Below are positions 1-64,000 of a DNA stretch of 64,000 nucleotides, piece by piece (position 1 is the first letter of the stretch; every line of letters starts with the position of its first letter). A program made the translations under genes and the position numbers. This DNA is from Vallicoccus soli (GTDB lineage Bacteria > Actinomycetota > Actinomycetes > Motilibacterales > Motilibacteraceae): assembly GCF_003594885.1 (NCBI RefSeq), contig NZ_QZEZ01000002.1, forward strand, positions 372,001 to 436,000. Direction: 5' to 3'. The notes beneath the pieces are model-generated. The model was given only the letters and a program-made list of their open reading frames with translations, was not told the origin of the DNA and made no database searches.

Positions 1-390
1 CGGCTGCAGCGGGCGCAGGTCGACCAGGCCCAGCGCGGACGCCAGGGCGTCGGACACGCCGGGGTCGGCCACGTCGGCGTTGGTGTGCGCGGTGAGCAGG
101 GCGCAGCCCGCGCGCACGAGCCGGTGCGCGCGCCGCCCCTTCGGCGTCGTCGCGGCGAACCCGTGCACGCCGCGCAGGAACAGCGGGTGGTGCGTGAGCA
201 GCAGGTCGGCCCCCCACGCCAGCGCCTCGTCGACGACGACGTCCTCGGGGTCCACGGCGAGCAGCACCCGGCGCACCGGCTGCCCCGGGTCGCCGAGGTG
301 CAGGCCGACGGCGTCCCACGCCTCGGCCCGGCGGGGGTCGTACAGGCCGTGGACGACGTCGACGACCTCGCCGAGCGCTGGGGTCCTCAC
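1..390 (-). CDS. Nif3-like dinuclear metal center protein (N-terminal part, runs off the window)
   Basis: The first 130 codons of a protein of the Nif3/YbgI family (GTP cyclohydrolase I type 2-like, DUF34) are present; the 3' end lies beyond base 1. The call rests on the family's N-terminal pattern: DVVHGLYDPRRAEAWDAVGL near residue 8, then a central strand ending in LLLTHHPLF, whose paired histidines belong to the dinuclear metal site, and AHTNADVA about 35 residues later. The GTG start at 390 lies 2 bp from the 3' end of the tRNA-Val gene. The biochemical role of the family is unsettled. Confidence 0.88.
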   Translation of the reverse strand, partial: MRTPALGEVVDVVHGLYDPRRAEAWDAVGLHLGDPGQPVRRVLLAVDPEDVVVDEALAWGADLLLTHHPLFLRGVHGFAATTPKGRRAHRLVRAGCALLTAHTNADVADPGVSDALASALGLVDLRPLQP

Positions 391-391
391 G

Positions 392-463
392 TGGGCCCGG
401 ACGGGTTCGAACCGCCGACTCCTCGGGTGTAAGCCGAGTGCTCTTCCGCTGAGCTACGGGCCC
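392..463 (-). tRNA. tRNA-Val (TAC anticodon)
   Basis: A complete 72-nt cloverleaf on the minus strand. The acceptor stem GGGCCCG pairs with CGGGCCC, the D-arm begins GCTC, the anticodon loop is CTTACAC (anticodon TAC) on a CTCGG/CCGAG stem, and the T-loop is TTCGAAC. The CCA tail is not encoded. The gene sits between the peroxiredoxin gene and the Nif3-like gene, both on the same strand. Confidence 0.95.
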
Positions 464-506
464 GCGGGCGGCAGGCTACCGGCCCCGGCGGGACCGGCGG
501 CCGCGC

Positions 507-1001
507 TCAGAGCGCGGCGAGCGCCCGGCGGTAGTCCTCGGTGCTGCGCGGGTCGCCGGGGCCGTTGACGACCTTCCAGCGCACGACGCCCTCCCGGTCG
601 AGCACGAACGTGCCCCGGGTGGCGAACCCGCGCGGCTCGAAGAACACGCCGTAGCGCTTCGCGACCTCGCCGTGCGGCCAGAAGTCGCTGAGCAGCGGGT
701 AGTCGATGCCCTCGGCGCGCGCGAAGGCGCCGAGCGCCGGCGACGGGTCGCAGGAGACGCCGAGCGTGAGCACGTCCTCGCGCCCGAACGCCGGGCCCTC
801 GTCGCGGATCGTGCACAGCTCGCCGGTGCACGTCGGCGTGAAGGCGTGCGGGAAGAAGACGAGCACGACGAGGTGCCCGCGCGCCTCGGACAGGCGCACC
901 GGCGCGCCGTGCTGGTCGGGCAGCTCGAAGTCCGGGGCGGTCTCGCCCACGCCGGGGCCCGCCGCCCGCTCCGCCTGCGCTGCCTGGTCCACCTGCGTCA
1001 C
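507..1001 (-). CDS. Peroxiredoxin (AhpE/Bcp-like, 164 aa)
   Basis: A thiol peroxidase that would reduce hydrogen peroxide and organic hydroperoxides in the cytoplasm. The fold signature is clear: APDFELPDQHGAPVRLSE near residue 22, then VVLVFFPHAFTPTCTGELC, in which the first cysteine of PTCTGELC is the peroxidatic residue and the second could resolve it. LGVSCDPSP and RGTFVLDREGVV follow. The GTG start at 1001 was chosen over longer in-frame options because AGGAGGAG lies just upstream. The best family guess is one-cysteine AhpE or BcpB type; the precise class is uncertain. Confidence 0.9.
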   Translation of the reverse strand: MTQVDQAAQAERAAGPGVGETAPDFELPDQHGAPVRLSEARGHLVVLVFFPHAFTPTCTGELCTIRDEGPAFGREDVLTLGVSCDPSPALGAFARAEGIDYPLLSDFWPHGEVAKRYGVFFEPRGFATRGTFVLDREGVVRWKVVNGPGDPRSTEDYRRALAAL

Positions 1002-1055
1002 GGTGCGCTCCTCCTCGTCGAGCCCGGCGGCGCCGCGTCGGGCAGTATGCGCAGT

Positions 1056-2027
1056 GTGCCAACCCCAGCCGGTCCGCTCCTGCCGGTCCCCGGCGAGCGC
1101 GGCCTCGCGTCGTACGAGACCCCGGTCCTGGCCGGGCACGTCCTGGCGGCCTGGGACGGCTTCCTCGCCCTGGCCCGCGCGCTCGCCGACGACGGGGCCC
1201 TGGACCGGCCCAGCCGCCTGCCGGGCTGGAGCGCGCGCGACGTCTGCGTGCACCTGGGCTCCTGGCCCGACGCCCCGACGCTCGTGCGCCTGCTCGACGA
1301 GGCGCGCGCCGCGGCGGCGGACCCTGCCGTCGTGGAGCAGGGGGCGGCGTTCGACCAGGAGGCGCACAACGAGGCCCTGCTCGCCGCGCACCGGGGCGCG
1401 CCGGACGACGAGGTCCTCGCCGCGCTCGCGGCCGGGCGCGGGGCCACGGCCGGCCTGCTCGAGGACCCCGAGCTCGACGCCCTGGCGCTCGTCCCGACCC
1501 GCTCGCTGCTCGGGCCGCTGCCGCTGCTCGGGCACGTCGCGGCGGCGGCGTACGAGCTCGCGGTGCACGCCGGCGACCTGGCCCCCGCGGGCGCCCCGGA
1601 GCCCGCGCGCGACCTGCTGCACGCCGGGGTCGGCGCGCTCGTCGACGTCACCGGCGCGCTGTGCGCCCGGGCCGGCACCGCGCTGACCGCCGCCGTGCTG
1701 ACCCCGACCGGGGGCTGGGCCTTCGGCGCGCGCGGCGCGGACTGGACGACGGTCGAGCTCGCGCGGGGCGCGCGGGCGGGCGACCTCGGCTGGCCGGCGA
1801 TCGAGGCGGAGGCCGCCGTCGTGCTCGACGTGTCGGCGGGGCGGGTCGCCGCTCCCCCGCTGCTCGTGCGCCGCGAGCTGCGCACCCACGACGTCGCCGG
1901 GCTGCTCGAGCTCGCGGGGGTCGTGCAGGACGTGCCCGGCCTGCCCGGGGGCGCGGCGGTGCTGACCGCCACGCGCTACCTCTCCGGGGTCGGGCGGCTC
2001 GTACGGCGCCTGCCGGGCCTCGGCTGA
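1056..2027 (+). CDS. Maleylpyruvate isomerase/DinB-like mycothiol-dependent family protein
   Basis: About 323 residues. The N-terminal half has the DinB/MDMPI helical-bundle pattern of the actinobacterial TIGR03083-type family: WDGFLALARAL, then LPGWSARDVCVHLGSW, the usual place of the first metal-binding histidine. Members bind a divalent metal and often use mycothiol as a cofactor; the substrate here is unknown. I favour GTG 1056 because CAGTAT, a weak -10, sits 7 nt upstream as in a leaderless gene; ATG 1047 in the same frame is the alternative. It converges with the DUF3052 gene across a hairpin. Confidence 0.72.
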   Translation: MPTPAGPLLPVPGERGLASYETPVLAGHVLAAWDGFLALARALADDGALDRPSRLPGWSARDVCVHLGSWPDAPTLVRLLDEARAAAADPAVVEQGAAFDQEAHNEALLAAHRGAPDDEVLAALAAGRGATAGLLEDPELDALALVPTRSLLGPLPLLGHVAAAAYELAVHAGDLAPAGAPEPARDLLHAGVGALVDVTGALCARAGTALTAAVLTPTGGWAFGARGADWTTVELARGARAGDLGWPAIEAEAAVVLDVSAGRVAAPPLLVRRELRTHDVAGLLELAGVVQDVPGLPGGAAVLTATRYLSGVGRLVRRLPGLG

Positions 2028-2066
2028 GCGCAGCCGCCCGCCGGGTCCCGTCGACGGCCCCTCGAC

Positions 2067-2088
2067 GGCCGCCGGCCCGCCGGCGGCC
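2067..2088. terminator. Hairpin between convergent genes
   Basis: GGCCGCCGG and CCGGCGGCC form a perfect 9-bp stem around a 4-nt loop. It lies between the convergent stops at 2027 and 2090, so it could end transcription from either side. There is no T-run, as is common in GC-rich actinobacteria. Confidence 0.55.
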
Positions 2089-2089
2089 C

Positions 2090-2527
2090 TCAGCGCTGCT
2101 TGCGGGCGGCCTTCGGCGAGGCCAGGCGCGTGCCGGACCAGTCGGGGGCGGCGCTGACGCTGGAGGTCTGGTTGAGCCCCGCGGTCACGGCCGCGTCGCC
2201 GATGTCGCTCGGCTCGACGTGGCCCGGGCGCCCCGACTTCGGCGTGAGGAGCCAGACGACCCCGCCGTCGCCGAGGTCGGTGCGCGAGTCGACGAGGGCG
2301 TCCACGAGCTCGCCGTCGTCCTCCCGCCACCACAGCAGCACGACGTCCACGACGTCCTCGTAGTCGCCGTCGACGAGCTCGGTGCCCGTGACCTCCTCGA
2401 TCGAGGCGCGCAGGTCGTCGTCGCAGTCCTCGTCCCAGCCGAGCTCCTGCACCACCTGCCCGGCCTTGAGCGCCAGCCGGCCGGCCAGCGCCGACGACCC
2501 GCCCGCGTCCTTCGCGGTGGTGCTCAC
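2090..2527 (-). CDS. DUF3052 family protein
   Basis: A 145-residue cytoplasmic protein matching the actinobacterial DUF3052 family: an N-terminal segment with LALKAGQVVQELGWDEDCDD, an acidic EEVTGTELVDGDYEDVVDVV core, then VDALVDSRTDLGDGGVVWLL and a basic C-terminus. The function is unknown to me. GTG 2527 was chosen because GGGAGGG lies about 8 nt upstream; a longer in-frame ATG at 2590 has no such site. The gene is a single unit between YjbQ upstream and a convergent neighbour. Confidence 0.85.
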   Translation of the reverse strand: MSTTAKDAGGSSALAGRLALKAGQVVQELGWDEDCDDDLRASIEEVTGTELVDGDYEDVVDVVLLWWREDDGELVDALVDSRTDLGDGGVVWLLTPKSGRPGHVEPSDIGDAAVTAGLNQTSSVSAAPDWSGTRLASPKAARKQR

Positions 2528-2624
2528 GTGCTGCCCTCCCGGCTCGACGGTCGTGCGCGCATTCCACACGCCCTCTCGGGTGCCGCGCAAGCGGTCGCGG
2601 GCATCCGGCGGTAACGGTCCGGCG

Positions 2625-3032
2625 TCAGCCGCGCAGCAGGCTGAGGCGCACCTGCCGGCGCGGGTTGTCCCGGTTGGTGTCCACGAGGCACACCGACTGC
2701 CAGGTGCCGAGCGCCAGCCCGCCGCCGAGCACGGGCACCGTCGCGTGCGGCGGGACGAGCGCGGGCAGCACGTGGTCGCGCCCGTGCCCGGGCGAGCCGT
2801 GCCGGTGCCGCCAGCGGTCGTCGGCGGGCAGCAGGTCGGCCAGCGCGGCGAGCAGGTCCTCGTCGCTGCCGGCGCCGGTCTCGAGGACGGCGACGCCCGC
2901 CGTCGCGTGCGGGACCCACACGTGCAGCAGGCCGTCGCCGCCCTCCTCGCGCACGAAAGCCGCGCAGGCGGCGGTGATGTCGTGCACCGCCTCGGAGCGG
3001 CCGGTGGTCACGTCGATCAGCTCGGAGCGCAC
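2625..3032 (-). CDS. YjbQ/UPF0047 family protein (secondary thiamine-phosphate synthase-like)
   Basis: 135 residues, full length for the YjbQ family. Visible signatures are the histidine-rich LLHVWVPHATAGVAVLE, the acidic DEDLLAAL stretch, DDRWRHRHGSPGHGRDH and LALGTWQSVCLVDTNRDNPR near the end. Members form compact trimers, and the E. coli homologue has weak thiamine-phosphate synthase activity; the true role is unclear. TACGGT (3039-3044) lies 6 nt before the GTG, so the gene probably has its own leaderless promoter although it follows the sortase gene by only 31 bp. Confidence 0.87.
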   Translation of the reverse strand: MRSELIDVTTGRSEAVHDITAACAAFVREEGGDGLLHVWVPHATAGVAVLETGAGSDEDLLAALADLLPADDRWRHRHGSPGHGRDHVLPALVPPHATVPVLGGGLALGTWQSVCLVDTNRDNPRRQVRLSLLRG

Positions 3033-3038
3033 CGGCCC

Positions 3039-3044
3039 ACCGTA
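3039..3044 (-). promoter_or_regulatory. Leaderless -10 box for yjbQ
   Basis: TACGGT on the minus strand fits TAnnnT and is separated from the GTG start at 3032 by 6 nt, placing the transcription start at or next to the start codon. Confidence 0.5.
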
Positions 3045-3063
3045 GGCGCCGCCGGCCCGCGGC

Positions 3064-3810
3064 TCAGGCCCGCCCGGTCATCCGGGCGAACACCACGACG
3101 TTGTCGAGGTAGCGCGCGGCCCCCTCGTCGTACGCGCCGGCGCAGGTGATGAGGCGCAGCTCGGGCCCGGGGGTGTTGCCGTAGACCTGGGCCGAGGGGA
3201 ACCCCTCCTTGCCGTACTGCGCGACCCGGGTCACGGCGAAGACGGCCGTCGAGCCGTCCTCGCGCTCGACCCGGACCTCCTGACCGCGGCGCAGGGTCGC
3301 GAGCCGGGCGAAGGCGCCCGGCTCGCCGTTCCACACCAGGTGCGCGGCGAGGACGCTGGGCCCGGCCTCCCCCGGGGTGGGGCTGCGGTCGTACCAGCCG
3401 ACCGGGGCGGGCCCCTGCGGCACGTCCATCGCGCCGTCGCGCCCCAGGCCGAGGTCGACGAGGTCCCGGGTGTCGAGCCCCAGCGCCGGCACGACGACGC
3501 GCGCCGGGCGGCTGCGCGGCAGGGCGGCGACGGCCGGCGGGGCGGCGCCGCGTGCGCGGGCCGGGGCGGAGGGCGCTGCGGACGGGGCCGTCGCGGCGGT
3601 ACCGGAGGGGGCCGCCGCCGGCGCGTCCGGCGCGGCCGGCGCGGCCGGCGCGGCAGGGGCCGCCGGCACCGCCGTCACGGGGTCTGCCGCGTCCCCGTCG
3701 TCGCCGGCGCCGGCCACCGCCGTCCCGACGAGCGCCGCGCCCGCGAGGGCCAGCGCGCCCGCCACCACCCCCAGGGGGCGGCGGCGGGAGCGCCGCGGGG
3801 TCGCGCTCAG
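3064..3810 (-). CDS. Class F-type sortase
   Basis: A membrane-anchored transpeptidase expected to join secreted proteins to the cell surface. An arginine-rich N-terminus and one hydrophobic segment lead into a long Ala/Pro linker and then the sortase barrel. Catalytic candidates are His in LAAHLVW, Cys in LRLITCAG and Arg in AARYLDNVVVFA; VGWYDRSPTPGEAGPS is typical of class F. The start is uncertain. The positively charged end is kept only if translation begins at CTG 3810, which overlaps the stop of the upstream CHRD gene as CTGA; the first GTG in frame is at 3768 and would remove the arginines. Coordinates use the CTG. Confidence 0.8.
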   Translation of the reverse strand: MSATPRRSRRRPLGVVAGALALAGAALVGTAVAGAGDDGDAADPVTAVPAAPAAPAAPAAPDAPAAAPSGTAATAPSAAPSAPARARGAAPPAVAALPRSRPARVVVPALGLDTRDLVDLGLGRDGAMDVPQGPAPVGWYDRSPTPGEAGPSVLAAHLVWNGEPGAFARLATLRRGQEVRVEREDGSTAVFAVTRVAQYGKEGFPSAQVYGNTPGPELRLITCAGAYDEGAARYLDNVVVFARMTGRA

Positions 3811-4610
3811 GCCCGCTCACCCCGGCGGGCGCCGCGGCGGGAGAGGCCGAAGAGGACCCCGGCGGCGGCCAGCGCCGCGCCTCCCGCGACGAGCGGGGCG
3901 CTCGAGGCGCCGCCGTCGTGCGCCACCGCGCCGTGGCCGGTCTCCACGCCGCCCTCGGGCACGTGGGAGATCGTCGCGCCCTCGACCATGCCGCAGTCCG
4001 CGGGGGCCGTGGCCTCCTGCGGCAGGGCCGGGTCGAGCTCGGACGGGCCGGCCTCCGCGTCGTACTGGCCGTTGCCGTTGACGTCGATGCCGTGCTGGAC
4101 GACGTGCAGGTTGCGGATCGCCTCGAGCGTGCCCTCGGGCAGCTCGGCGGCCGGGATCGTGCGGTCGTAGGAGACCCGCCCCTCGGCGTCGGCGACCGGG
4201 AAGCGGTCGACGGCGAGGCCGGAGTCCTTGGACGTGTCGCCCTCGGTGGTGAGCGAGATGAAGATGTCGCCGTAGTCCGGCAGGCCCTCCGCCGTGCTGA
4301 CGATGCCGTCGCCGTCGGCGTCCGCCTCGGGCGTCGGGCACATGAAGTCCCGGCTCATGTCCGCGCCGCCGTGCACGTGCTGCGCGTGCGGCGCCCCGGG
4401 GACGAGGCCCTCGGCGTCGATGCGCACGCGCAGCGACCCGTCGTCCCCGGCGGTGAGCAGCGCGGTCCCGCTGGCCCCGCTGTCGTTCTGCGGGCTCAGC
4501 GTGATGCTGTACGTCTCCGCGGCGGCCGCCGGGCCGGCGCCCAGCAGGGCGGCACCGAGGGCGGCGGGGGCGAGCGCGGTCGCCAGGGCGGCGCGGGTGG
4601 TGGTGCGCAC
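3807..4610 (-). CDS. Secreted CHRD-type protein with C-terminal membrane anchor, probable sortase partner
   Basis: 267 residues. A signal peptide ending in AGPAAAAE is followed by a CHRD-like beta domain ([20 protein letters not shown] and [10 protein letters not shown]). Two EF-hand-like loops follow: [12 protein letters not shown], which fits the 12-residue calcium-loop pattern, and [12 protein letters not shown], which nearly does. The C-terminus has a hydrophobic stretch ([19 protein letters not shown]) and an arginine-rich tail, as in a cell-wall sorting signal, but no LPXTG is visible. AAGGAG upstream supports GTG 4610. The 4-bp overlap with the sortase suggests coupled expression and an enzyme-substrate pair. 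Confidence 0.75.
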
Positions 4611-4683
4611 GAGGGGGCTCCTTGCGTCGGGGGTGCTGTCCCCCTCCGTTCGGCGCGAGGTGGGGCCCGGTTGGGTGGCGGAA

Positions 4684-4689
4684 TAGGGT
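4684..4689 (+). promoter_or_regulatory. Probable -10 box of aceE
   Basis: TAGGGT in the 143-bp divergent gap between the CHRD gene and aceE would give a 5' leader of about 58 nt. No convincing -35 is visible. Confidence 0.35.
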
Positions 4690-4753
4690 GGTCCCACCGA
4701 GACAGCCAGACGAGGCGCCGTGCACGCGGCGGCGACGACGAAGAGAGACGACC

Positions 4754-7513
4754 GTGGCTCCTGGACGCGACCGCGCTCCGATCATCAGCAACGGACTGCC
4801 CAGCCAGCTGCCCGACATCGACCCCGAGGAGACGAGGGAGTGGCTCGAGGCCCTCGACGGGGCGGTCGAGCACGGCGGGCGGGCCCGGGCGCGCTACCTC
4901 ATGCTGAGCCTGCTGCAGCGGGCCCGTGAGAACAACGTCGGGGTCCCCAGCCTGACGACCACGGACTACATCAACACGATCCCGCCCGAGGCGGAGCCGT
5001 GGTTCCCGGGCGACGAGCACGTCGAGCGCCGGATCCGGGCGTACGTGCGCTGGAACGCCGCGATCATGGTCCACCGGGCCCAGCGCCCCGGTGTGGGCGT
5101 CGGCGGGCACATCTCGACCTACGCGTCCTCCGCCTCGCTCTACGAGGTCGGCTTCAACCACTTCTTCCGCGGCCCCGGCGCCGAGGGCGGCGGCGCGGAC
5201 CAGGTCTTCTTCCAGGGCCACGCCTCCCCGGGCATGTACGCCCGCGCCTACCTCGAGGGCCGGCTCACCGAGCAGCAGCTCGACGGCTTCCGCCAGGAGC
5301 TGTCGCACGCCGGCCCGGGCGGCGGCCTGCCGTCGTACCCGCACCCGCGGCTCATGCCGGACTTCTGGCAGTTCCCCACGGTGTCGATGGGCCTCGGGCC
5401 GATCAACGCGATCTACCAGGCGCGGTTCAACCGCTACCTGCACCACCGCGGCATCAAGGACACCAGCGGCCAGCGGGTGTGGGCGTTCCTCGGCGACGGC
5501 GAGATGGACGAGCCGGAGTCGCTCGGCGCGATCGGCGCGGCCGCGCGCGAGGAGCTGGACAACCTCACCTTCGTCGTCAACTGCAACCTGCAGCGCCTCG
5601 ACGGCCCGGTCCGCGGCAACGGCAAGGTCATCCAGGAGCTCGAGTCGTTCTTCCGCGGCGCGGGCTGGAACGTCATCAAGGTCGTGTGGGGCCGCAACTG
5701 GGACCCGCTGCTCGCGCAGGACCGCGACGGCGCCCTCGTCAACCTCATGAACACCACCCCGGACGGCGACTACCAGACGTACAAGGCCGAGAGCGGCGCG
5801 TACGTCCGGGAGAACTTCTTCGGCCGCGACGCGCGGACCCGCGCCATGGTCGAGTCGATGAGCGACGACGAGATCTGGTCGCTGCAGCGCGGCGGGCACG
5901 ACTACCGCAAGCTCTACGCGGCGTACAAGGCGGCGACCGAGCACACCGGCCAGCCCACCGTGATCCTCGCCAAGACGATCAAGGGCTGGACGCTCGGCTC
6001 GCACTTCGAGGCGCGCAACGCCACCCACCAGATGAAGAAGCTGACGCTGGAGGACCTCAAGGCCTTCCGCGACCGGCTCTACCTCGACATCCCCGACAGC
6101 GCGCTCGACGAGAAGCTGCCGCCGTACTACAAGCCGGCCGAGGGCTCGGCCGAGCTGGAGTACATGCACGAGCGGCGCCGCGCGCTCGGCGGCTACCTGC
6201 CGACCCGCACGGTCGCGGCCAAGCCGCTGCCGCAGCCGGACGACAAGGCCTTCGCGGTCGTGCAGCGCGGCTCGGGCAAGCAGGAGGTCGCCACGACGAT
6301 GGCGTTCGTCCGCCTGCTCAAGGACCTCATGAAGGTCGAGGGCCTCGGCCAGCGCTTCGTGCCGATCATCCCCGACGAGGCGCGCACCTTCGGCCTGGAC
6401 TCGCTCTTCCCGACGGCGAAGATCTACTCGCCCCACGGGCAGAACTACACCTCGGTGGACCGCGAGCTCATGCTGTCCTACAAGGAGGACACGAAGGGCG
6501 TCATCCTCCACGAGGGCATCAACGAGGCCGGCTCGACGGCGTCGTGGACCGCGGTCGGCACGTCGTACGCCACCCACGGCGAGCCGATGGTGCCGATCTA
6601 CATCTTCTACTCGATGTTCGGCTTCCAGCGGACCGGCGACGCCTTCTGGGCCGCGGCCGACCAGATGGCGCGCGGGTTCGTCCTCGGCGCCACGGCGGGG
6701 CGCACCACGCTCAACGGTGAGGGCCTGCAGCACGAGGACGGCCACTCGCTGCTGCTCGCCTCGACCAACCCGGCGGTCATGGCGTACGACCCCGCGTTCG
6801 CCTACGAGCTCGGGCACATCGTCCGTGACGGCCTGCGCCGCATGTACGGCGAGCCGCGCGAGGGCGAGGACCCGAACGTCTACTACTACCTGACGGTCTA
6901 CAACGAGCCGTTCCCGCAGCCGAAGCAGCCCGACGACGTCGACGTCGAGGGCATCGTCAAGGGGATGCACCTCGTCTCGCCGGCGCTGCAGAGCGAGCAG
7001 CCCAAGGCGCAGATCCTCGCCTCGGGCATCTCGGTGCCGTGGGCGCTCGACGCGCAGCGCATCCTCGGCGAGGAGTGGGGCGTGCACGCGGCGGTGTGGT
7101 CGGTGACCTCGTGGAACGAGCTGCGCCGCGACGCGCTCGCCGCCGACGAGTGGAACTGGCAGCACCCCGACGAGGGCCAGCGGGTGCCGTACGTCACCCA
7201 GCGCCTCGAGGGCCAGCCGGGCCCGGTCGTCGCGGTGTCGGACTGGATGCGCAGCGTCCAGGACCAGATCGCGCCGTGGGTCCCCGGCGACTTCGCCTCC
7301 CTCGGCACCGACGGGTTCGGCCTGTCCGACACCCGCGGCGCCCTGCGCCGGCACTTCAAGGTCGACACCTGGTCGATCGTCGTCCGCGTGCTCGCCGAGC
7401 TCGCCCGCCGGGGCGAGGTCAAGCGCGAGGCGCCGCGCGAGGCGATCGAGCGCTACCGCCTGCACGACGTCACCGCCCCGCCGGCGGGCGACTCCACGGG
7501 CGGCTCGGAGTAG
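4754..7513 (+). CDS. aceE: Pyruvate dehydrogenase E1 component, homodimeric type
   Basis: A 919-residue thiamine-diphosphate enzyme that decarboxylates pyruvate and passes the acetyl group to the lipoyl domain of E2, feeding acetyl-CoA to the citric acid cycle and fatty acid synthesis. It is full length and clearly of the AceE type: [18 protein letters not shown] at the N-terminus, [20 protein letters not shown] near residue 120, and the ThDP motif GDGEMDEPE (about residues 246-254) ending in [21 protein letters not shown] 4754 is chosen because AGAGAG lies upstream and the family's N-terminus begins here. It is monocistronic; no E2 or E3 gene is near. A large hairpin follows. Confidence 0.97.
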
Positions 7514-7560
7514 GACCCGGCGCAGCCCCGGGTGCGCGGGGACTGCTCCGTACGGGTGAC

Positions 7561-7605
7561 GGCCCCCGTCGCTGCGTGGCGAACGCCCACGCAGCGGCGG
7601 GGGCC
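7561..7605 (+). terminator. Long hairpin downstream of aceE
   Basis: An inverted repeat with arms of about 19 nt (7561-7579 and 7587-7605), nearly perfect apart from a G-T pair, around a short loop. It starts 47 bp after the aceE stop and has no T-run. A factor-independent terminator or RNA 3'-end stabiliser is likely. Confidence 0.65.
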
Positions 7606-7621
7606 CTGCCATGCTCGGCGG

Positions 7622-8332
7622 GTGCCCGGCCTCGACCCCGTCCGACGGGGCGCCCTCGTCGACGGCGCCTGGGCCGCCGGGCGCGCCGCCCTGCTCGCCT
7701 GGGCGCTCTGGCTCGGGCTGTCCACCGCGGTGCTGACGCCGGTGGCGAGCGACGTCGAGGCGTTCCGCGCCGACCTCGCGGCCGGCCGGGTGACCTCGTA
7801 GGCGCTCGGGGACGCGGCGAGCGGCGACGGCCTCGGCGTCGACGCCCCGCGCGCCCGCGAGGGCGGCGGGCGCACCCTCTTCTGGCGGACCGGGTCCCCC
7901 GTGCTGCGCAGCGCCGACGTGGTGGGCAGCGGCACGTCCGCCGCCGACCTGCGCCGGGAGGCCGCGGGGGTGCGCGAGGACCTCGGCCCGGACTGGGCGG
8001 AGCGGGCCCTGGACCGGTGGGGGGCCGCGTGGCTGGTCGCGCTCGTGGTGCTGGTCGCCGGGCCGCAGCCGCGCCGCGCCACGAAGTGGGCGTGGTGCTG
8101 GTTCCTCGTCGTGCTGCCGTCGACCCTCGGCGTGCTGGCCTGGCTGCTCCTCGACGCGCCGTGGTCCCGCCGCCGGCGCGCGGCCCGCGAGCCGCTGGCG
8201 CACGACCTGCAGCGGCGCCTGCCGGGCGGTGACGCCCGACTGACCGGCGGGCGGGCGCTCGTGCTCGCCGTCCTGCTGGGCCTGCTCACCGGCGTGGCGG
8301 CGCAGGCCCTCGCGCTGCTGCCGCTGCTCTGA
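7622..8332 (+). pseudogene. Small membrane protein gene interrupted by an in-frame TAG
   Basis: A single reading frame runs from GTG 7622 to the stop at 8332, broken only by TAG at 7799-7801. Before it is one hydrophobic segment (LLAWALWLGLSTAVLTPVA) and a soluble stretch ending GRVTS. After it the frame continues with ALGDAASGDG, a WLVALVVLVAG helix, a tryptophan-rich WAWCWFLVVLPSTLGVLAWLL helix and a last helix at the C-terminus, with normal codon bias throughout. One change from a TAC/TAT tyrosine codon would explain it. The family is not recognised. A recent nonsense mutation or a sequencing error is most likely; CATGCT 6 nt upstream of the GTG suggests leaderless expression. Confidence 0.65.
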
Positions 8333-8345
8333 GGGCGCCCGGCCG

Positions 8346-9338
8346 TCAGGCCACCGGCTCGGCGAGCAGCTCCTGCAGCCAGGCGCCCGGCGCCTCGAGG
8401 TGGCCGGGGGCGGGCTCGACGCCGGGACCGGTGAGCGCCCGCTGCCAGGCCAGCGCCCGGCCCACGCAGCCGACCCGCTCGGCGACCGGGACCAGGGCGC
8501 GCAGGGCGGCGGGGTCGCCGTCCCACCCCTCGAGGTACGCGTCGACGACCCGCCGCACCCGGTGCGGCTCGCCGGGGTGCCGGTCGAGGAGCACCCGGCG
8601 CACGACGAGCAGCGTGGAGAAGGGGTGCGCGACCGAGGCGTCGCCCCAGTCGATGACCGTCCCGTCGCGGGCGAGCACGTTGCCGTCGTGCAGGTCGTCG
8701 TGCTGCAGCGTGGCGCAGGGACCCTCGTCGAGCGCGGCGCACCACTCGCGCACCCGCGGCAGCAGCGCCCGCACCCGCCGCGCCGGCTCGGGCGCCACCA
8801 CCCCCGGGTCCTCGAGCAGGCGCTCGAGGTACCCCGGCACGGCCGCGGGCCGCACGTCGGGCACGCCCAGCGCGAGCAGCTCGTCGGCCAGCGGCGCGAC
8901 GGCGCGCTGCAGGGCGCCGTACCGGACGAGCAGGGACTCCCAGGCCGCCCACCCGGCGTCCTGCCCGCCGGCGGCGTCGCGCAGCACCGGCCCGCCGTCC
9001 GGCAGGAGCACCCAGCCGCGCTCGGCCTCGACGGCCAGCGGGCGCGGCACGGCGTCGACCCCGTGGCGGGCGAGGGCCGCGAGCAGGGCCGCCTCGTAGC
9101 GCGTCCCCGCGGCGAGGGCCTTCAGCCACACCGGCCCCCCGCTGGTCGGCAGGCGCAGGAGGGTCGACCAGGGGCGCACCCGGGGCTGCTCGACGGCGCC
9201 GGTCAGGCGCAGGCCGTGGCCGGCCAGCGCCGGCAGCGCCCAGCCGAGGACCTCCCGCCGCCAGCGGGGGTCGCGGAAGGCCGGGGGCGCGCAGGTCGAG
9301 GGGGCGCCGGGCGCGCTGGGCTCGCTCACCGGCCGCAT
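8346..9338 (-). CDS. Aminoglycoside phosphotransferase (APH)-like kinase
   Basis: About 330 residues with the APH/choline kinase fold. The catalytic loop reads LQHDDLHDGNVLARDG (H-x-D-x4-N) and the metal-binding segment is VIDWGDASVAHPFSTL. The N-lobe has LKALAAGTRYEAALLAAL with a candidate ATP-binding lysine. The family phosphorylates small molecules (aminoglycosides, homoserine, fructosamine, macrolides); the substrate cannot be read from sequence. ATG 9338 is annotated; GTG 9329, with CAGCAT 7 nt before it, is an equally good leaderless start. It converges closely with the broken gene at 8332 and is divergent from the DUF4383 gene. Confidence 0.82.
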   Translation of the reverse strand: MRPVSEPSAPGAPSTCAPPAFRDPRWRREVLGWALPALAGHGLRLTGAVEQPRVRPWSTLLRLPTSGGPVWLKALAAGTRYEAALLAALARHGVDAVPRPLAVEAERGWVLLPDGGPVLRDAAGGQDAGWAAWESLLVRYGALQRAVAPLADELLALGVPDVRPAAVPGYLERLLEDPGVVAPEPARRVRALLPRVREWCAALDEGPCATLQHDDLHDGNVLARDGTVIDWGDASVAHPFSTLLVVRRVLLDRHPGEPHRVRRVVDAYLEGWDGDPAALRALVPVAERVGCVGRALAWQRALTGPGVEPAPGHLEAPGAWLQELLAEPVA

Positions 9339-9405
9339 GCTGCCAGGGCCCGGCCGGGGCGCGCCCCCGCGTTTCGCGCGCGGCGCAGGGGCAAGCACCC
9401 TGCGC

Positions 9406-9879
9406 ATGGCACTGCTGACCCGCCTGCGCACGCAGGACGAGACCGACCCGTCGGGCCTGCCCGGCCTGCTCACCCTCGCCGTGGGCGCCGGCTTCCTCGC
9501 CGTGGGGGTGCTGGGGCTCGTCCTCACCGGGTTCGACCCGGACCGCGAGCGCTGGGTGCTGTGGCTGTTCCGGGTGAACCTGCTGCACAACGTGGTGCAC
9601 CTGCTCTTCGGGGTGCTGGGCCTGCTCATGTGGCGCAGCCTCACCAACGCGCGGCTCTACGGGCTCGTCCTGCTCGTGGGCTACGGCGCCGTGCTGGTGT
9701 GGGGGCTCGTCTTCGCGAACTACGAGGACACCGGGCCCAACGCGCTGGCGCTCAACTCCTGGGACAACGTGCTGCACCTGCTGCTGGTCGTGGCCGGGGC
9801 GCTCATCTGGCGGTGGCAGGTGCCGGCGTCGAACGAGGCCCGCCGGCCGGCGGAGGACGAGTACCGGCCGCAGCGCTGA
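9406..9879 (+). CDS. DUF4383 family membrane protein
   Basis: 157 residues with four predicted membrane helices (about residues 20-40, 55-75, 85-105 and 120-140). The family pattern is visible: FRVNLLHNVVHLLFGVLGLL, then ALNSWDNVLHLLLVVAGALI, with conserved asparagine and histidine residues inside helices. The function is unknown. It begins at ATG 9406 after a short divergent gap and ends 3 bp from the stop of the convergent pirin gene. Confidence 0.82.
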   Translation: MALLTRLRTQDETDPSGLPGLLTLAVGAGFLAVGVLGLVLTGFDPDRERWVLWLFRVNLLHNVVHLLFGVLGLLMWRSLTNARLYGLVLLVGYGAVLVWGLVFANYEDTGPNALALNSWDNVLHLLLVVAGALIWRWQVPASNEARRPAEDEYRPQR

Positions 9880-9882
9880 GGG

Positions 9883-10545
9883 TCAGGGGGTCGGGCCGAG
9901 CGCCCACACGACGAGCTCGGCGCCGTCCGGCCCGCCCTGCGCGGCGGCGCCCGCGCGGGGCGGGTCGAGCCGCGCGGCGTCGCCCGCGGCCAGGACCACC
10001 CCGTCGAGGAGCACCGCCCCGCGGGCGACGTGCAGGTGCACCCGGCGGGCCGACGGCACCGGAGCGCGCTCGCCGGGCCGCAGCCGGCCCAGGTGCAGCG
10101 CGGCGTGCGGCCCGACCCGCAGCGCGCAGCGCACCCCCGCGTCCAGCGGGACCGCGCTGCGCGTGACCGCAGGGGCGGCCCCCGCGGCGGCGGGGGCGAC
10201 CCACGCCTGCAGCAGCCGCGCCGGCGCGTCCCCCGCGACCTCCCGGTGGACCACGCCGGTGCCCGCGGTGAGGTGCTGCACCGTGCCGGGCCCGAGCACC
10301 GCCCGCTCCCCCGGCGGCCCCTCGTGGTGCACCTCGCCCTCGAGCACCCAGGTGACGACCTCGACCTCGCGGTGCCGGTGCGGCGCGAAGCCGGCCCGCG
10401 GGCCCAGGGCGTGCTCGTCGTGGACGAGGAGCGGCCCCAGGCCGGTGTTGCCCGGGTCGTAGTGCGGGCCGAAGGAGAAGGCGTGCCGGGTCGTCACGCC
10501 CCCGTCGCGCGTGAGGTAGCGGTCCCCGCCGCGGCGCACGTCCAC
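9883..10545 (-). CDS. Pirin family protein (bicupin)
   Basis: 220 residues. The N-terminal cupin contains the pirin pattern FGPHYDPGNTGLGPLLVHDE, then FAPHRHREVEVVTWVLEGEV and HLTAGTGVVHREVAGD, supplying the histidines and glutamate of the metal site. The second cupin is degenerate. Members include the YhhW quercetinase and transcriptional cofactor-like proteins; no substrate can be inferred. GTG 10545 is chosen: GACGAT, a weak -10, lies 6 nt before it. It diverges from the EamA gene and its short leader ORF. Confidence 0.85.
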   Translation of the reverse strand: MDVRRGGDRYLTRDGGVTTRHAFSFGPHYDPGNTGLGPLLVHDEHALGPRAGFAPHRHREVEVVTWVLEGEVHHEGPPGERAVLGPGTVQHLTAGTGVVHREVAGDAPARLLQAWVAPAAAGAAPAVTRSAVPLDAGVRCALRVGPHAALHLGRLRPGERAPVPSARRVHLHVARGAVLLDGVVLAAGDAARLDPPRAGAAAQGGPDGAELVVWALGPTP

Positions 10546-10599
10546 CCGCCCATCGTCCCGCCGTGCGGGACGCCGGTGCGCGGGCCCCCGCCGCTGGCC

Positions 10600-10605
10600 T
10601 ACGCT
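10600..10605 (+). promoter_or_regulatory. -10 box TACGCT before a tiny leaderless ORF
   Basis: TACGCT lies exactly 7 nt before the GTG at 10613, the spacing seen repeatedly in this window at leaderless genes, so transcription probably starts at that GTG. Confidence 0.55.
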
Positions 10606-10612
10606 CCCGCCC

Positions 10613-10651
10613 GTGGCACGACGCACCAGCACGCCCCCGCCCCGCCGCTGA
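10613..10651 (+). CDS. Putative leaderless leader peptide upstream of the EamA transporter
   Basis: A 12-codon ORF (MARRTSTPPPRR) follows a good -10 box at leaderless spacing and stops 71 nt before the transporter start. Its Pro-Pro-Pro-Arg-Arg end is the type of sequence that slows ribosomes without EF-P. If translated it could act as a regulatory upstream ORF for the exporter gene. It is too short for a family assignment, and chance cannot be excluded. Confidence 0.35.
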   Translation: MARRTSTPPPRR

Positions 10652-10722
10652 GCGCGGGGCCCCTCGACCCGAGCCGCCCCGCCGTCGCCGGACCCCCGTC
10701 CCCGACCGGCAGGAGCCGCGCC

Positions 10723-11697
10723 GTGCCCACGTCCACCCCCACCCTCCCGCTGCGCCTCGTGGCGCTCGCCGCCGTGCTCTGGGGCACCGGCGGGCTGCTC
10801 GGGGCCGCCCTGTCCCGCACCGCCGGCACCGGGCCGCTCCTCACGGCGGCGCTGCGCCTCGTCGTCGGCGGCCTGGCCGTCACCTGGTGGCTCGTCGCCA
10901 CCGGCCGCTTCCCCGGCCCGCTCAGGCGGCGGGGCGGCCCGGCGCCGCGGGTCGCCGCGCTGCGCCGGCTCGGCGTCGTCGCGGTGTGCGCGGCGACGTA
11001 CCAGGCCGCCTACTTCGCCGCGGTGGCGCTCACCTCGGTCAGCCTCGCGACCCTCGTGACCCTCGGCTCCTGCCCGGTGCTCGTCACGCTGGCGGCCGCG
11101 GCCGTCGACCGGCGGGCGCCCGGACGCGCGACCGCGGCGGCGCTCGCCCTCGCCGTCACCGGGCTCGTCCTGCTGGTGGGGGCGCCGGCCGCGCCCGCCG
11201 ACCCGGCGCGCACGGCCGCCGGCGTCGCCCTGGCCCTGGCGGCGGCCGGCGGCTTCACCGCGATGACCCTCGCGACCCGGCGGTCCCTGCCGGGGCTGGC
11301 GCCCGCGGCGTCCGCGGGCCCGGCGTTCCTCGCCGGGGGCCTGCTGCTGCTACCCGTCGGGCTGCTCGCCGGGCCGGTGGGCGACCTCGGGGACCCGCGG
11401 GCGCTGCTGCTCGTCGCCGCGCTGGGGCTGCTGCCGACGGCGGCGGCGTACGTCGCCTGGTTCCGCGGGCTCCCCGGGGTGGCCGCCCCGGTGGCCGCGG
11501 TGGCCGCGCTGCTCGAGCCGCTGACGGCCACCGTCCTGTCCGTGCTGCTCCTCGGGGAGCGGCTCAGCCCCCTCGGGGCCCTCGGCGCCGCTCTCGTGGC
11601 CGCCGCCGTGGCCGGCAGCGCCGCGTCGGCGGCACCGGCGCCCCGCCCGCGGGCCGGCGCCGGGACGGCTCAGCGGGGCGCGGGCTCCAGCGGCTGA
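10723..11697 (+). CDS. EamA/DMT-family transporter
   Basis: A 324-residue integral membrane protein with about ten hydrophobic helices in two repeats, as in RhaT/YdcZ/EamA exporters of amino acids or metabolites. The first repeat starts LVALAAVLWGTGGLLGAALS and ends near VTLAAAAVDRRAPGR; the second contains FLAGGLLLLPVGLLA and PVAAVAALLEPLTATVLSVL, the family's proline-glutamate signature. GTG 10723 has AGGAG 8 nt upstream. A tiny leaderless ORF precedes it. Its 3' end overlaps the convergent GGDEF-EAL gene by 28 bp. Confidence 0.88.
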   Translation: MPTSTPTLPLRLVALAAVLWGTGGLLGAALSRTAGTGPLLTAALRLVVGGLAVTWWLVATGRFPGPLRRRGGPAPRVAALRRLGVVAVCAATYQAAYFAAVALTSVSLATLVTLGSCPVLVTLAAAAVDRRAPGRATAAALALAVTGLVLLVGAPAAPADPARTAAGVALALAAAGGFTAMTLATRRSLPGLAPAASAGPAFLAGGLLLLPVGLLAGPVGDLGDPRALLLVAALGLLPTAAAYVAWFRGLPGVAAPVAAVAALLEPLTATVLSVLLLGERLSPLGALGAALVAAAVAGSAASAAPAPRPRAGAGTAQRGAGSSG

Positions 11698-13970
11698 GCG
11701 CCCGCCGGCAGGGGCGGCGCGGCCGCCGCGCGGGCCTCGAGCCAGGCCGAGAGGTCGGTGGCGGGCACGGGGCGGCACAGGTGGTAGCCCTGGGCGGTGT
11801 CCACGCCGAGCTCGGCGAGCAGGCCGAGGGCGGCGGCGGTCTCCACGCCCTCGGCGACCACGCGCAGGCCCAGCGCGTGCGCGAGCTCCGTCGTCGAGGC
11901 CACGATCGCCGTGTCGGCGGCGCGGGTGCCGAGGTCCTGCACGAACGAGCGGTCGATCTTGAGCTCGTCGAACGGCAGGTCCCGCAGGTAGCGCAGGGAC
12001 GCGTACCCGGTGCCGTAGTCGTCGAGGGCGAGGCCCAGGCCGAGGGCGCGCAGCGCGTCGAGCGTCGCGAGCGAGCGGACCGGGTCGGTGACGATCATCT
12101 CCTCGGTCACCTCGAGGACCAGGGCGGCGGCGGGCAGGGCGTGCCGGCGCAGCAGGGCGTCGACCTGCCCGGGCAGCTCGGGGTCGAGCAGGCTGCGCGC
12201 GGAGAGGTTCACCGAGACCGTGAGCTCGCGCCCCTGCCGGCGCCAGGCGGCGCACTGCTGCACGCCCTGCTCGAGCACGACGAGCGTGAGCGCCGGCATG
12301 AGGTGGGCCTGCTCGACGAGCTCGAGGAAGGCGCCCGGCGGCAGGAGCCCGCGCTCGGGGTGCCGCCAGCGCACGAGCGCCTCGACGCCGACCGCGGCGC
12401 CGCCGCCCAGCGCGCACTGCGGCTGGTAGTGGACCTCGAACTCGTCCTGCTCGATCGCCCGGCGGAGCATCTGGCGGGTGCGCAGCCGCTCGCGGCTCGC
12501 CGTGTCGCGCTGCGGGTCGTAGTGGGCCACGACGGTGCGCTCGGCCTTGGCGGCGTACATGGCGATGTCGGCGCACTGCAGGAGCCCGTGCCCGTCGGCG
12601 GCGTCCTGCGGGTGCAGGGCGATGCCGACGCTGCCGGAGACCCGCACGGGCACGCCCGCCACCTCGAGCGGCTCGGCGAGCGCGGCCGCGACCCGGCGGG
12701 CGACCTCGGCCGCGCCGTCGGCGTCGGTGCAGCGCAGCAGCAGCGCGAACTCGTCGCCGCCGAGGCGCGCGAGGTCGTCGCCCGCGCGCAGCGCGGGGAC
12801 GAGCCGGGGGCCGACGAGCCGGAGCAGCTCGTCGCCCACCTGGTGCCCGAGGGTGTCGTTGACCTCCTTGAACCCGTCGAGGTCGAGCAGCGCGATCGCC
12901 GTCGGCTCCTCCCCCTCCGCGGCCTCGGCCAGCGCCTCGTCGAGCCGCTCGAGGAACGCGCGGCGGTTGGGCAGGCCGGTCAGGTCGTCGGTGCGGGAGA
13001 GCCGGTGGCTCTCGGCCAGGGCGCGCAGGTCGCGGAACGCGAGGGCCGTGCGGGCGAGGACGAGCAGCAGGGTGGCGGCGGCGAGGGCCTCGACGTACGC
13101 GGGCAGGGGCGTGCGCCCGCCGGCGACGAGGACGCCGACGGTCACGAGCGCGAAGGCGCCCGGCACGCCGAGCGCGCTGCGCACCGCCTCGTGCGGGCGC
13201 GGGACGTCGTCGCGCGCCCAGGCCGCGGCGGCCACGACGGCCAGCGCGACCGCCCAGGTGCCGTCGAGCAGCGTGCCCGAGACGAAGGTGCCCGCGACGG
13301 TGCGCAGGGCGTACACCGTGTCGCCGGCGGCGAAGAGCAGCAGGCCCGCGGCCAGCCAGGTCCACGTGCGCCCCGGGCCGCGCCCGCGGATGGTGACGAC
13401 GCCGAGGACGAGGGCGGCGAGCACGAGGTCCAGCACCGGGTACGCGGCCGTGGACAGCACCTCGCCGAGCCGACCGCCCTCGAGGGCGGGCAGGATCGTG
13501 CGCAGGCCCAGGACCGACCCCGCGGCCGCGCCGCCGAGCGCGGCGATGAGGCCGTCGAGCCACAGCGAGCGCTGGGCGCCGCCCACCTCGTGCCGGGCCA
13601 GGGCCACGACGCCGGCCAGGAGCAGGGGGTAGACGCCGAGGTACGCCGCGTCGACCGCGGCGAGGCCCGGCAGGGGGTCGGGCAGGTGCACCTCGCTGAG
13701 GTCCAGCGCGTTGCCCGCGGCCTGCAGCAGGACCGCCGAGCCCACGAGCGCGAAGCCGGTGCGGTTGCGCTCGACGAGCCGGGCGCGGGCGAGCACGAGC
13801 AGGCCCGGCACGACGTACGCGGCGCTGCCGACGCCGAGGTCGAAGAGCGGGTCGTAGCGGTCCCGCACGAGCAGCGAGGCGAGGTAGGTCGCGAGCACCA
13901 CGGCCGCCACGACCCCGCCCGCGCGCACGGCGCGCGGCAGCGGCGCCCGGCTCTCGGACATCGCGGCCAT
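11670..13970 (-). CDS. Membrane-bound GGDEF-EAL protein (cyclic di-GMP turnover)
   Basis: 766 residues. The first ~320 form a hydrophobic sensor region of about eight or more helices. A GGDEF domain follows (RTDDLTGLPNRRAFL near 337; LARLGGDEFALLL with intact GGDEF near 405), then an EAL domain (GVEALVRWRHP near 530, VTEEMI, LDDYGTGYASLRYL, KIDRSFV, VAEGVET). Both active sites look intact, so it could make and/or break down cyclic di-GMP; many such hybrids favour the phosphodiesterase. GAGGGGAGGG lies just upstream of ATG 13970. It appears monocistronic. Confidence 0.93.
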   Translation of the reverse strand: MAAMSESRAPLPRAVRAGGVVAAVVLATYLASLLVRDRYDPLFDLGVGSAAYVVPGLLVLARARLVERNRTGFALVGSAVLLQAAGNALDLSEVHLPDPLPGLAAVDAAYLGVYPLLLAGVVALARHEVGGAQRSLWLDGLIAALGGAAAGSVLGLRTILPALEGGRLGEVLSTAAYPVLDLVLAALVLGVVTIRGRGPGRTWTWLAAGLLLFAAGDTVYALRTVAGTFVSGTLLDGTWAVALAVVAAAAWARDDVPRPHEAVRSALGVPGAFALVTVGVLVAGGRTPLPAYVEALAAATLLLVLARTALAFRDLRALAESHRLSRTDDLTGLPNRRAFLERLDEALAEAAEGEEPTAIALLDLDGFKEVNDTLGHQVGDELLRLVGPRLVPALRAGDDLARLGGDEFALLLRCTDADGAAEVARRVAAALAEPLEVAGVPVRVSGSVGIALHPQDAADGHGLLQCADIAMYAAKAERTVVAHYDPQRDTASRERLRTRQMLRRAIEQDEFEVHYQPQCALGGGAAVGVEALVRWRHPERGLLPPGAFLELVEQAHLMPALTLVVLEQGVQQCAAWRRQGRELTVSVNLSARSLLDPELPGQVDALLRRHALPAAALVLEVTEEMIVTDPVRSLATLDALRALGLGLALDDYGTGYASLRYLRDLPFDELKIDRSFVQDLGTRAADTAIVASTTELAHALGLRVVAEGVETAAALGLLAELGVDTAQGYHLCRPVPATDLSAWLEARAAAAPPLPAGAQPLEPAPR

Positions 13971-14046
13971 CGCGGCCCTCCCCTCCCGGGGCGCGGCGCC
14001 CCTCCTCCCCGTCGGCAGGGGGACGGCCGTCCTTGAGCCGGGCGGG

Positions 14047-15096
14047 TCAGCCGGCGCGGCCGGTCCAGGCCAGGAGCTCCTCGAGGGGCCAGGTGTTGAC
14101 GACCGTGGCCGGGTCGACCCCGCACGCCGCGGCGCGCTCGCAGCCGATGCCCTGCCAGTCCAGCTGCCCCGGCGCGTGCGCGTCCGTGTCGATGCTGAAC
14201 CGGCAGCCCGTCTCCACCGCCAGGCGCAGGAGCCGCTTCGGCGGGTCGAGCCGCTCGGGCCGGGAGTTGACCTCGACCGCGACGTCGAAGCGCCGGCACG
14301 CCTCGAACACCACCTCGGCGTCGAACTCGGACTCGGGGCGGACCCGGCCGCTGCGCCCGCGGGGGGTGACGTTGCGCCCCGTGCAGTGCCCGAGCACGTC
14401 GGTGTGCGGGTTCGCGACGGCCGCGACCATGCGCCGGGTCATGTCCTCGGCGGGCATGCGCAGCTTGGAGTGCACCGAGGCGACGACGACGTCGAGCCGG
14501 GCCAGCAGCTCGGGCTCCTGGTCCAGCGAGCCGTCCTCGTTGATGTCGCACTCGATGCCGGTGAGGATGCGGAACGGCGCCAGCTCGGCGTTGAGCTCCG
14601 CCACGAGGTCGAGCTGGCGGCGCAGCCGCTCCGGGGACAGCCCGTTCGCGACGGTGAGCCGGGGGCTGTGGTCGGTGAGGGCGACGTACGCGTGCCCGAG
14701 GTCGCGGGCCGTCTCGGCCATCTCGCGCACCGGGCTGCCGCCGTCGGACCAGTCGCTGTGGGTGTGCAGGTCGCCGCGCAGCAGCGCCCGCAGCTCGGCG
14801 CCGCCCTCGGCGACCGGCCGCCCGCCCGTCGCCTCGAGCCGGCGCAGGTAGACCGGCACCTCGCCGCCCACGGCCTCGCTGACGACCAGCGCCGTGGTCT
14901 TGCCGACGCCCGGCAGCTGGGTGAGCGTGCCGTCCGCGACGCGCCGCTCCACCTCCCCCGGCCCCAGCGCCTCGACGGCCGCGGCGGCCGTGCGGAAGGC
15001 CCTGACCCGGTACGTCGGCTCGTGGGCCCGCTCGAGCAGGAACGCGATGCGCTTCAGGGCCTCGACCGGGCCGACCGGTCCCGGGACGTCGCTCAC
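14047..15096 (-). CDS. HhH and PHP domain protein (PolX-like phosphoesterase without a polymerase palm)
   Basis: 349 residues. Residues ~10-95 resemble the N-terminal helix-hairpin-helix domain of bacterial PolX (TYRVRAFRTAAAAVEALG and LTQLPGVGKTTALVVSEAV). The rest is a PHP phosphoesterase domain with metal ligands in GDLHTHSDWSDGG, LTDHSPR, GIECDINEDG, VVASVHSK and FSIDTDAH. The nucleotidyltransferase palm of PolX is absent. Likely a DNA-linked or histidinol-phosphatase-like phosphoesterase; the substrate is unknown. Its GTG overlaps the stop of the upstream DUF998 gene by 4 bp. Confidence 0.85.
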   Translation of the reverse strand: MSDVPGPVGPVEALKRIAFLLERAHEPTYRVRAFRTAAAAVEALGPGEVERRVADGTLTQLPGVGKTTALVVSEAVGGEVPVYLRRLEATGGRPVAEGGAELRALLRGDLHTHSDWSDGGSPVREMAETARDLGHAYVALTDHSPRLTVANGLSPERLRRQLDLVAELNAELAPFRILTGIECDINEDGSLDQEPELLARLDVVVASVHSKLRMPAEDMTRRMVAAVANPHTDVLGHCTGRNVTPRGRSGRVRPESEFDAEVVFEACRRFDVAVEVNSRPERLDPPKRLLRLAVETGCRFSIDTDAHAPGQLDWQGIGCERAAACGVDPATVVNTWPLEELLAWTGRAG

Positions 15097-15716
15097 GGCC
15101 CCGTCCTACCGCGCCCGGCCGCGGCGGCGCCAGCCGCCAGGAGCAGCCACGCCGCGCTCACCGCGAGCCACGCGCGCTGGAGGCCGCCGGGGCTCGCGGC
15201 CGCGTCCTGCGCGAGCACGAGGGCGAGCGACGCGACGGCGAGCACCGGCGATGCCGCGGCGAGCAGGCGGTGCCCTGCGCGCAGCGCCGGCCGGGCGGCG
15301 GCGAGCATGGCGAGCGCGACCAGCACCGCGTACGCCGCCACGGCCGCGCCGTGCACGTCGCCCGCGGTCGTGGGCGCGGCGGCCGGCGCGCCGGTCCCGC
15401 AGCCCGCGGACCCGCCGGGGCACGGGATGCGCGCGGCGGCGACGACGAGCCCCGCCGCCGCGCAGCCCAGGAGCAGCGCCGGCGCCGCCCGCGCGCCGGT
15501 CGCCCGGCGCAGCACGAGGGCGCCCGCCGCGTGGGCGAGCGCCAGCACCGCGACCGCGGCGACGCCGACCGCGGGCGCCCGCGCGCCGACGGCGGCGAGG
15601 CTGCTCACGTAGTCGCGGCCCTGGTCGTACCCGGGCTGCAGGGCGCCGCCGAGCGCGACGAGCCCGGCGAACGCGGCCAGCGGCAGGGCGACGAGGAGCA
15701 CGGGGTGGCGCGGCAC
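15093..15716 (-). CDS. DUF998 family membrane protein
   Basis: 207 residues with about six membrane helices. The first helix is followed by the DUF998 signature GYDQGRDYVSSLAAVG, and later ARIPCPGG, where most members also have a cysteine. The function is unknown. GTG 15716 has GAGCAT 6 nt upstream, suggesting a leaderless start. It forms a two-gene operon with the PHP protein through a GTGA overlap and diverges from the PLP decarboxylase. Confidence 0.78.
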   Translation of the reverse strand: MPRHPVLLVALPLAAFAGLVALGGALQPGYDQGRDYVSSLAAVGARAPAVGVAAVAVLALAHAAGALVLRRATGARAAPALLLGCAAAGLVVAAARIPCPGGSAGCGTGAPAAAPTTAGDVHGAAVAAYAVLVALAMLAAARPALRAGHRLLAAASPVLAVASLALVLAQDAAASPGGLQRAWLAVSAAWLLLAAGAAAAGRGRTGP

Positions 15717-15823
15717 CCGCCCATGCTCCCGGGTGACCGGGACGACGGGGCCGCGTGACCGCGCCCGGCCCCGGGCGCCGCACCTGCTGGCGCGGACGCC
15801 GCCCGCGGGGCCAGGGTGGTGCC

Positions 15824-17215
15824 ATGACGCCGCCGGAGCCGTACGCCGCCGCGCTCGAGCGCGCCCGGGACCGCACCCTCGCCTGGCTCGGCACGCTGCC
15901 GGAGCGGGCCGTACCCCCGCGCCTGGACGCGGACGCCCTCGCCGACGCCCTCGGCGGGCCGCTCCCCGACGGGCCGGAGGACCCGGCGGCCGTGGTCGAC
16001 CGGCTCGCCGACGGCGTGGAGCCCGGGCTCATGGCCATGCCGTCGGGCCGCTTCTTCGGCTGGGTCATCGGCGGGACGCTGCCCGCCGCGCTGGCCGCCG
16101 ACTGGATGGTCAGCGGCTGGGACCAGAACAGCGGGATGCGGTACGCCACCCCCGGCACCGTCGCCGCCGAGGAGGCCGCGGCGGCGTGGGTGCTGGACCT
16201 GCTCGGCCTGCCCGCCGGGGCGGACGTCGGCTTCGTCACCGGCGCCACGATGGCCAACTTCACCGGCCTCGCGGCCGGGCGCCAGCAGGTGCTGACGGAC
16301 GCGGGCTGGGACCTCGACCGCGACGGCCTCACCGGCGCGCCGCGGGTGCGCGTGCTCGTCGGGGAGGACCGGCACTCGACGGTCGACCTCGCGCTGCGCT
16401 ACCTCGGCCTCGGCACCCCCACCCCGGTCGCCGCCGACGAGCAGGGGCGGCTGCGCCTGGACGCGCTCGCGGAGGCGCTCGAGGGCGGCAGCGGCCCGAC
16501 CCTCGTCGTCCTGCAGGCCGGCAACCTGCACTCGGGCGCCTTCGACCCGCTGGGCGCCGCCACCGCCCTGGCCCACGAGCACGGTGCCTGGGTGCACGTC
16601 GACGGCGCGTTCGGCCTGTGGGCGGCGGCCTCGCCGCGGCTGCGGCACCTCGTCGCCGGGGTCGAGGCGGCCGACTCCTGGGCGACCGACGCGCACAAGA
16701 CGCTCAACGTGCCGTACGACTGCGGCCTCGCCGTCGTCGCCCGGCCGCGGGCGGTGCGCGACGCGCTGGGGATGCGCGCGAGCTACCTCGTGCACGCGGA
16801 GGGGCCCGGCGACCCGCTCGACCGGGTGCCCGAGCTGTCCCGGCGCGCCCGCGGCGTGCCGGTGTGGGCGGCGCTGCGCTCCCTCGGCCGCACGGGCGTC
16901 GCGGACCTCGTGGACCGCCTGCACCTGCGCGCCTGCCAGCTCGCCGAGGGCATCGCGGCCGTGCCCGGCGCCGAGGTGCTCAACGACGTCGCCTACACGC
17001 AGGTCTGCGCGAGCTTCGGCGACGACGCGCGGACGCGGGCGGTGGCGGCCGCGCTGCTCGCCGACGGCACCACCTGGATGTCCGGGTCGCGGTGGCGCGG
17101 GCGCGAGGTGCTGCGGGTGTCGGTGAGCAACTGGACGACCAGCGGCCAGGACGTGCGCGTCGCCGTCGACGCGGTGCGCCGGGCCGCCGCGCGGGCCACC
17201 GGCCCGGTGCCCTGA
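15824..17215 (+). CDS. Pyridoxal-phosphate-dependent group II decarboxylase/aminotransferase-like protein
   Basis: 463 residues of the glutamate/aromatic-L-amino-acid decarboxylase superfamily. The cofactor region is intact: FVTGATMANFTGLAAGR (phosphate cradle), HVDGAFGLWAA (Asp for the pyridine nitrogen) and SWATDAHKTLNVPYDCG, with the Schiff-base lysine near residue 292. The substrate is not evident; members of this branch are annotated as decarboxylases or as aspartate aminotransferase-like. ATG 15824 has AGGGTGG upstream. It stands alone between divergent and co-directional neighbours. Confidence 0.87.
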   Translation: MTPPEPYAAALERARDRTLAWLGTLPERAVPPRLDADALADALGGPLPDGPEDPAAVVDRLADGVEPGLMAMPSGRFFGWVIGGTLPAALAADWMVSGWDQNSGMRYATPGTVAAEEAAAAWVLDLLGLPAGADVGFVTGATMANFTGLAAGRQQVLTDAGWDLDRDGLTGAPRVRVLVGEDRHSTVDLALRYLGLGTPTPVAADEQGRLRLDALAEALEGGSGPTLVVLQAGNLHSGAFDPLGAATALAHEHGAWVHVDGAFGLWAAASPRLRHLVAGVEAADSWATDAHKTLNVPYDCGLAVVARPRAVRDALGMRASYLVHAEGPGDPLDRVPELSRRARGVPVWAALRSLGRTGVADLVDRLHLRACQLAEGIAAVPGAEVLNDVAYTQVCASFGDDARTRAVAAALLADGTTWMSGSRWRGREVLRVSVSNWTTSGQDVRVAVDAVRRAAARATGPVP

Positions 17216-17264
17216 GCAGGACGGTGCGCGACGGGCGGGGGCCGTTCGGGTGGCCCCCGAGGGC

Positions 17265-17280
17265 GGACCGGCGCCGGTCC
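17265..17280. promoter_or_regulatory. Perfect 16-bp palindrome over the -35 region of a lipoprotein gene
   Basis: GGACCGGCGCCGGTCC is a perfect palindrome ending 13 bp before the -10 box TAGCCT, so it covers the expected -35. A second hairpin (GGGGGCC at 17237, GGCCCCC at 17252) just upstream could terminate the preceding gene. A repressor site is possible; GC-rich chance palindromes are also common. Confidence 0.35.
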
Positions 17281-17293
17281 GGTCCGCCGCCGC

Positions 17294-17299
17294 TAGCCT
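17294..17299 (+). promoter_or_regulatory. -10 box TAGCCT of a leaderless lipoprotein gene
   Basis: TAGCCT sits 7 nt before the GTG at 17307, in the leaderless arrangement seen at several genes here. Confidence 0.55.
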
Positions 17300-17306
17300 C
17301 GCTGCC

Positions 17307-17822
17307 GTGCGCCGCTCCCTCCTGCTGCTGGGCGCGCTCCTCGCTGCCGGGGCGCCGGTGCTGGCCGGGTGCTCGGACCTCGGCCCCGACGCGTCCGCGC
17401 CGGGCGCCGCCGCCGGTGCCGTCCCGGTGCCGCCGGAGGACCCGGCGCTCAGCGGCGATCCAGTCCTCGTCGCGCGGGCGGCGGACGTCCAGACGGACCT
17501 GGAGCCGGCCTTCGACGCCTGCTGGGACGAGGGATCGCGGAGGTGGGGACCACCCGAGGGCTCGACGTGGGAGGTCGGATCCGCCGGCGCACAGATCGAC
17601 GAGGCGGGCCGTGCGCGGCGAGCGACCGTCGGGGGCTGGTCGGGGAAGGGCCCGTGGACGTGCGTGGCCCAGCGGAACGGCGAGCGGTGGGACGTGGCGC
17701 GCCTGGTGCTGCAGGAGGCCCCCCCGGCACCGCCGGGCACGCCGCCCTTCCTCCCCCCGTGGGGCGTCACCGTCCCCGGTCCGCCGGTGCCGCTGCTGCC
17801 GGGGACGGTCGCGCCGCTCTGA
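17307..17822 (+). CDS. Hypothetical lipoprotein
   Basis: 171 residues. The N-terminus is a lipoprotein signal: two arginines, a leucine-rich core, and the lipobox VLAGC, with the modified cysteine near residue 22. The mature part begins with a flexible Ala/Pro linker, continues with a small soluble domain (DACWDEGSRRWG, WTCVAQRNGERWDVARLVLQ, possibly one disulphide) and ends in a proline-rich tail. No family is recognised. GTG 17307 fits the leaderless promoter; an earlier in-frame GTG at 17250 would bury the signal. Confidence 0.7.
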   Translation: MRRSLLLLGALLAAGAPVLAGCSDLGPDASAPGAAAGAVPVPPEDPALSGDPVLVARAADVQTDLEPAFDACWDEGSRRWGPPEGSTWEVGSAGAQIDEAGRARRATVGGWSGKGPWTCVAQRNGERWDVARLVLQEAPPAPPGTPPFLPPWGVTVPGPPVPLLPGTVAPL

Positions 17823-17835
17823 GCGCCGGGGCGGC

Positions 17836-17841
17836 TAGCGT
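17836..17841 (+). promoter_or_regulatory. -10 box TAGCGT of a leaderless acetyltransferase gene
   Basis: TAGCGT lies 6 nt before GTG 17848. Confidence 0.55.
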
Positions 17842-17847
17842 CGGCGC

Positions 17848-19014
17848 GTGCCCGCCGCCGACGTCCGCCCGCTCGAGCCCGACGACCTGCACGCCGCCTG
17901 GCGGCTGGGCAAGGAGGCGTTCGCCGGCCGGGCGGCGGAGCCGCCCCGCTGGGCGCTGGAGCCGGCGCCGGGCCTGACCCGCTGGGGCGCGTTCGACGCC
18001 CGCGGGCGGCTCGTCGGGAAGGCCGTCGACCTGCACCAGGAGCGCTGGTGGGGCGGGCGGGCCGTCCGCGCCGCGGACGTGGGCGGCGTCGCCGTCGCCC
18101 CCGAGGCCCGCGGGCAGGGCGTCGGGCGTGCCCTGCTCACCGCGCTGCTGGCGGGGGCCCGCGAGCGCGGCGTCGCGACGAGCGCGCTCTTCCCGACCAC
18201 GGCGGGGCCGTACCGGGCCCTCGGGTGGGAGGTCGCCGGGGACCTCACGACCCTCGACCTGCCGACCGCGGACCTGCCGGTCCTCGCCCCGCGGACCACC
18301 CTGCGCGGCGGGACCGAGGAGGACCTGCCGGCGGCCCAGGACGCGTACGCCGCCGGCGCCCGCGCCACCGACGGGCTCCTCACCGCCTTCGCCCCGCGCG
18401 GGGCTGCCCTGGACGACGCCGACGGGCTGACGCTCGTCGAGGACGCGGGCCGCGTCGTCGCGTGGGCGCTGTGGAGCCGCGAGGGCGGATACGGCCCCGG
18501 CGGCGTCCTCGCCGTCCAGGACCTCGCCGCCGCGACGCCCGCGGGCGCCGACGGACTGGTCGCCCTGCTGCGCGGCTGGGCGTCGGTGGCCCCGACCGTA
18601 CGGCTGCGCGCCGTCCCCGGCGGCCCCCTCGCCGCGCGCCTGCCGGTCGAGCGGGCGCGGGTGCACGAGCGCGAGACGTGGATGCTCCGCGCGGTCGACC
18701 TCGTCCGCGCCGTCGAGGACCGCGGGTGGCCCACCGCCGTCGCCGGCCGGCTGGTGCTGCGCGTCGAGGACCCCGCGGCCCCGTGGAACACCGGCACGTG
18801 GGAGCTCGCGGTCGAGGGGGGCCGCGGCGCGCTGCGCCCCACCGACGCTCCCCCGGCGGCTGCCCTCGGCCCGCGCGCCCTGGCCCTGCTGCTCTCGGGC
18901 TCGGCCAGCGGCGCCGCCGTGGCCCTCGCCGGGCTGGCCGACGTCGGCAGCGACCCCTCGGTGCTCGACCTGCTCGCTGCCGGCGGCCCGCTGCGCCTGC
19001 TCGACTCGTTCTGA
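17848..19014 (+). CDS. Eis-like GNAT N-acetyltransferase
   Basis: 388 residues, the size of the mycobacterial Eis family. The N-terminal GNAT domain has the acetyl-CoA signature VGGVAVAPEARGQGVGRALL (about residues 73-92). A second GNAT-like half (residues ~150-280) and a C-terminal SCP2-like domain with LRVEDPAAPWNTGTWEL follow. The chain ends in LLDSF; in Eis enzymes the C-terminal phenylalanine carboxylate acts as catalytic acid/base. Likely acetylates amines such as aminoglycosides or protein lysines; the real substrate is unknown. It follows the lipoprotein gene by 25 bp but has its own -10 box. Confidence 0.85.
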   Translation: MPAADVRPLEPDDLHAAWRLGKEAFAGRAAEPPRWALEPAPGLTRWGAFDARGRLVGKAVDLHQERWWGGRAVRAADVGGVAVAPEARGQGVGRALLTALLAGARERGVATSALFPTTAGPYRALGWEVAGDLTTLDLPTADLPVLAPRTTLRGGTEEDLPAAQDAYAAGARATDGLLTAFAPRGAALDDADGLTLVEDAGRVVAWALWSREGGYGPGGVLAVQDLAAATPAGADGLVALLRGWASVAPTVRLRAVPGGPLAARLPVERARVHERETWMLRAVDLVRAVEDRGWPTAVAGRLVLRVEDPAAPWNTGTWELAVEGGRGALRPTDAPPAAALGPRALALLLSGSASGAAVALAGLADVGSDPSVLDLLAAGGPLRLLDSF

Positions 19015-19034
19015 CCCGGCGCCCGAGCCATCGT

Positions 19035-19050
19035 GCGAACACCGGTTCGA
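19035..19050. promoter_or_regulatory. LexA/SOS-box-like palindrome upstream of the HNH pseudogene
   Basis: GCGAAC-ACCG-GTTCGA differs by one base from the actinobacterial SOS box TCGAAC-N4-GTTCGA. It ends 21 bp before the ATG of a DUF222/HNH gene. Mycobacterial relatives of this family (13E12 repeat proteins) are known to be under LexA control, so the site is credible. Confidence 0.6.
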
Positions 19051-19242
19051 GCGTCGTGCTGGGCTCTGGCCATGGCAGCGGCACCGGACCCGGGCGAGGC
19101 GTGGTCCGCCGAGCGGTGGGCCGAGGCCGAGCGGCTGGCGGGCGAGGCCGCGGAGCGCCGCTCGTCGGGCGGGTTGTCGCGGTGCGCGCCGTCGGTCGCG
19201 GTCCTGGAGCTGCTGCTCGACGCGGAGACGCCGGACGACGCC

Positions 19243-19278
19243 GCCGCCCACGCCGCCCACGCCGCCCACGCCGCCCAC
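19243..19278 (+). repeat. Four tandem copies of a 9-bp unit inside the HNH pseudogene
   Basis: GCCGCCCAC is repeated four times without variation and encodes a short Ala-Ala-His tract. It is prone to slippage and is not part of the conserved domain. Confidence 0.85.
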
Positions 19279-19320
19279 GCCGAAGCGCACCCCCGCGCGA
19301 CAGCGACCCCCACCGAACCG

Positions 19321-19415
19321 CCGCGATCATGCGCGAAGGGGGCAACACCCGACCAGCACGCGACGGGACCCGACCACGAGACCGGGGATGCGGCCCCCGT
19401 CGTGCATGGTCGCGG
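19321..19415. repeat. REP-like inverted repeat inside the HNH pseudogene
   Basis: Two 22-bp arms (19321-19342 and 19394-19415) face each other, matching at 19 of 22 positions, around a 51-bp centre. Each arm contains CGCGATCATGC or the close variant CGCGACCATGC, the same core as the repeat array at 26754-26872. The encoded stretch is not conserved DUF222 sequence, so the element looks inserted in frame. Confidence 0.65.
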
Positions 19416-20163
19416 CCCTGGGTATGCGCCGGAGGACCTGCTGCTGGGTCAGCACCGCCTGCACGCCCTGCGCACCTGGGCCCTGCACGCCCTGGAGGAC
19501 CCCGCCCTGCCGAGCGTGCACGGGCAGCGCGTCGTCATGCACGTGCACGTCGACCTGCACACCCTGCTCGGCCTACGCTCCGAACCCGCCGTCCTCACCG
19601 GGCCCGGCCTCGGCGAGGGCGCCGGGATCCTGCCCGCCCACCTCGCCCGCGCGATGGCCGCGGACACCGAGTGGCAGCGCTGGGTCCACGACGACGTCAC
19701 CGGGCACCTGCTCGACCACGGCGCACCCGCTACCAACCCACTCAGCCCCCGGGACCACATCCTCGCCAGCTCCCACGTGTGCGCGTTCCCCGGCTGCGCC
19801 CGCCCCGCCTCCCGGACAGAGCTCGACCACGTCCACGAGTGGCACGACGGCGGACCCACCAGCGCGGCGAACCCTGCGGCCGCTGTGCGCCCGCCACCAC
19901 GGCCAGAAGTCCTTCGGACGATGGCGCAGCGAAGCCGGCCCTGCCGGGACGACGAGCTGGACCAGCCGCACCGGACGCCAGCACACCACCGGCCCCACCC
20001 CCAGCCCCTCCACACCCCTGCGCGCCACCACCGCCCGCCGGCAGCATGCCAAGGCCCACCGCGCCTGACCGGGCCCCGACGACGGCCCGCCCTGCTGAGC
20101 GACCCGGCCCTCCCTTGTCACCCCGCCACAACCGGGCCCCACCCGGTGCCGGCCGGGGCGGAC

Positions 20164-20169
20164 TAGGGT
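20164..20169 (+). promoter_or_regulatory. -10 box TAGGGT of the leaderless fasR gene
   Basis: TAGGGT lies 7 nt before ATG 20177, giving a leaderless transcript. It overlaps the terminal TAG of the drifted HNH reading frame. Confidence 0.55.
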
Positions 20170-20176
20170 CCACGGC

Positions 20177-21361
20177 ATGACCCGCGCGCCGTCCGCCACC
20201 GTGCGGCGCCTGCAGCGGCGGATGGACGAGCTGTCGGCGGCGGCGATCCTGCGCATGGACGAGACGCTGCCCTGGTACCGGCGGATGGCCGCGGAGAACC
20301 GCTCGTGGGTGAACCTCGTCGCGCAGGCCGGCATCGCGCAGTTCGTCGAGTGGATGCGCCAGTCGGGGGCCAAGGGGACCATCAGCGCCGACGTCTTCGG
20401 GATCGCCCCCCGCGAGCTGGCCCGCGTCGTCACGCTGCAGCAGACGGTGGAGCTGGTCCGCGTGGTCCTCCAGGTGGTCGAGGAGCGCATCGACGACATC
20501 GCCGCGCCCGGCGGGTCGACCGCGCTGCGCGAGGGCGTGCTGCGCTACTCGCGCGAGGTGGCGTTCGCGGCCGCCCGGGTCTACGCGCAGGCGGCGGAGT
20601 CGCGCGGCGCCTGGGACGCCCGGCTCGAGGCGCTCGTCGTCGACGCGCTGCTGCGCGGCGAGGTCGACGACTCGGTGCGCAGCAGGGCGGCGGCCCTCGG
20701 CTGGCACGGGCACGCCGGGGTCGTCGTCGCGGTCGGCTCCACCCCCGCGACGCCCACCGACGCGGTCGTCGAGGGCCTGCGTCGGCGGGCGCGCTCGGCC
20801 AAGCTCGACGTCCTCACCGGCGTGCAGGGCGACCGCCTGGTCGCGGTGCTGGGCGGCGTCGAGGAGCCGGAGAAGGCCGCGCTGCACGTCGTCGACGAGT
20901 TCGCCCCCGGCCCCGTGGTCGTCGGCCCCCTGGCCGCCGACCTGCTCGGCGCGGCGCGCTCGGCCGAGGAGGCGCTGCAGGGGCTGTCGGTCGTACGGGC
21001 CTGGCCGCTCGCGCCCCGCCCGGTGCCGTCGGACGAGCTGCTGCCGGAGCGGGCCGTCGGCGGCGACCCCGGAGCGCGGCGGCGCCTGGTCGAGGAGGTG
21101 TACGTCCCCCTGGAGCAGGCCGGCAACGCGCTGCTCGAGACGCTCGCGACGTACCTCGAGCAGGCCCCCTCCTTCGAGGCCGCCGCGCGGCTGCTCTTCG
21201 TGCACCCCAACACCGTCCGCTACCGCCTGCGGCGCGTCGTCGACGTCACCGGCTACTCCCCGCACGACGAGCGCCAGGCCTTCGCGCTGCGCCTCGCGCT
21301 CGCCCTGGGCCGGCTCGCCGCAGCCCCGCCACCGGCGCCGGCGCCCGCGGCGCGCCCCTGA
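20177..21361 (+). CDS. fasR: PucR-family transcriptional regulator of fatty acid synthesis (FasR)
   Basis: 394 residues. The C-terminal PucR helix-turn-helix is clear: LATYLEQAPSFEAAARLLF followed by VHPNTVRYRLRRVVDVTG (about residues 330-365). The N-terminal region (ENRSWVNLVAQAGIAQFVEW, then VFGIAPRELARVVTLQQTVE) matches FasR of Streptomyces, which activates the adjacent fabDHPF operon. The position directly upstream of fabD supports the same role. It is transcribed as a leaderless gene, and the 135 bp that follow hold a strong palindrome that may be its operator. Confidence 0.9.
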   Translation: MTRAPSATVRRLQRRMDELSAAAILRMDETLPWYRRMAAENRSWVNLVAQAGIAQFVEWMRQSGAKGTISADVFGIAPRELARVVTLQQTVELVRVVLQVVEERIDDIAAPGGSTALREGVLRYSREVAFAAARVYAQAAESRGAWDARLEALVVDALLRGEVDDSVRSRAAALGWHGHAGVVVAVGSTPATPTDAVVEGLRRRARSAKLDVLTGVQGDRLVAVLGGVEEPEKAALHVVDEFAPGPVVVGPLAADLLGAARSAEEALQGLSVVRAWPLAPRPVPSDELLPERAVGGDPGARRRLVEEVYVPLEQAGNALLETLATYLEQAPSFEAAARLLFVHPNTVRYRLRRVVDVTGYSPHDERQAFALRLALALGRLAAAPPPAPAPAARP

Positions 21362-21408
21362 CCCCGGCGTGTGACCCGGGCCTGACCCGCCCTTGACCCG
21401 GCGGCGCC

Positions 21409-21433
21409 GTCGTTGTGAGCCACTCACAACGAC
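21409..21433. promoter_or_regulatory. Perfect 11-3-11 palindrome in the fabD promoter region
   Basis: GTCGTTGTGAG-CCA-CTCACAACGAC is a perfect inverted repeat between fasR and fabD, 64 bp before the fabD start. A TTGACC -35-like hexamer lies at 21393-21398. It is the obvious candidate operator for FasR or another fatty acid regulator. Confidence 0.65.
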
Positions 21434-21496
21434 CGGGGCCGAACGTGGTTCCCGTGCCTACCGCGCCCCGGCCCCGCGAGGGGGCACCGTGGGGCC

Positions 21497-22696
21497 GTGC
21501 TCGTGATCCTCGCGCCCGGCCAGGGCGCCCAGACGCCCGGCTTCCTCGCTCCGTGGCTCGAGGTCCCCGGCTTCGAGGACCGCCTCACGTGGCTGTCCGC
21601 CGCCGCGGGCCTCGACCTGGTGGCGCACGGCACGACCTCGGACGCCGAGACGATCCGCGACACCGCGGTGGCGCAGCCGCTCATCGTCGCGGCCGGCCTC
21701 GTGTCCCTCCTGGCCCTCTTCCCGCACCCCGGCGACGCGTTCGGCCAGGTCGGCGCGGGCGCCGGGCACAGCGTCGGCGAGATCACCGCCGCGGTCGGCA
21801 CCGGGGTCCTCAGCGCCGAGCAGGGCATGGTCCTCGTCCGCGAGCGCGGGCGCGCCATGGCCGCCGCGAGCGCCACGACCCCGACGACGATGGCTGCGGT
21901 CGTCGGCGGCGACCACGACGAGGTCCTCGCCGCGATCGAGCAGCACGGGCTGACCGCCGCGAACCACAACGGGACGGGGCAGGTCGTCGCCGCGGGCACC
22001 GTCGCGCAGGTCGACGCGCTCAGGGCCGCGCCGCCCGCGAAGGCCCGGGTGATCCCGCTGTCCGTCGCGGGCGCCTTCCACACGCACCACATGGCGCCGG
22101 CGGTGTCGCGGCTCGAGCGCTACGCCCGCGCCATCACCACGCACGACCCGCGCACCCGGCTGCTGAGCAACCGCGACGGCGCCGTCGTGCACGACGGCCG
22201 CGACGCCCTCGACCGCATCGTCGGGCAGGTGGCCAGCCCGGTCCGCTGGGACCTCTGCATGCGCACCATGGCCGACCTCGGCGTCACCGCCGTCATCGAG
22301 GTCCCGCCGGCCGGCACCCTGACCGGACTGGTGAAGCGCAACCTCCCCGGCGTCGAGACCCTCGCCCTGAAGACCCCCGACGACCTCGACGCGGCCCGGC
22401 GCCTCGTGCAGGAGCACGGCACGCCGTCGCCGCTGTCGACCACCCCGACGTGGCGGCTGCTCGTCGCGCCGAGCGCGGGCACGTGGCGCGCCGCCGGCAC
22501 CACCCCCGGGGCCACCCTGGAGCCGGGCGCCCCCGTCGGCGTCGTCGCGACGCACCGCGACGAGCACACCGTCAGCGCGCCCCACGGCGGCACGGTCGTC
22601 GAGCTCCTCGTCGAGGACGGCGACCCCGTGCGGCCGGGGCAGCCCCTCGTGCGGCTGCACCCCGAGGCGGCCCACCCCGAGGCGGTGCTCGCGTGA
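21497..22696 (+). CDS. fabD: Malonyl-CoA:ACP transacylase with a C-terminal biotinyl/lipoyl-like domain
   Basis: Transfers malonyl from CoA to the acyl carrier protein for type II fatty acid synthesis. Residues 1-~310 are a normal FabD: LAPGQGAQTPG, the nucleophile in GAGHSVGEITAA, RERGRAM and the histidine in GAFHTHHM. Most FabD proteins stop near 310-320 residues; this one has 399. Residues ~319-388 read like a biotin/lipoyl hammerhead domain (LVAPSAG, then VSAPHGGTVVELLVEDGD, PGQPLVRL), but the usual Met-Lys-Met position reads ATHRDE, without lysine. GTG 21497 gives the family N-terminus. It is first in the fab operon and overlaps fabH by 4 bp. Confidence 0.93.
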   Translation: MLVILAPGQGAQTPGFLAPWLEVPGFEDRLTWLSAAAGLDLVAHGTTSDAETIRDTAVAQPLIVAAGLVSLLALFPHPGDAFGQVGAGAGHSVGEITAAVGTGVLSAEQGMVLVRERGRAMAAASATTPTTMAAVVGGDHDEVLAAIEQHGLTAANHNGTGQVVAAGTVAQVDALRAAPPAKARVIPLSVAGAFHTHHMAPAVSRLERYARAITTHDPRTRLLSNRDGAVVHDGRDALDRIVGQVASPVRWDLCMRTMADLGVTAVIEVPPAGTLTGLVKRNLPGVETLALKTPDDLDAARRLVQEHGTPSPLSTTPTWRLLVAPSAGTWRAAGTTPGATLEPGAPVGVVATHRDEHTVSAPHGGTVVELLVEDGDPVRPGQPLVRLHPEAAHPEAVLA

Positions 22697-23721
22697 GCCC
22701 GGCGATCACGCCGCGGGCGCAGCGGGCCGGGGCGCGGATCACCGGGATCGGCGGCTACCGCCCGTCCCGGGTCGTCGACAACGACGAGATCTGCCGCTGG
22801 ATCGACTCGAGCGACGCGTGGATCCAGGAGCGCACCGGCATCCGCCTGCGCCACTTCGCGGCCCCCGACGAGACCGTCGTCGACATGGCGCTCGCCGCGT
22901 CGGGCAAGGCGCTCGCGCACGCCGGGATCGGCCCCGAGCAGGTCGACAGCGTCCTGCTCGCGACGATCACGCACCCGTACCAGACGCCCTCGGCGGCGGC
23001 CGAGCTCGCCGACCGGCTCGGCACCCGCGGGGCCGGCGCGGTGGACCTGTCGGCGGCCTGCGCCGGGTTCACGTACGGCGTCGGGATGGCGGACGACATG
23101 GTGCGCTCCGGCTCCGCCGAGCACGTCCTCGTCGTGGGCGTCGAGAAGATGACCGACTTCATCGACAAGCACGACCGCGGCTCGTCCTTCATCTTCGCCG
23201 ACGGCGCGGGCGCGGCCCTCGTGTCGCCGTCGGACACCCCCGGGATCGGCCCGACGGTCTACGGCTCGGACGGTTCCCAGAAGCACGTCATCGCCCAGCC
23301 CGAGCCGTGGACCGTGCTCGCTCGCCAGGGCGTCGACATCGGCGACGGCGCGGCGGAGGCGGCGTTCCCGCACATCGGCATGCAGGGCCAGCCGGTGTTC
23401 CGCTGGGCGGTGACCGAGATGCCCGGCGTGGCGCGCCGGGCCGTCGAGGCCGCCGGCCTGCGGGTGGAGGACGTCGACGTGTTCGTCCCGCACCAGGCGA
23501 ACAACCGCATCACCGACGCGATCCTCAAGAAGCTCGGCCTGCCCGAGGACACCGTCGTCGCGCGCGACGTGACGACGACCGGCAACACCTCCGGCGCGTC
23601 GATCCCCCTCGCGCTGGACCGCCTGCGCGAGCGGGGCGAGGCCCGCAGCGGCGACCTCGCCCTGCTGCTGGGCTTCGGCGCCGGGCTCGTGTACGCCGGG
23701 CAGGTCGTCGTCCTGCCCTAG
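22693..23721 (+). CDS. fabH: 3-oxoacyl-ACP synthase III
   Basis: Condenses acyl-CoA with malonyl-ACP to start each fatty acid chain. It has 342 residues, full length. The catalytic triad is visible: Cys in DLSAACAGFTYG, His in FVPHQANNRI and Asn in TTTGNTSGASIP. The N-terminus carries GIGGYRPSRVVDNDEICRWI and SSDAWIQERTGI, as in all FabH. GTG 22693 overlaps the fabD stop (GTGA), indicating translational coupling. Confidence 0.97.
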   Translation: MSPAITPRAQRAGARITGIGGYRPSRVVDNDEICRWIDSSDAWIQERTGIRLRHFAAPDETVVDMALAASGKALAHAGIGPEQVDSVLLATITHPYQTPSAAAELADRLGTRGAGAVDLSAACAGFTYGVGMADDMVRSGSAEHVLVVGVEKMTDFIDKHDRGSSFIFADGAGAALVSPSDTPGIGPTVYGSDGSQKHVIAQPEPWTVLARQGVDIGDGAAEAAFPHIGMQGQPVFRWAVTEMPGVARRAVEAAGLRVEDVDVFVPHQANNRITDAILKKLGLPEDTVVARDVTTTGNTSGASIPLALDRLRERGEARSGDLALLLGFGAGLVYAGQVVVLP

Positions 23722-23816
23722 CGCGGCGCCCCCGGGGCCGCCCCCCGCCCGCCCGTAGGCTGCCCACCGCCCGTACGGGCACCACCCCCAGACCCCGACA
23801 ACGAGGAGCACCCAGC

Positions 23817-24062
23817 ATGGCCAGCGAGCAGGAGATCCTCAGCGGTCTCGCAGAGATCATCAACGAGGAGACCGGTCTCCCGACCGACGACGTCCAGCCG
23901 CAGAAGTCGTTCACCGACGACCTCGACATCGACTCGCTGTCGATGATGACCATCGTCGTCAACGCTGAGGAGAAGTTCGGCGTGCGCATCCCGGACGACG
24001 ACGTCAAGGACCTCAAGACGGTCGGCGACGCGGTCTCGTACATCGCCAAGCAGAGCGCCTGA
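23817..24062 (+). CDS. acpP: Acyl carrier protein
   Basis: 81 residues, acidic. The phosphopantetheine serine is in DDLDIDSLSMM (DSL motif), followed by helix III of the fold (EEKFGVRIPDDDVKDLKTVG). It carries growing acyl chains between fabD, fabH and fabF products. ATG 23817 has GAGGAG about 8 nt upstream; the 95-bp gap after fabH is the longest in the operon and may hold an extra promoter, as expected for a protein needed in excess. Confidence 0.97.
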   Translation: MASEQEILSGLAEIINEETGLPTDDVQPQKSFTDDLDIDSLSMMTIVVNAEEKFGVRIPDDDVKDLKTVGDAVSYIAKQSA

Positions 24063-24063
24063 C

Positions 24064-25320
24064 ATGAGCGGGGCCGACCAGCGGACCACCGTCGTCGTCA
24101 CCGGACTGGGTGCGACCACCCCCCTCGGGGGCGACGTCGCGTCGACCTGGTCGGCCCTGCTCGAGGGCCGCTCGGGCGTCCGGACGCTCCCCTACCCGTG
24201 GGTGGAGGAGCACCAGCTCCCCGTCCGCATCGCCGCCACCATCGCCGTGGAGCCGGCCGAGGTGCTGAGCAAGCCCGAGACCAAGCGCTGGGACCGCTCG
24301 GCGCAGTTCGCGCTCGTCGCGGCCCGCGAGGCCTGGAAGGACGCCGGCGCCCCCGAGGTGGACGGCGACCGCATCGGCGTCGCCGTGGCGTCGGGCATCG
24401 GCGGCGTCACGACGCTGCTCGACGCGTACGACCGCCTCAAGGCGCGCGGCCCGCGCGGCGTCCTGCCGCTGACGGTGCCGATGCTCATGGGCAACAGCCC
24501 CGCCGCCGCCATCGGCCTCGAGGTCGAGGCGCGCGCCGGCGTGCACACCCCGGTGAGCGCCTGCGCGTCGGGCGCCGAGGCCATCGCCTACGGCACCGAG
24601 ATGATCCGCTCCGGCCGCGCCGACGTCGTCATCGCCGGCGGCACCGAGGCGTGCATCCACGTGCTGCCGCTGGCCGCCTTCAACTCGATGCAGGCCCTGT
24701 CGACGCGCAACGACGAGCCCGCCCGGGCCTCCCGGCCCTACGACAAGGGCCGCGACGGCTTCGTCATGGGCGAGGGCGCGGGCGTGGTCGTCCTGGAGTC
24801 CGAGGCGCACGCCAGGGCGCGCGGGGCGACGGTCTACGCCGAGGTGCTCGGCGCGGGCATGACGTCCGACGCGCACCACATCGCCGCGCCCGAGCCCGAC
24901 GGCAAGGGCGCCTCGCGCGCCATGCTCGCCGCGCTGCAGGACGCCGGCGTCACCCCGTCGGACATCGCGCACGTCAACGCGCACGCCACGTCCACGCCGG
25001 TCGGCGACATCGCCGAGGCGCTCGCCATCCGCGCCGCCTTCGGCGACCGCGGCCGCGAGATCCCGGTGACCTCGACGAAGTCGATGACCGGGCACCTGCT
25101 CGGCGCCGCCGGGGCCGTGGAGTCCATCGCCTGCATCCTCGCGATGCGCCACGGCACCATCCCGCCGACCATCAACGTCGACGACCCGGACGACCACATC
25201 GGCCTCGACGTCGTCGCCAACGAGCCGCGCCCGATCGGCGAGGGCGTCTCGCTCAACAACTCCTTCGGCTTCGGCGGGCACAACGTGGCCCTCGTGCTGC
25301 GCGCGGACCGGGCGTCGTGA
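24064..25320 (+). CDS. fabF: 3-oxoacyl-ACP synthase II
   Basis: The elongation condensing enzyme, 418 residues. Signatures: VVVTGLGATTPLGGDVASTW at the N-terminus, the nucleophile in PVSACASGAEAI, the first histidine in VNAHATSTPVGD, and the second in SMTGHLLGAAGAVES with the preceding lysine of TSTKSM. It starts 1 bp after the acpP stop and overlaps the following carboxyltransferase gene by 4 bp, so it is tightly coupled on both sides. Confidence 0.97.
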   Translation: MSGADQRTTVVVTGLGATTPLGGDVASTWSALLEGRSGVRTLPYPWVEEHQLPVRIAATIAVEPAEVLSKPETKRWDRSAQFALVAAREAWKDAGAPEVDGDRIGVAVASGIGGVTTLLDAYDRLKARGPRGVLPLTVPMLMGNSPAAAIGLEVEARAGVHTPVSACASGAEAIAYGTEMIRSGRADVVIAGGTEACIHVLPLAAFNSMQALSTRNDEPARASRPYDKGRDGFVMGEGAGVVVLESEAHARARGATVYAEVLGAGMTSDAHHIAAPEPDGKGASRAMLAALQDAGVTPSDIAHVNAHATSTPVGDIAEALAIRAAFGDRGREIPVTSTKSMTGHLLGAAGAVESIACILAMRHGTIPPTINVDDPDDHIGLDVVANEPRPIGEGVSLNNSFGFGGHNVALVLRADRAS

Positions 25321-26732
25321 CGGCCACCGCCAGCGGGTCCGACCTCGCGGTCGAGATCGACCCGCGCAGCCCGGTCCTGCGCCTGCGCCGCTACTTCGAC
25401 GAGGGCACCTGCGAGCTCATCACCGACGTCGACCGCAGCGGCATGCTCGCCGCGGTCGGGCTGGTCGAGGGCGCGCGGGTCGTCGCGTTCGCGTCCGACC
25501 CGACGATCCAGGGCGGCGCGATGGGCGAGGAGGGCTGCCGGGTCATCCTCACCGCGTACGAGCGCGCCCTCGCCGACGGCGTCCCCGTCGTCGGCCTGTG
25601 GGCCTCCGGCGGCGCGCGGCTGCGCGAGGGCGTCGTCTCGCTGCACGCCGTCGGGCAGGTCTTCGCGATCATGACGCGGGCCTCGGGCAAGGTCCCGCAG
25701 ATCAGCGTCGTGCTCGGGCCGGCCGCCGGCGGCGCCGCGTACGGCCCCGCCCTCACCGACGTCGTCATCCTCGGCCCCGACGGGCGCGTCTTCGTCACCG
25801 GCCCGGACGTCGTCCGCTCCGTCACCGGCGAGGACGTCGACGCCCTGCGCCTCGGCGGCCCGGAGCCGCACGGGCGCCGCTCCGGCGTCGTCCACGTCGT
25901 CGCCGAGACCGAGCAGGACGCGTACGACGAGGCTCGCCGCCTCGCCGCCCTCCTCGGCGACCAGGGCGAGCTGGACCTCGGCGCGGTCGCCGACGTCGAC
26001 CTGGCCGCCTCGCTGCCGGAGTCGTTCAAGCGGGCGTACGACGTGCACCCCCTCATCGCCGACCTGCTCGACGACCGGTCGGCGCTCGAGCTGCACCCGC
26101 GCTGGGCGCCGAACGTCGTGACGACGCTCGGGCGGTTCGGCGGGCGCACCGTCGGCGTCGTCGCCAACAACCCGATGCGCCTCGGCGGCTGCCTCGACTC
26201 CGCCTCGGCGGAGAAGGCCGCCCGCTTCGTGCGGATGTGCGACGCGTTCGGCGTGCCCCTCGTCGTCGTGGTCGACGTGCCGGGCTACCTGCCCGGCGTC
26301 GGCCAGGAGTGGGACGGCGTGGTGCGCCGCGGCGCGAAGCTGCTGCACGCCTTCGCCGAGGCCACGGTCCCGCGGGTCACGCTGGTGACCCGCAAGGCGT
26401 ACGGCGGCGCGTACATCGCCATGAACTCCCGCTCGCTCGGCGCGACCCGGGTGTTCGCCTGGCCCGGCGCGCAGGTCGCCGTCATGGGCGCGGTCGCGGC
26501 GGTGCGCATCCTGCACCGGCGCAAGCTCGCCGAGGTGCCCGAGGACGCCCGGGCCCAGGTGGAGGTCGAGCTCGCCGAGGAGCACGAGGTGCTCGCCGGC
26601 GGCCTCGCCCGCGCCCAGGAGATCGGCGTCGTCGACGAGGTCGTCGAGCCCGCCGTGACCCGCGGCGCGATCGCCCGCGTCATCGCCGAGGCCCCCCGCA
26701 CCCGCGGGCAGCACGGCAACATCCCGCTCTAG
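25317..26732 (+). CDS. Acyl-CoA carboxylase carboxyltransferase beta subunit (AccD6-like)
   Basis: 471 residues of the biotin-dependent carboxyltransferase family (AccD/PccB). The first half has IQGGAMGEEGCRVILTAYER, the oxyanion segment LGPAAGGAAYGPALTD, and GPDVVRSVTGEDVDALRLGG; the second half has PGYLPGVGQEWDGVVRRGAK and TRKAYGGAYIAMNSRSLGA. It would make malonyl-CoA or a branched equivalent with an alpha subunit encoded elsewhere. Its GTG overlaps the fabF stop. A carboxyltransferase closing the fab operon recalls accD6 of mycobacteria, while the fabD-fabH-acpP-fabF order is that of Streptomyces. Confidence 0.92.
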   Translation: MTATASGSDLAVEIDPRSPVLRLRRYFDEGTCELITDVDRSGMLAAVGLVEGARVVAFASDPTIQGGAMGEEGCRVILTAYERALADGVPVVGLWASGGARLREGVVSLHAVGQVFAIMTRASGKVPQISVVLGPAAGGAAYGPALTDVVILGPDGRVFVTGPDVVRSVTGEDVDALRLGGPEPHGRRSGVVHVVAETEQDAYDEARRLAALLGDQGELDLGAVADVDLAASLPESFKRAYDVHPLIADLLDDRSALELHPRWAPNVVTTLGRFGGRTVGVVANNPMRLGGCLDSASAEKAARFVRMCDAFGVPLVVVVDVPGYLPGVGQEWDGVVRRGAKLLHAFAEATVPRVTLVTRKAYGGAYIAMNSRSLGATRVFAWPGAQVAVMGAVAAVRILHRRKLAEVPEDARAQVEVELAEEHEVLAGGLARAQEIGVVDEVVEPAVTRGAIARVIAEAPRTRGQHGNIPL

Positions 26733-26753
26733 CCCCGGCGGCGCCGGGCAGGC

Positions 26754-26806
26754 GCATGATCGCGGCCGGGGACCTGCAGGACTGCAGCCCCCGGCCGCGA
26801 TCATGC
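26754..26806 (+). terminator. 18-bp hairpin after the fab operon, built from the repeat core
   Basis: Arms 26754-26771 and 26789-26806 are perfectly complementary over 18 bp around a 17-nt loop. It begins 21 bp after the last gene of the operon and probably ends its transcript or protects its 3' end. The right arm contains the first copy of the 12-bp unit of the array that follows. Confidence 0.65.
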
Positions 26807-26872
26807 AACTCCCCGCCCGCGATCATGCGACCGCCCGGCCGCGATCATGCGACCGCCCGGCCGCGATCATGC
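26795..26872. repeat. Four-copy array of CCGCGATCATGC at exact 22-bp spacing
   Basis: CCGCGATCATGC occurs at 26795, 26817, 26839 and 26861, with 10-bp spacers of two kinds (AACTCCCCGC and GACCGCCCGG, the latter twice), then AACTCCCCGC again after the last copy. An inverted copy lies at 26754. The same core occurs in the REP-like element at 19321-19415, so it belongs to a dispersed family. It lies between convergent genes and is non-coding. Confidence 0.85.
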
Positions 26873-26921
26873 AACTCCCCGCCCGCGCCCCCTGCGGCCC
26901 CGCGGACCAGGGCGGGGTCCG

Positions 26922-27416
26922 TCAGACGACCTGGTGCAGCCAGCGGACCGGCGCGCCCTCGCCGGCGTGGCGGAAGGGCTCGAGCTCCTCGTCCCAGGCG
27001 GCGCCGAGCAGGGCGCGGACCTCGCCCTCGAGCGTGCCCTCCCCCGCGGCGGCGCGCTCCATGGCCGTGCGCAGCCGGTCCTCACCCACGAGGACGTCGC
27101 CGTGCACGCCGGTGGTGCCGCGCCAGAGGCCGAGGTCGGGGGTGTACGCGTAGCGCTCGCCCTCGGTGCCGCGGGACGGCTCCTCGGTGACCTCGAAGCG
27201 CAGCGGCGTCCAGCGGCGCAGCGCGGAGGACAGCGAGGCGCCCAGACCGGCGCGGCCCTGCCACGACAGCTCGGCCCGGTAGGTGCCGGGCGCGGCGGGC
27301 TGCGGCGTCCAGTCCAGGGACACGCGCATGCCGAGGACCGCGCCGAGCGCCCACTCGACGTGCGGGCACAGCGCGGCGGGAGCGGCGTGCACGAACACCA
27401 CACCACGAGTCGTCAC
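26922..27416 (-). CDS. DUF3145 family protein
   Basis: 164 residues. The family pattern is strong: [20 protein letters not shown] near the N-terminus, [19 protein letters not shown], then [10 protein letters not shown] and a C-terminus with [20 protein letters not shown]. The function is unknown, but in Streptomyces a DUF3145 gene also lies next to the fab operon, hinting at a link with lipid synthesis. AGGAGG precedes GTG 27416. It converges on the fab operon and diverges from the cold-shock gene. Confidence 0.88.
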
Positions 27417-27562
27417 CGGAACCTCCTGCTGTCCGAGGTGCGCCTTCCCCTGCGACCTCGACCCGCGGACGTCCCTGCGGCTCCTGCTCCTCGCACAGTC
27501 TGCACCACGCGTCCCGCCAGCACCAGCAGCACCGCGCGTGTCGCCCTGCGCGACCCTCGTGC

Positions 27563-27586
27563 GCGTGCGCGCACGCGGTGTACGCT
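27563..27586 (+). promoter_or_regulatory. Promoter region of the cold-shock gene
   Basis: TACGCT (27581-27586) is a good -10. The perfect 14-bp palindrome GCGTGCGCGCACGC (27563-27576) lies just upstream, over the spacer. The resulting leader of about 105 nt before ATG 27699 fits the long 5' leaders of cold-shock mRNAs. The remainder of the 282-bp divergent gap shows nothing else I can name. Confidence 0.45.
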
Positions 27587-27698
27587 CCGAGCGGTCGACC
27601 GAAGCCCGCAGTGGTGCTCAGCACGCCGGTGGGAGCCGGACGCACCCTGCCGCGCACCACGCGCGGCCGACCTGCAGGTTCCACCGAGGAGAAGCAGC

Positions 27699-27902
27699 AT
27701 GGCGCAGGGCACCGTGAAGTGGTTCAACGCCGAGAAGGGCTACGGCTTCATCGCCGTCGACGACGGCTCGGCCGACGTCTTCGTCCACTTCTCGGCCATC
27801 ATGGGCAGCGGCTACCGCTCGCTCGACGAGGGTCAGCGCGTCGAGTTCGAGGTCACGCAGGGCCAGAAGGGCCCGCAGGCCGAGCAGGTCCGCGCCCTCT
27901 GA
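27699..27902 (+). CDS. Cold-shock domain protein (CspA family)
   Basis: A 67-residue single-strand nucleic acid-binding protein. Both RNA-binding motifs are intact: [15 protein letters not shown] (RNP1, KGYGFI) and DVFVHFSAI (RNP2), followed by [20 protein letters not shown]. It acts as an RNA chaperone or transcription antiterminator. GAGGAGAAG precedes the ATG. It is monocistronic and followed by a strong hairpin. Confidence 0.97.
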
Positions 27903-27944
27903 CGACGACCCGCTGACAGCGGCGCGCAGCCGCCCGCCGCGCAC

Positions 27945-27977
27945 CGGCCCCGGCCCCCCTCAGGGGGACCGGGGCCG
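27945..27977 (+). terminator. Hairpin after the cold-shock gene
   Basis: CGGCCCCGG (27945-27953) pairs with CCGGGGCCG (27969-27977), and the inner C-run and G-run extend the stem. It ends the csp transcript and faces the convergent vWA gene. Confidence 0.6.
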
Positions 27978-28011
27978 ACGTGCGTCCAGGGCCGACGTGC
28001 GTCCGGGGCCG
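27972..28011 (+). repeat. 17-bp tandem repeat, 2.3 copies
   Basis: GGGCCGACGTGCGTCC plus one base occurs at 27972 and 27989, with a partial third copy at 28006. It lies in the convergent gap between the cold-shock gene and the vWA gene, partly inside the terminator hairpin. Confidence 0.7.
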
Positions 28012-28074
28012 TGCTGCCGGCCCCCGCTGCCGGGGTCCCTGCTGGGGGTGGGGGCGCCGGCCGGGACGCCCGGG

Positions 28075-29046
28075 TCAGGGCAGGCGCGCGAACCACCGCA
28101 GCGACCCGGCGGCCGCCGCGAGGGCGAGCAGCAGCGCTCCCCCGACGAACCAGGTCGTCGCGTCGCGCCGCTCCACCCGGTAGCCGATCGACGCGCCGAT
28201 GTCGTCGTACACCTCGCCGAGCTCGTCGCCCGTCGCGGCCTCGTACGCCTGCCCCCCGGTCGCCTCGGCGAGGGCGGCCAGCGCCTCGGCGTCCACCGGC
28301 ACCGGGACGAGCTGGCCCTGGGTCTCCACGACGCCGTCCTCGGTGCCGTACGCGATGGTGGAGACGGGGACCCCCGCCTCGGACGCCGCGTCGGCCGCGT
28401 CCTCCGGCCCGCGCCCGACGGTGTTGGTCCCGTCGCTGAGCAGCACGATGCGCGCCGGGGCCGGGGTCCCGTCGCCGCCCTGCACCGACGCGGCCTCGGC
28501 CTCGATGGCGGCGAGCGAGGCGTACACCGCCTCGCCGATGGCGGTGGAGGGCCCGAGCTGCAGGCGCTGCACCGCGGCCGCCAGCGCCTCGTGGTCCCGG
28601 GTCGGGGCCACCTCGAGCGTGGCCCCGCCGTTGAAGGACACCAGCCCGACGGCGAAGTCCTCCGGCAGCTCGTCGACGAAGTCCGCCGCCGCCTCCTTGG
28701 CCACGGCGAAGCGCGAGGGCTCCACGTCGGTCGCCTGCATGGAGATCGAGGTGTCGACGGCGACGATCACGCTCGCCCGCTCCCGCGGCACCCGGGTGTC
28801 GGCCTCGGGGCGGGCCACGGCGAGCACGAGCAGGGCGACGCAGCCCAGGAACGCCGCGGCGGGCACGTGCCGTCGCCACGCCGGCCGGCGCGGCGCGACC
28901 TTGTCGAGCAGCGCCAGGGCGGTGAAGCGGACGGCGTAGTCGCGCCGGCGGCGCTGGGCCAGCAAGTAGAGGACGACGAGCGCGAGGACGCCGAGGAGCA
29001 GCCACAGCCGGGCGGGGGCCTCGAAGGAGAGCGTGAGCGGGTTCAC
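28075..29046 (-). CDS. vWA domain membrane protein (BatA-like)
   Basis: 323 residues. Two N-terminal helices (LWLLLGVLALVVLYLLA and AAFLGCVALLVLAVARP) flank a basic loop. A von Willebrand A domain follows with an intact MIDAS metal site (VIVAVDTSISMQATD, later IVLLSDGTNTVG), and a last helix (WFVGGALLLALAAAAG) sits near the C-terminus. It is the last gene of a moxR-DUF58-vWA operon and overlaps the DUF58 gene by 4 bp. Such operons act as chaperone-like systems for metal insertion or envelope stress (Bat, MoxR); the client is unknown. Confidence 0.88.
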   Translation of the reverse strand: MNPLTLSFEAPARLWLLLGVLALVVLYLLAQRRRRDYAVRFTALALLDKVAPRRPAWRRHVPAAAFLGCVALLVLAVARPEADTRVPRERASVIVAVDTSISMQATDVEPSRFAVAKEAAADFVDELPEDFAVGLVSFNGGATLEVAPTRDHEALAAAVQRLQLGPSTAIGEAVYASLAAIEAEAASVQGGDGTPAPARIVLLSDGTNTVGRGPEDAADAASEAGVPVSTIAYGTEDGVVETQGQLVPVPVDAEALAALAEATGGQAYEAATGDELGEVYDDIGASIGYRVERRDATTWFVGGALLLALAAAAGSLRWFARLP

Positions 29047-30023
29047 CGGCGGGCCCCCAGCGCCCGGGTGCGCCGCTCGGCGAGCACGTGCCGGGCGACG
29101 TCGCGCACCCAGTCGCGGTCGGTGCGCAGCGCCAGGTGCCGCGCGCCGCTGCGCCGCAGCACCGCCGCGAGGGCGTCGCGCCGCTCGGCGGCCGCGGCGG
29201 CGTAGCGCTCGCGCAGGCGCCGCGAGCCCGTCCAGACGTCGCGGCGGGCGCCGGTCTCCGGGTCGACCACGGCGAGCAGCCCGACGTCCGGCAGCTCGTG
29301 CTCGCGCGGGTCGGCGACCTCGACGGCGAGCACGTCGTGGCGCGCGGCGAGCAGGCGCAGCGGGCGCTCCCACGGCACGTCGCCGTCCACCGGGTCCCCG
29401 TCGAGGAAGTCGGAGACCACGACGACGAGCCCGCGGCGGCGCGCCTGCGCCAGCGCCGTCCCCAGGGCGGCGGCGAGGTCCGCCCCGCCGGGCGCGGGTC
29501 CGCGCCGGTCCGCCTCCGAGCGCGGCGCGGTCACGAGCAGGCGCAGCAGGCGCAGCAGCGGCTCGCGCCCCTGCGCGGCGGGGAGCCGGCGCACGCCGCG
29601 CTCGTGGGCGACGACGGCGCCGAGCCGGTTGCCGCCGCGCAGGGTGAGGAAGCCGACGGCCGCCGCGGCGCCCGCGGCCAGGTCGCGCTTCTCCATGAGG
29701 GCGGTGCCGAAGTCCATGCTCGCGCTGGCGTCCACCACCAGCGTCGTCTCGAGCTCGCGGTCGGCGACGAGGTCCCGCACGTGCGGGACCGTGGTGCGGG
29801 CGGTCACCGCCCAGTCCATCCGGCGCACGTCGTCCTCGCCGGGGACGTACTCGCGCGACTCCGCCGGCTCCGAGCCGTGGCCGGGCACCAGCCCCAGGTG
29901 CTGGCCCTGGAGCAGGCCGTCGAGGCGCCGGGTCACGGTGAGCTCGAGGCGCCGCAGCGCCGCCTCCGGCGCGCCGGGCGCCCCCGGACGCGCCCCGGGG
30001 ACGAGCGGGAGGACCCCGCTCAC
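29043..30023 (-). CDS. DUF58 domain protein
   Basis: 326 residues. The family signature is GSEPAESREYVPGEDDVRRM followed by DWAVTARTTVPHVRDL, and a degenerate vWA-type fold with LVVDASASMDFG and LVVVVSDFLDGDPVDGD. No membrane segments. It is the middle gene of the MoxR operon, overlapping its neighbours by 4 bp at both ends. It presumably links the MoxR ATPase to the vWA membrane protein; the exact role is unknown. Confidence 0.9.
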   Translation of the reverse strand: MSGVLPLVPGARPGAPGAPEAALRRLELTVTRRLDGLLQGQHLGLVPGHGSEPAESREYVPGEDDVRRMDWAVTARTTVPHVRDLVADRELETTLVVDASASMDFGTALMEKRDLAAGAAAAVGFLTLRGGNRLGAVVAHERGVRRLPAAQGREPLLRLLRLLVTAPRSEADRRGPAPGGADLAAALGTALAQARRRGLVVVVSDFLDGDPVDGDVPWERPLRLLAARHDVLAVEVADPREHELPDVGLLAVVDPETGARRDVWTGSRRLRERYAAAAAERRDALAAVLRRSGARHLALRTDRDWVRDVARHVLAERRTRALGARR

Positions 30024-31099
30024 GCGCCGCGCTCCTCGTGGTCGAGGACCACGGTCGGCTCGTCGGCCGCGTGCGCTCCCCCGCCGGCGCCCGCCGCTGC
30101 CGGCGCCCCCGCAGCGGCGTCCTGCCCGGGGCTGACCCGCGGCTGGGGCACGACGGCGCGCACCCGCTCGACGACTTGGCGGGGGTCGATGCCGTCGGCG
30201 AGGGCGTCGAAGGACAGCACGAGCCGGTGCGGCAGGACGTCCTCGGCGACGTCGCCGACGTCGCCCGGCAGCACGTAGTCCCGCCCACGCAGCAGCGCGA
30301 GGGCCCGCGCCGCCGCGACGAGGCCGAGCGAGGCGCGCGGGCCGGCGCCGTACGCGAGGGCCCGCCCCACCTCGGGCACCCCGTGCGCGGCCGGGTCGCG
30401 GGTGGCCAGGACGAGCCGGACGGCGTACTCGACGACGGCGTGGTGCACGAACACCCGGTCGGCCGCCCCCTGCAGCGCGCGCAGCCGGTCCGGGTCGAGC
30501 ACCTGCGACGCGCTGGGCGGGGCCACGCTCATCCGCCCGACGATGGCGACCTCCTCGGCTGCGGTCGGGTACGGCACGTGGACCTTGAGCAGGAACCGGT
30601 CCCGCTGCGCCTCGGGCAGCTGGTAGACACCGTCGCTCTCGATGGGGTTCTGGGTGGCGAGGACGAGGAACGGGTCGGGGACGCGGTACGTCGTGCCGCC
30701 GAGGCTCACCTGCCGCTCGGCCATGACCTCCAGCAGCGCGGACTGCACCTTGGCCGGGGCGCGGTTGACCTCGTCGGCGAGGACGAAGTTCGCGAACACC
30801 GGGCCGGGCTCGACGTCGAACGACTCCGTCGAGGGCTTGTAGACCCGGGTGCCGACGACGTCGCTCGGCACGAGGTCCGGGGTGAACTGGATGCGGGCGA
30901 AGGACCCGCCGACGACCTGCGCCAGCGTCTGCACCGCGAGCGTCTTCGCGACGCCGGGCACGCCCTCCAGGAGCACGTGGCCGCGGGCGAGGACCGCGAC
31001 GAGCATCCGCTCGACCATCCGGTCCTGGCCGACGATGACGCGCTTGACCTCGAACAGGGCGCGCTCGAGCTCCGCGCCGGCGGTGGTGGGGTGGGCCAT
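30020..31099 (-). CDS. MoxR-family AAA+ ATPase
   Basis: 359 residues. Walker A is LLEGVPGVAKTLAVQTLA (near residue 46), Walker B is FVLADEVNRAPAKVQSALLE, and sensor 1 lies in FLVLATQNPIESDGVYQLPE; the lid domain follows. The C-terminal ~40 residues are an Ala/Gly-rich tail not usual in the family. It powers assembly or metal loading of protein complexes with the DUF58 and vWA partners encoded downstream. ATG 31099 has CACCAT 6 nt upstream, suggesting a leaderless start. Confidence 0.93.
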   Translation of the reverse strand: MAHPTTAGAELERALFEVKRVIVGQDRMVERMLVAVLARGHVLLEGVPGVAKTLAVQTLAQVVGGSFARIQFTPDLVPSDVVGTRVYKPSTESFDVEPGPVFANFVLADEVNRAPAKVQSALLEVMAERQVSLGGTTYRVPDPFLVLATQNPIESDGVYQLPEAQRDRFLLKVHVPYPTAAEEVAIVGRMSVAPPSASQVLDPDRLRALQGAADRVFVHHAVVEYAVRLVLATRDPAAHGVPEVGRALAYGAGPRASLGLVAAARALALLRGRDYVLPGDVGDVAEDVLPHRLVLSFDALADGIDPRQVVERVRAVVPQPRVSPGQDAAAGAPAAAGAGGGAHAADEPTVVLDHEERGA

Positions 31100-31182
31100 G
31101 CAGCCATGGTGACCCGCCGCGGCGCCGGTACGCCCGCGGGGAGCGTCCCGGCGGGCGTACTCTCAGCGACTTCTCAGGCTGC

Positions 31183-31572
31183 TCACGGCTGCGAGGTGTC
31201 GCCGCGCCCGCGCAGGAAGACCGCGATGAGGGCGACGAGGTCGGTGACGCCGAGGACGGTCCCGGAGATGCCGTGCCCGCCGTCGATGAGCCAGGCGGAG
31301 ACGGCGAAGACGAGCACGACGATGCCGAGGCCGAAGACCTGCCCCAGCCGCTCGGTGCGCAGGGCCCCTTCGACGAGGGCGGTCTCCATGTCCATCCGGT
31401 GCTCGGACTGGCTCTCCAGCAGCTTCATGATGCGGTCCGCGGCGCCGGGGAGCACCTGCTCGTAGCGCTGCACCGCGTCCGGCGAGGGCAGCGGTCCGGT
31501 GGGCGGGGCGGGGGCCGCGGCCGGGGCGGCGGGAGCCCCCGCGGGCCGGTCGGTGCGGCGGCGGTCGCTCAC
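31183..31572 (-). CDS. DUF2335 family membrane protein
   Basis: 129 residues. A Pro/Ala-rich N-terminus leads into the DUF2335 pattern: QRYEQVLPGAADRIMKLLES, QSEHRMDMETAL, then two hydrophobic helices (LGIVVLVFAVSAWLI and VLGVTDLVALIAVFL) joined by a GGHGISG turn. The function is unknown. Its GTG overlaps the stop of the small gene upstream by 4 bp, so the two are probably translated together. Confidence 0.8.
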   Translation of the reverse strand: MSDRRRTDRPAGAPAAPAAAPAPPTGPLPSPDAVQRYEQVLPGAADRIMKLLESQSEHRMDMETALVEGALRTERLGQVFGLGIVVLVFAVSAWLIDGGHGISGTVLGVTDLVALIAVFLRGRGDTSQP

Positions 31573-31835
31573 GGGGCCCCGTCCCCCGTGCCGGGGCCGG
31601 TGCCCGTGATCGCGTCGAGCCCCTCGAGGCGCTCGAGGTTGGCGTGCACGTCCGCCGTGATCCGGGCGAGGTCGGACCCGTCGACGAGCCGCTCGGGGCC
31701 GAAGCGGGCCGCCATCGTCCACAGCCGCCCGGTGCCGGCCACCGCGGCGACCGAGCCGACGCCGTGCCGCGCGCTGGGCAGCGGCAGGCCGTAGAGCGTC
31801 GTGGGGCGCCGCGGGCGGCGCGGGGTGGCGGGCAC
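31569..31835 (-). CDS. Small protein of unknown function paired with DUF2335
   Basis: 88 residues with a basic, Arg/Pro-rich start and a soluble middle (WTMAARFGPERLVDGSDLAR, then VHANLERLEGLDAITGTG). I do not recognise a family. It is leaderless: TAGGGT (31842-31847) lies 6 nt before GTG 31835. The 4-bp overlap with the DUF2335 gene suggests a functional pair. Confidence 0.55.
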   Translation of the reverse strand: MPATPRRPRRPTTLYGLPLPSARHGVGSVAAVAGTGRLWTMAARFGPERLVDGSDLARITADVHANLERLEGLDAITGTGPGTGDGAP

Positions 31836-31841
31836 GGCACC

Positions 31842-31847
31842 ACCCTA
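31842..31847 (-). promoter_or_regulatory. -10 box TAGGGT of the DUF2335 pair
   Basis: TAGGGT on the minus strand lies 6 nt upstream of GTG 31835, giving a leaderless two-gene transcript. Confidence 0.55.
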
Positions 31848-31925
31848 GGACCGCGGCGGCCCGCGCCCCGGGACGCGCGCCGCCGCCGCCCGCGGTCCGG
31901 GCCCGGGCGGCTCCGCGGGGACGGG

Positions 31926-34421
31926 TCAGGCGCCGCCGCCGAGGACCACGTCGTGCTCGTCCTCGCCGCCGGGGCGCACCTCGACCTCGTGCGCGACCGG
32001 CGCGTAGCCGCTCGCGGTGAGGACGTAGGCGCCGGTGGCGAGGTCGGCGAAGGCGTACGTGCCGCCGGCTCCGGTGACCTCGCTGCCGACGACGACGCCG
32101 GTGGCGTCGACGAGCGTGACCGTCGCGCCCGCGAGCGGCGCGCCGTCACCGGCCCGGCGGACCGTGCCGGCGAGCGCGCCGGTGGCCGCGAGCAGGAGGT
32201 CGCGCTGCAGGGTCGCCGCGCCGTCGACGGGGACCCGCTCGAGGGCGGGGCGGTGCCCGGGCGCCGCGGCCGAGACGACGAAGTCGCCGGGCGGCAGGTC
32301 GGCGAAGGCGTACGCCCCGTCCTCGTCCGCCGTGGCCGCGGCGACGACCTCGCCCCGGGCGTCGCTGAGCGTGACCCGCGCTCCCGGCACCGGCCCTGCC
32401 GGCTCGTGGCGCAGCACCCGGCCCTCGATGCGCGCCGCGGCCTCGAGGCGGACGTCGCGGCGGACCTGCTCGGCGCCGACGGAGACCATCGTCGCCGAGG
32501 GCTGGTGCCCGGGCGCCGTCGCGATGAGCAGGTGAGCGCCGCCGTCCGGCGGCACGAGGCGGTACGCGCCGTCGGCGCCGGTGCGGGCGAGGTCCACCTG
32601 GTGCCCCGCGGCGTCGGTGAGCGTGAGCACCGCCCCCGCCAGGGGGGCGCCGTCCTGCCCGCGCACGGTGCCCGCGACCGCGCCCGGCGCGGGGCCCGGC
32701 CCAGCGCCCGGCGCGGGGGCCGGCGCGGGGGCCGGCGCGGGGGCCGGCGCGGGGGCCGGCCCAGCCCCCGGGGGGACGCGCTCGGCGGCGGGCGCCGGGG
32801 CGGCCGTGGGCGCGGGGGCCGGGTCGACGGCGGGCGGCCCGGCCGGGCCCGCGGCCACCGGCCCCTGCTGGATCCGCACGTCCTTGAGCAGCAGGGCGAC
32901 GAGCAGGGCGAGGACGAGCAGCGGGACCGCCGTGAGGAAGACGTCGTCCATGGCGCGCGCGAAGGCGCTGAGCACCCGCTCGCGCACGGCCTCGGGCAGG
33001 GCGCGGATGGCGGCCACGTCGTTGGGGTCGACGCCGGAGGCCGCCTGCGCGCCGCCCGGCGCGCCCTGCAGCTCCTCGGCGAGGTACGTCGCGAGGCGGC
33101 TGGAGAGCACGGCGCCGAAGACGGCGGTGCCGATGGAACCGCCCATCTGGCGGAAGAAGGTCACCGAGCCCGTGGCGGCGCCGATCTCGCTGGGGCGCAC
33201 CGAGGACTGGATGGCGGTGATGAGGGTCTGCATCTGGCAGCCGAGGCCGATGCCGAGCAGCAGCATGTACGCCGCGATCTCGAGGTAGGGCGTCTCGGGG
33301 CTGACCCGGCTGAGCAGCAGGAACGCGGCGACGAGCAGGACGGCGCCCACCACCGGGAAGGGCTTGTAGCGCCCGGTGCGGTCGAGCAGGCGCCCGCAGG
33401 TGATCGAGGCGCTGAGGATGCCCAGGACGACCGGCAGCATCGCGAGGCCGGAGCGCGTCGCGGACATCTGCTGGACCGTCTGGAAGTAGACCGGCAGGTA
33501 GATGATGCCGCCGAACATCGCGGCGCCGCCGAGGAACGTGAAGAGGTTGCCGCCGGCGAACACCGGGTTCCGGAAGAGCGACATCGGGATGATCGGCTCG
33601 GCGGCCCGGGTCTCGACGAGGACGAAGAGGGCGGCGAGCGCGAGCGCCGCGCCGAGCAGCGCGAGCGCGCCGCCCTCGGCCCAGCCGTAGTCGCGCCCTC
33701 GCCACTCCAGGTAGAGCAGGAGCGCGGTCACCGAGGCCACGACGAGCAGCGCGCCGAGCCAGTCGATGGCGTGGCGGCGGCGGGTGGTGCGGGCCCCGGC
33801 GAGCGCGACCGAGGTGATGACGAGCGCGGCGCCGCCGATCGGGAGGTTGATGTAGAAGATCCAGCGCCAGCCGGGGCCGTCGGTGAAGAAGCCGCCGAGC
33901 AGCGGCCCGGCGACGCTCGAGACGCCGAAGACGGCGCCGAAGTAGCCGCCGTACCGGCCGCGCTCGCGCGGGGGGACGACGTCGCCGATGATGCTGAGCG
34001 CGATCGCGAAGAGCCCGCCGCCGCCCACGCCCTGCAGCGCCCGGAAGCCGATGAGCTGGTAGATGTCCTGGGCGAAGCCGCACAGCGCCGACCCGACGAG
34101 GAAGATCCCGATCGCGGTCTGGAAGACCAGGCGGCGCCCGTAGAGGTCGGACAGCTTGCCCCACAGCGGCGTCATCGCCGTCGCCGTGAGCAGGTACGCC
34201 GTGACGACCCACGAGAGCTTGTCGAGCCCGCCGAGCTCGCTGGTGATGGTCGGCAGCGCCGTCCCGACGATGCTCTGGTCGAGGGCGGCCAGCAGCATGC
34301 CGCTCATGACGCCGGCCATCACCACGAGGATCTGGCGGTGGCTGAGGTACTGCGGCTCCTCGCCCCCGTCGGGGCCGGGGCCGCCCGCGGCGGCGCGGGC
34401 GTCGGGGGTCGTGCTCGCCAC
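31926..34421 (-). CDS. DHA2-type MFS exporter fused to three carboxypeptidase-regulatory-like domains
   Basis: 831 residues. Residues ~30-530 are a 14-helix drug exporter of the DHA2 family ([14 protein letters not shown], motif [15 protein letters not shown], motif C-like [20 protein letters not shown]). A long Ala/Pro linker follows (~555-615), then three repeats of the CarboxypepD_reg/CnaB-like beta-sandwich, each with the pattern [18 protein letters not shown] and [12 protein letters not shown]. With 14 helices the tail would be cytoplasmic, which is odd for these domains. It likely exports toxic compounds or metabolites. GTG 34421 follows the MarR gene after 1 bp. Confidence 0.88.
32697..32766 (-). 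repeat. Tandem GC-rich repeat encoding the Ala-Pro linker
   Basis: GGCGCGGGGGCC-type 12-bp units recur here and encode the APAPAP linker between the MFS and beta-sandwich parts. Length variation between strains is likely. Confidence 0.6.
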
Positions 34422-34422
34422 G

Positions 34423-34872
34423 TCAGGCCTCCTGCGCGGGGTGGTGGGCGTCGGCGGCCGGCAGCAGCGCGTCGGCCAGCCGCTCGAGGAGTCGGGCCAG
34501 GGCTTCCCGGTCGGCGTCGGCCCACTCCCGGGTCGCCGACCCGAGCAGGTCGGCGCGCCGGGCGACGGCCTCGTCGTACGCCCGCTCCCCCGCCGGGGTC
34601 AGGACGATCCGGCTGGAGCGCCGGTCGCCCGGGTCGGGCTCGCGCCGCACGAGCCCGTCGTCCTCGAGGCCGCTGACGTGCCGGCTCACCGTCGACGCGT
34701 CGAGCGCGGACAGCGCGGCCAGGTCGGCGGTGCGCAGCGGGCGCGCGGAGAGGAGCTTGAGCAGGTGCCAGGTGCTCGGCGGGCGGGCGTCGCGCGCCGA
34801 CGGCGCGGACAGGCCCCGCACGACGGCGTACAGCGCCTGCACCGTGCGGGGCGCGGGGGCGGGGGCGGTCAC
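34423..34872 (-). CDS. MarR-family transcriptional regulator
   Basis: About 149 residues. The winged helix is clear: [20 protein letters not shown], recognition helix [18 protein letters not shown], wing [20 protein letters not shown]. It most probably represses the MFS exporter that follows 1 bp downstream, and itself. The start is taken at GTG 34872 because TACGCT lies 6 nt before it; the longer ATG at 34899 would lie inside the promoter. A palindrome over the -35 is the likely operator. Confidence 0.87.
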
Positions 34873-34878
34873 CCGACG

Positions 34879-34906
34879 AGCGTACCCCGGCAGTTGCATG
34901 CTGCAA
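34879..34906 (-). promoter_or_regulatory. marR-exporter promoter with an overlapping operator
   Basis: The -35 TTGCAG (34901-34906) and -10 TACGCT (34879-34884) are 16 bp apart. The -35 lies within the perfect inverted repeat TTGCA-TGC-TGCAA (34894-34906), a MarR-type site. Binding there would block the promoter. Confidence 0.6.
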
Positions 34907-34994
34907 GCACCTTCCGTGCCGCCCCGCGGGGCTGCCCACGCACGCGTCCGATTCCCGCCGGAAGCGGGACCGGCGCGGTGGCAGGATCGCTGGC

Positions 34995-36515
34995 GTGGAC
35001 CTCCTCACCGACGACGCCGAGCGGTGCTACCGCGCCGTGCAGAGCCGCGACCCGCGGTTCGACGGCGTCTTCTGGACCGGCGTCACGAGCACCGGCATCT
35101 ACTGCCGCCCGAGCTGCCCCGCGGTCACGCCGCGACGGGCCAACGTCCGCTTCTTCCGCTCCACCGCCGCCGCCCAGGGCGCCGGGCTGCGCGCCTGCAA
35201 GCGCTGCCGCCCCGACGCCGTCCCGGGCTCGCCCGACTGGGACGTCCGCTCCGACGTGGCGGGGCGCGCGATGCGGCTCATCGCCGACGGCGTCGTCGAC
35301 CGCGAGGGCGTCCCCGGCCTCGCCCGGCGCCTCGGCCTGAGCGAGCGCCACCTGCACCGCCAGCTCGTCGGCGAGCTCGGGGCGGGGCCGCTCGCGCTGG
35401 CCCGGGCCCGGCGGGCCCACGCGGCGCGCCTGCTCGTCGAGACGACCGGGCTGCCCCTGGCCGACGTCGCCTTCGCCGCCGGCTTCTCCAGCGTCCGGCA
35501 GTTCAACGACACGGTGCGCGAGGTGTACGCCGCCGCCCCCGGGGAGCTGCGCGCGGCCGCCGGGCGCCGCGGCCGCACCGCCGCGGCGCCCGGTGCGCCG
35601 GCGCCGGGCGCGGGCCGCCTGGTGCTGCGCCTCGCGGCCCGCCCGCCCTTCGACGGGGCGGCGGTCGTGGCCTTCCTCGCCGCCCACGCCGTCGTGGGGG
35701 TGGAGGAGGTCGTGGACGGCACCTACCGCCGCACCCTGCGCCTGCCGCACGGCCCGGGGGTCGTGGCGCTCACGCCGGACGGGGACGCGGTGCGGGCCGA
35801 GCTCGACCTCGCGGACCTGCGCGACGTCGGCGCCGCGGTGGAGCGCGCCCGGCGCACGTTCGACCTCGACGCCGACCCGGAGGCGGTCGACGCGCTCCTC
35901 GGCGCCGACCCGCTGCTCGGCCACCTGGTGCGCGGGCGCCCCGGACTGCGGGTGCCCGGCCACGACGACGGGGCCGAGCTGGCCGTACGGGCCGTGCTGG
36001 GCCAGCAGGTCTCGCTGGCCGCGGCGCGCACCCACGCCGGGCGCCTGGTCCTCACGCACGGGCAACCGCTTGCTCAGCCGAGCGGCGGGCTGACGCACCT
36101 CTTCCCGGACCCCGAGGCGCTCGCCGACCTCGACCCCGCCACGCTGGCCCTGCCGCGGGCGCGCGGTGGGGCGCTGCGGTCCCTGGCGGGAGCGCTGCAC
36201 ACCGGCCGCCTGCGCCTGGAGCGCGGCGTCGACCGGGACGAGGCCGCCGCGCGCCTCGTCGCCCTGCCCGGCATCGGCCCGTGGACGGCGTCGTACGTGC
36301 GGCTGCGCGCGCTCGGCGACCCGGACGTGTTCCTGCCCGGCGACCTCGCCGCCCGGAAAGCACTTGCCGGGCTCGGCGTCGCGGACGCCTCGCCCGCCGG
36401 GGCCGCCCGCGCCGCAGCCGGCTGGGCGCCCTGGCGCTCGTACGCCCTCCTGCACGCCTGGTCGAGCCTCGGCGTCTTCGACCAGCCCGCCGAGCCCTCC
36501 CGGAGGACCGCGTGA
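34995..36515 (+). CDS. alkA: AdaA-AlkA fusion: methyl-sensing regulator and 3-methyladenine DNA glycosylase II
   Basis: 506 residues. The N-terminal Ada zinc domain has its four cysteines in [10 protein letters not shown] and ACKRCRPDA; the first is the methyl-accepting residue. An AraC-type helix-turn-helix follows ([37 protein letters not shown]). Residues ~205-500 are an AlkA glycosylase: [20 protein letters not shown], the helix-hairpin-helix [16 protein letters not shown] and catalytic Asp in [12 protein letters not shown]. It senses and repairs alkylation damage. It overlaps ogt by 4 bp, the same pair as in mycobacteria. Confidence 0.94.
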
Positions 36516-37006
36516 CCACCACCTGGACGACCGTCCTGCCCAGTCCCGTGGGCGACCTGCTCGTCGCCGCGGGCGACGACGGCCTGCGGGCGGTGCTCTT
36601 CACCCCGCACCGCCACCCTCCGGCGGACCGGGGGACGTGGAGGAGCGACGACGCGCACCCGGTGCTGCGCACCGCGTCGGAGCAGCTCGCCGCGTACTTC
36701 GCCGGGGACCTGCGCGCCTTCGACCTGCCGCTCGCCCCCCGCGGCTCGGCCTTCCAGCTGCGCGTCTGGGAGGCGCTGCGGTCCATCCCCTACGGCGGCA
36801 CGGCCTCGTACGGGGACCTGGCCCGCCGGCTGGGGGCGCCCGGCGCGGCGCGCGCCGTGGGGCTGGCCAACGGGCGCAACCCGCTGTCGATCGTCGTCCC
36901 CTGCCACCGCGTGGTCGGGGCGCGCGGCACGCTCACGGGCTACGCTGGCGGCCTGGAGCGCAAGCGCGCGCTGCTCGACCTCGAGGCCGGGGCGCTGGTG
37001 CTCTGA
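36512..37006 (+). CDS. ogt: Methylated-DNA--protein-cysteine methyltransferase
   Basis: 164 residues. The active-site motif [10 protein letters not shown] is intact, preceded by the DNA-binding helix ([20 protein letters not shown]) and [12 protein letters not shown]. It removes the methyl group from O6-methylguanine onto its own cysteine. Its GTG overlaps the alkA stop, so the two alkylation-repair genes form an operon probably switched on by the Ada domain of the first product. Confidence 0.96.
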
Positions 37007-37040
37007 GGGGTCCCGAGCGGTGACCAGCGAGGAGGCCGTC

Positions 37041-37217
37041 GTGACCGAGCCCGACTACCGGACGATGCCCGAGCGCGTGCCGCTCGAGGCCACCGAGGCC
37101 GTGCACCTCACCACCGACGACGCGCCGGAACGGCGCTGGGGCGCGCTCGGCCTGCTGGCGGCCGGCGGTGCGCTCGGCGGGACGGCCGCGCTCGGCGTGG
37201 ACTGCGACGCGGACTGA
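37041..37217 (+). CDS. Small membrane-associated protein of unknown function
   Basis: 58 residues from GTG 37041, which has GAGGAGG 6 nt upstream; an earlier GTG at 37020 lacks a ribosome site. The N-terminal half is acidic and soluble, then comes one short hydrophobic segment (GALGLLAAGGALGGTAALGV) and the end DCDAD. No family is recognised. It follows ogt by 34 bp and precedes the hemerythrin-like gene. Confidence 0.5.
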   Translation: MTEPDYRTMPERVPLEATEAVHLTTDDAPERRWGALGLLAAGGALGGTAALGVDCDAD

Positions 37218-37293
37218 GCGCGCGGCGCGTGGGGCGCTCCCCCGCGGGTACCCGCGCGGTGATCGACCGCGCCGCGCTCCCCTGGAGGACCCC

Positions 37294-37869
37294 GTGACCG
37301 ACCGCCCGTACGACAGCGCCCCCGGCGACGACGTCGTCGACGTCCTCACCCGGCAGCACCGCCAGTTCCTCGACCTCGTCGACGAGATCCAGGCGGCCGG
37401 ACGGCCCGAGGTCCGCCGCGACCTGGCGGACGTCCTCACCGCCGAGCTCATGCGCCACGCGGTCGCCGAGGAGATGCACGTCTACCCGGCGGTCCGGGAC
37501 CACCTGCCCGACGGCGAGGCGGCGGTCGAGCACGACACCCGCGAGCACCAGGAGCTCGAGGAGCAGCTCAAGGCGCTCGAGGGCCTCGACGCCGCCGACG
37601 CGCAGTTCCTCGAGGTGGTGGGCCGGCTCGAGGCCACCCTGCGCGACCACGTGCGCGACGAGGAGGGCGAGCAGTTCCCCCTGCTGCGGGCCCGGGTGCC
37701 GCGCGAGCGCATGCTGGAGATGGCCGAGCAGGTGCGCCGCGCCGAGCAGCTCGCGCCGACCCGGCCGCACCCGGCCGCCCCGCACTCCGAGCTGTTCCAC
37801 AAGCTCGTCGGCCCGGGCGTGGGCTTCGTGGACCGCCTGCGCGACCGGCTCGCGCACCGGGACGTCTAG
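37294..37869 (+). CDS. Hemerythrin-like HHE domain protein
   Basis: 191 residues. The four-helix bundle carries the expected metal ligands: His in TRQHRQFLDLV, His and Glu in RHAVAEEMHVYPAV, His in EHDTREHQELEE and His and Glu in RDHVRDEEGEQFPLL. Such proteins bind a di-iron centre and may sense or scavenge oxygen, nitric oxide or peroxide. The C-terminal 50 residues are an extension of unknown role. TGGAGG precedes GTG 37294. Confidence 0.9.
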   Translation: MTDRPYDSAPGDDVVDVLTRQHRQFLDLVDEIQAAGRPEVRRDLADVLTAELMRHAVAEEMHVYPAVRDHLPDGEAAVEHDTREHQELEEQLKALEGLDAADAQFLEVVGRLEATLRDHVRDEEGEQFPLLRARVPRERMLEMAEQVRRAEQLAPTRPHPAAPHSELFHKLVGPGVGFVDRLRDRLAHRDV

Positions 37870-37991
37870 TCGCGGGACGGGGGCCCGGGCAGGTGCGTCG
37901 CGCGGGAGGTGTGGGGCGCGGGGGAGGGGGCAGCCGCGGCACCCGGCTCCAGCGCAGCGGCCGGTCCCGGTGCCCCACGAGGAGTGCCCCC

Positions 37992-38351
37992 GTGCCCGTC
38001 ACCTCGTACGTCCACCGCGGCGTGGACGTGCTCGCCCCGTCCGGCCCGCTCGACGAGCCCGTCGTCGCCGCGCTGCGCGCCGGGCTGCAGCGCCCCCTGG
38101 CCCGGCGCGCCCCGGTCGTCGTCCACCTCGACGACCTGCTGCCGGGCGACCGCCCGGGCCAGGCCGCGCTCGTCCGGCTGTGCGCCGAGGCGGCGGTCGC
38201 GGACGAGCACCTGCGGGTGGTGACGGCGGGGTGCCCGTGCAACGCGCTGCTCGACGCGCTCGAGGCCGCGGGCGTCCCGCTGGCCCCCGACCTCGGCAGC
38301 GCCGCGCGCGCCGTCCGGGCGTCCACCCGCGACCACTCCTGCCCCGGGTGA
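37992..38351 (+). CDS. STAS-like domain protein
   Basis: 119 residues resembling anti-sigma-factor antagonists: VDVLAPSGPLDEPVVAALRA, then PVVVHLDDLLPGDRPGQAAL and a helix (LLDALEAAGVPLAPDLGSA). The phosphorylatable serine of SpoIIAA-type proteins is not evident in the LLPGDRPG loop, so it may be an inactive or divergent STAS. No anti-sigma gene is adjacent. GAGGAG lies upstream of GTG 37992. Confidence 0.55.
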   Translation: MPVTSYVHRGVDVLAPSGPLDEPVVAALRAGLQRPLARRAPVVVHLDDLLPGDRPGQAALVRLCAEAAVADEHLRVVTAGCPCNALLDALEAAGVPLAPDLGSAARAVRASTRDHSCPG

Positions 38352-38386
38352 GTGGGGGGCCGCCCGGCAGGGCATCCGTGCGGGGT

Positions 38387-38449
38387 GCGACGGGCGGCGT
38401 GACGTCGCGCGGGCCGCACCGCGCGCCCCTGGTCTCCGCCGCCCGTCGC
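38387..38449. terminator. Long inverted repeat between convergent genes
   Basis: GCGACGGGCGGCG (38387-38399) is perfectly repeated in inverse at 38437-38449 around a 37-nt loop that can itself fold. It lies between the convergent STAS-like and XRE genes and could end transcription from both sides. Confidence 0.5.
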
Positions 38450-38468
38450 GCCCGCAGGGGCGCCGCCC

Positions 38469-38726
38469 TCAGCCGGAGCGCCGGTGCAGGTCGCTGACCC
38501 GCGGGAAGGGCTCGGTGGAGAAGACCGCCTCGACGGGCAGGCCGAAGAAGGCGGCGATCCGCAGGGCGAGGTGCAGGCTGGGGCTGTACTCGCCGCGCTC
38601 GAGGTAGCCGACCGTCTGGTAGTGCACCCCGAGCGCGTCGGCGAGCTCGCGGCGCGTGACGCCCTGCTCGGCGCGCAGCAGCGCGATGCGGTTGTGCACG
38701 GCCTCGGTGCCCGGCACCCGCGTCAC
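38469..38726 (-). CDS. XRE-family helix-turn-helix regulator
   Basis: 85 residues, almost only the DNA-binding domain: IALLRAEQGVTRRELADALG, recognition helix VHYQTVGYLERGEYSPSLHL, then ALRIAAFFGLPVEAVFSTEP. This small Cro/CI-like type (YozG-like) often sits next to ABC-2 exporters. Its GTG overlaps the permease stop by 4 bp, making it the last gene of the exporter operon and a probable autoregulator of it. Confidence 0.88.
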   Translation of the reverse strand: MTRVPGTEAVHNRIALLRAEQGVTRRELADALGVHYQTVGYLERGEYSPSLHLALRIAAFFGLPVEAVFSTEPFPRVSDLHRRSG

Positions 38727-39607
38727 CGCACCCACTGCAGCGCCGCGTCGCGGGCCGCCTGCACCTGCGACCCCGACTGCCGGCGGGCCATCCGGCGCAG
38801 CACCGGCGGGGCGACGAGCAGGCCCACGACGCACCACGCGCCGAGGACGGCGACCGTCGTGCCGGTGCGCCACGAGCCGCCGACCTCGAGGGCCGCGGCC
38901 GCGTCCGGGAGGACGGCCGAGCGCAGCCCGAGCCCCAGCCAGTAGACCGGGAAGACCTGCGCGACCGCCTGGAGCCAGCCCCACATCTGCTGCAGCGGCA
39001 CGAAGACGCCGGAGATGCCGACGACGACCAGGACGGGCAGCATCCCCCAGGTGCCGGCCTTCTGGGTGCTGGGCACGAGCGCCCCGACGACCATGCCCCA
39101 GGGCAGGAGCGCGGCCATCCCCAGCACGACGACGCCGGCGAGCACGAGCCACCCGCCCGCCCCGGTGCGCACCAGCCCGTCGAAGAGCAGCCAGCTGGGC
39201 ACGAGCACGACGAGCAGCTGCGGCACCGCCGAGAGCGCGTGCAGGACGAGCTGGCCGGTGACGCAGCCCTGCATCCCGTGCGGGACCGCCTTGTGCCGCA
39301 GCAGGGTGCCGTCCTCGCGCTCCATGGCGAGCGCGAAGACCGGCCCCATGAAGACGCCGAAGGCGGCGAGCGCGGCGAGGACGCTGGGCAGGGCCACGGT
39401 CGGGAAGGACAGCGTCGTCCCCTCGACCTCGCCGTCGCGGTTGAGCCACAGGTAGCCGACGGACACCACGGCGGTGAAGAGGTAGAAGCCCTGGTCCTGC
39501 GGGCTGCGCACGCTGAGGAGGAACTCGGTCCAGCCGCGGCGCAGGCCGAGCCGCACCGCGTGGCGGGTCGCGCCGGCCGGGGCGGCGGGGGCGACGGGGG
39601 CGCTCAC
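38723..39607 (-). CDS. ABC-2 type exporter permease
   Basis: 294 residues with six hydrophobic helices in the ABC-2 arrangement: a first helix (FYLFTAVVSVGYLWL), the coupling region FALAMEREDGTLLRHKAVP, then LPWGMVVGALVPSTQKAGTW and LPVLVVVGISGVFVPLQQMW, the typical membrane motif. It forms the channel for the ATPase encoded upstream and would export a drug or lipid-like compound. It overlaps both neighbours by 4 bp. Confidence 0.85.
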   Translation of the reverse strand: MSAPVAPAAPAGATRHAVRLGLRRGWTEFLLSVRSPQDQGFYLFTAVVSVGYLWLNRDGEVEGTTLSFPTVALPSVLAALAAFGVFMGPVFALAMEREDGTLLRHKAVPHGMQGCVTGQLVLHALSAVPQLLVVLVPSWLLFDGLVRTGAGGWLVLAGVVVLGMAALLPWGMVVGALVPSTQKAGTWGMLPVLVVVGISGVFVPLQQMWGWLQAVAQVFPVYWLGLGLRSAVLPDAAAALEVGGSWRTGTTVAVLGAWCVVGLLVAPPVLRRMARRQSGSQVQAARDAALQWVR

Positions 39608-40527
39608 CGGACCACCTCCACGCCGCGCGCGGGCGGCACGGCGCCCGGCTGCTCGTGGCGCCGCACCATCTCGAGGTACGTGTCCTCCAGGCTCGCCCGG
39701 CGGACCTCGAGGTCCTCGACGTCGCCGTGCTGGGCCAGCAGCCCGCGCACGAAGCCCGTCGCGTCGTCGGTGGCGTGCACGAAGCGCTCGCCGCCGCGGC
39801 TCCAGCGCACCTCGCTGGTGGCCGCCACCTCCCGCGCGAGCGCGTCGGGGCTGCCGTCGGCGACGATGCGGCCCCCGGCGAGCACGAGGATGCGGTCGGA
39901 CAGCCGCTCCGCCTCGGCCAGGTCGTGCGTCGTGAGCAGGACCGTCGTGCCCTCGAGGTCGCAGAGCCGGTGGACGAGCTCGTGCACGTCGTGCCGGCCG
40001 CGCGGGTCGAGCCCGGCCGTCGGCTCGTCGAGGAACAGCACGTCCGGGCGCCCGACGATGCCCACGGCGACGTCGAGGCGCCGCCGCTGGCCGCCGGACA
40101 GCGTGCCGAGACGCTGGTCCGCCTGCGCGCGCAGCCCGACGAGCCCCAGCAGCTCGTCCGCCGGCAGGGGGCGGGGCCGGCCCGGCACGGCGTACGGGGC
40201 GTAGTAGCCGCCCAGCCCCTCGAGGAGGCGCCGCGGGGTCCAGCGCGAGTGGTCGCGCCAGGACTGCAGGACCACACCGACCCTGGCCCGCCAGGCGTCG
40301 TCGGCCCGCGCGGGGTCCTGCCCGAGCACCGCGACCTCGCCCGCCGAGGGGACCCGGAAGCCCTCCAGGACCTCCAGCGTCGTCGTCTTGCCGGCGCCGT
40401 TGGGCCCCAGCAGGCAGACGACCTCCCCGGCGGCCACGTCGAGGTCGACCCCGCCGAGCACCTCGTGGGTCCCGTACGCCATCCGCAGGCCGCGCGCCCG
40501 CACGACCGCCGCGCCACTCCCCCGCAC
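39604..40527 (-). CDS. ABC exporter ATP-binding protein (DrrA-like)
   Basis: 307 residues. Walker A LLGPNGAGKTTTLEVLEGF, Q-loop VGVVLQSW, signature TLSGGQRRRLDVAVGI, Walker B VLFLDEPTAGLDPRGR and the switch histidine in LLTTHDLAEAERL are all intact. The C-terminal ~90 residues match the DrrA-type regulatory extension. The start is GTG 40527, with GGGGAGG 6 nt upstream. It is first in a three-gene exporter operon controlled from a promoter with a palindrome. Confidence 0.93.
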   Translation of the reverse strand: MRGSGAAVVRARGLRMAYGTHEVLGGVDLDVAAGEVVCLLGPNGAGKTTTLEVLEGFRVPSAGEVAVLGQDPARADDAWRARVGVVLQSWRDHSRWTPRRLLEGLGGYYAPYAVPGRPRPLPADELLGLVGLRAQADQRLGTLSGGQRRRLDVAVGIVGRPDVLFLDEPTAGLDPRGRHDVHELVHRLCDLEGTTVLLTTHDLAEAERLSDRILVLAGGRIVADGSPDALAREVAATSEVRWSRGGERFVHATDDATGFVRGLLAQHGDVEDLEVRRASLEDTYLEMVRRHEQPGAVPPARGVEVVR

Positions 40528-40562
40528 CGTGCACCTCCCCGCCGGCCGGACCGCTGCCGCCG

Positions 40563-40597
40563 ATAGTAGGACTGCTACATCGACAGCACCAGTGCTG
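40563..40597 (-). promoter_or_regulatory. Exporter operon promoter with a palindromic operator
   Basis: TACTAT (minus strand, 40563-40568) is a strong -10. The near -35 region is covered by the perfect 6-2-6 palindrome CAGCACCAGTGCTG (40584-40597), and GTAGCAG occurs twice in direct orientation across the region. The XRE protein of the same operon is the natural candidate ligand. Confidence 0.5.
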
Positions 40598-40621
40598 CTA
40601 CCTCGTGCACCACCGGACACG

Positions 40622-40657
40622 GCAGCGCCCCCGCGCACGGGTGCGCGGGGGCGCTGC
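40622..40657 (-). terminator. 17-bp perfect hairpin after the secreted hydrolase gene
   Basis: GCAGCGCCCCCGCGCAC (40622-40638) pairs fully with GTGCGCGGGGGCGCTGC (40641-40657) across a 2-nt tip. It starts 27 bp past the stop of the hydrolase gene (40685) and insulates it from the exporter operon. Confidence 0.7.
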
Positions 40658-40684
40658 GGGGACGTCGGGTGGTCCAGCGGGTCG

Positions 40685-42256
40685 TCAGCGGAAGATGTCG
40701 GTGGTCCGCGCCTCCCGGATGATCTGGCGCGCGTCGAAGGAGGTCAGGAAGCCCTGGCGCTCCAGGCGCTGCGCGCTGCGCGTCACGGCCCGCACGTACT
40801 CCGGGCTCCGCCCGTCCCTCACCTCGTACAGCCGCTCGAGCCGGGCCTGGCGGAACGGCACCTCGTAGCCGGCGATGAAGCAGAACGACGCGCCGGTGGC
40901 GGTGCCGTACCAGGTGCTCGTCGGCACCTCGAGGTACGGCGAGCGGATGCCGCCCCGGACGTTGCCGAAGCGGTCGAGCACCGGCTCGCCGTACCGGACG
41001 ACGATCGGGTCGGCGTGCGGCGGCGGCACGTCGGCGCGCACCCAGCGGTCCAGGTTGCGCAGCGCCGCGTTGAAGAAGATGTCGCTGGGGAAGCGGCTGC
41101 GCGGGCCCTGGTCGCAGGACTGCGGCGGCACGGCGCGGTCCGCCTGCACGATGTCCTCGGCGCGGGCGGAGTAGTAGAGCTCGTCGGGGGTGGCGTGCCC
41201 CGCGCCGGCCATCTCGTAGTGCCGGAACCGGTCCCCCGGGGTGTCGCTGTCGGGGCGGCGCGAGCCGATGCCGCGCAGGTAGTCCGACTGCGACATCATC
41301 TGGATCACCGGCACCCCGACGCCGTAGAGGCTGCGGCGCGGGTCGCCGACCGGCGGTGCCGGCTCGCACTGGTTCATCGGGTACGCCCCGGCGAAGCCGC
41401 CGCCCGCGACCCCGACGAGGTACGCGTCGTACGTCGGCCGGCCCTGCGCCTGCACGACGAGCGGGTGGATGGCCTTCATGTAGTTGACGAGGTAGCCGCC
41501 GGTCTGGGAGTAGCCCAGGCCGTACGCCTTCGTCACCTTGGTGTGGCGGGTGCCGTAGCGCAGCGGGTTGGACCGGGCGTCGCTGCGCAGCCAGTTGCCG
41601 ACCTGCGTGTAGATGTCCCAGACGAGGCCGTTCTCCGTGGTGCGCGAGCTGTCCGCGGCCACGGTCTCGCAGTTCGCCGGGTCGTCGAGCGGCAGCGGGT
41701 TGGCGAAGGACAGGTCGCCGTACCGCTCGGGGTCGAAGGTCTTCAGCGCGTCGACGGCGATGGGCTTGGCGGTGATGCCCACCCAGGTGTCGCCGTTGGC
41801 GATCATCTGCTCGTGGGCCAGGGCCCAGCCGATGTTGAGGTCGAAGAGGTTCGACGGGTTGAGCATCTCGACGACGACGTTGCCGCTGAACGCCGCGCCC
41901 TTCGCCGGCCGGCGCACGAGGACGCGCGTGGTGTACGGGGCGTCCTCGGTGCGGACTACCGCGGGCGCGTCGGCGGGCCACGAGTAGACGTCGGACTCAC
42001 CGCTCGCGAGGTACTCCTCCTCGACGTAGCCGACGTCGGCGAGGTCCTGCGGGACCTCCTGGAAGGCCGCGCCGCCGAAGGGGTGCGAGTCCCGGGTCGT
42101 CGCGAGGGGGCCGGTCACCGTCGCGGCCTCGCCGCGCACCGGGGCCGCGGCCCGTGCGGGCGGCGCCGTCGCCGGGGCCAGGGCCGCGGCCAGCGCGGCC
42201 GCCAGGCCCGCTGCCAGCACCGCGTCGCGGGCACCGCGGAGTCTGCTGCTGATCAC
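40685..42256 (-). CDS. Secreted alpha/beta hydrolase domain protein
   Basis: 523 residues. A signal peptide (AVLAAGLAAALAAALAPATA, cleavage near ARAAAPV) is followed by a domain matching the alpha/beta hydrolase domain family (Abhydrolase_10-like): FSGNVVVEMLNPSNLFDLNI, WVGITAKPIAVDAL, the nucleophile in LGYSQTGGYLVNYM and the histidine in GAGHATPDELY. It acts outside the membrane on an unknown ester or amide. GAGGAG supports GTG 42256. It is a single gene ending in a perfect hairpin. The 187 bp upstream, to the GAF-ANTAR stop, show no other feature I can name. Confidence 0.82.
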   Translation of the reverse strand: MISSRLRGARDAVLAAGLAAALAAALAPATAPPARAAAPVRGEAATVTGPLATTRDSHPFGGAAFQEVPQDLADVGYVEEEYLASGESDVYSWPADAPAVVRTEDAPYTTRVLVRRPAKGAAFSGNVVVEMLNPSNLFDLNIGWALAHEQMIANGDTWVGITAKPIAVDALKTFDPERYGDLSFANPLPLDDPANCETVAADSSRTTENGLVWDIYTQVGNWLRSDARSNPLRYGTRHTKVTKAYGLGYSQTGGYLVNYMKAIHPLVVQAQGRPTYDAYLVGVAGGGFAGAYPMNQCEPAPPVGDPRRSLYGVGVPVIQMMSQSDYLRGIGSRRPDSDTPGDRFRHYEMAGAGHATPDELYYSARAEDIVQADRAVPPQSCDQGPRSRFPSDIFFNAALRNLDRWVRADVPPPHADPIVVRYGEPVLDRFGNVRGGIRSPYLEVPTSTWYGTATGASFCFIAGYEVPFRQARLERLYEVRDGRSPEYVRAVTRSAQRLERQGFLTSFDARQIIREARTTDIFR

Positions 42257-42443
42257 GTTCGCTCCTCGTCGTCGAGGGGGCTGCCGCGGCGTCGTCGCCG
42301 TCCGGCAGCCCGGGGGTGTGACAGCGAGGAGTCTCGGGTGCTGCACGGTGGGCGACAAGGGCGAGCGGTCGACGATGCCGAACACCCGGGAGCGCCCCGA
42401 CGCGCAGGACCGGTCGCGGGGTCGCGCGGCGGCTGCCGCAGCG

Positions 42444-43271
42444 TCAGGACCGCCGCCGCGACCCGACGGCCGGGGCGACGGTGGCGCGGGTGACGGCGAG
42501 GTCCACCACGTCCGCGGCGACGACCGGCAGCGGGCGGGCGAGCGCGCGGCTCAGCCGGGTGAGCACGAGCAGGGCCTCGCCGGGGGTGGCGCCCGTCCGC
42601 TGGACGAGCACACCGGCCGCGACCCGGACGACGTCGTGGTCGCCGAGCACCGCGGGGAGGCGGGCCAGGACGGGTGCGGCCGGGCCGGCGTGGGCCGCGT
42701 CGGCGCTCGCCTGCGCGACGAGCAGCAGCAGGGCGTCCAGCGTGCTGCCGTCGAGGGCGCCCGGCCACGGGCTGTGGACGTTGAGCGCCCCGAGGTCCTC
42801 GTCGCCGGCCCGCACGCGCACGGGCAGGCACCCGCCGAGCCCCAGCTCCGCGGCTCCGGCGCGGAACCCCGGCCACCGCTCCTCGGCGTCGACGTCGTAC
42901 ACCGCCACCACCGGCTCCCCGCGCAGGGCGTCGAGGCACGGCCCCTCGCCGAGGCGCTGCTGCAGCCGGTCGACCTCGGCGGCGAGGACGCCCGTGGCGG
43001 CGACGCTGCGCAGCGCCCCCGAGCCGTCGGCGCGGGAGGAGCTGGCCTGCTGGACGCCCGGGACGACCGCCACCGCGGCGGCGACCAGCTGCTCGATCCC
43101 ACCGGGCTCGCCCAGCGCCGCACCGTCCGGGGCGTCAGGGGCCTCGCGTCCCGCGTCCAGCAGCACCGCCAGGTCGCCCGGGTGCCCGTCGTGGTGCCCG
43201 TCCCCGCCGGGGCCCCACCCCCCGAGGCCGGTCCCCGCCGTGCTCGTGCCCAGCGCACCGCGACTGTCCAT
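42444..43271 (-). CDS. GAF-ANTAR transcription antitermination regulator
   Basis: 275 residues. A GAF-type sensor (residues ~60-190: LQQRLGEGPCLDALRGEPVV, AAELGLGGCLPVRVRAGDED, NVHSPWPGALDGSTLDALLL) is followed by a short C-terminal ANTAR RNA-binding domain (DVVRVAAGVLVQRTGATPGE, ALLVLTRLSRALARPLPVVA). Such proteins bind paired RNA hairpins and prevent termination in response to signals. The first ~40 residues are a Gly-rich extension. ATG 43271 has a GGGAGCGGGGA ribosome site. The target is not visible nearby. Confidence 0.87.
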   Translation of the reverse strand: MDSRGALGTSTAGTGLGGWGPGGDGHHDGHPGDLAVLLDAGREAPDAPDGAALGEPGGIEQLVAAAVAVVPGVQQASSSRADGSGALRSVAATGVLAAEVDRLQQRLGEGPCLDALRGEPVVAVYDVDAEERWPGFRAGAAELGLGGCLPVRVRAGDEDLGALNVHSPWPGALDGSTLDALLLLVAQASADAAHAGPAAPVLARLPAVLGDHDVVRVAAGVLVQRTGATPGEALLVLTRLSRALARPLPVVAADVVDLAVTRATVAPAVGSRRRS

Positions 43272-43464
43272 GGTGTCCCCGCTCCCGCCTGCGCCCCGTG
43301 CCGGCCCCGGTGCTCGAGCCGTCGGGTCGTCGGCTGCACTGTCCTGCCGTCGGCGGCGTCGAACACGGCGCCGGGTACGGCGACGGGGCACGGCGACGGG
43401 GCACGGTGCGGCGGCACCGCGAGGACCGCGGGCAGCGGTGCGCCGGCGCGCGGAGGAGCGGGGG

Positions 43465-43538
43465 TGGGGCGGGTGGGGCTCGAACCCACGACCCAGGGAT
43501 TATGAGTCCCCTGCTCTGACCGGCTGAGCTACCGCCCC
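43465..43538 (-). tRNA. tRNA with CAT anticodon (tRNA-Met, probably elongator)
   Basis: A 74-nt cloverleaf: acceptor GGGGCGG with CCGCCCC, anticodon loop CTCATAA on a GGGGA/TCCCT stem, T-arm GTGGG-TTCGAGC-CCCAC. The first acceptor pair is G-C, so it is not the initiator. A lysidine-modified tRNA-Ile cannot be excluded from sequence alone. CCA is not encoded. Confidence 0.88.
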
Positions 43539-43568
43539 CCGAGGGGCGGGCCCACCGCCGGGAGGGGG

Positions 43569-43644
43569 TGGCTCCCGCGACTGGACTCGAACCAGTAACC
43601 GTCCGATTAACAGTCGGATGCTCTGCCGATTGAGCTACGCGGGA
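43569..43644 (-). tRNA. tRNA-Asn (GTT anticodon)
   Basis: Acceptor TCCCGCG pairs with CGCGGGA; the anticodon loop is CTGTTAA (GTT) on a TCCGA/TCGGA stem; T-loop TTCGAGT. The discriminator G is followed by an encoded CCA, unlike the two other tRNAs in the window. It lies 30 bp upstream of the CAT tRNA, probably co-transcribed. Confidence 0.95.
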
Positions 43645-43801
43645 CCGAACGGCCCGGAGGCCCTCGTTCAGCGCCAGACCCTACCTCATCGGCGTCCGTG
43701 CCCCGGCACGGCCCGTGGGGTTCACCCCGGGCGGCCCGGGGGTAGATCGGCTGGCAGCGCGCCGAGACCTGCGCGACCAACCACCTACCAGGGGAGACAC
43801 C

Positions 43802-44179
43802 ATGCGCACGAAGGCCGCCTTCCTCACCGGTGCCGCGGTGGGCTACGTCCTCGGGGCCCGGGCCGGGCGCGAGCGCTACGACCAGATCGCGCGCACCGCC
43901 CGGCGCTACTGGGAGGACCCGCGGGTGCAGGAGAAGGTCGGCGACGTCCAGGAGCAGGTGACGCAGACCGCCGGCGACCTGCAGGGCAAGCTGACCCAGA
44001 CCGCCCAGGACCTCGCGTCCACCGCCAAGGACAAGGCCTCCTCCGCCGGCAGCGGCGGGGGCACCGGCGGGGGGACCGACGAGGTGACCCTCACGACGTA
44101 CGACAGCGCCACGGGGACGATGGAGACCACCACCATCGAGGTCCCCGACGCGCAGGCGGGCAGCAACGGCCGGCCCTGA
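43802..44179 (+). CDS. YtxH-like small protein
   Basis: 125 residues. The N-terminus has a glycine-rich helix with a GARAGRERYDQIARTARRYW signature, as in YtxH-like actinobacterial proteins, then a coiled-coil-forming Gln/Asp repeat (VTQTAGDLQGKLTQTAQDLA) and a Gly/Thr-rich tail. Probably membrane-associated and stress-related; the function is unknown. GGGGAG precedes ATG 43802. It may form an operon with the DUF5709 and topoisomerase genes. Confidence 0.7.
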   Translation: MRTKAAFLTGAAVGYVLGARAGRERYDQIARTARRYWEDPRVQEKVGDVQEQVTQTAGDLQGKLTQTAQDLASTAKDKASSAGSGGGTGGGTDEVTLTTYDSATGTMETTTIEVPDAQAGSNGRP

Positions 44180-44219
44180 CCGGCCCCGCCACCAGCACAC
44201 CACCCCGCGAAGGAGAACG

Positions 44220-44648
44220 GTGACCGACCCCAGCTTCGAGGACCGCCCGATCGAGCAGGGCTTCCCCGAGGTCGTCGACGACGACTCGCCCGAGCGCGAC
44301 CGCTACCCCGAGCCCGAGGAGGGCTCCCTGCCGGGCAGCTACGGCTACCTCGGCTCGGACAGCAAGGGCACGACGGTCCAGGAGGAGCTCGAGGGCGAGA
44401 CGCTCGACGAGCGCCTGGCCGCGGAGGAGCCCGAGCCGTACGTCGACCCGCTCGGCTCCGGCGAGGACGACCGGGTCGTCGAGGGCGGCACCGGTCCCGG
44501 CGGGGGCGACCCGGTGGGCCAGCTCGTCGCTCCCGACGGGGACGCCGAGTTCGACACGGAGAAGGACGAGGTCGCCTACGAGGAGGGCTCGCCGGGCGGC
44601 GGCTCCCCCGAGGAGCAGGCCATGCACCTGGAGCCCGAGGAGGGCTGA
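44220..44648 (+). CDS. DUF5709 family acidic protein
   Basis: 142 residues, strongly acidic and low in complexity. The DUF5709 pattern is seen: ERDRYPEPEEGSLPGSYGYL near the start, QEELEGETLDERLAAEEPEP, then VGQLVAPDGDAEFDTEKDEV near the end. The family has no known function and is probably disordered. AAGGAGAACG precedes GTG 44220. The topoisomerase start follows 3 bp after the stop. Confidence 0.8.
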   Translation: MTDPSFEDRPIEQGFPEVVDDDSPERDRYPEPEEGSLPGSYGYLGSDSKGTTVQEELEGETLDERLAAEEPEPYVDPLGSGEDDRVVEGGTGPGGGDPVGQLVAPDGDAEFDTEKDEVAYEEGSPGGGSPEEQAMHLEPEEG

Positions 44649-44651
44649 GCG

Positions 44652-45734
44652 GTGCCGCGCCTCCGGCGTTCGGACAGCCAGGGCCCCGGCCTGCGCCGCG
44701 TGCGGCGCGGCCGGGGCTTCTCCTACGTGACCGCGGACGGCGAGCCGGCGTCCCCGGAGGACGTGCAGCGCGCCCGCGACCTCGTCATCCCGCCGGCCTG
44801 GCAGGACGTCTGGATCTGCCCCTGGCCCAACGGCCACATCCAGGCCGTCGGCACCGACGCCGCCGGCCGGCGCCAGTACCGCTACCACGACGCCTGGCGG
44901 GTCCAGCGCGACCAGGCCAAGCACGACCGCGTGCTGCAGGTCGCGCGCCGGCTCCCGGCCGCGCGCCAGGTCGTCGCCGGGCACCTCGCGCAGCAGGGGT
45001 ACGGCCGCGAGCGCGTCCTCGCATGCGCCTTCCGCCTGCTCGACCTCGGCTTCTTCCGGATCGGCAGCGAGGAGTACGCGGAGGACAACGGCACCTTCGG
45101 CCTGGCCACCATCCGCCGGGAGCACGTCAGCGTGCACGGCGACACGGTGGTCTTCGAGTACCTCGCCAAGCACGGCAAGGAGCGCCTGCAGTCGGTCGTG
45201 GACCCCGAGGTGCGCACCGTCGTCCGCGGGCTGCAGCGCCGCCGGGACGACAAGCCCGAGCTCCTCGCGTACAAGGTCGGCCGGGAGTGGCGCGACGTGC
45301 GCAGCACGGAGGTCAACGAGTACGTCCGCTCGGTCGTCGGTGGCGAGGTGAGCGCGAAGGACTTCCGGACCTGGCACGCCACGGTGCTCACCGCCGTCGG
45401 CCTGGCCGTGTCGACCCTCGCGCCGCAGTCGCCGACCGCGCGCAAGCGCGCGGTGACCCGGGTCGTCAAGGAGGTCTCGGACTACCTCGGCAACACCCCG
45501 ACCGTCGCGCGCAGCTCCTACATCGACCCGCGGGTCATCGACCTGTTCAACGACGGCATCACGATCATGCCGGCGCTGGAGTCCCTCGGCGAGGACGTCG
45601 TCTACGGCTCGCCGGCCACCCACGGCGCCGTGGAGAGCGCTGTCCTGGACCTGCTGGGCCTGCCGCCGGAGCAGGCGCCCGCCGAGCACGTGAGCCGCGA
45701 CCCCGACGCGCTCGAGGCGCTCGCGACGGCCTAG
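44652..45734 (+). CDS. DNA topoisomerase IB
   Basis: 360 residues of the poxvirus-type bacterial topoisomerase IB family. The N-terminal domain has LVIPPAWQDVWICPWPNGHI and AVGTDAAGRRQYRYH; the catalytic domain carries Arg in AFRLLDLGFFRIGSEEY, SAKDFRTWHATVLTAV and the active-site tyrosine in ARSSYIDPRVID (near residue 290). It relaxes supercoils through a 3'-phosphotyrosine intermediate. It follows the DUF5709 gene after 3 bp and overlaps the convergent gene by 4 bp. Confidence 0.94.
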   Translation: MPRLRRSDSQGPGLRRVRRGRGFSYVTADGEPASPEDVQRARDLVIPPAWQDVWICPWPNGHIQAVGTDAAGRRQYRYHDAWRVQRDQAKHDRVLQVARRLPAARQVVAGHLAQQGYGRERVLACAFRLLDLGFFRIGSEEYAEDNGTFGLATIRREHVSVHGDTVVFEYLAKHGKERLQSVVDPEVRTVVRGLQRRRDDKPELLAYKVGREWRDVRSTEVNEYVRSVVGGEVSAKDFRTWHATVLTAVGLAVSTLAPQSPTARKRAVTRVVKEVSDYLGNTPTVARSSYIDPRVIDLFNDGITIMPALESLGEDVVYGSPATHGAVESAVLDLLGLPPEQAPAEHVSRDPDALEALATA

Positions 45735-46222
45735 AGCATCGCGGCGCGCAGGCGCCGCTGCTCGAGGTCCACCGCCGCGCGGACCCGCGGGTCCGCGGGG
45801 TCCACCCCGGGGTCGGCCACCTCCTGCCACAGCAGCCCGTCGCGCCCGGGCACCCGGCGGGCCACCACGCGCACGCCCCGGCGGCCGAGGACCGGCACGT
45901 GCCGGGTGAGCACGATGCTGGACTGCACGCGCTCGCGCACCGTCTCCGGCAGCAGCCCGGGCTCGCCGAGCACGACCTCGCGCGCTCCGCGCACCGACTC
46001 CACCGCCAGCGCGCCGCGCTCGTCGTCCCAGGTGGCGGCGAGCACCTCGTGCCACGGCAGCCGGTCCCAGCCCGGCCCGGCGGCGAGCAGCAGGGCGCGC
46101 TGGGTGGCCCACGCCCCGGGGACCCCGGCCAGCACCCGCTCCCCCGCCTCGAGCGGCAGGTCGCGGGGCGGGCGGGGGCGCCGGCGCGGGGTCAGCGCGA
46201 CGGGCAGGGAGGGCAGGCGCAC
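45731..46222 (-). CDS. Conserved hypothetical protein
   Basis: 163 residues with an Arg/Pro-rich start, then WATQRALLLAAGPGWDRLPW, LAATWDDERGALAVESVRGA, VQSSIVLTRHVPVLGRRGVR and a basic C-terminus ending RRLRAAML. This resembles a widespread actinobacterial protein of unknown function; I cannot name the family. It is leaderless: TACGCT (46229-46234) lies 6 nt before GTG 46222. The 3' end overlaps topoisomerase IB by 4 bp. Confidence 0.65.
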   Translation of the reverse strand: MRLPSLPVALTPRRRPRPPRDLPLEAGERVLAGVPGAWATQRALLLAAGPGWDRLPWHEVLAATWDDERGALAVESVRGAREVVLGEPGLLPETVRERVQSSIVLTRHVPVLGRRGVRVVARRVPGRDGLLWQEVADPGVDPADPRVRAAVDLEQRRLRAAML

Positions 46223-46228
46223 CCCGCG

Positions 46229-46234
46229 AGCGTA
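46229..46234 (-). promoter_or_regulatory. -10 box TACGCT, leaderless
   Basis: TACGCT on the minus strand lies 6 nt before GTG 46222. Confidence 0.55.
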
Positions 46235-46279
46235 CGGCGCGCGCCGGCGGCCGGAGCCGCCCGGGCCGTCGCACGCCGA

Positions 46280-46309
46280 GAGGGGCGCCGCCCGAAGGCG
46301 ACGCCCCTC
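46280..46309 (-). terminator. Hairpin after the sugar dehydrogenase gene
   Basis: GAGGGGCGCCGCC pairs with GGCGACGCCCCTC apart from one internal mismatch, with a CGAA tip. It lies 65 bp past the stop at 46374. Confidence 0.6.
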
Positions 46310-46373
46310 CCGTGGTCCTGCTCAGCGCCGGGTCGTGCTCAGCGCTGCCGTGCGGTCGGGCTCAGCGGCGGTC

Positions 46374-48485
46374 TCAGCCGTTGCTGGGCTCGAGGACGAC
46401 CTCGGCGGTGCCGGAGCGGGCCGGCAGGCCGTCCTCCGGGGTGTCCGTGTAGGTCGCCTGGAAGACGCCGCGGAGGTTGCTCGCACCGGCGTGGCCGGTC
46501 TCCAGCGGGGTCTGGATGGTGCCCGAGCAGCCGCGGGCGGCCGTCAGCGGGTGACCGTGGTCGTCGTGGCCCAGGACGTAGGACACGATGACGTTGTTGC
46601 AGTCGACCGGCTGGTCGTCGGTCACCTGGACCTCGAAGCGGACCGCGTCGCCGAAGGCGAAGGTGTCACCGGTCTGCGGGGTGACGAAGGTGACGACCGG
46701 GGCCTCGTTGCCGACGATGACCCGGACCGAGGCGGACGCCCGGCGGCCGGTCTCGTCGATGACGGTCAGGGTCGCGTCGTACGCGCCGTTCTCCTCGTAG
46801 GTGAACGTCGGGTTCTGGCGGTACGAGTCGACCTTGCCGTCCGCGTCGAAGTCCCAGCGGTAGCGCAGGCTGTCGCCGTCGGCGTCCGTCGTGCCCTCGC
46901 TGGAGAACGTGACGGTCAGCGGCGTCTGGCCCTCGACGACGTCGGCCGCGACCTTGGGCTCCGGCGTGCGGTTGCCGCGGGTGTAGTCGATGCGGGCCAG
47001 CTGGGCCTCCGGCAGCTCGGCGAAGTAGCCGGTGCCGTACTCCAGGACGTAGAGCGCGCCGTCGGGGCCGAACTCCATGTCCATCGGGCCGTCGACGACG
47101 ACGTCCGGCGCGACGCGCTCGAGGCTCGCCACCTCGCCACCGGGACCCGTGGTGACCGCCTGGACGAAGTCACGGGTCCACTCGTAGAAGAGCGGCTTGC
47201 CGTCGTAGTACGCCGGCCACTTGATCGCGGACTTCGAGGCGTGCTTGAAGTCGTACGCCGGGCCGGCCATCGGGCCGATGCCGCCGGTGCCGAGCTCCGG
47301 GAACTGCCGCGACGCGCCGTAGGAGTAGATGATCTCCGAGTGCGCCACCGGCGGCAGGACCTCGAGGCCGGTGTTGTACGGCGAGTCGTTGACGACGGCC
47401 TTGCAGTTGAAGTAGTCGCCCGGGGTCTCCGTCGCGAAGTCGTAGTCCCGGTAGGGGATGTCCGGCTGCACGCAGAACGGCCAGCCGTAGTTGGCGGGCT
47501 CGTCGATGACCATCCAGCGGCCGTGGCCCGCGGGGCCGCGGTCGTCGCTCGGCTGGTTGGCGTCCGGCGAGTAGTCCGCCATGTAGACCGTGTCGGTCTG
47601 CGGGTCCACGTCGAAGCGGAACGGGTTGCGCAGGCCCATCGCGTAGATCTCGGGACGGGTCTTCTCCGTCCCCGGGGCGAAGAGGTTGCCCTTGGGGATG
47701 GTGTAGCCGCCGCCGGCCTTCGGCTTGATGCGCAGGAGCTTGCCGCGCAGGTCGTTCGTGTTGCCCGAGGTGCGGCGGGCGTCGAACGCCGGGTGGCGGC
47801 CCTCGCGGTCGTCGACCGGCACGTAGCCGTCGGACTCGAACGGGTTCGAGTCGTCACCGGTCGACAGGTAGAGGTTGCCCTTGCTGTCGAAGTCGATCTG
47901 GCCGCCGACGTGGCAGCAGATGCCGCGGTCGACGGGGACCTCGAGGATCTCCTGCTCGGTGTCGAGCTTGAGCTCGTTGCCGATCAGCTTGAAGCGCGAC
48001 AGGCGCAGGGCGCCCTTGAACGACTCGTACTGCTCGTCGGTGATCTCGAAGGGCGCGTCGCCCTCGTTGACGTCCGGCGTCAGCGGGTCGTCCTCGGGGG
48101 TGTCGCCCTCGAGGGGGGAGTAGTAGAGGTAGACCCACTTGTTCTTCGCGAAGTTGGGGTCGACCGCGACGCCCTGCAGGCCCTCCTCGTCGTGCAGGTA
48201 GACCGGCACCTTGGCCGCGAGGGGGTTGAGCCCCGTCTTCGGGTCGTGGATGAAGACCCGGCCGTCGCGGGCGGTGTGCAGCACGCGCCCGTCCGGCGTG
48301 ACGGCGAGGCTGATCGGCTCGCCGGGACGGTCGTTGAGGGTGACCTTCTGGAAGGCGCTCTGGTCGGGCGCCTGCGCGGCCGCGGGGGCCTTCGAGGGGG
48401 CGGCGGTCGCCGTGGTCAGCGGGACGGTGGCCGTGAGGCCGCCGAGCGCCGTGGCGAGCACCGCGAGCGGGAGTGCCCTACGCAC
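46374..48485 (-). CDS. Secreted PQQ-type sugar dehydrogenase (GSDH) with a PKD domain
   Basis: 703 residues. After a signal peptide (ending ATAAPSKA), residues ~50-500 form a glucose/sorbosone dehydrogenase propeller: EEGLQGVAVDPNFAKNKWVY, CCHVGGQIDFDSKGNLYLST, AMGLRNPFRFDVDPQTDTVY, ANYGWPFC and DGALYVLEYGTGYFAE. A PKD-like beta-sandwich follows (SEGTTDADGDSLRYRWDFDA), then a C-terminal beta domain. It oxidises sugars outside the cell with PQQ or a similar cofactor. AAGGAG precedes GTG 48485. It is co-transcribed with the Tat-exported isomerase 43 bp upstream. Confidence 0.88.
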   Translation of the reverse strand: MRRALPLAVLATALGGLTATVPLTTATAAPSKAPAAAQAPDQSAFQKVTLNDRPGEPISLAVTPDGRVLHTARDGRVFIHDPKTGLNPLAAKVPVYLHDEEGLQGVAVDPNFAKNKWVYLYYSPLEGDTPEDDPLTPDVNEGDAPFEITDEQYESFKGALRLSRFKLIGNELKLDTEQEILEVPVDRGICCHVGGQIDFDSKGNLYLSTGDDSNPFESDGYVPVDDREGRHPAFDARRTSGNTNDLRGKLLRIKPKAGGGYTIPKGNLFAPGTEKTRPEIYAMGLRNPFRFDVDPQTDTVYMADYSPDANQPSDDRGPAGHGRWMVIDEPANYGWPFCVQPDIPYRDYDFATETPGDYFNCKAVVNDSPYNTGLEVLPPVAHSEIIYSYGASRQFPELGTGGIGPMAGPAYDFKHASKSAIKWPAYYDGKPLFYEWTRDFVQAVTTGPGGEVASLERVAPDVVVDGPMDMEFGPDGALYVLEYGTGYFAELPEAQLARIDYTRGNRTPEPKVAADVVEGQTPLTVTFSSEGTTDADGDSLRYRWDFDADGKVDSYRQNPTFTYEENGAYDATLTVIDETGRRASASVRVIVGNEAPVVTFVTPQTGDTFAFGDAVRFEVQVTDDQPVDCNNVIVSYVLGHDDHGHPLTAARGCSGTIQTPLETGHAGASNLRGVFQATYTDTPEDGLPARSGTAEVVLEPSNG

Positions 48486-48528
48486 GTGGTTCGTCTCCTT
48501 CGACGGGGGTGGGGGGTCCTGCAGGGGA

Positions 48529-49485
48529 TCAGAAGCGGACGTTGCGCAGGAAGTCGAAGCCGACCTCAGCGGTGTCCAGGGCGTCCGCGGGCTGGCGCGG
48601 CGCGGTGCCGGCGTTGTCGCGCTCCACGATGAACTCCACCGTGCCGCCCTTGCGGGCCTGGGCGAAGATGCGCGGGAAGTCGATGAGGCCCTTGCCCGGG
48701 TCCTCGAACAGCCCGTCCACGCCCATGTCCTTGACGTGGAACTGGCGGATGCGCCCGCGGTGGGCGTTGATGATGTCGACCGGGTCGGCCGCGCCCCGCC
48801 ACGCCCAGTAGAGGTCCAGCTGGAAGTGGACGAGCGTCGGGTCGGTCTCCTGGAACAGGATGTCCATGCCCGTGCGGCCGTCGGACTGGCGCAGGAACTC
48901 GTTGTGGTGGTTGTGGTAGCCGAACTGCAGCCGGAAGTTGCGCGCGATCCGGCCGGCCTTGTTGAGGTCCGCCGCGAGGGCCACGTACTTGGCCGCGTCG
49001 CGGATCGGGCCGTTCTCGTCGGTGCCGAAGTAGGGGTGGTTCACGTAGGTGGCGCCGAGGACGTTCGCCACGCGCAGCTGCTCGCGCCACGTCGCCGCGT
49101 CGAAGGGCTGCGGGATGCCGATGTGGGCCGAGGTGGCCTTGATGCCGTGGTCGTCCAGGGCCTCGCGGAACTCCTCGGGGGTCAGGCCCCCGGGGACGCC
49201 GGCCGCCTCGACCTGCTTGTAGCCGTAGCTCGCGAGCGCCGCGAGGGTGCCGTCGACGTCCTGGGACAGGATGTCGCGCAGCGTGTAGAGCTGGATGCTG
49301 ATGCGCCGCACGGGGATGCGCTGCTCGCCGGCCGCAGCGGCCGCGGGGGCCGCGGTGGCACCGGCGAGCGCGCCCCCGGCACCCACGAGGGCGGCGGTGC
49401 CGGCAGCCGCCTTGAGGAAGCCGCGGCGCGAGGCGAGCGCCGCCATCTCCTCGGGGCACGCCTTGTGGACCAGACCGTTGCACAT
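48529..49485 (-). CDS. Tat-exported sugar phosphate isomerase/epimerase-like protein
   Basis: 318 residues. A twin-arginine signal SRRGFLKAAAGTAALVGAGG is preceded by an unusual 19-residue leader with two cysteines (CNGLVHKAC). The mature part is a xylose-isomerase-like TIM barrel: ISIQLYTLRDILSQDVDGTL, GYKQVEAAGV, FGYHNHHNEFL, HFQLDLYWAW and EFIVERDNAG supply the typical metal ligands. It would act outside the membrane on a sugar or cyclitol. GAAGGAGAAG precedes ATG 49485. It forms a unit with the sugar dehydrogenase. Confidence 0.86.
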   Translation of the reverse strand: MCNGLVHKACPEEMAALASRRGFLKAAAGTAALVGAGGALAGATAAPAAAAAGEQRIPVRRISIQLYTLRDILSQDVDGTLAALASYGYKQVEAAGVPGGLTPEEFREALDDHGIKATSAHIGIPQPFDAATWREQLRVANVLGATYVNHPYFGTDENGPIRDAAKYVALAADLNKAGRIARNFRLQFGYHNHHNEFLRQSDGRTGMDILFQETDPTLVHFQLDLYWAWRGAADPVDIINAHRGRIRQFHVKDMGVDGLFEDPGKGLIDFPRIFAQARKGGTVEFIVERDNAGTAPRQPADALDTAEVGFDFLRNVRF

Positions 49486-49594
49486 GCTGACTTCTCCTTC
49501 GTCCGGGGCCGCGCTGCGCCGGGCGGCGGGCGTCGTGCCGCTGCCGTGAGCGAGGACGGCGCGCACAGTGGTGCTCCGTCCTGCTGAGCCGGGA

Positions 49595-49602
49595 CGTTAA
49601 CG
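49595..49602. promoter_or_regulatory. CGTTAACG palindrome upstream of the Tat-isomerase operon
   Basis: A perfect 8-bp palindrome in a locally AT-richer stretch about 110 bp before ATG 49485. LacI-family sugar regulators use sites of this kind. The 305-bp gap 49486-49790 also holds the terminator of the ebo operon; nothing else is evident. Confidence 0.3.
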
Positions 49603-49697
49603 ACTCTTCTCCGCCGTGTGAAGACCCTTTCCCCGACTTTCTCATGACTTGGTACGCGGCACCGCGCGACTTCGTCCCTTCAGTGGCAGAAGACGCC

Positions 49698-49738
49698 GCA
49701 GCCGCCCGGCGCCCCTGCGCGGGGTGCCGGGCGGCTGC
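49698..49738 (-). terminator. 18-bp hairpin ending the xylB-ebo operon
   Basis: Arms 49698-49715 and 49721-49738 pair over 18 positions with a single G-T pair and a 5-nt loop. It lies 53 bp past the last stop of the operon (49791), separating it from the Tat-isomerase unit. Confidence 0.7.
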
Positions 49739-49790
49739 TGGTCGGGCTGCGGGCCGGTTGCGGGCCGGCCGCCGGTCTGCGGCGGGGGCG

Positions 49791-50798
49791 TCAGCTGCTG
49801 GTGCTGAAGGCCGCGTCGAAGGCCGCCGACGGCGGGTCGAAGGCGAGCCGGCGCACGAACGCCAGCGCCTCGGGGGCGCCGACGAGGCGGTCCATGCCGG
49901 CGTCCTCCCACTCCACCGAGATCGGGCCGTCGTACCCGATCGTGTTGAGCATGCGGAAGCTGTCCTCCCAGGGCACGTCGCCGTGGCCGGTGGACACGAA
50001 GTCCCAGCCGCGGCGCGGGTCCGCCCAGGGCAGGTGCGAGCCCATGCGCCCGTTGCGGCCGTTGCCCACGCGGCGCTTGGCGTCCTTGCAGTCCACGTGG
50101 TAGATCCGGTCGCGGAAGTCCCACATGAACGAGACCGGGTCGAGGTCCTGCCACACGAAGTGCGACGGGTCCCAGTTGAGGCCGAACGCGGGCCGGTGCC
50201 CGATGGCCTCCATGGTGCGCACCGTCGTCCAGTAGTCGTACGCGATCTCGGACGGGTGGACCTCGTGGGCGAAGCGCACCCCCTCGTCGTCGAAGACGTC
50301 GAGGATCGGGTTCCAGCGGTCGGCGAAGTCCTGGTAGCCGGCCTCGATCATCGACTCCGGCACCGGCGGGAACATCGCGACGGTCTTCCAGATGCTCGAG
50401 CCGGTGAAGCCGACGACGACGTCCACGCCGAGCTTGCGCGCGGCGCGGGCCGTCATCTTCATCTCCTCGGCGGCCCGCTGGCGCACGCCCTCGGCGTCGC
50501 CGTCGCCCCAGATGCGCGCCGGGAGGATCTCCTGGTGCCGCTGGTCGATCGGGTCGTCGCAGACCGCCTGGCCCTTGAGGTGGTTCGAGATCGCGAAGAC
50601 CTTGAGGCCGTTCTTCTCGAGGATGTCGCGGCGGCTCTGGACGTACGCGTCGTCCTCCACCGCCCGCCACACGTCGAGGTGGTCGCCCCAGCAGGCGATC
50701 TCGAGGCCGTCGTAGCCCCACTCCCCCGCCAGGCGCGCGACCTCCTCGAAGGGCAGGTCGGCCCACTGGCCGGTGAACAGGGTGATCGGTCGTGCCAT
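49791..50798 (-). CDS. Sugar phosphate isomerase/epimerase (TIM barrel)
   Basis: 335 residues, cytoplasmic, of the AP endonuclease-2/xylose isomerase-like fold. Metal ligands appear in [62 protein letters not shown] and [10 protein letters not shown]. It is the last gene of the ebo operon, 71 bp after eboF. The same family closes the ebo cluster in Streptomyces, so it probably acts on the same cyclitol or sugar intermediate. ATG 50798 gives the usual family N-terminus. Confidence 0.88.
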
Positions 50799-50869
50799 GC
50801 GCGGGTGCTCCGTCTCTGTGAGGGGTCGGGACGAGAGTGGCAGTGCGGCGCGGGGCCGTCCCCGGGGGG

Positions 50870-52276
50870 TCAGCCCCCGGCGGGCGCCCCGGCGGGGACG
50901 TCGAGCCCGGCGAGGCGCAGCAGCAGGTCGCGCACCTCGGTCGCCTCGTAGCGCCCGCGCGCGGGCCCGGGGTCGCTGCAGAGCAGCACCGGCCCGTCGG
51001 CGGGGTCGTCCGGCAGGCGCCCGTGCGAGCCGCGCACCGGTGAGGGGTCGAGCGGCACGACGTTCATCGCGTAGCGCAGCCCGACCTTCTTGCGCACGAG
51101 GTTCGCCCCGGCCTTGGCCTTGACGAGCGGGTCCTTCGGGTCCATGAAGAGCTCGGCGGGGTCGTAGCCCGGCTTCTTGTGGATCTCCACCCCGCGCGCG
51201 AAGTCGGGCGCGTCGGCGTCGTCCAGCCAGTAGTAGTAGGTGAACCAGGCGTCCGGCTCGGCGACGAGGACGAGCTCGCCCGCGCGCTCGTGGTCCAGGC
51301 CGTGCGCCGCCTGCCCCTCGCGGTCGAGCACCTCCGCGACGCCGTCGAGCGGCTCGAGCAGCGCGCGCACCCGCGGCACGTCCTGCGGGTCGGCGACGTA
51401 GACGTGCGCCACCTGGTGGTCCGCCACCGCGAAGGCGCGGGAGGTCCACGGGTCGAGCAGCTCGCCGCTGGCGTTGCGGTAGACCTCGAGCAGCCCCTCG
51501 CGGCGCAGCACCCGGTTGACGTCGACGGCGCGGCGGGCGGCGGTGATGCCGTACTCGGACAGGACGACGACGGTCGCCCCCAGCCGCCTGGCGTCGGCCA
51601 GCAGCGGCGCCAGCACCGCGTCGACCTCGCGCGCCGCGGCGACGGCCTCGGGCCCGTCGGGCCCGCAGCGCTGCAGGTCGTAGTCCAGGTGGGGCACGTA
51701 GACGAGCGTGAGGTCCTGCTCGGGCATGACCTTGCGGGCGGCCTCGACGATCCAGCGCGAGGACGCGATGGACGCGGTCGGGCCCCAGTACTGGAACAGC
51801 GGGAACTCGCCCAGCTCGCGCACGAGCTCGTCGTGCAGCGCCGCCGGGCGCACGTAGCAGTCCGGCGACTTGCGCCCGTCGGCGTGGTAGACGGGGCGCG
51901 GGGTGACCGTGACGTCCGTGGTGGCGCCCATGGCGTACCACCAGCAGACGTTGGCGGCCCGGTAGCCGGGGTGGGCCCGCCGGGCGGTCTCCCAGACCTT
52001 CTCGCCCTGCACGAGGCGGTTGTGCTGGCGCCAGAGGAAGACCTCGCCGAGGTCCCGGAAGTACCAGCCGTTGCCCACGACCCCGTGCTGCGCCGGCGTG
52101 AGGCCGGTGAGGAAGGTCGACTGCACCGAGCAGGTGACGGCCGGCAGGACGGTGCCGAGCTCGGCCCGGAAACCGCTGTCCGCGACCGCACGCACCGCGG
52201 GCATGTGCTCGAGCAGGCGCGGGGTCAGCCCCACGACGTCGAGCACCAGCAGGGGGGTCGGGCGCCCCTCGGTCAT
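50870..52276 (-). CDS. eboF: EboF-type nucleotide pyrophosphatase/phosphodiesterase (alkaline phosphatase superfamily)
   Basis: 468 residues. The metal-binding nucleophile region is [20 protein letters not shown] followed by [15 protein letters not shown], with Thr as the likely nucleophile; [26 protein letters not shown] and [13 protein letters not shown] carry the remaining ligands. It hydrolyses a phosphodiester or pyrophosphate bond, perhaps releasing a nucleotide-linked or prenyl-linked intermediate. Its ATG overlaps the eboE stop by 4 bp. The symbol is inferred from gene order and family. Confidence 0.86.
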
Positions 52277-53451
52277 GCGTCCTCCTTGTCGACACCGGCG
52301 GCGACGAGCTCGTCGCGCACCCAGGCCACCTCGGCGGCGATGCCGCGCACCACGCCGGCGTCGTCGCCCGGGTGCGCGCCCTCCGGCAGCACGCCCCAGG
52401 TGTACGTCTCGACCTCCACGTGGTCGGTGAGGGGGTCCTCGCCGGCCACGACCGCGCGCAGCGTGGCCGAGAGCTCGGGGGCCGTGGAGCGCAGCGGCCC
52501 GGCCGGCTCGGCGTGCACCGGCACGTGGAAGTGCACGCGCCAGGCCCGGTCCCCCGGCAGCGCGCCGTCCAGCGCCTCCGGAAGGTCGTCCGTGCCGGGC
52601 AGCGGCCCCGTCGCGCCGGGGCGCTCCTCGCGCACCTGGTGCACGAAGCGCTCCTCGGAGAACGCCCCCAGGGCCGCCCGCACCGTCGGGTCGGACGGGT
52701 CGTCCGCGTGCAGGGCGGCCGAGGCCTGCAGCTTGACGACGGGCACGCCGGCCGCGCGCACCTGCGCGACGACGTCGTCGGGGCGCTCGAAGCCGACCGC
52801 GAGGTGGCAGGCGTCCAGGCTCAGCCCGAGCACGTCGGGAGCCAGGTCGCGCACCAGCCGCACGCCCTGCTCGACCGTCTCCACGGTGCACCCCGGCTCG
52901 GGCTCCAGGCCGACCCGGACCTCCCGGCCCGTCGCGCGGCGCACCGCGCGCAGCCCCTCCGCCAGCTCGCGCAGGTGGGCGTCGGCGGCGCGCTGGCGCT
53001 CCGGTCCCCACCAGGCCCGCCAGCCGAAGGGCAGCGAGGAGATGCTCCCGCGGGCCGCGTCGTCCGGCAGCAGGGCCGCGAGGACGCGGGCCAGCCGCAG
53101 CGTGTGCTCCAGGCGCTCGCGCTGCGCCCAGTCCGGCCGGTAGACCTCGAGCTTGACCCGCTCGGCCTGGAAGCCCCGGTACGGGAAGCCGTTGAGCGTG
53201 ACCACCTCGAGCCCGCGCCGGCCCAGCTCCCCGCGCAGCCGGGCGACGGCCGCCGGGTCGTCGTCGAGGGCGCGCGCCACGTCGTGGGCGAGCCACAGCC
53301 CGAGCCCGAGCACGGGCGAGCCGACGTCGGCGCGCACCGGCTCGCCGAAGCGCGCGAGCTGGCCCAGCACGCCGTCGAGGTCCTCGGCCGGGTGGACGTT
53401 GGTGCAGTAGGCCAGGTGCACCGTCGCGCCGGACCGGTGGCGCAGGCGCAC
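52273..53451 (-). CDS. eboE: EboE-type TIM barrel protein
   Basis: 392 residues. The pattern of the EboE family is clear: [97 protein letters not shown] and [13 protein letters not shown]. It is related to xylose isomerase-like metal enzymes. In cyanobacteria and algae ebo genes are tied to movement of a metabolite to the periplasm; the reaction is unknown. It starts 3 bp after the eboB stop and overlaps eboF. Confidence 0.9.
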
Positions 53452-53454
53452 GGC

Positions 53455-54318
53455 TCAGCCCTCCCTGGAGCCGCGCAGCACCGAGCTGCCGAGGAACGTC
53501 GCCGACGCGTCGGCCGGACCGGTCTCGTCGAGGACGAGGCGCCCGCTCTGGCCGTAGAACGCGACGGGGTTGCGCCACAGGACCTGGTCGACCGCGTCCT
53601 CGTCGTAGCCGGCCGCCAGCATGGCCTCGCCCGTGCGCCGGGTCTTCAGCACGTCGCTGCGGCCCCAGTCCGCCGCCGAGTTGACGAGGACCCGCTCGGT
53701 CCCGTGCTCCTGCAGGATCCGCACCATGCGGTGCTCGTCCATCTTGGTGTCGGGGTAGATCGAGAAGCCCATCCACGCCCCCGCGTCGTGCACGAGGCCG
53801 ACCGTCATCTCGTTGAGGTGGTCGACGACGACGCGCTCCGGCGCGATGCCCGACTCGCGGACGACGTCGAGGGTGCGGCGCGTGCCGGCCGCCTTGTCGC
53901 GGTGCGGGGTGTGCACCATGACCGGCAGGTCGTGCTCCAGGGCGAGCTGCAGCTGCGCCTGGAAGGCCTTCTCCTCCGCGTCGGTCATCGAGTCGTAGCC
54001 GACCTCACCGACGGCGACGACGCCGTCCTTGGCGAGGTAGCGCGGCAGGACGTCGAGCACCTCCGCGCAGCGCGGGTCGTTGGCCTCCTTGGGGTTCAGC
54101 GCGATGGTGCAGTGGTGGCGGATGCCGAACTGCGCCGCGCGGAACGGCTCCCAGCCCACGAGCGAGTCGAAGTAGTCGACGAACGACCCGACGCTGGTCC
54201 GGGGCTGGCCGAGCCAGAACGCCGGCTCCACGACCGCGCGCACGCCCGCGGCGTGCATCGCCTCGTAGTCGTCGGTCGTGCGCGACGTCATGTGGATGTG
54301 CGGGTCGAAGATGCGCAC
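53455..54318 (-). CDS. eboB: EboB, TatD-family metal-dependent hydrolase
   Basis: 287 residues. The amidohydrolase metal site is intact: FDPHIHMTSRT, VVAVGEVGYDSMTDAEEKAF, LPVMVHTPHRDK, VVVDHLNEMTVGLV and VLVNSAADWGRSDVLK (the final Asp). It resembles TatD nucleases but belongs to the branch found in ebo clusters; the substrate is unknown. It starts at GTG 54318, 1 bp after the eboA stop. Confidence 0.9.
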   Translation of the reverse strand: MRIFDPHIHMTSRTTDDYEAMHAAGVRAVVEPAFWLGQPRTSVGSFVDYFDSLVGWEPFRAAQFGIRHHCTIALNPKEANDPRCAEVLDVLPRYLAKDGVVAVGEVGYDSMTDAEEKAFQAQLQLALEHDLPVMVHTPHRDKAAGTRRTLDVVRESGIAPERVVVDHLNEMTVGLVHDAGAWMGFSIYPDTKMDEHRMVRILQEHGTERVLVNSAADWGRSDVLKTRRTGEAMLAAGYDEDAVDQVLWRNPVAFYGQSGRLVLDETGPADASATFLGSSVLRGSREG

Positions 54319-54319
54319 G

Positions 54320-55147
54320 TCAGGAGCCCCCCTGGGCCTCGTCGTCCGTGACGGTGGTGGTGGTCGGGGCAGCCGGCCGGCCCTGCAGCGCACGGCGGGC
54401 CGCCGCCGCGCGCTCGGGCACCGGCGAGGCCAGCTCGCCGTGGATCGGGGACGCGGCGAGCACGTGCGGGAAGCGGTCCACGACGTCCCACACGTCGGCC
54501 GGGACGTCGCGCCCGGCGGCCACCCGCTCGTGCGCGTAGGCCACGAGCATGGTCGCGAGCTGCTCGTCGGAGCGCTCGGCGAGGTCGTGCACCGCGGCGA
54601 GCGGCACGCCGACGAAGACGCACTTGAGCACGGCCTGGCGCCAGGCGGAGGCGTCGAGGTGGCGGGCGTACGGCCCGAGGGCGCCGGCCACGAGGCGCAC
54701 GTCGTTGGTGCGCAGGGCGTCGTGCAGCACCGGGACCAGCCGGTCCCCCACCCCGTCCACGCGGTGCGGCGCGTCGAGGTGCTGCAGGGCGCGCAGCACC
54801 CCGCGGCGCTCGGCGGCGTCGCCGTAGCGGTAGAGCGCGCCGACCTCGGTCGCGAGCGCCTCGCCGGAGAGCGGCAGGGCCACGAGCAGGACCAGGCGCG
54901 CGGCGTCGTCGACGGTGCCGTGCAGCAGCCCCTGCGGGTCGGACGGGTCGAGCGGGGCCCGCCCGCAGCGGCGCCCGACCGCGGGGAAGAGCGAGCGCAC
55001 CCGCTCGGGGTGCAGCGCCACGTCGGCGACGGCCTGGCGCAGCCAGGCGGTGGCCTCCGGACCCAGCAGGGCCCACACGTCGGCGACGGTGGCGACCGCG
55101 GGGGCTCCGGCAGCGGCGGCGGGGACGACCTCGGGCACGTCGTTCAT
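54320..55147 (-). CDS. eboA: EboA domain protein
   Basis: 275 residues, mostly helical. The family signature is EATAWLRQAVADVALHPERV, then LFPAVGRRCGRAPLDP, VALPLSGEALATEVGALYRY and a helical LKCVFVGVPLAAVHDLAERS. No catalytic residues can be named; EboA is diagnostic of the cluster but has no known activity. The ATG overlaps the eboC stop (ATGA). The C-terminal tail is Ala/Thr-rich and variable. Confidence 0.9.
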   Translation of the reverse strand: MNDVPEVVPAAAAGAPAVATVADVWALLGPEATAWLRQAVADVALHPERVRSLFPAVGRRCGRAPLDPSDPQGLLHGTVDDAARLVLLVALPLSGEALATEVGALYRYGDAAERRGVLRALQHLDAPHRVDGVGDRLVPVLHDALRTNDVRLVAGALGPYARHLDASAWRQAVLKCVFVGVPLAAVHDLAERSDEQLATMLVAYAHERVAAGRDVPADVWDVVDRFPHVLAASPIHGELASPVPERAAAARRALQGRPAAPTTTTVTDDEAQGGS

Positions 55148-56013
55148 GTCGCCGCCACCCTACGGACCAGCGCGCGGCCCACGGGCGCGGAGGCGAGCAG
55201 GGCCACCGCCGCGGCGTACCGGCCGCTACGGGCCGTGAGCGCCGCTTGCAGCGGGACGAGCGCCTGCAGTCCCGCGCCGACCGCGCGGCGGACGACGGGG
55301 CCCGTCGGCTCGCGCAGGGCGGCGCGCTGCGCGGGCAGCGCCGTCGCGGCGTAGGCCGTCGCCAGCGCCGCGGCGGCCGCCCGCGAGCGGGGGCCGCCCC
55401 GGGCGGGCCCGGCGGCCGCGGCGAGCGCGACCGCGCCCGTGGTGGCCAGCGCGGCCGCGGGCACGAGCGGGCCGGACGAGCCGTGCACCTCGTCGCGGCT
55501 GAGCACGGTCACCCCCACGGTGTGGGCGCCGACCGCCAGGGCGGCCGGCAGGGCGGCGCGGGCGCCGGCGGCGCCGGCACCGAGCAGCACGTCGAGCGTG
55601 CGCGCGGCGCCCATCGCCACCGGCCCCGCGGCGGTCGGCTTGAGCAGCAGGTCGTACGCCCACACGGTGCCGGCCAGCGGCACCGCGACGGCGAGCGCGT
55701 CGCGCCCGCCGGCCCAGGCGGCGAGCCCGAGCCCGGCGGCGGTGAGCCCGCCGGCGAGGGCGAGCGCCGTGCCGGGGGCCACCCGGCCGGAGGGCAGCGG
55801 CCGCTCGGGCCGCTCGGTGGCGTCGAGCTCGCGGTCCGCCCAGTCGTTGAGCGCCATGCCCGCCCAGTAGAGGCAGGCCGACGCCGCCGGCAGGGCGGCC
55901 GCGCGCCGCCCGCCCGCCCGGCCCGCCGCGGCCGCCCCGGCGAGCGGGTCGCCGGGGACGGTGAGCGCGGCGGGCAGGCGGACGAGCTCGACCAGGGCGC
56001 GCAGGTCGGTCAC
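55144..56013 (-). CDS. eboC: EboC, UbiA-type prenyltransferase
   Basis: 289 residues with about eight or nine membrane helices. The first aspartate-rich motif is NDWADRELDATERPERPLPS and the second is YDLLLKPTAAGPVAMGAART, followed by LDVLLG, as in the Streptomyces SCO3242-type enzymes. It would attach a prenyl chain to a small polar or aromatic acceptor in the membrane. It begins 10 bp after the Gfo/Idh gene and is followed by eboA with a 4-bp overlap. Confidence 0.88.
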   Translation of the reverse strand: MTDLRALVELVRLPAALTVPGDPLAGAAAAGRAGGRRAAALPAASACLYWAGMALNDWADRELDATERPERPLPSGRVAPGTALALAGGLTAAGLGLAAWAGGRDALAVAVPLAGTVWAYDLLLKPTAAGPVAMGAARTLDVLLGAGAAGARAALPAALAVGAHTVGVTVLSRDEVHGSSGPLVPAAALATTGAVALAAAAGPARGGPRSRAAAAALATAYAATALPAQRAALREPTGPVVRRAVGAGLQALVPLQAALTARSGRYAAAVALLASAPVGRALVRRVAAT

Positions 56014-56023
56014 GGGGAGGGGG

Positions 56024-57202
56024 TCACCCCTCCACCGGGACCCAGCCGCTGCCCCGGCCCGCGGACTCCTCGACCGCGGCCAGGACGCGCTGCACCTGCA
56101 GGCCGTCGGCGAACGACGGCGTGGGGTCCTGCCCCTCGCCGATGGCGCGGACCAGGTCCACGACCTCGTGGCTGAACGAGTGCTCGTAGCCCAGGCCGTG
56201 CCCCGCCGGCCACCACGCGCCGACGTACGGGTGCTGGGGCTCGGTGACCAGCACCCGCCGGAACCCGCCGGTGGCGGGGTCCTCGGTGCCGTCGTGGAAC
56301 TCCAGCTCGTTCATGCGCTCGAAGTCGAAGGCCAGGCTGCCGAGGCTGCCGTTGACCTCGATGCGCAGGGCGTTCTTGCGCCCGGTGGCGAAGCGGGTGG
56401 CCTCGTACGTGGCCAGCGCCCCGCCGCCGAAGCGGCCGATGAACACGGCCGCGTCGTCCACGGTGACCTCGCCGCGCTCGGCGCCGCCGCGCCCGGAGAG
56501 CCCGTGCGAGCTCTCCGGGAGCGGCCGCTCCTTGACGAAGGTCTCCATGAGCCCGGAGACGCCGGACAGCCGGTCGCCGAGGATGAACTGGGTGGCGTCG
56601 ACGATGTGCGCGCCGATGTCGCCCAGGGCCCCCGACCCCGCCTTGTCCTTCTGCAGGCGCCACGCCAGCGGCGCCTCCGGGTCGACGAGCCAGTCCTGCA
56701 GGTAGACGGCGCGCACGTGGCGCACCTCCCCCAGGCGGCCGTCGGCCACCAGCTGGCGCGCCAGCGCGACCGCCGGGACCCGGCGGTAGTTGAACGCCAC
56801 CATGCTGCGCACGCCGCGCTCGGCGGCGCGCTCCGCGGCGGCCACCATCTGCTCGGCCTCCGCCACCGTGTTGGCGAGGGGCTTCTCGCACAGGACGTGC
56901 TTGCCCGCCTCCAGCGCGGCCACGGCGATCTCGACGTGCGTGTCGCCGGGGGTGCAGATGTCGACGAGGTCGACGTCGTCGCGGTCGACGAGCGCCTTCC
57001 AGTCGGTCTCCACCGAGGCCCAGCCCATGCGCTGGGCCGCCTCGGTCGTCCGCTCGCGGCTGCGGCCCGCGAGGGCGACCATCGCCGGCTCCATCGGCAG
57101 GTCGAAGAAGCGGCCCGCCGAGCGCCACGCCTGCGAGTGCGCGGCGCCCATGAAGGCGTAGCCGACCATGCCGATGCCCAGCGTCGGCCTCGTGCTCGTC
57201 AT
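56024..57202 (-). CDS. Gfo/Idh/MocA-family oxidoreductase
   Basis: 392 residues. The Rossmann fold begins IGMVGYAFMGAAHSQAWRSA, followed by VDICTPGDTHVEIAVAALEA and the catalytic motif GKHVLCEKPLANT. The C-terminal domain has MVAFNYRRVPAVALARQLV and GALGDIGAHIVDATQFILGD. It is an NAD(P)-linked dehydrogenase of a sugar or inositol-like substrate. In Streptomyces ebo clusters an inositol-3-phosphate synthase is, from memory, found next to eboC; here this dehydrogenase takes that position. Confidence 0.9.
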   Translation of the reverse strand: MTSTRPTLGIGMVGYAFMGAAHSQAWRSAGRFFDLPMEPAMVALAGRSRERTTEAAQRMGWASVETDWKALVDRDDVDLVDICTPGDTHVEIAVAALEAGKHVLCEKPLANTVAEAEQMVAAAERAAERGVRSMVAFNYRRVPAVALARQLVADGRLGEVRHVRAVYLQDWLVDPEAPLAWRLQKDKAGSGALGDIGAHIVDATQFILGDRLSGVSGLMETFVKERPLPESSHGLSGRGGAERGEVTVDDAAVFIGRFGGGALATYEATRFATGRKNALRIEVNGSLGSLAFDFERMNELEFHDGTEDPATGGFRRVLVTEPQHPYVGAWWPAGHGLGYEHSFSHEVVDLVRAIGEGQDPTPSFADGLQVQRVLAAVEESAGRGSGWVPVEG

Positions 57203-57245
57203 GCGGTCTCCAGGGATGAGTGCTCCGTCGGACAGGACCCAGCCG

Positions 57246-58316
57246 TCAGGACCGGAAGCCGAGCGGCAGGTACTCCTCGACGTTGTCGGCCGTGACGGTG
57301 CCCGAGGCGACGACGATGGACGACGGGATGGACGGCTCGACCAGGTCGCTCATGCCGCGGCCCTGCGCGACCAGGCGGGCCAGCGAGACCGCGTCGCCCG
57401 CCATGGTCGGCGGGTAGGTGACGGTGGCCTTGAGGACGCTGTCCCCGGACTGGATGAGCTCCATGGCGTTGGCCGAGCCGGCGCCGCCGACCATGATGAA
57501 CTCGTCGCGCCCGGCGTTGTCGATGGCCGCGAGGACGCCGATGCCCTGGTCGTCGTCGTGGTTCCACAGCGCGTCGAGGCGCGGCGCGGCCTGCAGCAGG
57601 TTGGCCGTGACCGACTCGCCGGACTCCACCGTGAACTCGGCCGCCTGGCGCGGGCCGACCTGGAAGCCGAACGTCGCGAGGGCCTCGCGGAAGCCGCGGC
57701 TGCGGTCCTGGGTCAGCGGCAGCGCGTCGATGCCGGCGATCTCGCCGATGATCGGGTTGCTGACGCCGGCGTCGCGCAGCTGCTGGCCGATGAAGTTGCC
57801 GGCCGCGACGCCCATGCCGTAGTTGTCGCCGCCGATGTAGGTGCGGTAGGCCAGCGGCGTCGAGAACACGCGGTCGAGGTTGATGACCGGGATGCCCTGG
57901 TCGGTCGCGCGGCGGCCGATCTCGGTGAGGGCGTTGCCGTCGAACGGCAGGATCACGAGCGCGTCGATGCCGCCGTTGAGGAGCGTCTCGACCGCGGCGA
58001 TCTGCGCGCTGGGGTCGTTCGTGCCCTCGGTCGCCTCGAGGGTGACGTCCTCGAACTGCTCGGCGCGGCTCTCGGCGTTGTCGGTGATCGCGGCCATCCA
58101 GCCGTGGTCGGCCGCCGGCGCGGAGAAGCCGATGGTGACGGCGCGGCCGGTCTCGGCGTTGTCGCCGGCCGGGGCGGCGGCCTGGCCCTCGGAGGTGCTC
58201 TCGGGCTCGTTGCCGGTGCAGCCCGCCAGGACCGCGCCCGCGCCGATGGCGGCGCCGCCCAGCAGGAAGCGGCGGCGGCCCAGGGCGGCGAGCGCGGGCA
58301 GGTCGGTGCGTGCCAT
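57246..58316 (-). CDS. Sugar ABC transporter substrate-binding lipoprotein (CUT2)
   Basis: 356 residues. A twin-arginine-like start (GRRRFLLGGAAIGAGAVLAG) ends in the lipobox VLAGC, so it is a lipoprotein possibly exported by Tat. The mature part is a type 1 periplasmic-binding fold (VTIGFSAPAADHGWMAAITD, GIDALVILPFDGNALTEIGR, GIPVINLDRVFSTP, DALWNHDDDQGIGVLAAID), as in ribose/xylose/inositol-binding proteins. ATG 58316 has GAGGAGAACC upstream. A 132-bp spacer with a hairpin and a G-quadruplex motif precedes it. Confidence 0.93.
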   Translation of the reverse strand: MARTDLPALAALGRRRFLLGGAAIGAGAVLAGCTGNEPESTSEGQAAAPAGDNAETGRAVTIGFSAPAADHGWMAAITDNAESRAEQFEDVTLEATEGTNDPSAQIAAVETLLNGGIDALVILPFDGNALTEIGRRATDQGIPVINLDRVFSTPLAYRTYIGGDNYGMGVAAGNFIGQQLRDAGVSNPIIGEIAGIDALPLTQDRSRGFREALATFGFQVGPRQAAEFTVESGESVTANLLQAAPRLDALWNHDDDQGIGVLAAIDNAGRDEFIMVGGAGSANAMELIQSGDSVLKATVTYPPTMAGDAVSLARLVAQGRGMSDLVEPSIPSSIVVASGTVTADNVEEYLPLGFRS

Positions 58317-58356
58317 GTGGTTCTCCTCGTCGAGTCTCATGTGCTGCGGTGGTGCT

Positions 58357-58374
58357 GCCGGGCGTGCGCCCGGC
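58357..58374 (-). promoter_or_regulatory. Intercistronic hairpin upstream of the binding-protein gene
   Basis: GCCGGGCG and CGCCCGGC form a perfect 8-bp stem with a 2-nt tip, 40 bp before the binding-protein start. Such stems commonly stabilise the binding-protein part of a transporter mRNA. Confidence 0.45.
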
Positions 58375-58380
58375 GCGTGC

Positions 58381-58438
58381 GGGGTGGGGTGGTGCGGGTC
58401 GTGCCGGGGTGGAGCGGGGGTGGTGCGGGTGGAGCGGG
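58381..58438 (+). other. G-quadruplex motif on the + strand, C-rich RNA on the coding strand
   Basis: Seven runs of three or more G separated by 2-7 nt lie on the template strand between the permease and binding-protein genes. The transcript is correspondingly C-rich and G-poor with repeated CCACCCGC-like units, resembling a Rho-loading region. Confidence 0.6.
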
Positions 58439-58448
58439 TGGCGCCGCC

Positions 58449-59531
58449 CTAGGTCGCGCGGCTGCTGCGGGCCAGGCGCGCCTGGAGCAGGACCGCCACG
58501 ACGATGACCGCGCCGCGGGCGATGGCCTGCGACGAGGACGTCAGGTTGTTGATGACGAAGACGTTGGCCAGCACCGTGAAGATCAGGACGCCGAAGACGG
58601 TGCCGACGATCGTGCCGCGCCCGCCGGAGAGCAGGGTGCCGCCGATGACGACCGCCGCGATGGCGTCGAGCTCGTACAGCGTGCCGTGGGTGCTCACGCC
58701 GGTCGTCGTGCGCGCGGTGATCATCACCGCGGCGAGGCCGCAGAGCGCGCCGAGCAGGACGTACAGCCACATGGTGTGGCGCTTGACGTCGATGCCGGCG
58801 AGGCGCGCCGCCTCCGGGTTGCCGCCGACGGCGATGGTGCGCCGGCCGAAGGTCGTGCGGTTGAGCAGGAACCAGCCCGCGACGGCCACGGCGGCGAACA
58901 TGATGACGAGGACGGGCACCCCGAGCAGGTCGCCGCGGAAGACGTCGCGGAAGGACTGCACCGTGACGACCTGGCTGCGGTTGTCCGAGATGAGCTCGGC
59001 GAGGCCGCGCGCCGAGGCGAGCATCGCCAGGGTCATGATGAACGGCACGATCCCGCCGTACGCGATGAGCACGCCGTTGACGAGACCGACGCCGGCGCCG
59101 ACGAGCACGGCGCACAGCACCATGACCATGAAGCCGTAGTCCTCGGCGTACTGCTGCGTGGCCAGGGTCGTGCACCACACCGACGCCAGCGCCACGATCG
59201 CACCGACCGAGAGGTCGATGCCGCCGCCGGTGATGACGAACGTCATCCCGATGCTGATGACGCCGATGGTGGCGGCGAGCTCGAGGTTGATCCGCAGGTT
59301 GCTCGTGCTGAGGAACTGCTCGCCGCCGGTGATCGCACCGATGACGCACAGCAGCAGCAGCGCGACGACGAGGCCGACGTTGCGCCCCGCCCCGCTCGCG
59401 GCCCAGCGCGCGGCGACCGAGCCGCTCGCGACGCTGGAGCCCGCGGCGCCCGGCACGTTCTGCGGCACGGGCTGCGCCCCGGGGCTGTCGATCTGCGGCG
59501 GGGAGGCCGTCCCCCGCGTCTGCTCGCTCAT
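58449..59531 (-). CDS. Sugar ABC transporter permease (CUT2)
   Basis: 360 residues with about ten helices. Family motifs: FLSTSNLRINLELAATIGVI, MTFVITGGGIDLSVGAIVAL, GGIVPFIMTLAMLASARGLA and YELDAIAAVVIGGTLLSGGR, as in RbsC/XylH permeases. The N-terminal 45 residues are a flexible Pro/Ser/Ala tail. The ATG overlaps the ATPase stop by 4 bp. It forms the channel for the ribose/xylose/inositol-type importer. Confidence 0.93.
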   Translation of the reverse strand: MSEQTRGTASPPQIDSPGAQPVPQNVPGAAGSSVASGSVAARWAASGAGRNVGLVVALLLLCVIGAITGGEQFLSTSNLRINLELAATIGVISIGMTFVITGGGIDLSVGAIVALASVWCTTLATQQYAEDYGFMVMVLCAVLVGAGVGLVNGVLIAYGGIVPFIMTLAMLASARGLAELISDNRSQVVTVQSFRDVFRGDLLGVPVLVIMFAAVAVAGWFLLNRTTFGRRTIAVGGNPEAARLAGIDVKRHTMWLYVLLGALCGLAAVMITARTTTGVSTHGTLYELDAIAAVVIGGTLLSGGRGTIVGTVFGVLIFTVLANVFVINNLTSSSQAIARGAVIVVAVLLQARLARSSRAT

Positions 59532-61036
59532 GCTGCGCTTCCTTCCATGACCAGGTCGAGGACCGTGTGTTCGTCGAGCTCGTCCGCCGGCGCCTCGCGG
59601 ACCACGCGGCCCTCGCGGACGACGAGGACCCGGTCGGCCAGACCGAGCACCTCGGGCACCTCGCTCGACACGAGGACGACGGCGACGCCGTCGTCGGCGA
59701 GCTTGCGGACGAGGTTGTAGATCTCGCTGCGCGCACCCACGTCGACGCCGCGGGTCGGCTCGTCGAGCAGGAGCACGTCGCAGCCCTTGAGCAGCCAGCG
59801 GCCCAGGACCACCTTCTGCTGGTTGCCGCCGGAGAGGGTGCGCACCTCGCGGCGCGGGTCCGACGGGCGCACGTCGAGCGAGCGGGTGATCTCCGCGGCC
59901 GCCTCGAACTCCTGCTTGCGCTTGAGCCACGAGCCCGTGGCGAAGCGGCGCATCGAGGAGATCGAGACGTTGCGGTAGACCGGCTCGCCCATGAGCAGGC
60001 CCTGGCTCTTGCGCTCCTCGGGGGCCAGGCCCATGCCCGCGCCGATGGTCGCGCCGAGCGAGCCGGCGCGCATCGTCTTGCCGCGCACGCTGACCGAGCC
60101 GGCGGTGGACTTGCGCGCGCCGTACACCGTCTCGAGGATCTCCGAGCGCCCCGCGCCCACGAGCCCGGCCAGGCCGACGATCTCGCCCGCGCGGACGGAG
60201 AACGAGACGTCCTCGAACTCGCCGTCGCGCGCGAGCCCCTCGACCCGCAGCACCTCCGGCGCGTCGGCCGCGAGCGGCTTGCGCGGCGGGAAGACGTACT
60301 CGATCGAGCGGCCGGTCATGAGCTTGATGACGTCGGCCGTGGGGGTCGTGCGGGCCGGGAGGTCCTGCGCGACGGTGCGGCCGTCCTTGAGGACGGTGAC
60401 GCGGTCGCCGATCTCGCGGATCTCCTCGAGCCGGTGCGAGATGTAGACGATCGCGACGCCCTGGGACGTCAGCTCGCGCACCACCCGGAAGAGGTTGGCG
60501 ACCTCGTCGGCGTCGAGCACGGCGGACGGCTCGTCCATGACGATGAGCCGGGCGTCGTGGCTCAGGGCCCTGGCCATGGAGACGATCTGCTTCTCCGCGG
60601 CCGAGAGGTCGCCGACCTCGCGGTGCGGGGACAGGCCGCTGTGGCCCAGGCGCTTCATGAGCGCCCGCGTCTCCTCGGCCGCCTCGGCGCGGCGCATGAA
60701 GCCGGCCCGCGACTTCTCGTGGCCCAGGAACACGTTCTCCGCGACGGTGAGGCCGTCGACGAGGTCGAGCTCCTGGTACATCGTCGCGAGGCCGCGGTGG
60801 ATCGCGTCGAGCGGGCGGGCGAAGGTCACCTCCTCGCCCTGCCAGTGGACGGTGCCGCCGTCGGGCTGGTGCACGCCGGCGAGCACCTTGATGAGCGTGG
60901 ACTTGCCCGCGCCGTTCTGGCCGAGCAGGCAGTGCACCTCGCCCGGCAGGACGTCGAGGTCGACCCCGTCGAGCGCGCGCACGCCGGGGAAGACCTTGAC
61001 GATCCCGGTCATGCGCAGGAGGGGGGCGTCGGTCAT
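59528..61036 (-). CDS. Sugar ABC transporter ATP-binding protein (CUT2, double-domain)
   Basis: 502 residues containing two ABC domains. The first has Walker A LLGQNGAGKSTLIKVLAG, a signature-like LSAAEKQIVSMARAL and Walker B LIVMDEPSAVLD. The second has a degenerate Walker A GLVGAGRSEILE (no lysine, normal for the RbsA/XylG/MglA group), signature LSGGNQQKVVLG and Walker B VLLLDEPTRGVD. It energises import of a monosaccharide or cyclitol. GGAGG lies upstream of ATG 61036, and the ROK gene ends 26 bp before it. Confidence 0.95.
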   Translation of the reverse strand: MTDAPLLRMTGIVKVFPGVRALDGVDLDVLPGEVHCLLGQNGAGKSTLIKVLAGVHQPDGGTVHWQGEEVTFARPLDAIHRGLATMYQELDLVDGLTVAENVFLGHEKSRAGFMRRAEAAEETRALMKRLGHSGLSPHREVGDLSAAEKQIVSMARALSHDARLIVMDEPSAVLDADEVANLFRVVRELTSQGVAIVYISHRLEEIREIGDRVTVLKDGRTVAQDLPARTTPTADVIKLMTGRSIEYVFPPRKPLAADAPEVLRVEGLARDGEFEDVSFSVRAGEIVGLAGLVGAGRSEILETVYGARKSTAGSVSVRGKTMRAGSLGATIGAGMGLAPEERKSQGLLMGEPVYRNVSISSMRRFATGSWLKRKQEFEAAAEITRSLDVRPSDPRREVRTLSGGNQQKVVLGRWLLKGCDVLLLDEPTRGVDVGARSEIYNLVRKLADDGVAVVLVSSEVPEVLGLADRVLVVREGRVVREAPADELDEHTVLDLVMEGSAA

Positions 61037-61062
61037 GCAGTGACCTCCAGGGGGCTGGGCGC

Positions 61063-62247
61063 TCATGCGCTGAGCACGTGGTCGGAGATGAGCCGGGCGC
61101 CGCCGACGATGCCGGCGTCGGCGCCCAGCTCGGACAGCACGATGGGCAGGTTGCCGGTGGCCAGCGGCAGCGAGCGGCGGTAGACGACGCCGCGCACCTC
61201 GGCGAGCAGGGCGTGCCCGAGGCCCGCCACGCCGCCGCCGATGACCACCATGCCGGGGTTGAAGAAGCTCACGAGCGAGGCGAGCACGCGCCCGAGGCGC
61301 TGGCCCCCCTCGCGGACCAGGTCGACCGCCACGGGGTCGCCGGAGGCGGCGGCCACGGCGACGTCGGCGGCGCTGAGCGCGCCCGCCTCCGCCAGCCGGT
61401 CGGCGAGGAGCGAGGACCGGCCGCTGCGGGCGGCCGTCTCGGCGTCGCGGGCGAGCGCGGCGCCGCCGAAGCGGGCCTCGAGGCAGCCGGTGCGCCCGCA
61501 GGTGCAGACCGGGCCGTCGTCCTCGACGCTCATGTGCCCGATGTCGCCGGCGCTGCCGCTCATCCCGCGGTAGACCGAGCCCTCGACGACGATGCCGCAG
61601 CCGATGCCGGTGCCGACCTTGACGAAGAGGAAGTCGTGGACCGAGCGGGCGGTGCCGGCGTGCAGCTCGCCCAGCGCCATGATGTTGGCGTCGTTGTCGA
61701 CGAGCACGGGGCACCCGAGCGCCTGGCCGATCGTCTCGCGCACCGGGAAGTGGTCCCAGCCCGGCATGATCGGCGGCACGACCGGGACGCCCTCGCGGAA
61801 GCTCACCGGCCCCGGCACGCCGACGCCGACGCCGTGCACGTCGTCGGCCGCCCCCGAGGCGCGCAGCTTGCCGACGAGGTCGAGCACGAGGTCGAGCACG
61901 GGCATCGGTCCGCGGCGCACGTCCATCGGCTCGCGCAGGTGCTCGAGCACCTGCAGCCGCCCGTCGGTGACCGCCACGTCCACCGAAGTGGCGCCGATGT
62001 CGACGGCGAGGAAGCGCAGGGTCGGCGCGAGCTGGACGATGCTCGAGCGGCGCCCGCCGCGCGACTCGGCCAGGCCGGCGCCGACGACGAGCCCGAGCTC
62101 GACGAGGCGGTCGAGCTCGAGCGCGACCTTGGTCTTGGAGAGCGCCACGGCGTCGCCGAGCTCGGCGCGCGAGCGCGGGCCGTCGTCGCGGAGCAGCTTG
62201 AGGAGGCGCGCCTGGTGCACGTTCTCCGGTCGCATGGGACGCCGCAC
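61063..62247 (-). CDS. ROK-family transcriptional repressor
   Basis: 394 residues. The N-terminal winged helix (NVHQARLLKLLRDDGPRSRA, VALSKTKVALELDRLVELGL) is followed by a ROK sugar-kinase-like domain with FLAVDIGATSVDVAV, LVDNDANIMALGE, VGTGIGCGIVVEG and the zinc motif CTCGRTGCLEARFGG. It likely senses the imported sugar and represses the transporter operon. GTG 62247 was chosen because GAGGAGG lies 6-7 nt before it. The promoter and a palindrome lie between this gene and xylB. Confidence 0.9.
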   Translation of the reverse strand: MRRPMRPENVHQARLLKLLRDDGPRSRAELGDAVALSKTKVALELDRLVELGLVVGAGLAESRGGRRSSIVQLAPTLRFLAVDIGATSVDVAVTDGRLQVLEHLREPMDVRRGPMPVLDLVLDLVGKLRASGAADDVHGVGVGVPGPVSFREGVPVVPPIMPGWDHFPVRETIGQALGCPVLVDNDANIMALGELHAGTARSVHDFLFVKVGTGIGCGIVVEGSVYRGMSGSAGDIGHMSVEDDGPVCTCGRTGCLEARFGGAALARDAETAARSGRSSLLADRLAEAGALSAADVAVAAASGDPVAVDLVREGGQRLGRVLASLVSFFNPGMVVIGGGVAGLGHALLAEVRGVVYRRSLPLATGNLPIVLSELGADAGIVGGARLISDHVLSA

Positions 62248-62299
62248 CTGTGCCCTCCTCGGCATGGGCGGGGCCTCGCTGCCCGCCCGGGTCACCGGG

Positions 62300-62328
62300 A
62301 CACTAGACCGGTACGGCGTCCTTGGGAA
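62300..62328 (-). promoter_or_regulatory. Internal promoter for ROK and downstream genes
   Basis: -35 TTCCCA (62323-62328) and -10 TAGTGT (62300-62305) lie 17 bp apart on the minus strand, 53 bp before the ROK start. It would let the transporter and ebo genes be expressed apart from xylB. Confidence 0.45.
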
Positions 62329-62346
62329 GCGTTTCGGCCGAACTTC
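62326..62346. promoter_or_regulatory. TTCGGCCGAA palindrome flanked by GAAG/CTTC
   Basis: The perfect 10-bp palindrome TTCGGCCGAA (62333-62342) lies just upstream of the -35, with GAAG and CTTC forming an outer, slightly offset pair. It is the most likely ROK operator. It sits directly after the xylB stop codon. Confidence 0.45.
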
Positions 62347-63774
62347 TCACACTGAGTGGACGAAGTGGCGCGCCTCGGCGTACCGGGAGCGGACCCCGGC
62401 GCCCGTCGCCGGGTCCTCCAGGGGGCGCACGACCGCGCCCCGGGGCTCCCAGACGGGCGGCTCGGGGGCGCCGCCCTCCTGCGCGGCGAGCGCCCAGGCG
62501 GCCTGGCGGGCGGCGCCCAGGGCGACGTACTCCCCGGGCGGCGGCACGGTCACCGGCGCGCCGAGCACCTGCGGCGCGACCGCCTGGACCGCCGCGGAGC
62601 GCGCGGCACCACCGACGAGCAGCACGCGGCGCGGCTGGACGCCCAGCGCCCGCAGCGCCTCGAGGCCGTCGGCGAGGCCGCACAGCATCCCCTCGACGGC
62701 GGCGCGCGCGACGTTCGCCGGCTGCATGTTCGCGCGGGTCATGCCGGTGAGGGTGCCCGTGGCGTCGGGCAGCACCGGCGTGCGCTCGCCGTCGAGGTAG
62801 GGCAGCAGGACCAGCCCGCCGGCGCCGGGCGGCGCGGCGAGGGCCAGCTCGGAGAGCCCGTCGAGGTCGGTGCCCAGCATCGCCGCGGTCGCGGTGAGGA
62901 CCCGCGCGGCGTTGAGCGTGCAGACGAGCGGCAGGAAGCGGCCCGTGGCGTCCGCGAAGCCGGCGACGAGCCCGGCGGCGTCGGCGGTGGGGGCGTCGTG
63001 CACGGCGCTCACCACCCCGCTCGTGCCGAGGCTCACGACCACGTCGCCGGGCTCCGCGCCCAGGCCGAGGGCGGCGGCCATGTTGTCGCCGGTGCCCGCG
63101 CCCACGAGCACCCCGTCGGGCGTGCGGCCCGCGGCCTCGGCCGGGCCCAGGACGCGGGGCAGGGCCGTGCGGCGCCCGAGGGCGCGCTCGAGGAGGTCCT
63201 CGCGGTACTCCCCGGTCGCCGGGGACCAGTAGCCGGTGCCCGAGGCGTCGCCGCGGTCGGTCGCCAGCCGCCCGAGGTCGACGCGACCGCCGCCGAGCAG
63301 CCGCGCCGTGAGGTGGTCGTGGGGCAGCACGACGGCCTCGACCCGCCGCGCCCGCTCGGGCTCGTGCTCGGCGAGCCAGCGCAGCTTGGTGACGGTGAAG
63401 CTCGCGACGGGCACCGACCCGACCGCCGAGGCCCAGGCGCCGGGCCCGCCGAGCTCGTCGACGAGCTCCTCGGCCGCGCCCGCGGAGCGCCCGTCGTTCC
63501 ACAGCAGCGCGTCGCGCACCACGGCGCCGTCGCCGTCGAGGGCGACCATGCCGTGCTGCTGCCCGCCGACCGCGAGGGCGGAGACCCCCTCGAGGAGGCC
63601 ACCGCCGGAGGCCTCCTGCAGCGCGGTCCACCAGGCGTCCGGGTGGACCTCGGAGCCGTCGGGGTGCGCCGCCCTCCCCTCGCGGACGACGCGGCCCGTA
63701 CGGGCCTCGCAGACGACGACCTTGCAGGACTGGGTCGAGCTGTCGACCCCGGCGACGAGCGCATCGGTGGGCAC
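62347..63774 (-). CDS. xylB: Xylulokinase
   Basis: 475 residues of the FGGY kinase family. The N-terminal ATPase half begins [20 protein letters not shown] and contains [20 protein letters not shown] and [12 protein letters not shown], the xylulokinase substrate loop; [10 protein letters not shown] and [20 protein letters not shown] follow, and [20 protein letters not shown] is the C-terminal family signature. It phosphorylates D-xylulose or a related ketose. It is first in the long leftward operon. CATCAT 6 nt before GTG 63774 suggests a leaderless start. Confidence 0.92.
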
Positions 63775-63841
63775 GCGGCGATGATGCCGCAGCCGCTCCG
63801 GGCGCGGGAGGGCGGGCGGGGAGCGGTGCGACGGCGCCGCG

Positions 63842-64000
63842 TCAGGCGAGGTAGTCGCGCAGCTGCCCCGCGTACTGCGGGTGGCGCAGCTTGGCGAGCG
63901 TCTTGGCCTCGATCTGGCGCACCCGCTCGCGGGTCACCCCGAACACCCGCCCCACCTCCTCGAGGGTGTGCGGCTCGCCGTCGGTGAGCCCGTAGCGCAG
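63842..64000 (-). CDS. Principal sigma factor, C-terminal end (runs off the window)
   Basis: The last 52 codons of an RpoD/HrdB-type sigma-70 factor. Region 4.2 is unmistakable: [20 protein letters not shown], then [20 protein letters not shown], with the end [12 protein letters not shown]. It recognises the -35 element. The 5' end lies beyond base 64000, so whether this is the main housekeeping factor or a close paralogue cannot be told. Confidence 0.93.

Follow-up and report, generated by a model that had tools for sequence, protein, structure and literature searches.

Tandem 22-bp arrays at gene ends in Vallicoccus soli: a dispersed extragenic repeat family with a putative DNA recognition module

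What kind of element repeats a short word at a fixed step just behind the fab operon of Vallicoccus soli? In the window, as we call the whole 64,000-nt stretch of DNA that was analysed, fabD, fabH, acpP, fabF and an accD-type carboxyltransferase gene (PF01039; 25317–26732, plus strand), the last of the operon, lie upstream of a convergent intergenic gap of 189 bp (26733–26921, delimited by gene calls and domain matches), on the other side of which stands a DUF3145 gene (PF11343; 26922–27416, minus strand). Within 26754–26872 this gap holds five exact copies of the 12-mer CCGCGATCATGC, one of them inverted (26754–26765, minus strand) and four direct (26795–26806, 26817–26828, 26839–26850 and 26861–26872, plus strand) at a step of 22 bp. 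In the register of the consensus unit, which ends in GATCATGC, they form an array of four 22-bp units (26785–26872, plus strand), and the trailing spacer AACTCCCCGC (26873–26882, plus strand) amounts to a partial fifth unit. Only two spacers are used, A (AACTCCCCGC) and B (GACCGCCCGG), in the order A-B-B-A. Sequence and folding also reveal an 18-bp hairpin, built on the inverted copy and the first direct one, with arms at 26754–26771 and 26789–26806 and a 17-nt loop. In none of 60 simulated 64-kb sequences that matched the window in dinucleotide composition did any 12-mer reach four copies within 120 bp. The first-pass annotation had correctly read the position after the fab operon, the four identical 12-mers at 22 bp, the two spacer types and the inverted copy with its hairpin; its description of the core as nearly palindromic around GATC was overstated, as GATC itself is palindromic but the unit is asymmetric. 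Separately, we observed that a FabD-type protein encoded at 21497–22696 of the window has a C-terminal biotin/lipoyl-like domain (PF00364, E 1.5e-6), and that the usual MKM motif was not seen in its translation.

Genome-wide (4.04 Mb in 20 contigs, the sole genome of the genus examined), CCGCGATCATGC occurs in 80 exact copies against 0.8–2.5 expected from Markov models of order 1–4; this count, proposed earlier as a check, excludes chance frequency. The pattern read backwards has no match in the genome, a control that is weak because this pattern contains the rare CTAG. Pairs of GATCATGC spaced exactly 22 bp number 87, and in the genome stretches analysed we counted 203 units, grouped into 46 arrays of which the largest has 19. 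A step of exactly 22 bp separates 146 of 157 successive units (93%); nine steps measure 21 bp, and such steps have been amplified in one array, which shows that the copies need not keep strictly to one helical phase. The earlier suggestion that two-turn phasing places every copy on the same DNA face is therefore compatible with the spacing but not diagnosed by it. A scan for periodicity alone found 50 period-22 arrays in the stretches analysed, 43 of them with the core, against mostly 2 to 6 arrays at each other lag that is not a multiple of three; since these stretches had been chosen mainly for holding the motif, the scan serves as a control on the period rather than as a census. Neighbouring arrays may be opposed, back to back in six places (gaps of 9–35 bp) and face to face in three. 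At one locus (L064, 324–1582) about 1.2 kb reads N in the genome sequence.

As regards location, genes were called with a codon model trained on this genome, without curated annotation. Nine of the 80 exact 12-mers fall in called genes and 71 outside them, and, as 22 is not a multiple of three either, we ruled out a protein-coding repeat. Among gaps that hold an array of at least three units, 21 of 32 are convergent, compared with 19 of 137 in an unbiased sample of gaps (Fisher p 1e-8). The copies are thus extragenic and the arrays concentrated in convergent gaps, which bears out the location at operon ends that the first-pass annotation had asked about. The arrays in convergent gaps have mixed orientation (10 sense and 14 antisense to the nearer gene), and in tandem gaps six of eight are sense.

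The consensus unit is the asymmetric 22-bp word ASCYCCCCGGCSGYGATCATGC, in which the module CCGGC-N2-Y-GATCATGC is nearly fixed across arrays. Spacers are alike inside one array and differ from array to array, as expected if each array grew locally. Compared with the consensus of their own array, interior units have changed at 2.1% of core sites and at 11.8% of those in the first half of the spacer, a contrast that is inflated because the loci were found through the core. The family is dispersed over the genome at gene ends, mainly in convergent gaps, grows head to tail at each locus and keeps its module nearly fixed; the number of copies would most likely grow by slippage or unequal recombination. 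Head-to-tail copies, variable unit number and local homogeneity with array-specific spacers are shared with minisatellites (VNTRs), and a neutral minisatellite family, produced by slippage only and recognised by no factor, could be envisaged. We consider it very unlikely, as here a single module, less changeable than the spacer, is common to dozens of distinct loci, and slippage alone leaves unexplained both this dispersal and the fact that other genera have the core too, as described below. CRISPR was rejected as an identity, the spacers being not unique and forming part of the repeat unit. Searches of Rfam gave only sub-threshold matches at the array, which we judged to be chance, and tRNAs elsewhere.

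Absence of the array from closely related strains, with no other copies, had been named by the first-pass annotation as evidence against its reading. The order was sampled by five genomes, i.e. this one and four relatives (G001, G002, G003 and G004). None of the four relatives has a GATCATGC pair at 22 bp, and the 16-mer dialect CCGGCSGYGATCATGC, with 67 copies here, has 0–4 in each of 245 other genomes of the class. The array form is thus missing in related genomes, but the same core is present there in hairpins. The gap adjoining DUF3145 in G001 and G003 contains a hairpin whose outer stem is GATCATGCA. In G004, CCCCGTGATCATGCACGTCCTGGG and its complement make up 46 inverted pairs with short loops, many of them close to the 3' end of a gene, and inverted pairs with another interior, GATCATGCACATGTGGCGAGTTGTCCACAG, number 14 in G003 and four in G001. 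In a sample of 246 genomes of the class, inverted pairs with outer GATCATGC(A) and interiors of their own were found in 13 genomes from eight families, six of which have at least two pairs in a genome; the backward control, again a weak one, matched in one genome. The mention of GCATGATCGCGG-like repeats in GC-rich actinobacteria in the first-pass annotation is therefore borne out as far as GATCATGC is concerned, with dialects that differ from one genome to the next. Two side observations concern these relatives. The hairpin that G002 has in its gap adjoining DUF3145 (L103) lacks the core (TTGGCACGATGTGCCTCCTTGCCAAT...ATTGGCAAGGAGGCACATCGTGCCAA). Inside hairpins of G001 and G003 (L121, L122, L126 and others), TTGTCCACA and its complement resemble the actinobacterial DnaA box, which may hint at a link to DnaA.

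The array has no match in plasmid and phage collections, and a G003 hairpin has none in the plasmid collection. A core pair with CGG was found in a collection of 84,980 species, from which our own genome may have been left out, in three single MAG contigs that we judged to be chance. The exact 12-mer CCGCGATCATGC was not found in the literature searched, a search that lay mostly outside subscription papers.

A short conserved core, genome dialects and inverted pairs near gene ends are also what a DNA-uptake-type signal would display. Known uptake sequences have a thousand or more copies and are common inside genes. Here only nine of 80 exact copies are genic, whereas uptake sequences are over-represented inside genes, and copy numbers are low; we regard this reading as extremely unlikely.

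Could the repeats instead act in RNA, as 3'-end signals whose hairpins end transcription or protect mRNA? The window hairpin begins 22 nt past the accD stop codon and folds as RNA at -48.9 kcal/mol (z -8.1; as good in 0 of 200 shuffles), the hairpins of G004 lie near gene ends, and arrays are enriched in convergent gaps. Inspection of the sequence found no T-run after the window hairpin, and an intrinsic terminator, which consists of a GC-rich hairpin and a T-run behind it, was rejected on that ground. Direct repeats make up most of the arrays and display no consistent excess of structure, the majority folding no better than shuffles, with L058 as an exception, and the mixed orientation in convergent gaps speaks against a signal carried by the transcript. 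Over the eight inner bases of the G004 hairpins, arms of one hairpin differ by 1.67 and arms of different hairpins by 1.81, i.e. there is no detectable covariation (p 0.14); the same holds, at lower power, for G003. Hairpin pairing as such is not visibly maintained; the word of the unit is. The lack of covariation in the arms and the unremarkable folding of the direct arrays favour a DNA site over an RNA structure, and we hold the RNA reading to be quite improbable.

Among known repeat systems the closest relatives in distribution are REPs, which are short and extragenic, usually exceed 100 copies per genome, occur in genome-specific dialects as single, paired or clustered copies between convergent or tandem genes, and form two superfamilies distinguished by a terminal GTAG or CGTC tag (PMC2817692, PMC3733652 for the general properties; PMC3733652 for the tags). 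The present family resembles them in its extragenic location, mainly in convergent or tandem gaps, in its high copy number (203 units in 46 arrays, besides the 80 exact 12-mers), in its genome-specific dialects and in its single, paired and clustered copies. It differs in that the REP unit is an imperfect palindrome and ours is asymmetric, that neither GTAG nor CGTC is present in the consensus unit, and that REPs are associated with a RAYT (a Y1 transposase), for which no counterpart was detected: PF01797 has no match in any of the five genomes sampled from the order, with control genomes positive, so that the search for such a transposase proposed by the first-pass annotation came out negative. 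The earlier REP-like or protein-binding reading accordingly fits the high copy number, the extragenic location and the operon ends but is not supported in its RAYT or its palindromic unit. BIME units are regularly spaced and alternate in orientation, whereas here they run head to tail at a fixed 22 bp, with opposed arrays in nine places. E. coli BIME-2 is reported to bind DNA gyrase (PMC2817692, PMC3733652); BIME-2 shares with our arrays the clustering of tandem repeats at operon ends and differs in being built of alternating palindromic rather than direct asymmetric units. In conclusion, the repeat family has the distribution of a REP family and lies outside those REP families that have been described.

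A further resemblance is to MITEs and REPINs (PMC3116915), whose inverted pairs of a shared end sequence recall the pairs in the relatives and a second form of the repeat in this genome; the differences are that no transposase was found here and that the window form is a direct array. This second, MITE-like hairpin form was observed at L052, L059, L062, L065 and L070 and has the same core (GCCGYGATCATGCGCGGATGGCGC ... GCGCCATCCGCGCATGATCRCGGC); L052 and L070 share 94% identity over 240 bp, and L062 shares flanking sequence. At 19072–20166 of the window we also noted an open reading frame whose match to HNH is weak and falls short of the cut-off (E 0.022). It contains the exact 12-mer at 19321 and, inverted and with one mismatch, again at 19404; the surrounding DNA can be aligned with L070 (67.6% over 299 bp). 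In G004, GATCATGC copies, single or loosely spaced (about 40–60 bp), occur near DUF222/HNH genes (L142, L145, L152, L155, L161 and L163), and six of the ten such genes inspected have GATCATGC within about 2.5 kb, mostly upstream. None of seven DUF222/HNH genes in G003 has copies nearby, nor do the DUF222 matches of our own genome, and DUF222/HNH genes were rejected as a mover, their counts not tracking the repeats. Those extragenic repeats for which a mover has been identified are, to our knowledge, dependent on RAYTs.

These observations bear on the possibility of a selfish, non-autonomous element of REP or MITE type, with GATCATGC as the end read by a putative non-RAYT mobilising enzyme, its location at gene ends due to insertion or survival, and its arrays without use to the cell. 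Dispersed copies, dialects specific to a genome and the MITE-like form with the same core and shared flanks are in its favour, and a module that served such an enzyme merely as its target would likewise be expected to have a nearly fixed core. Nevertheless, no candidate enzyme was found, PF01797 being absent in the order, and neat head-to-tail growth at 22 bp is not a transposition product; we consider this explanation somewhat unlikely.

The reading we prefer, to which we give about an even chance, is that an extragenic family of REP/BIME-like type extends across the genome, with the window array as one of its loci and other arrays likewise at operon ends, and that the family's conserved module is a putative DNA recognition site. 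CCGGC-N2-Y-GATCATGC would be the site of a sequence-specific DNA factor that may also be present in other actinobacteria; the recurrence of the same core in relatives with other flanks and interiors lends this support. More tentatively, the factor, conceivably DNA gyrase or a nucleoid-associated protein, might bind the arrays at operon ends, perhaps cooperatively on one face of the DNA. By analogy with BIME-2 and gyrase in E. coli, as reported in the papers cited above, one may speculate that the bound factor relieves or insulates converging transcription.

As judged from sequence comparison, the same core word in differently built repeats of the relatives points to a protein that recognises the core. 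In its broadest form, which we think unlikely, the proposal is that GATCATGC(A) may be the target of one protein, DNA-binding or mobilising and not a RAYT, widespread in Actinomycetia and sustaining genome-specific dialects, here in the form of 22-bp arrays in helical phase at the ends of convergent genes. If true, a repeat type that combines a shared core with changing interiors and has no RAYT would imply that actinobacterial gene ends harbour a second system, and the shared word makes the idea testable, as one short DNA could serve as bait for the factor.
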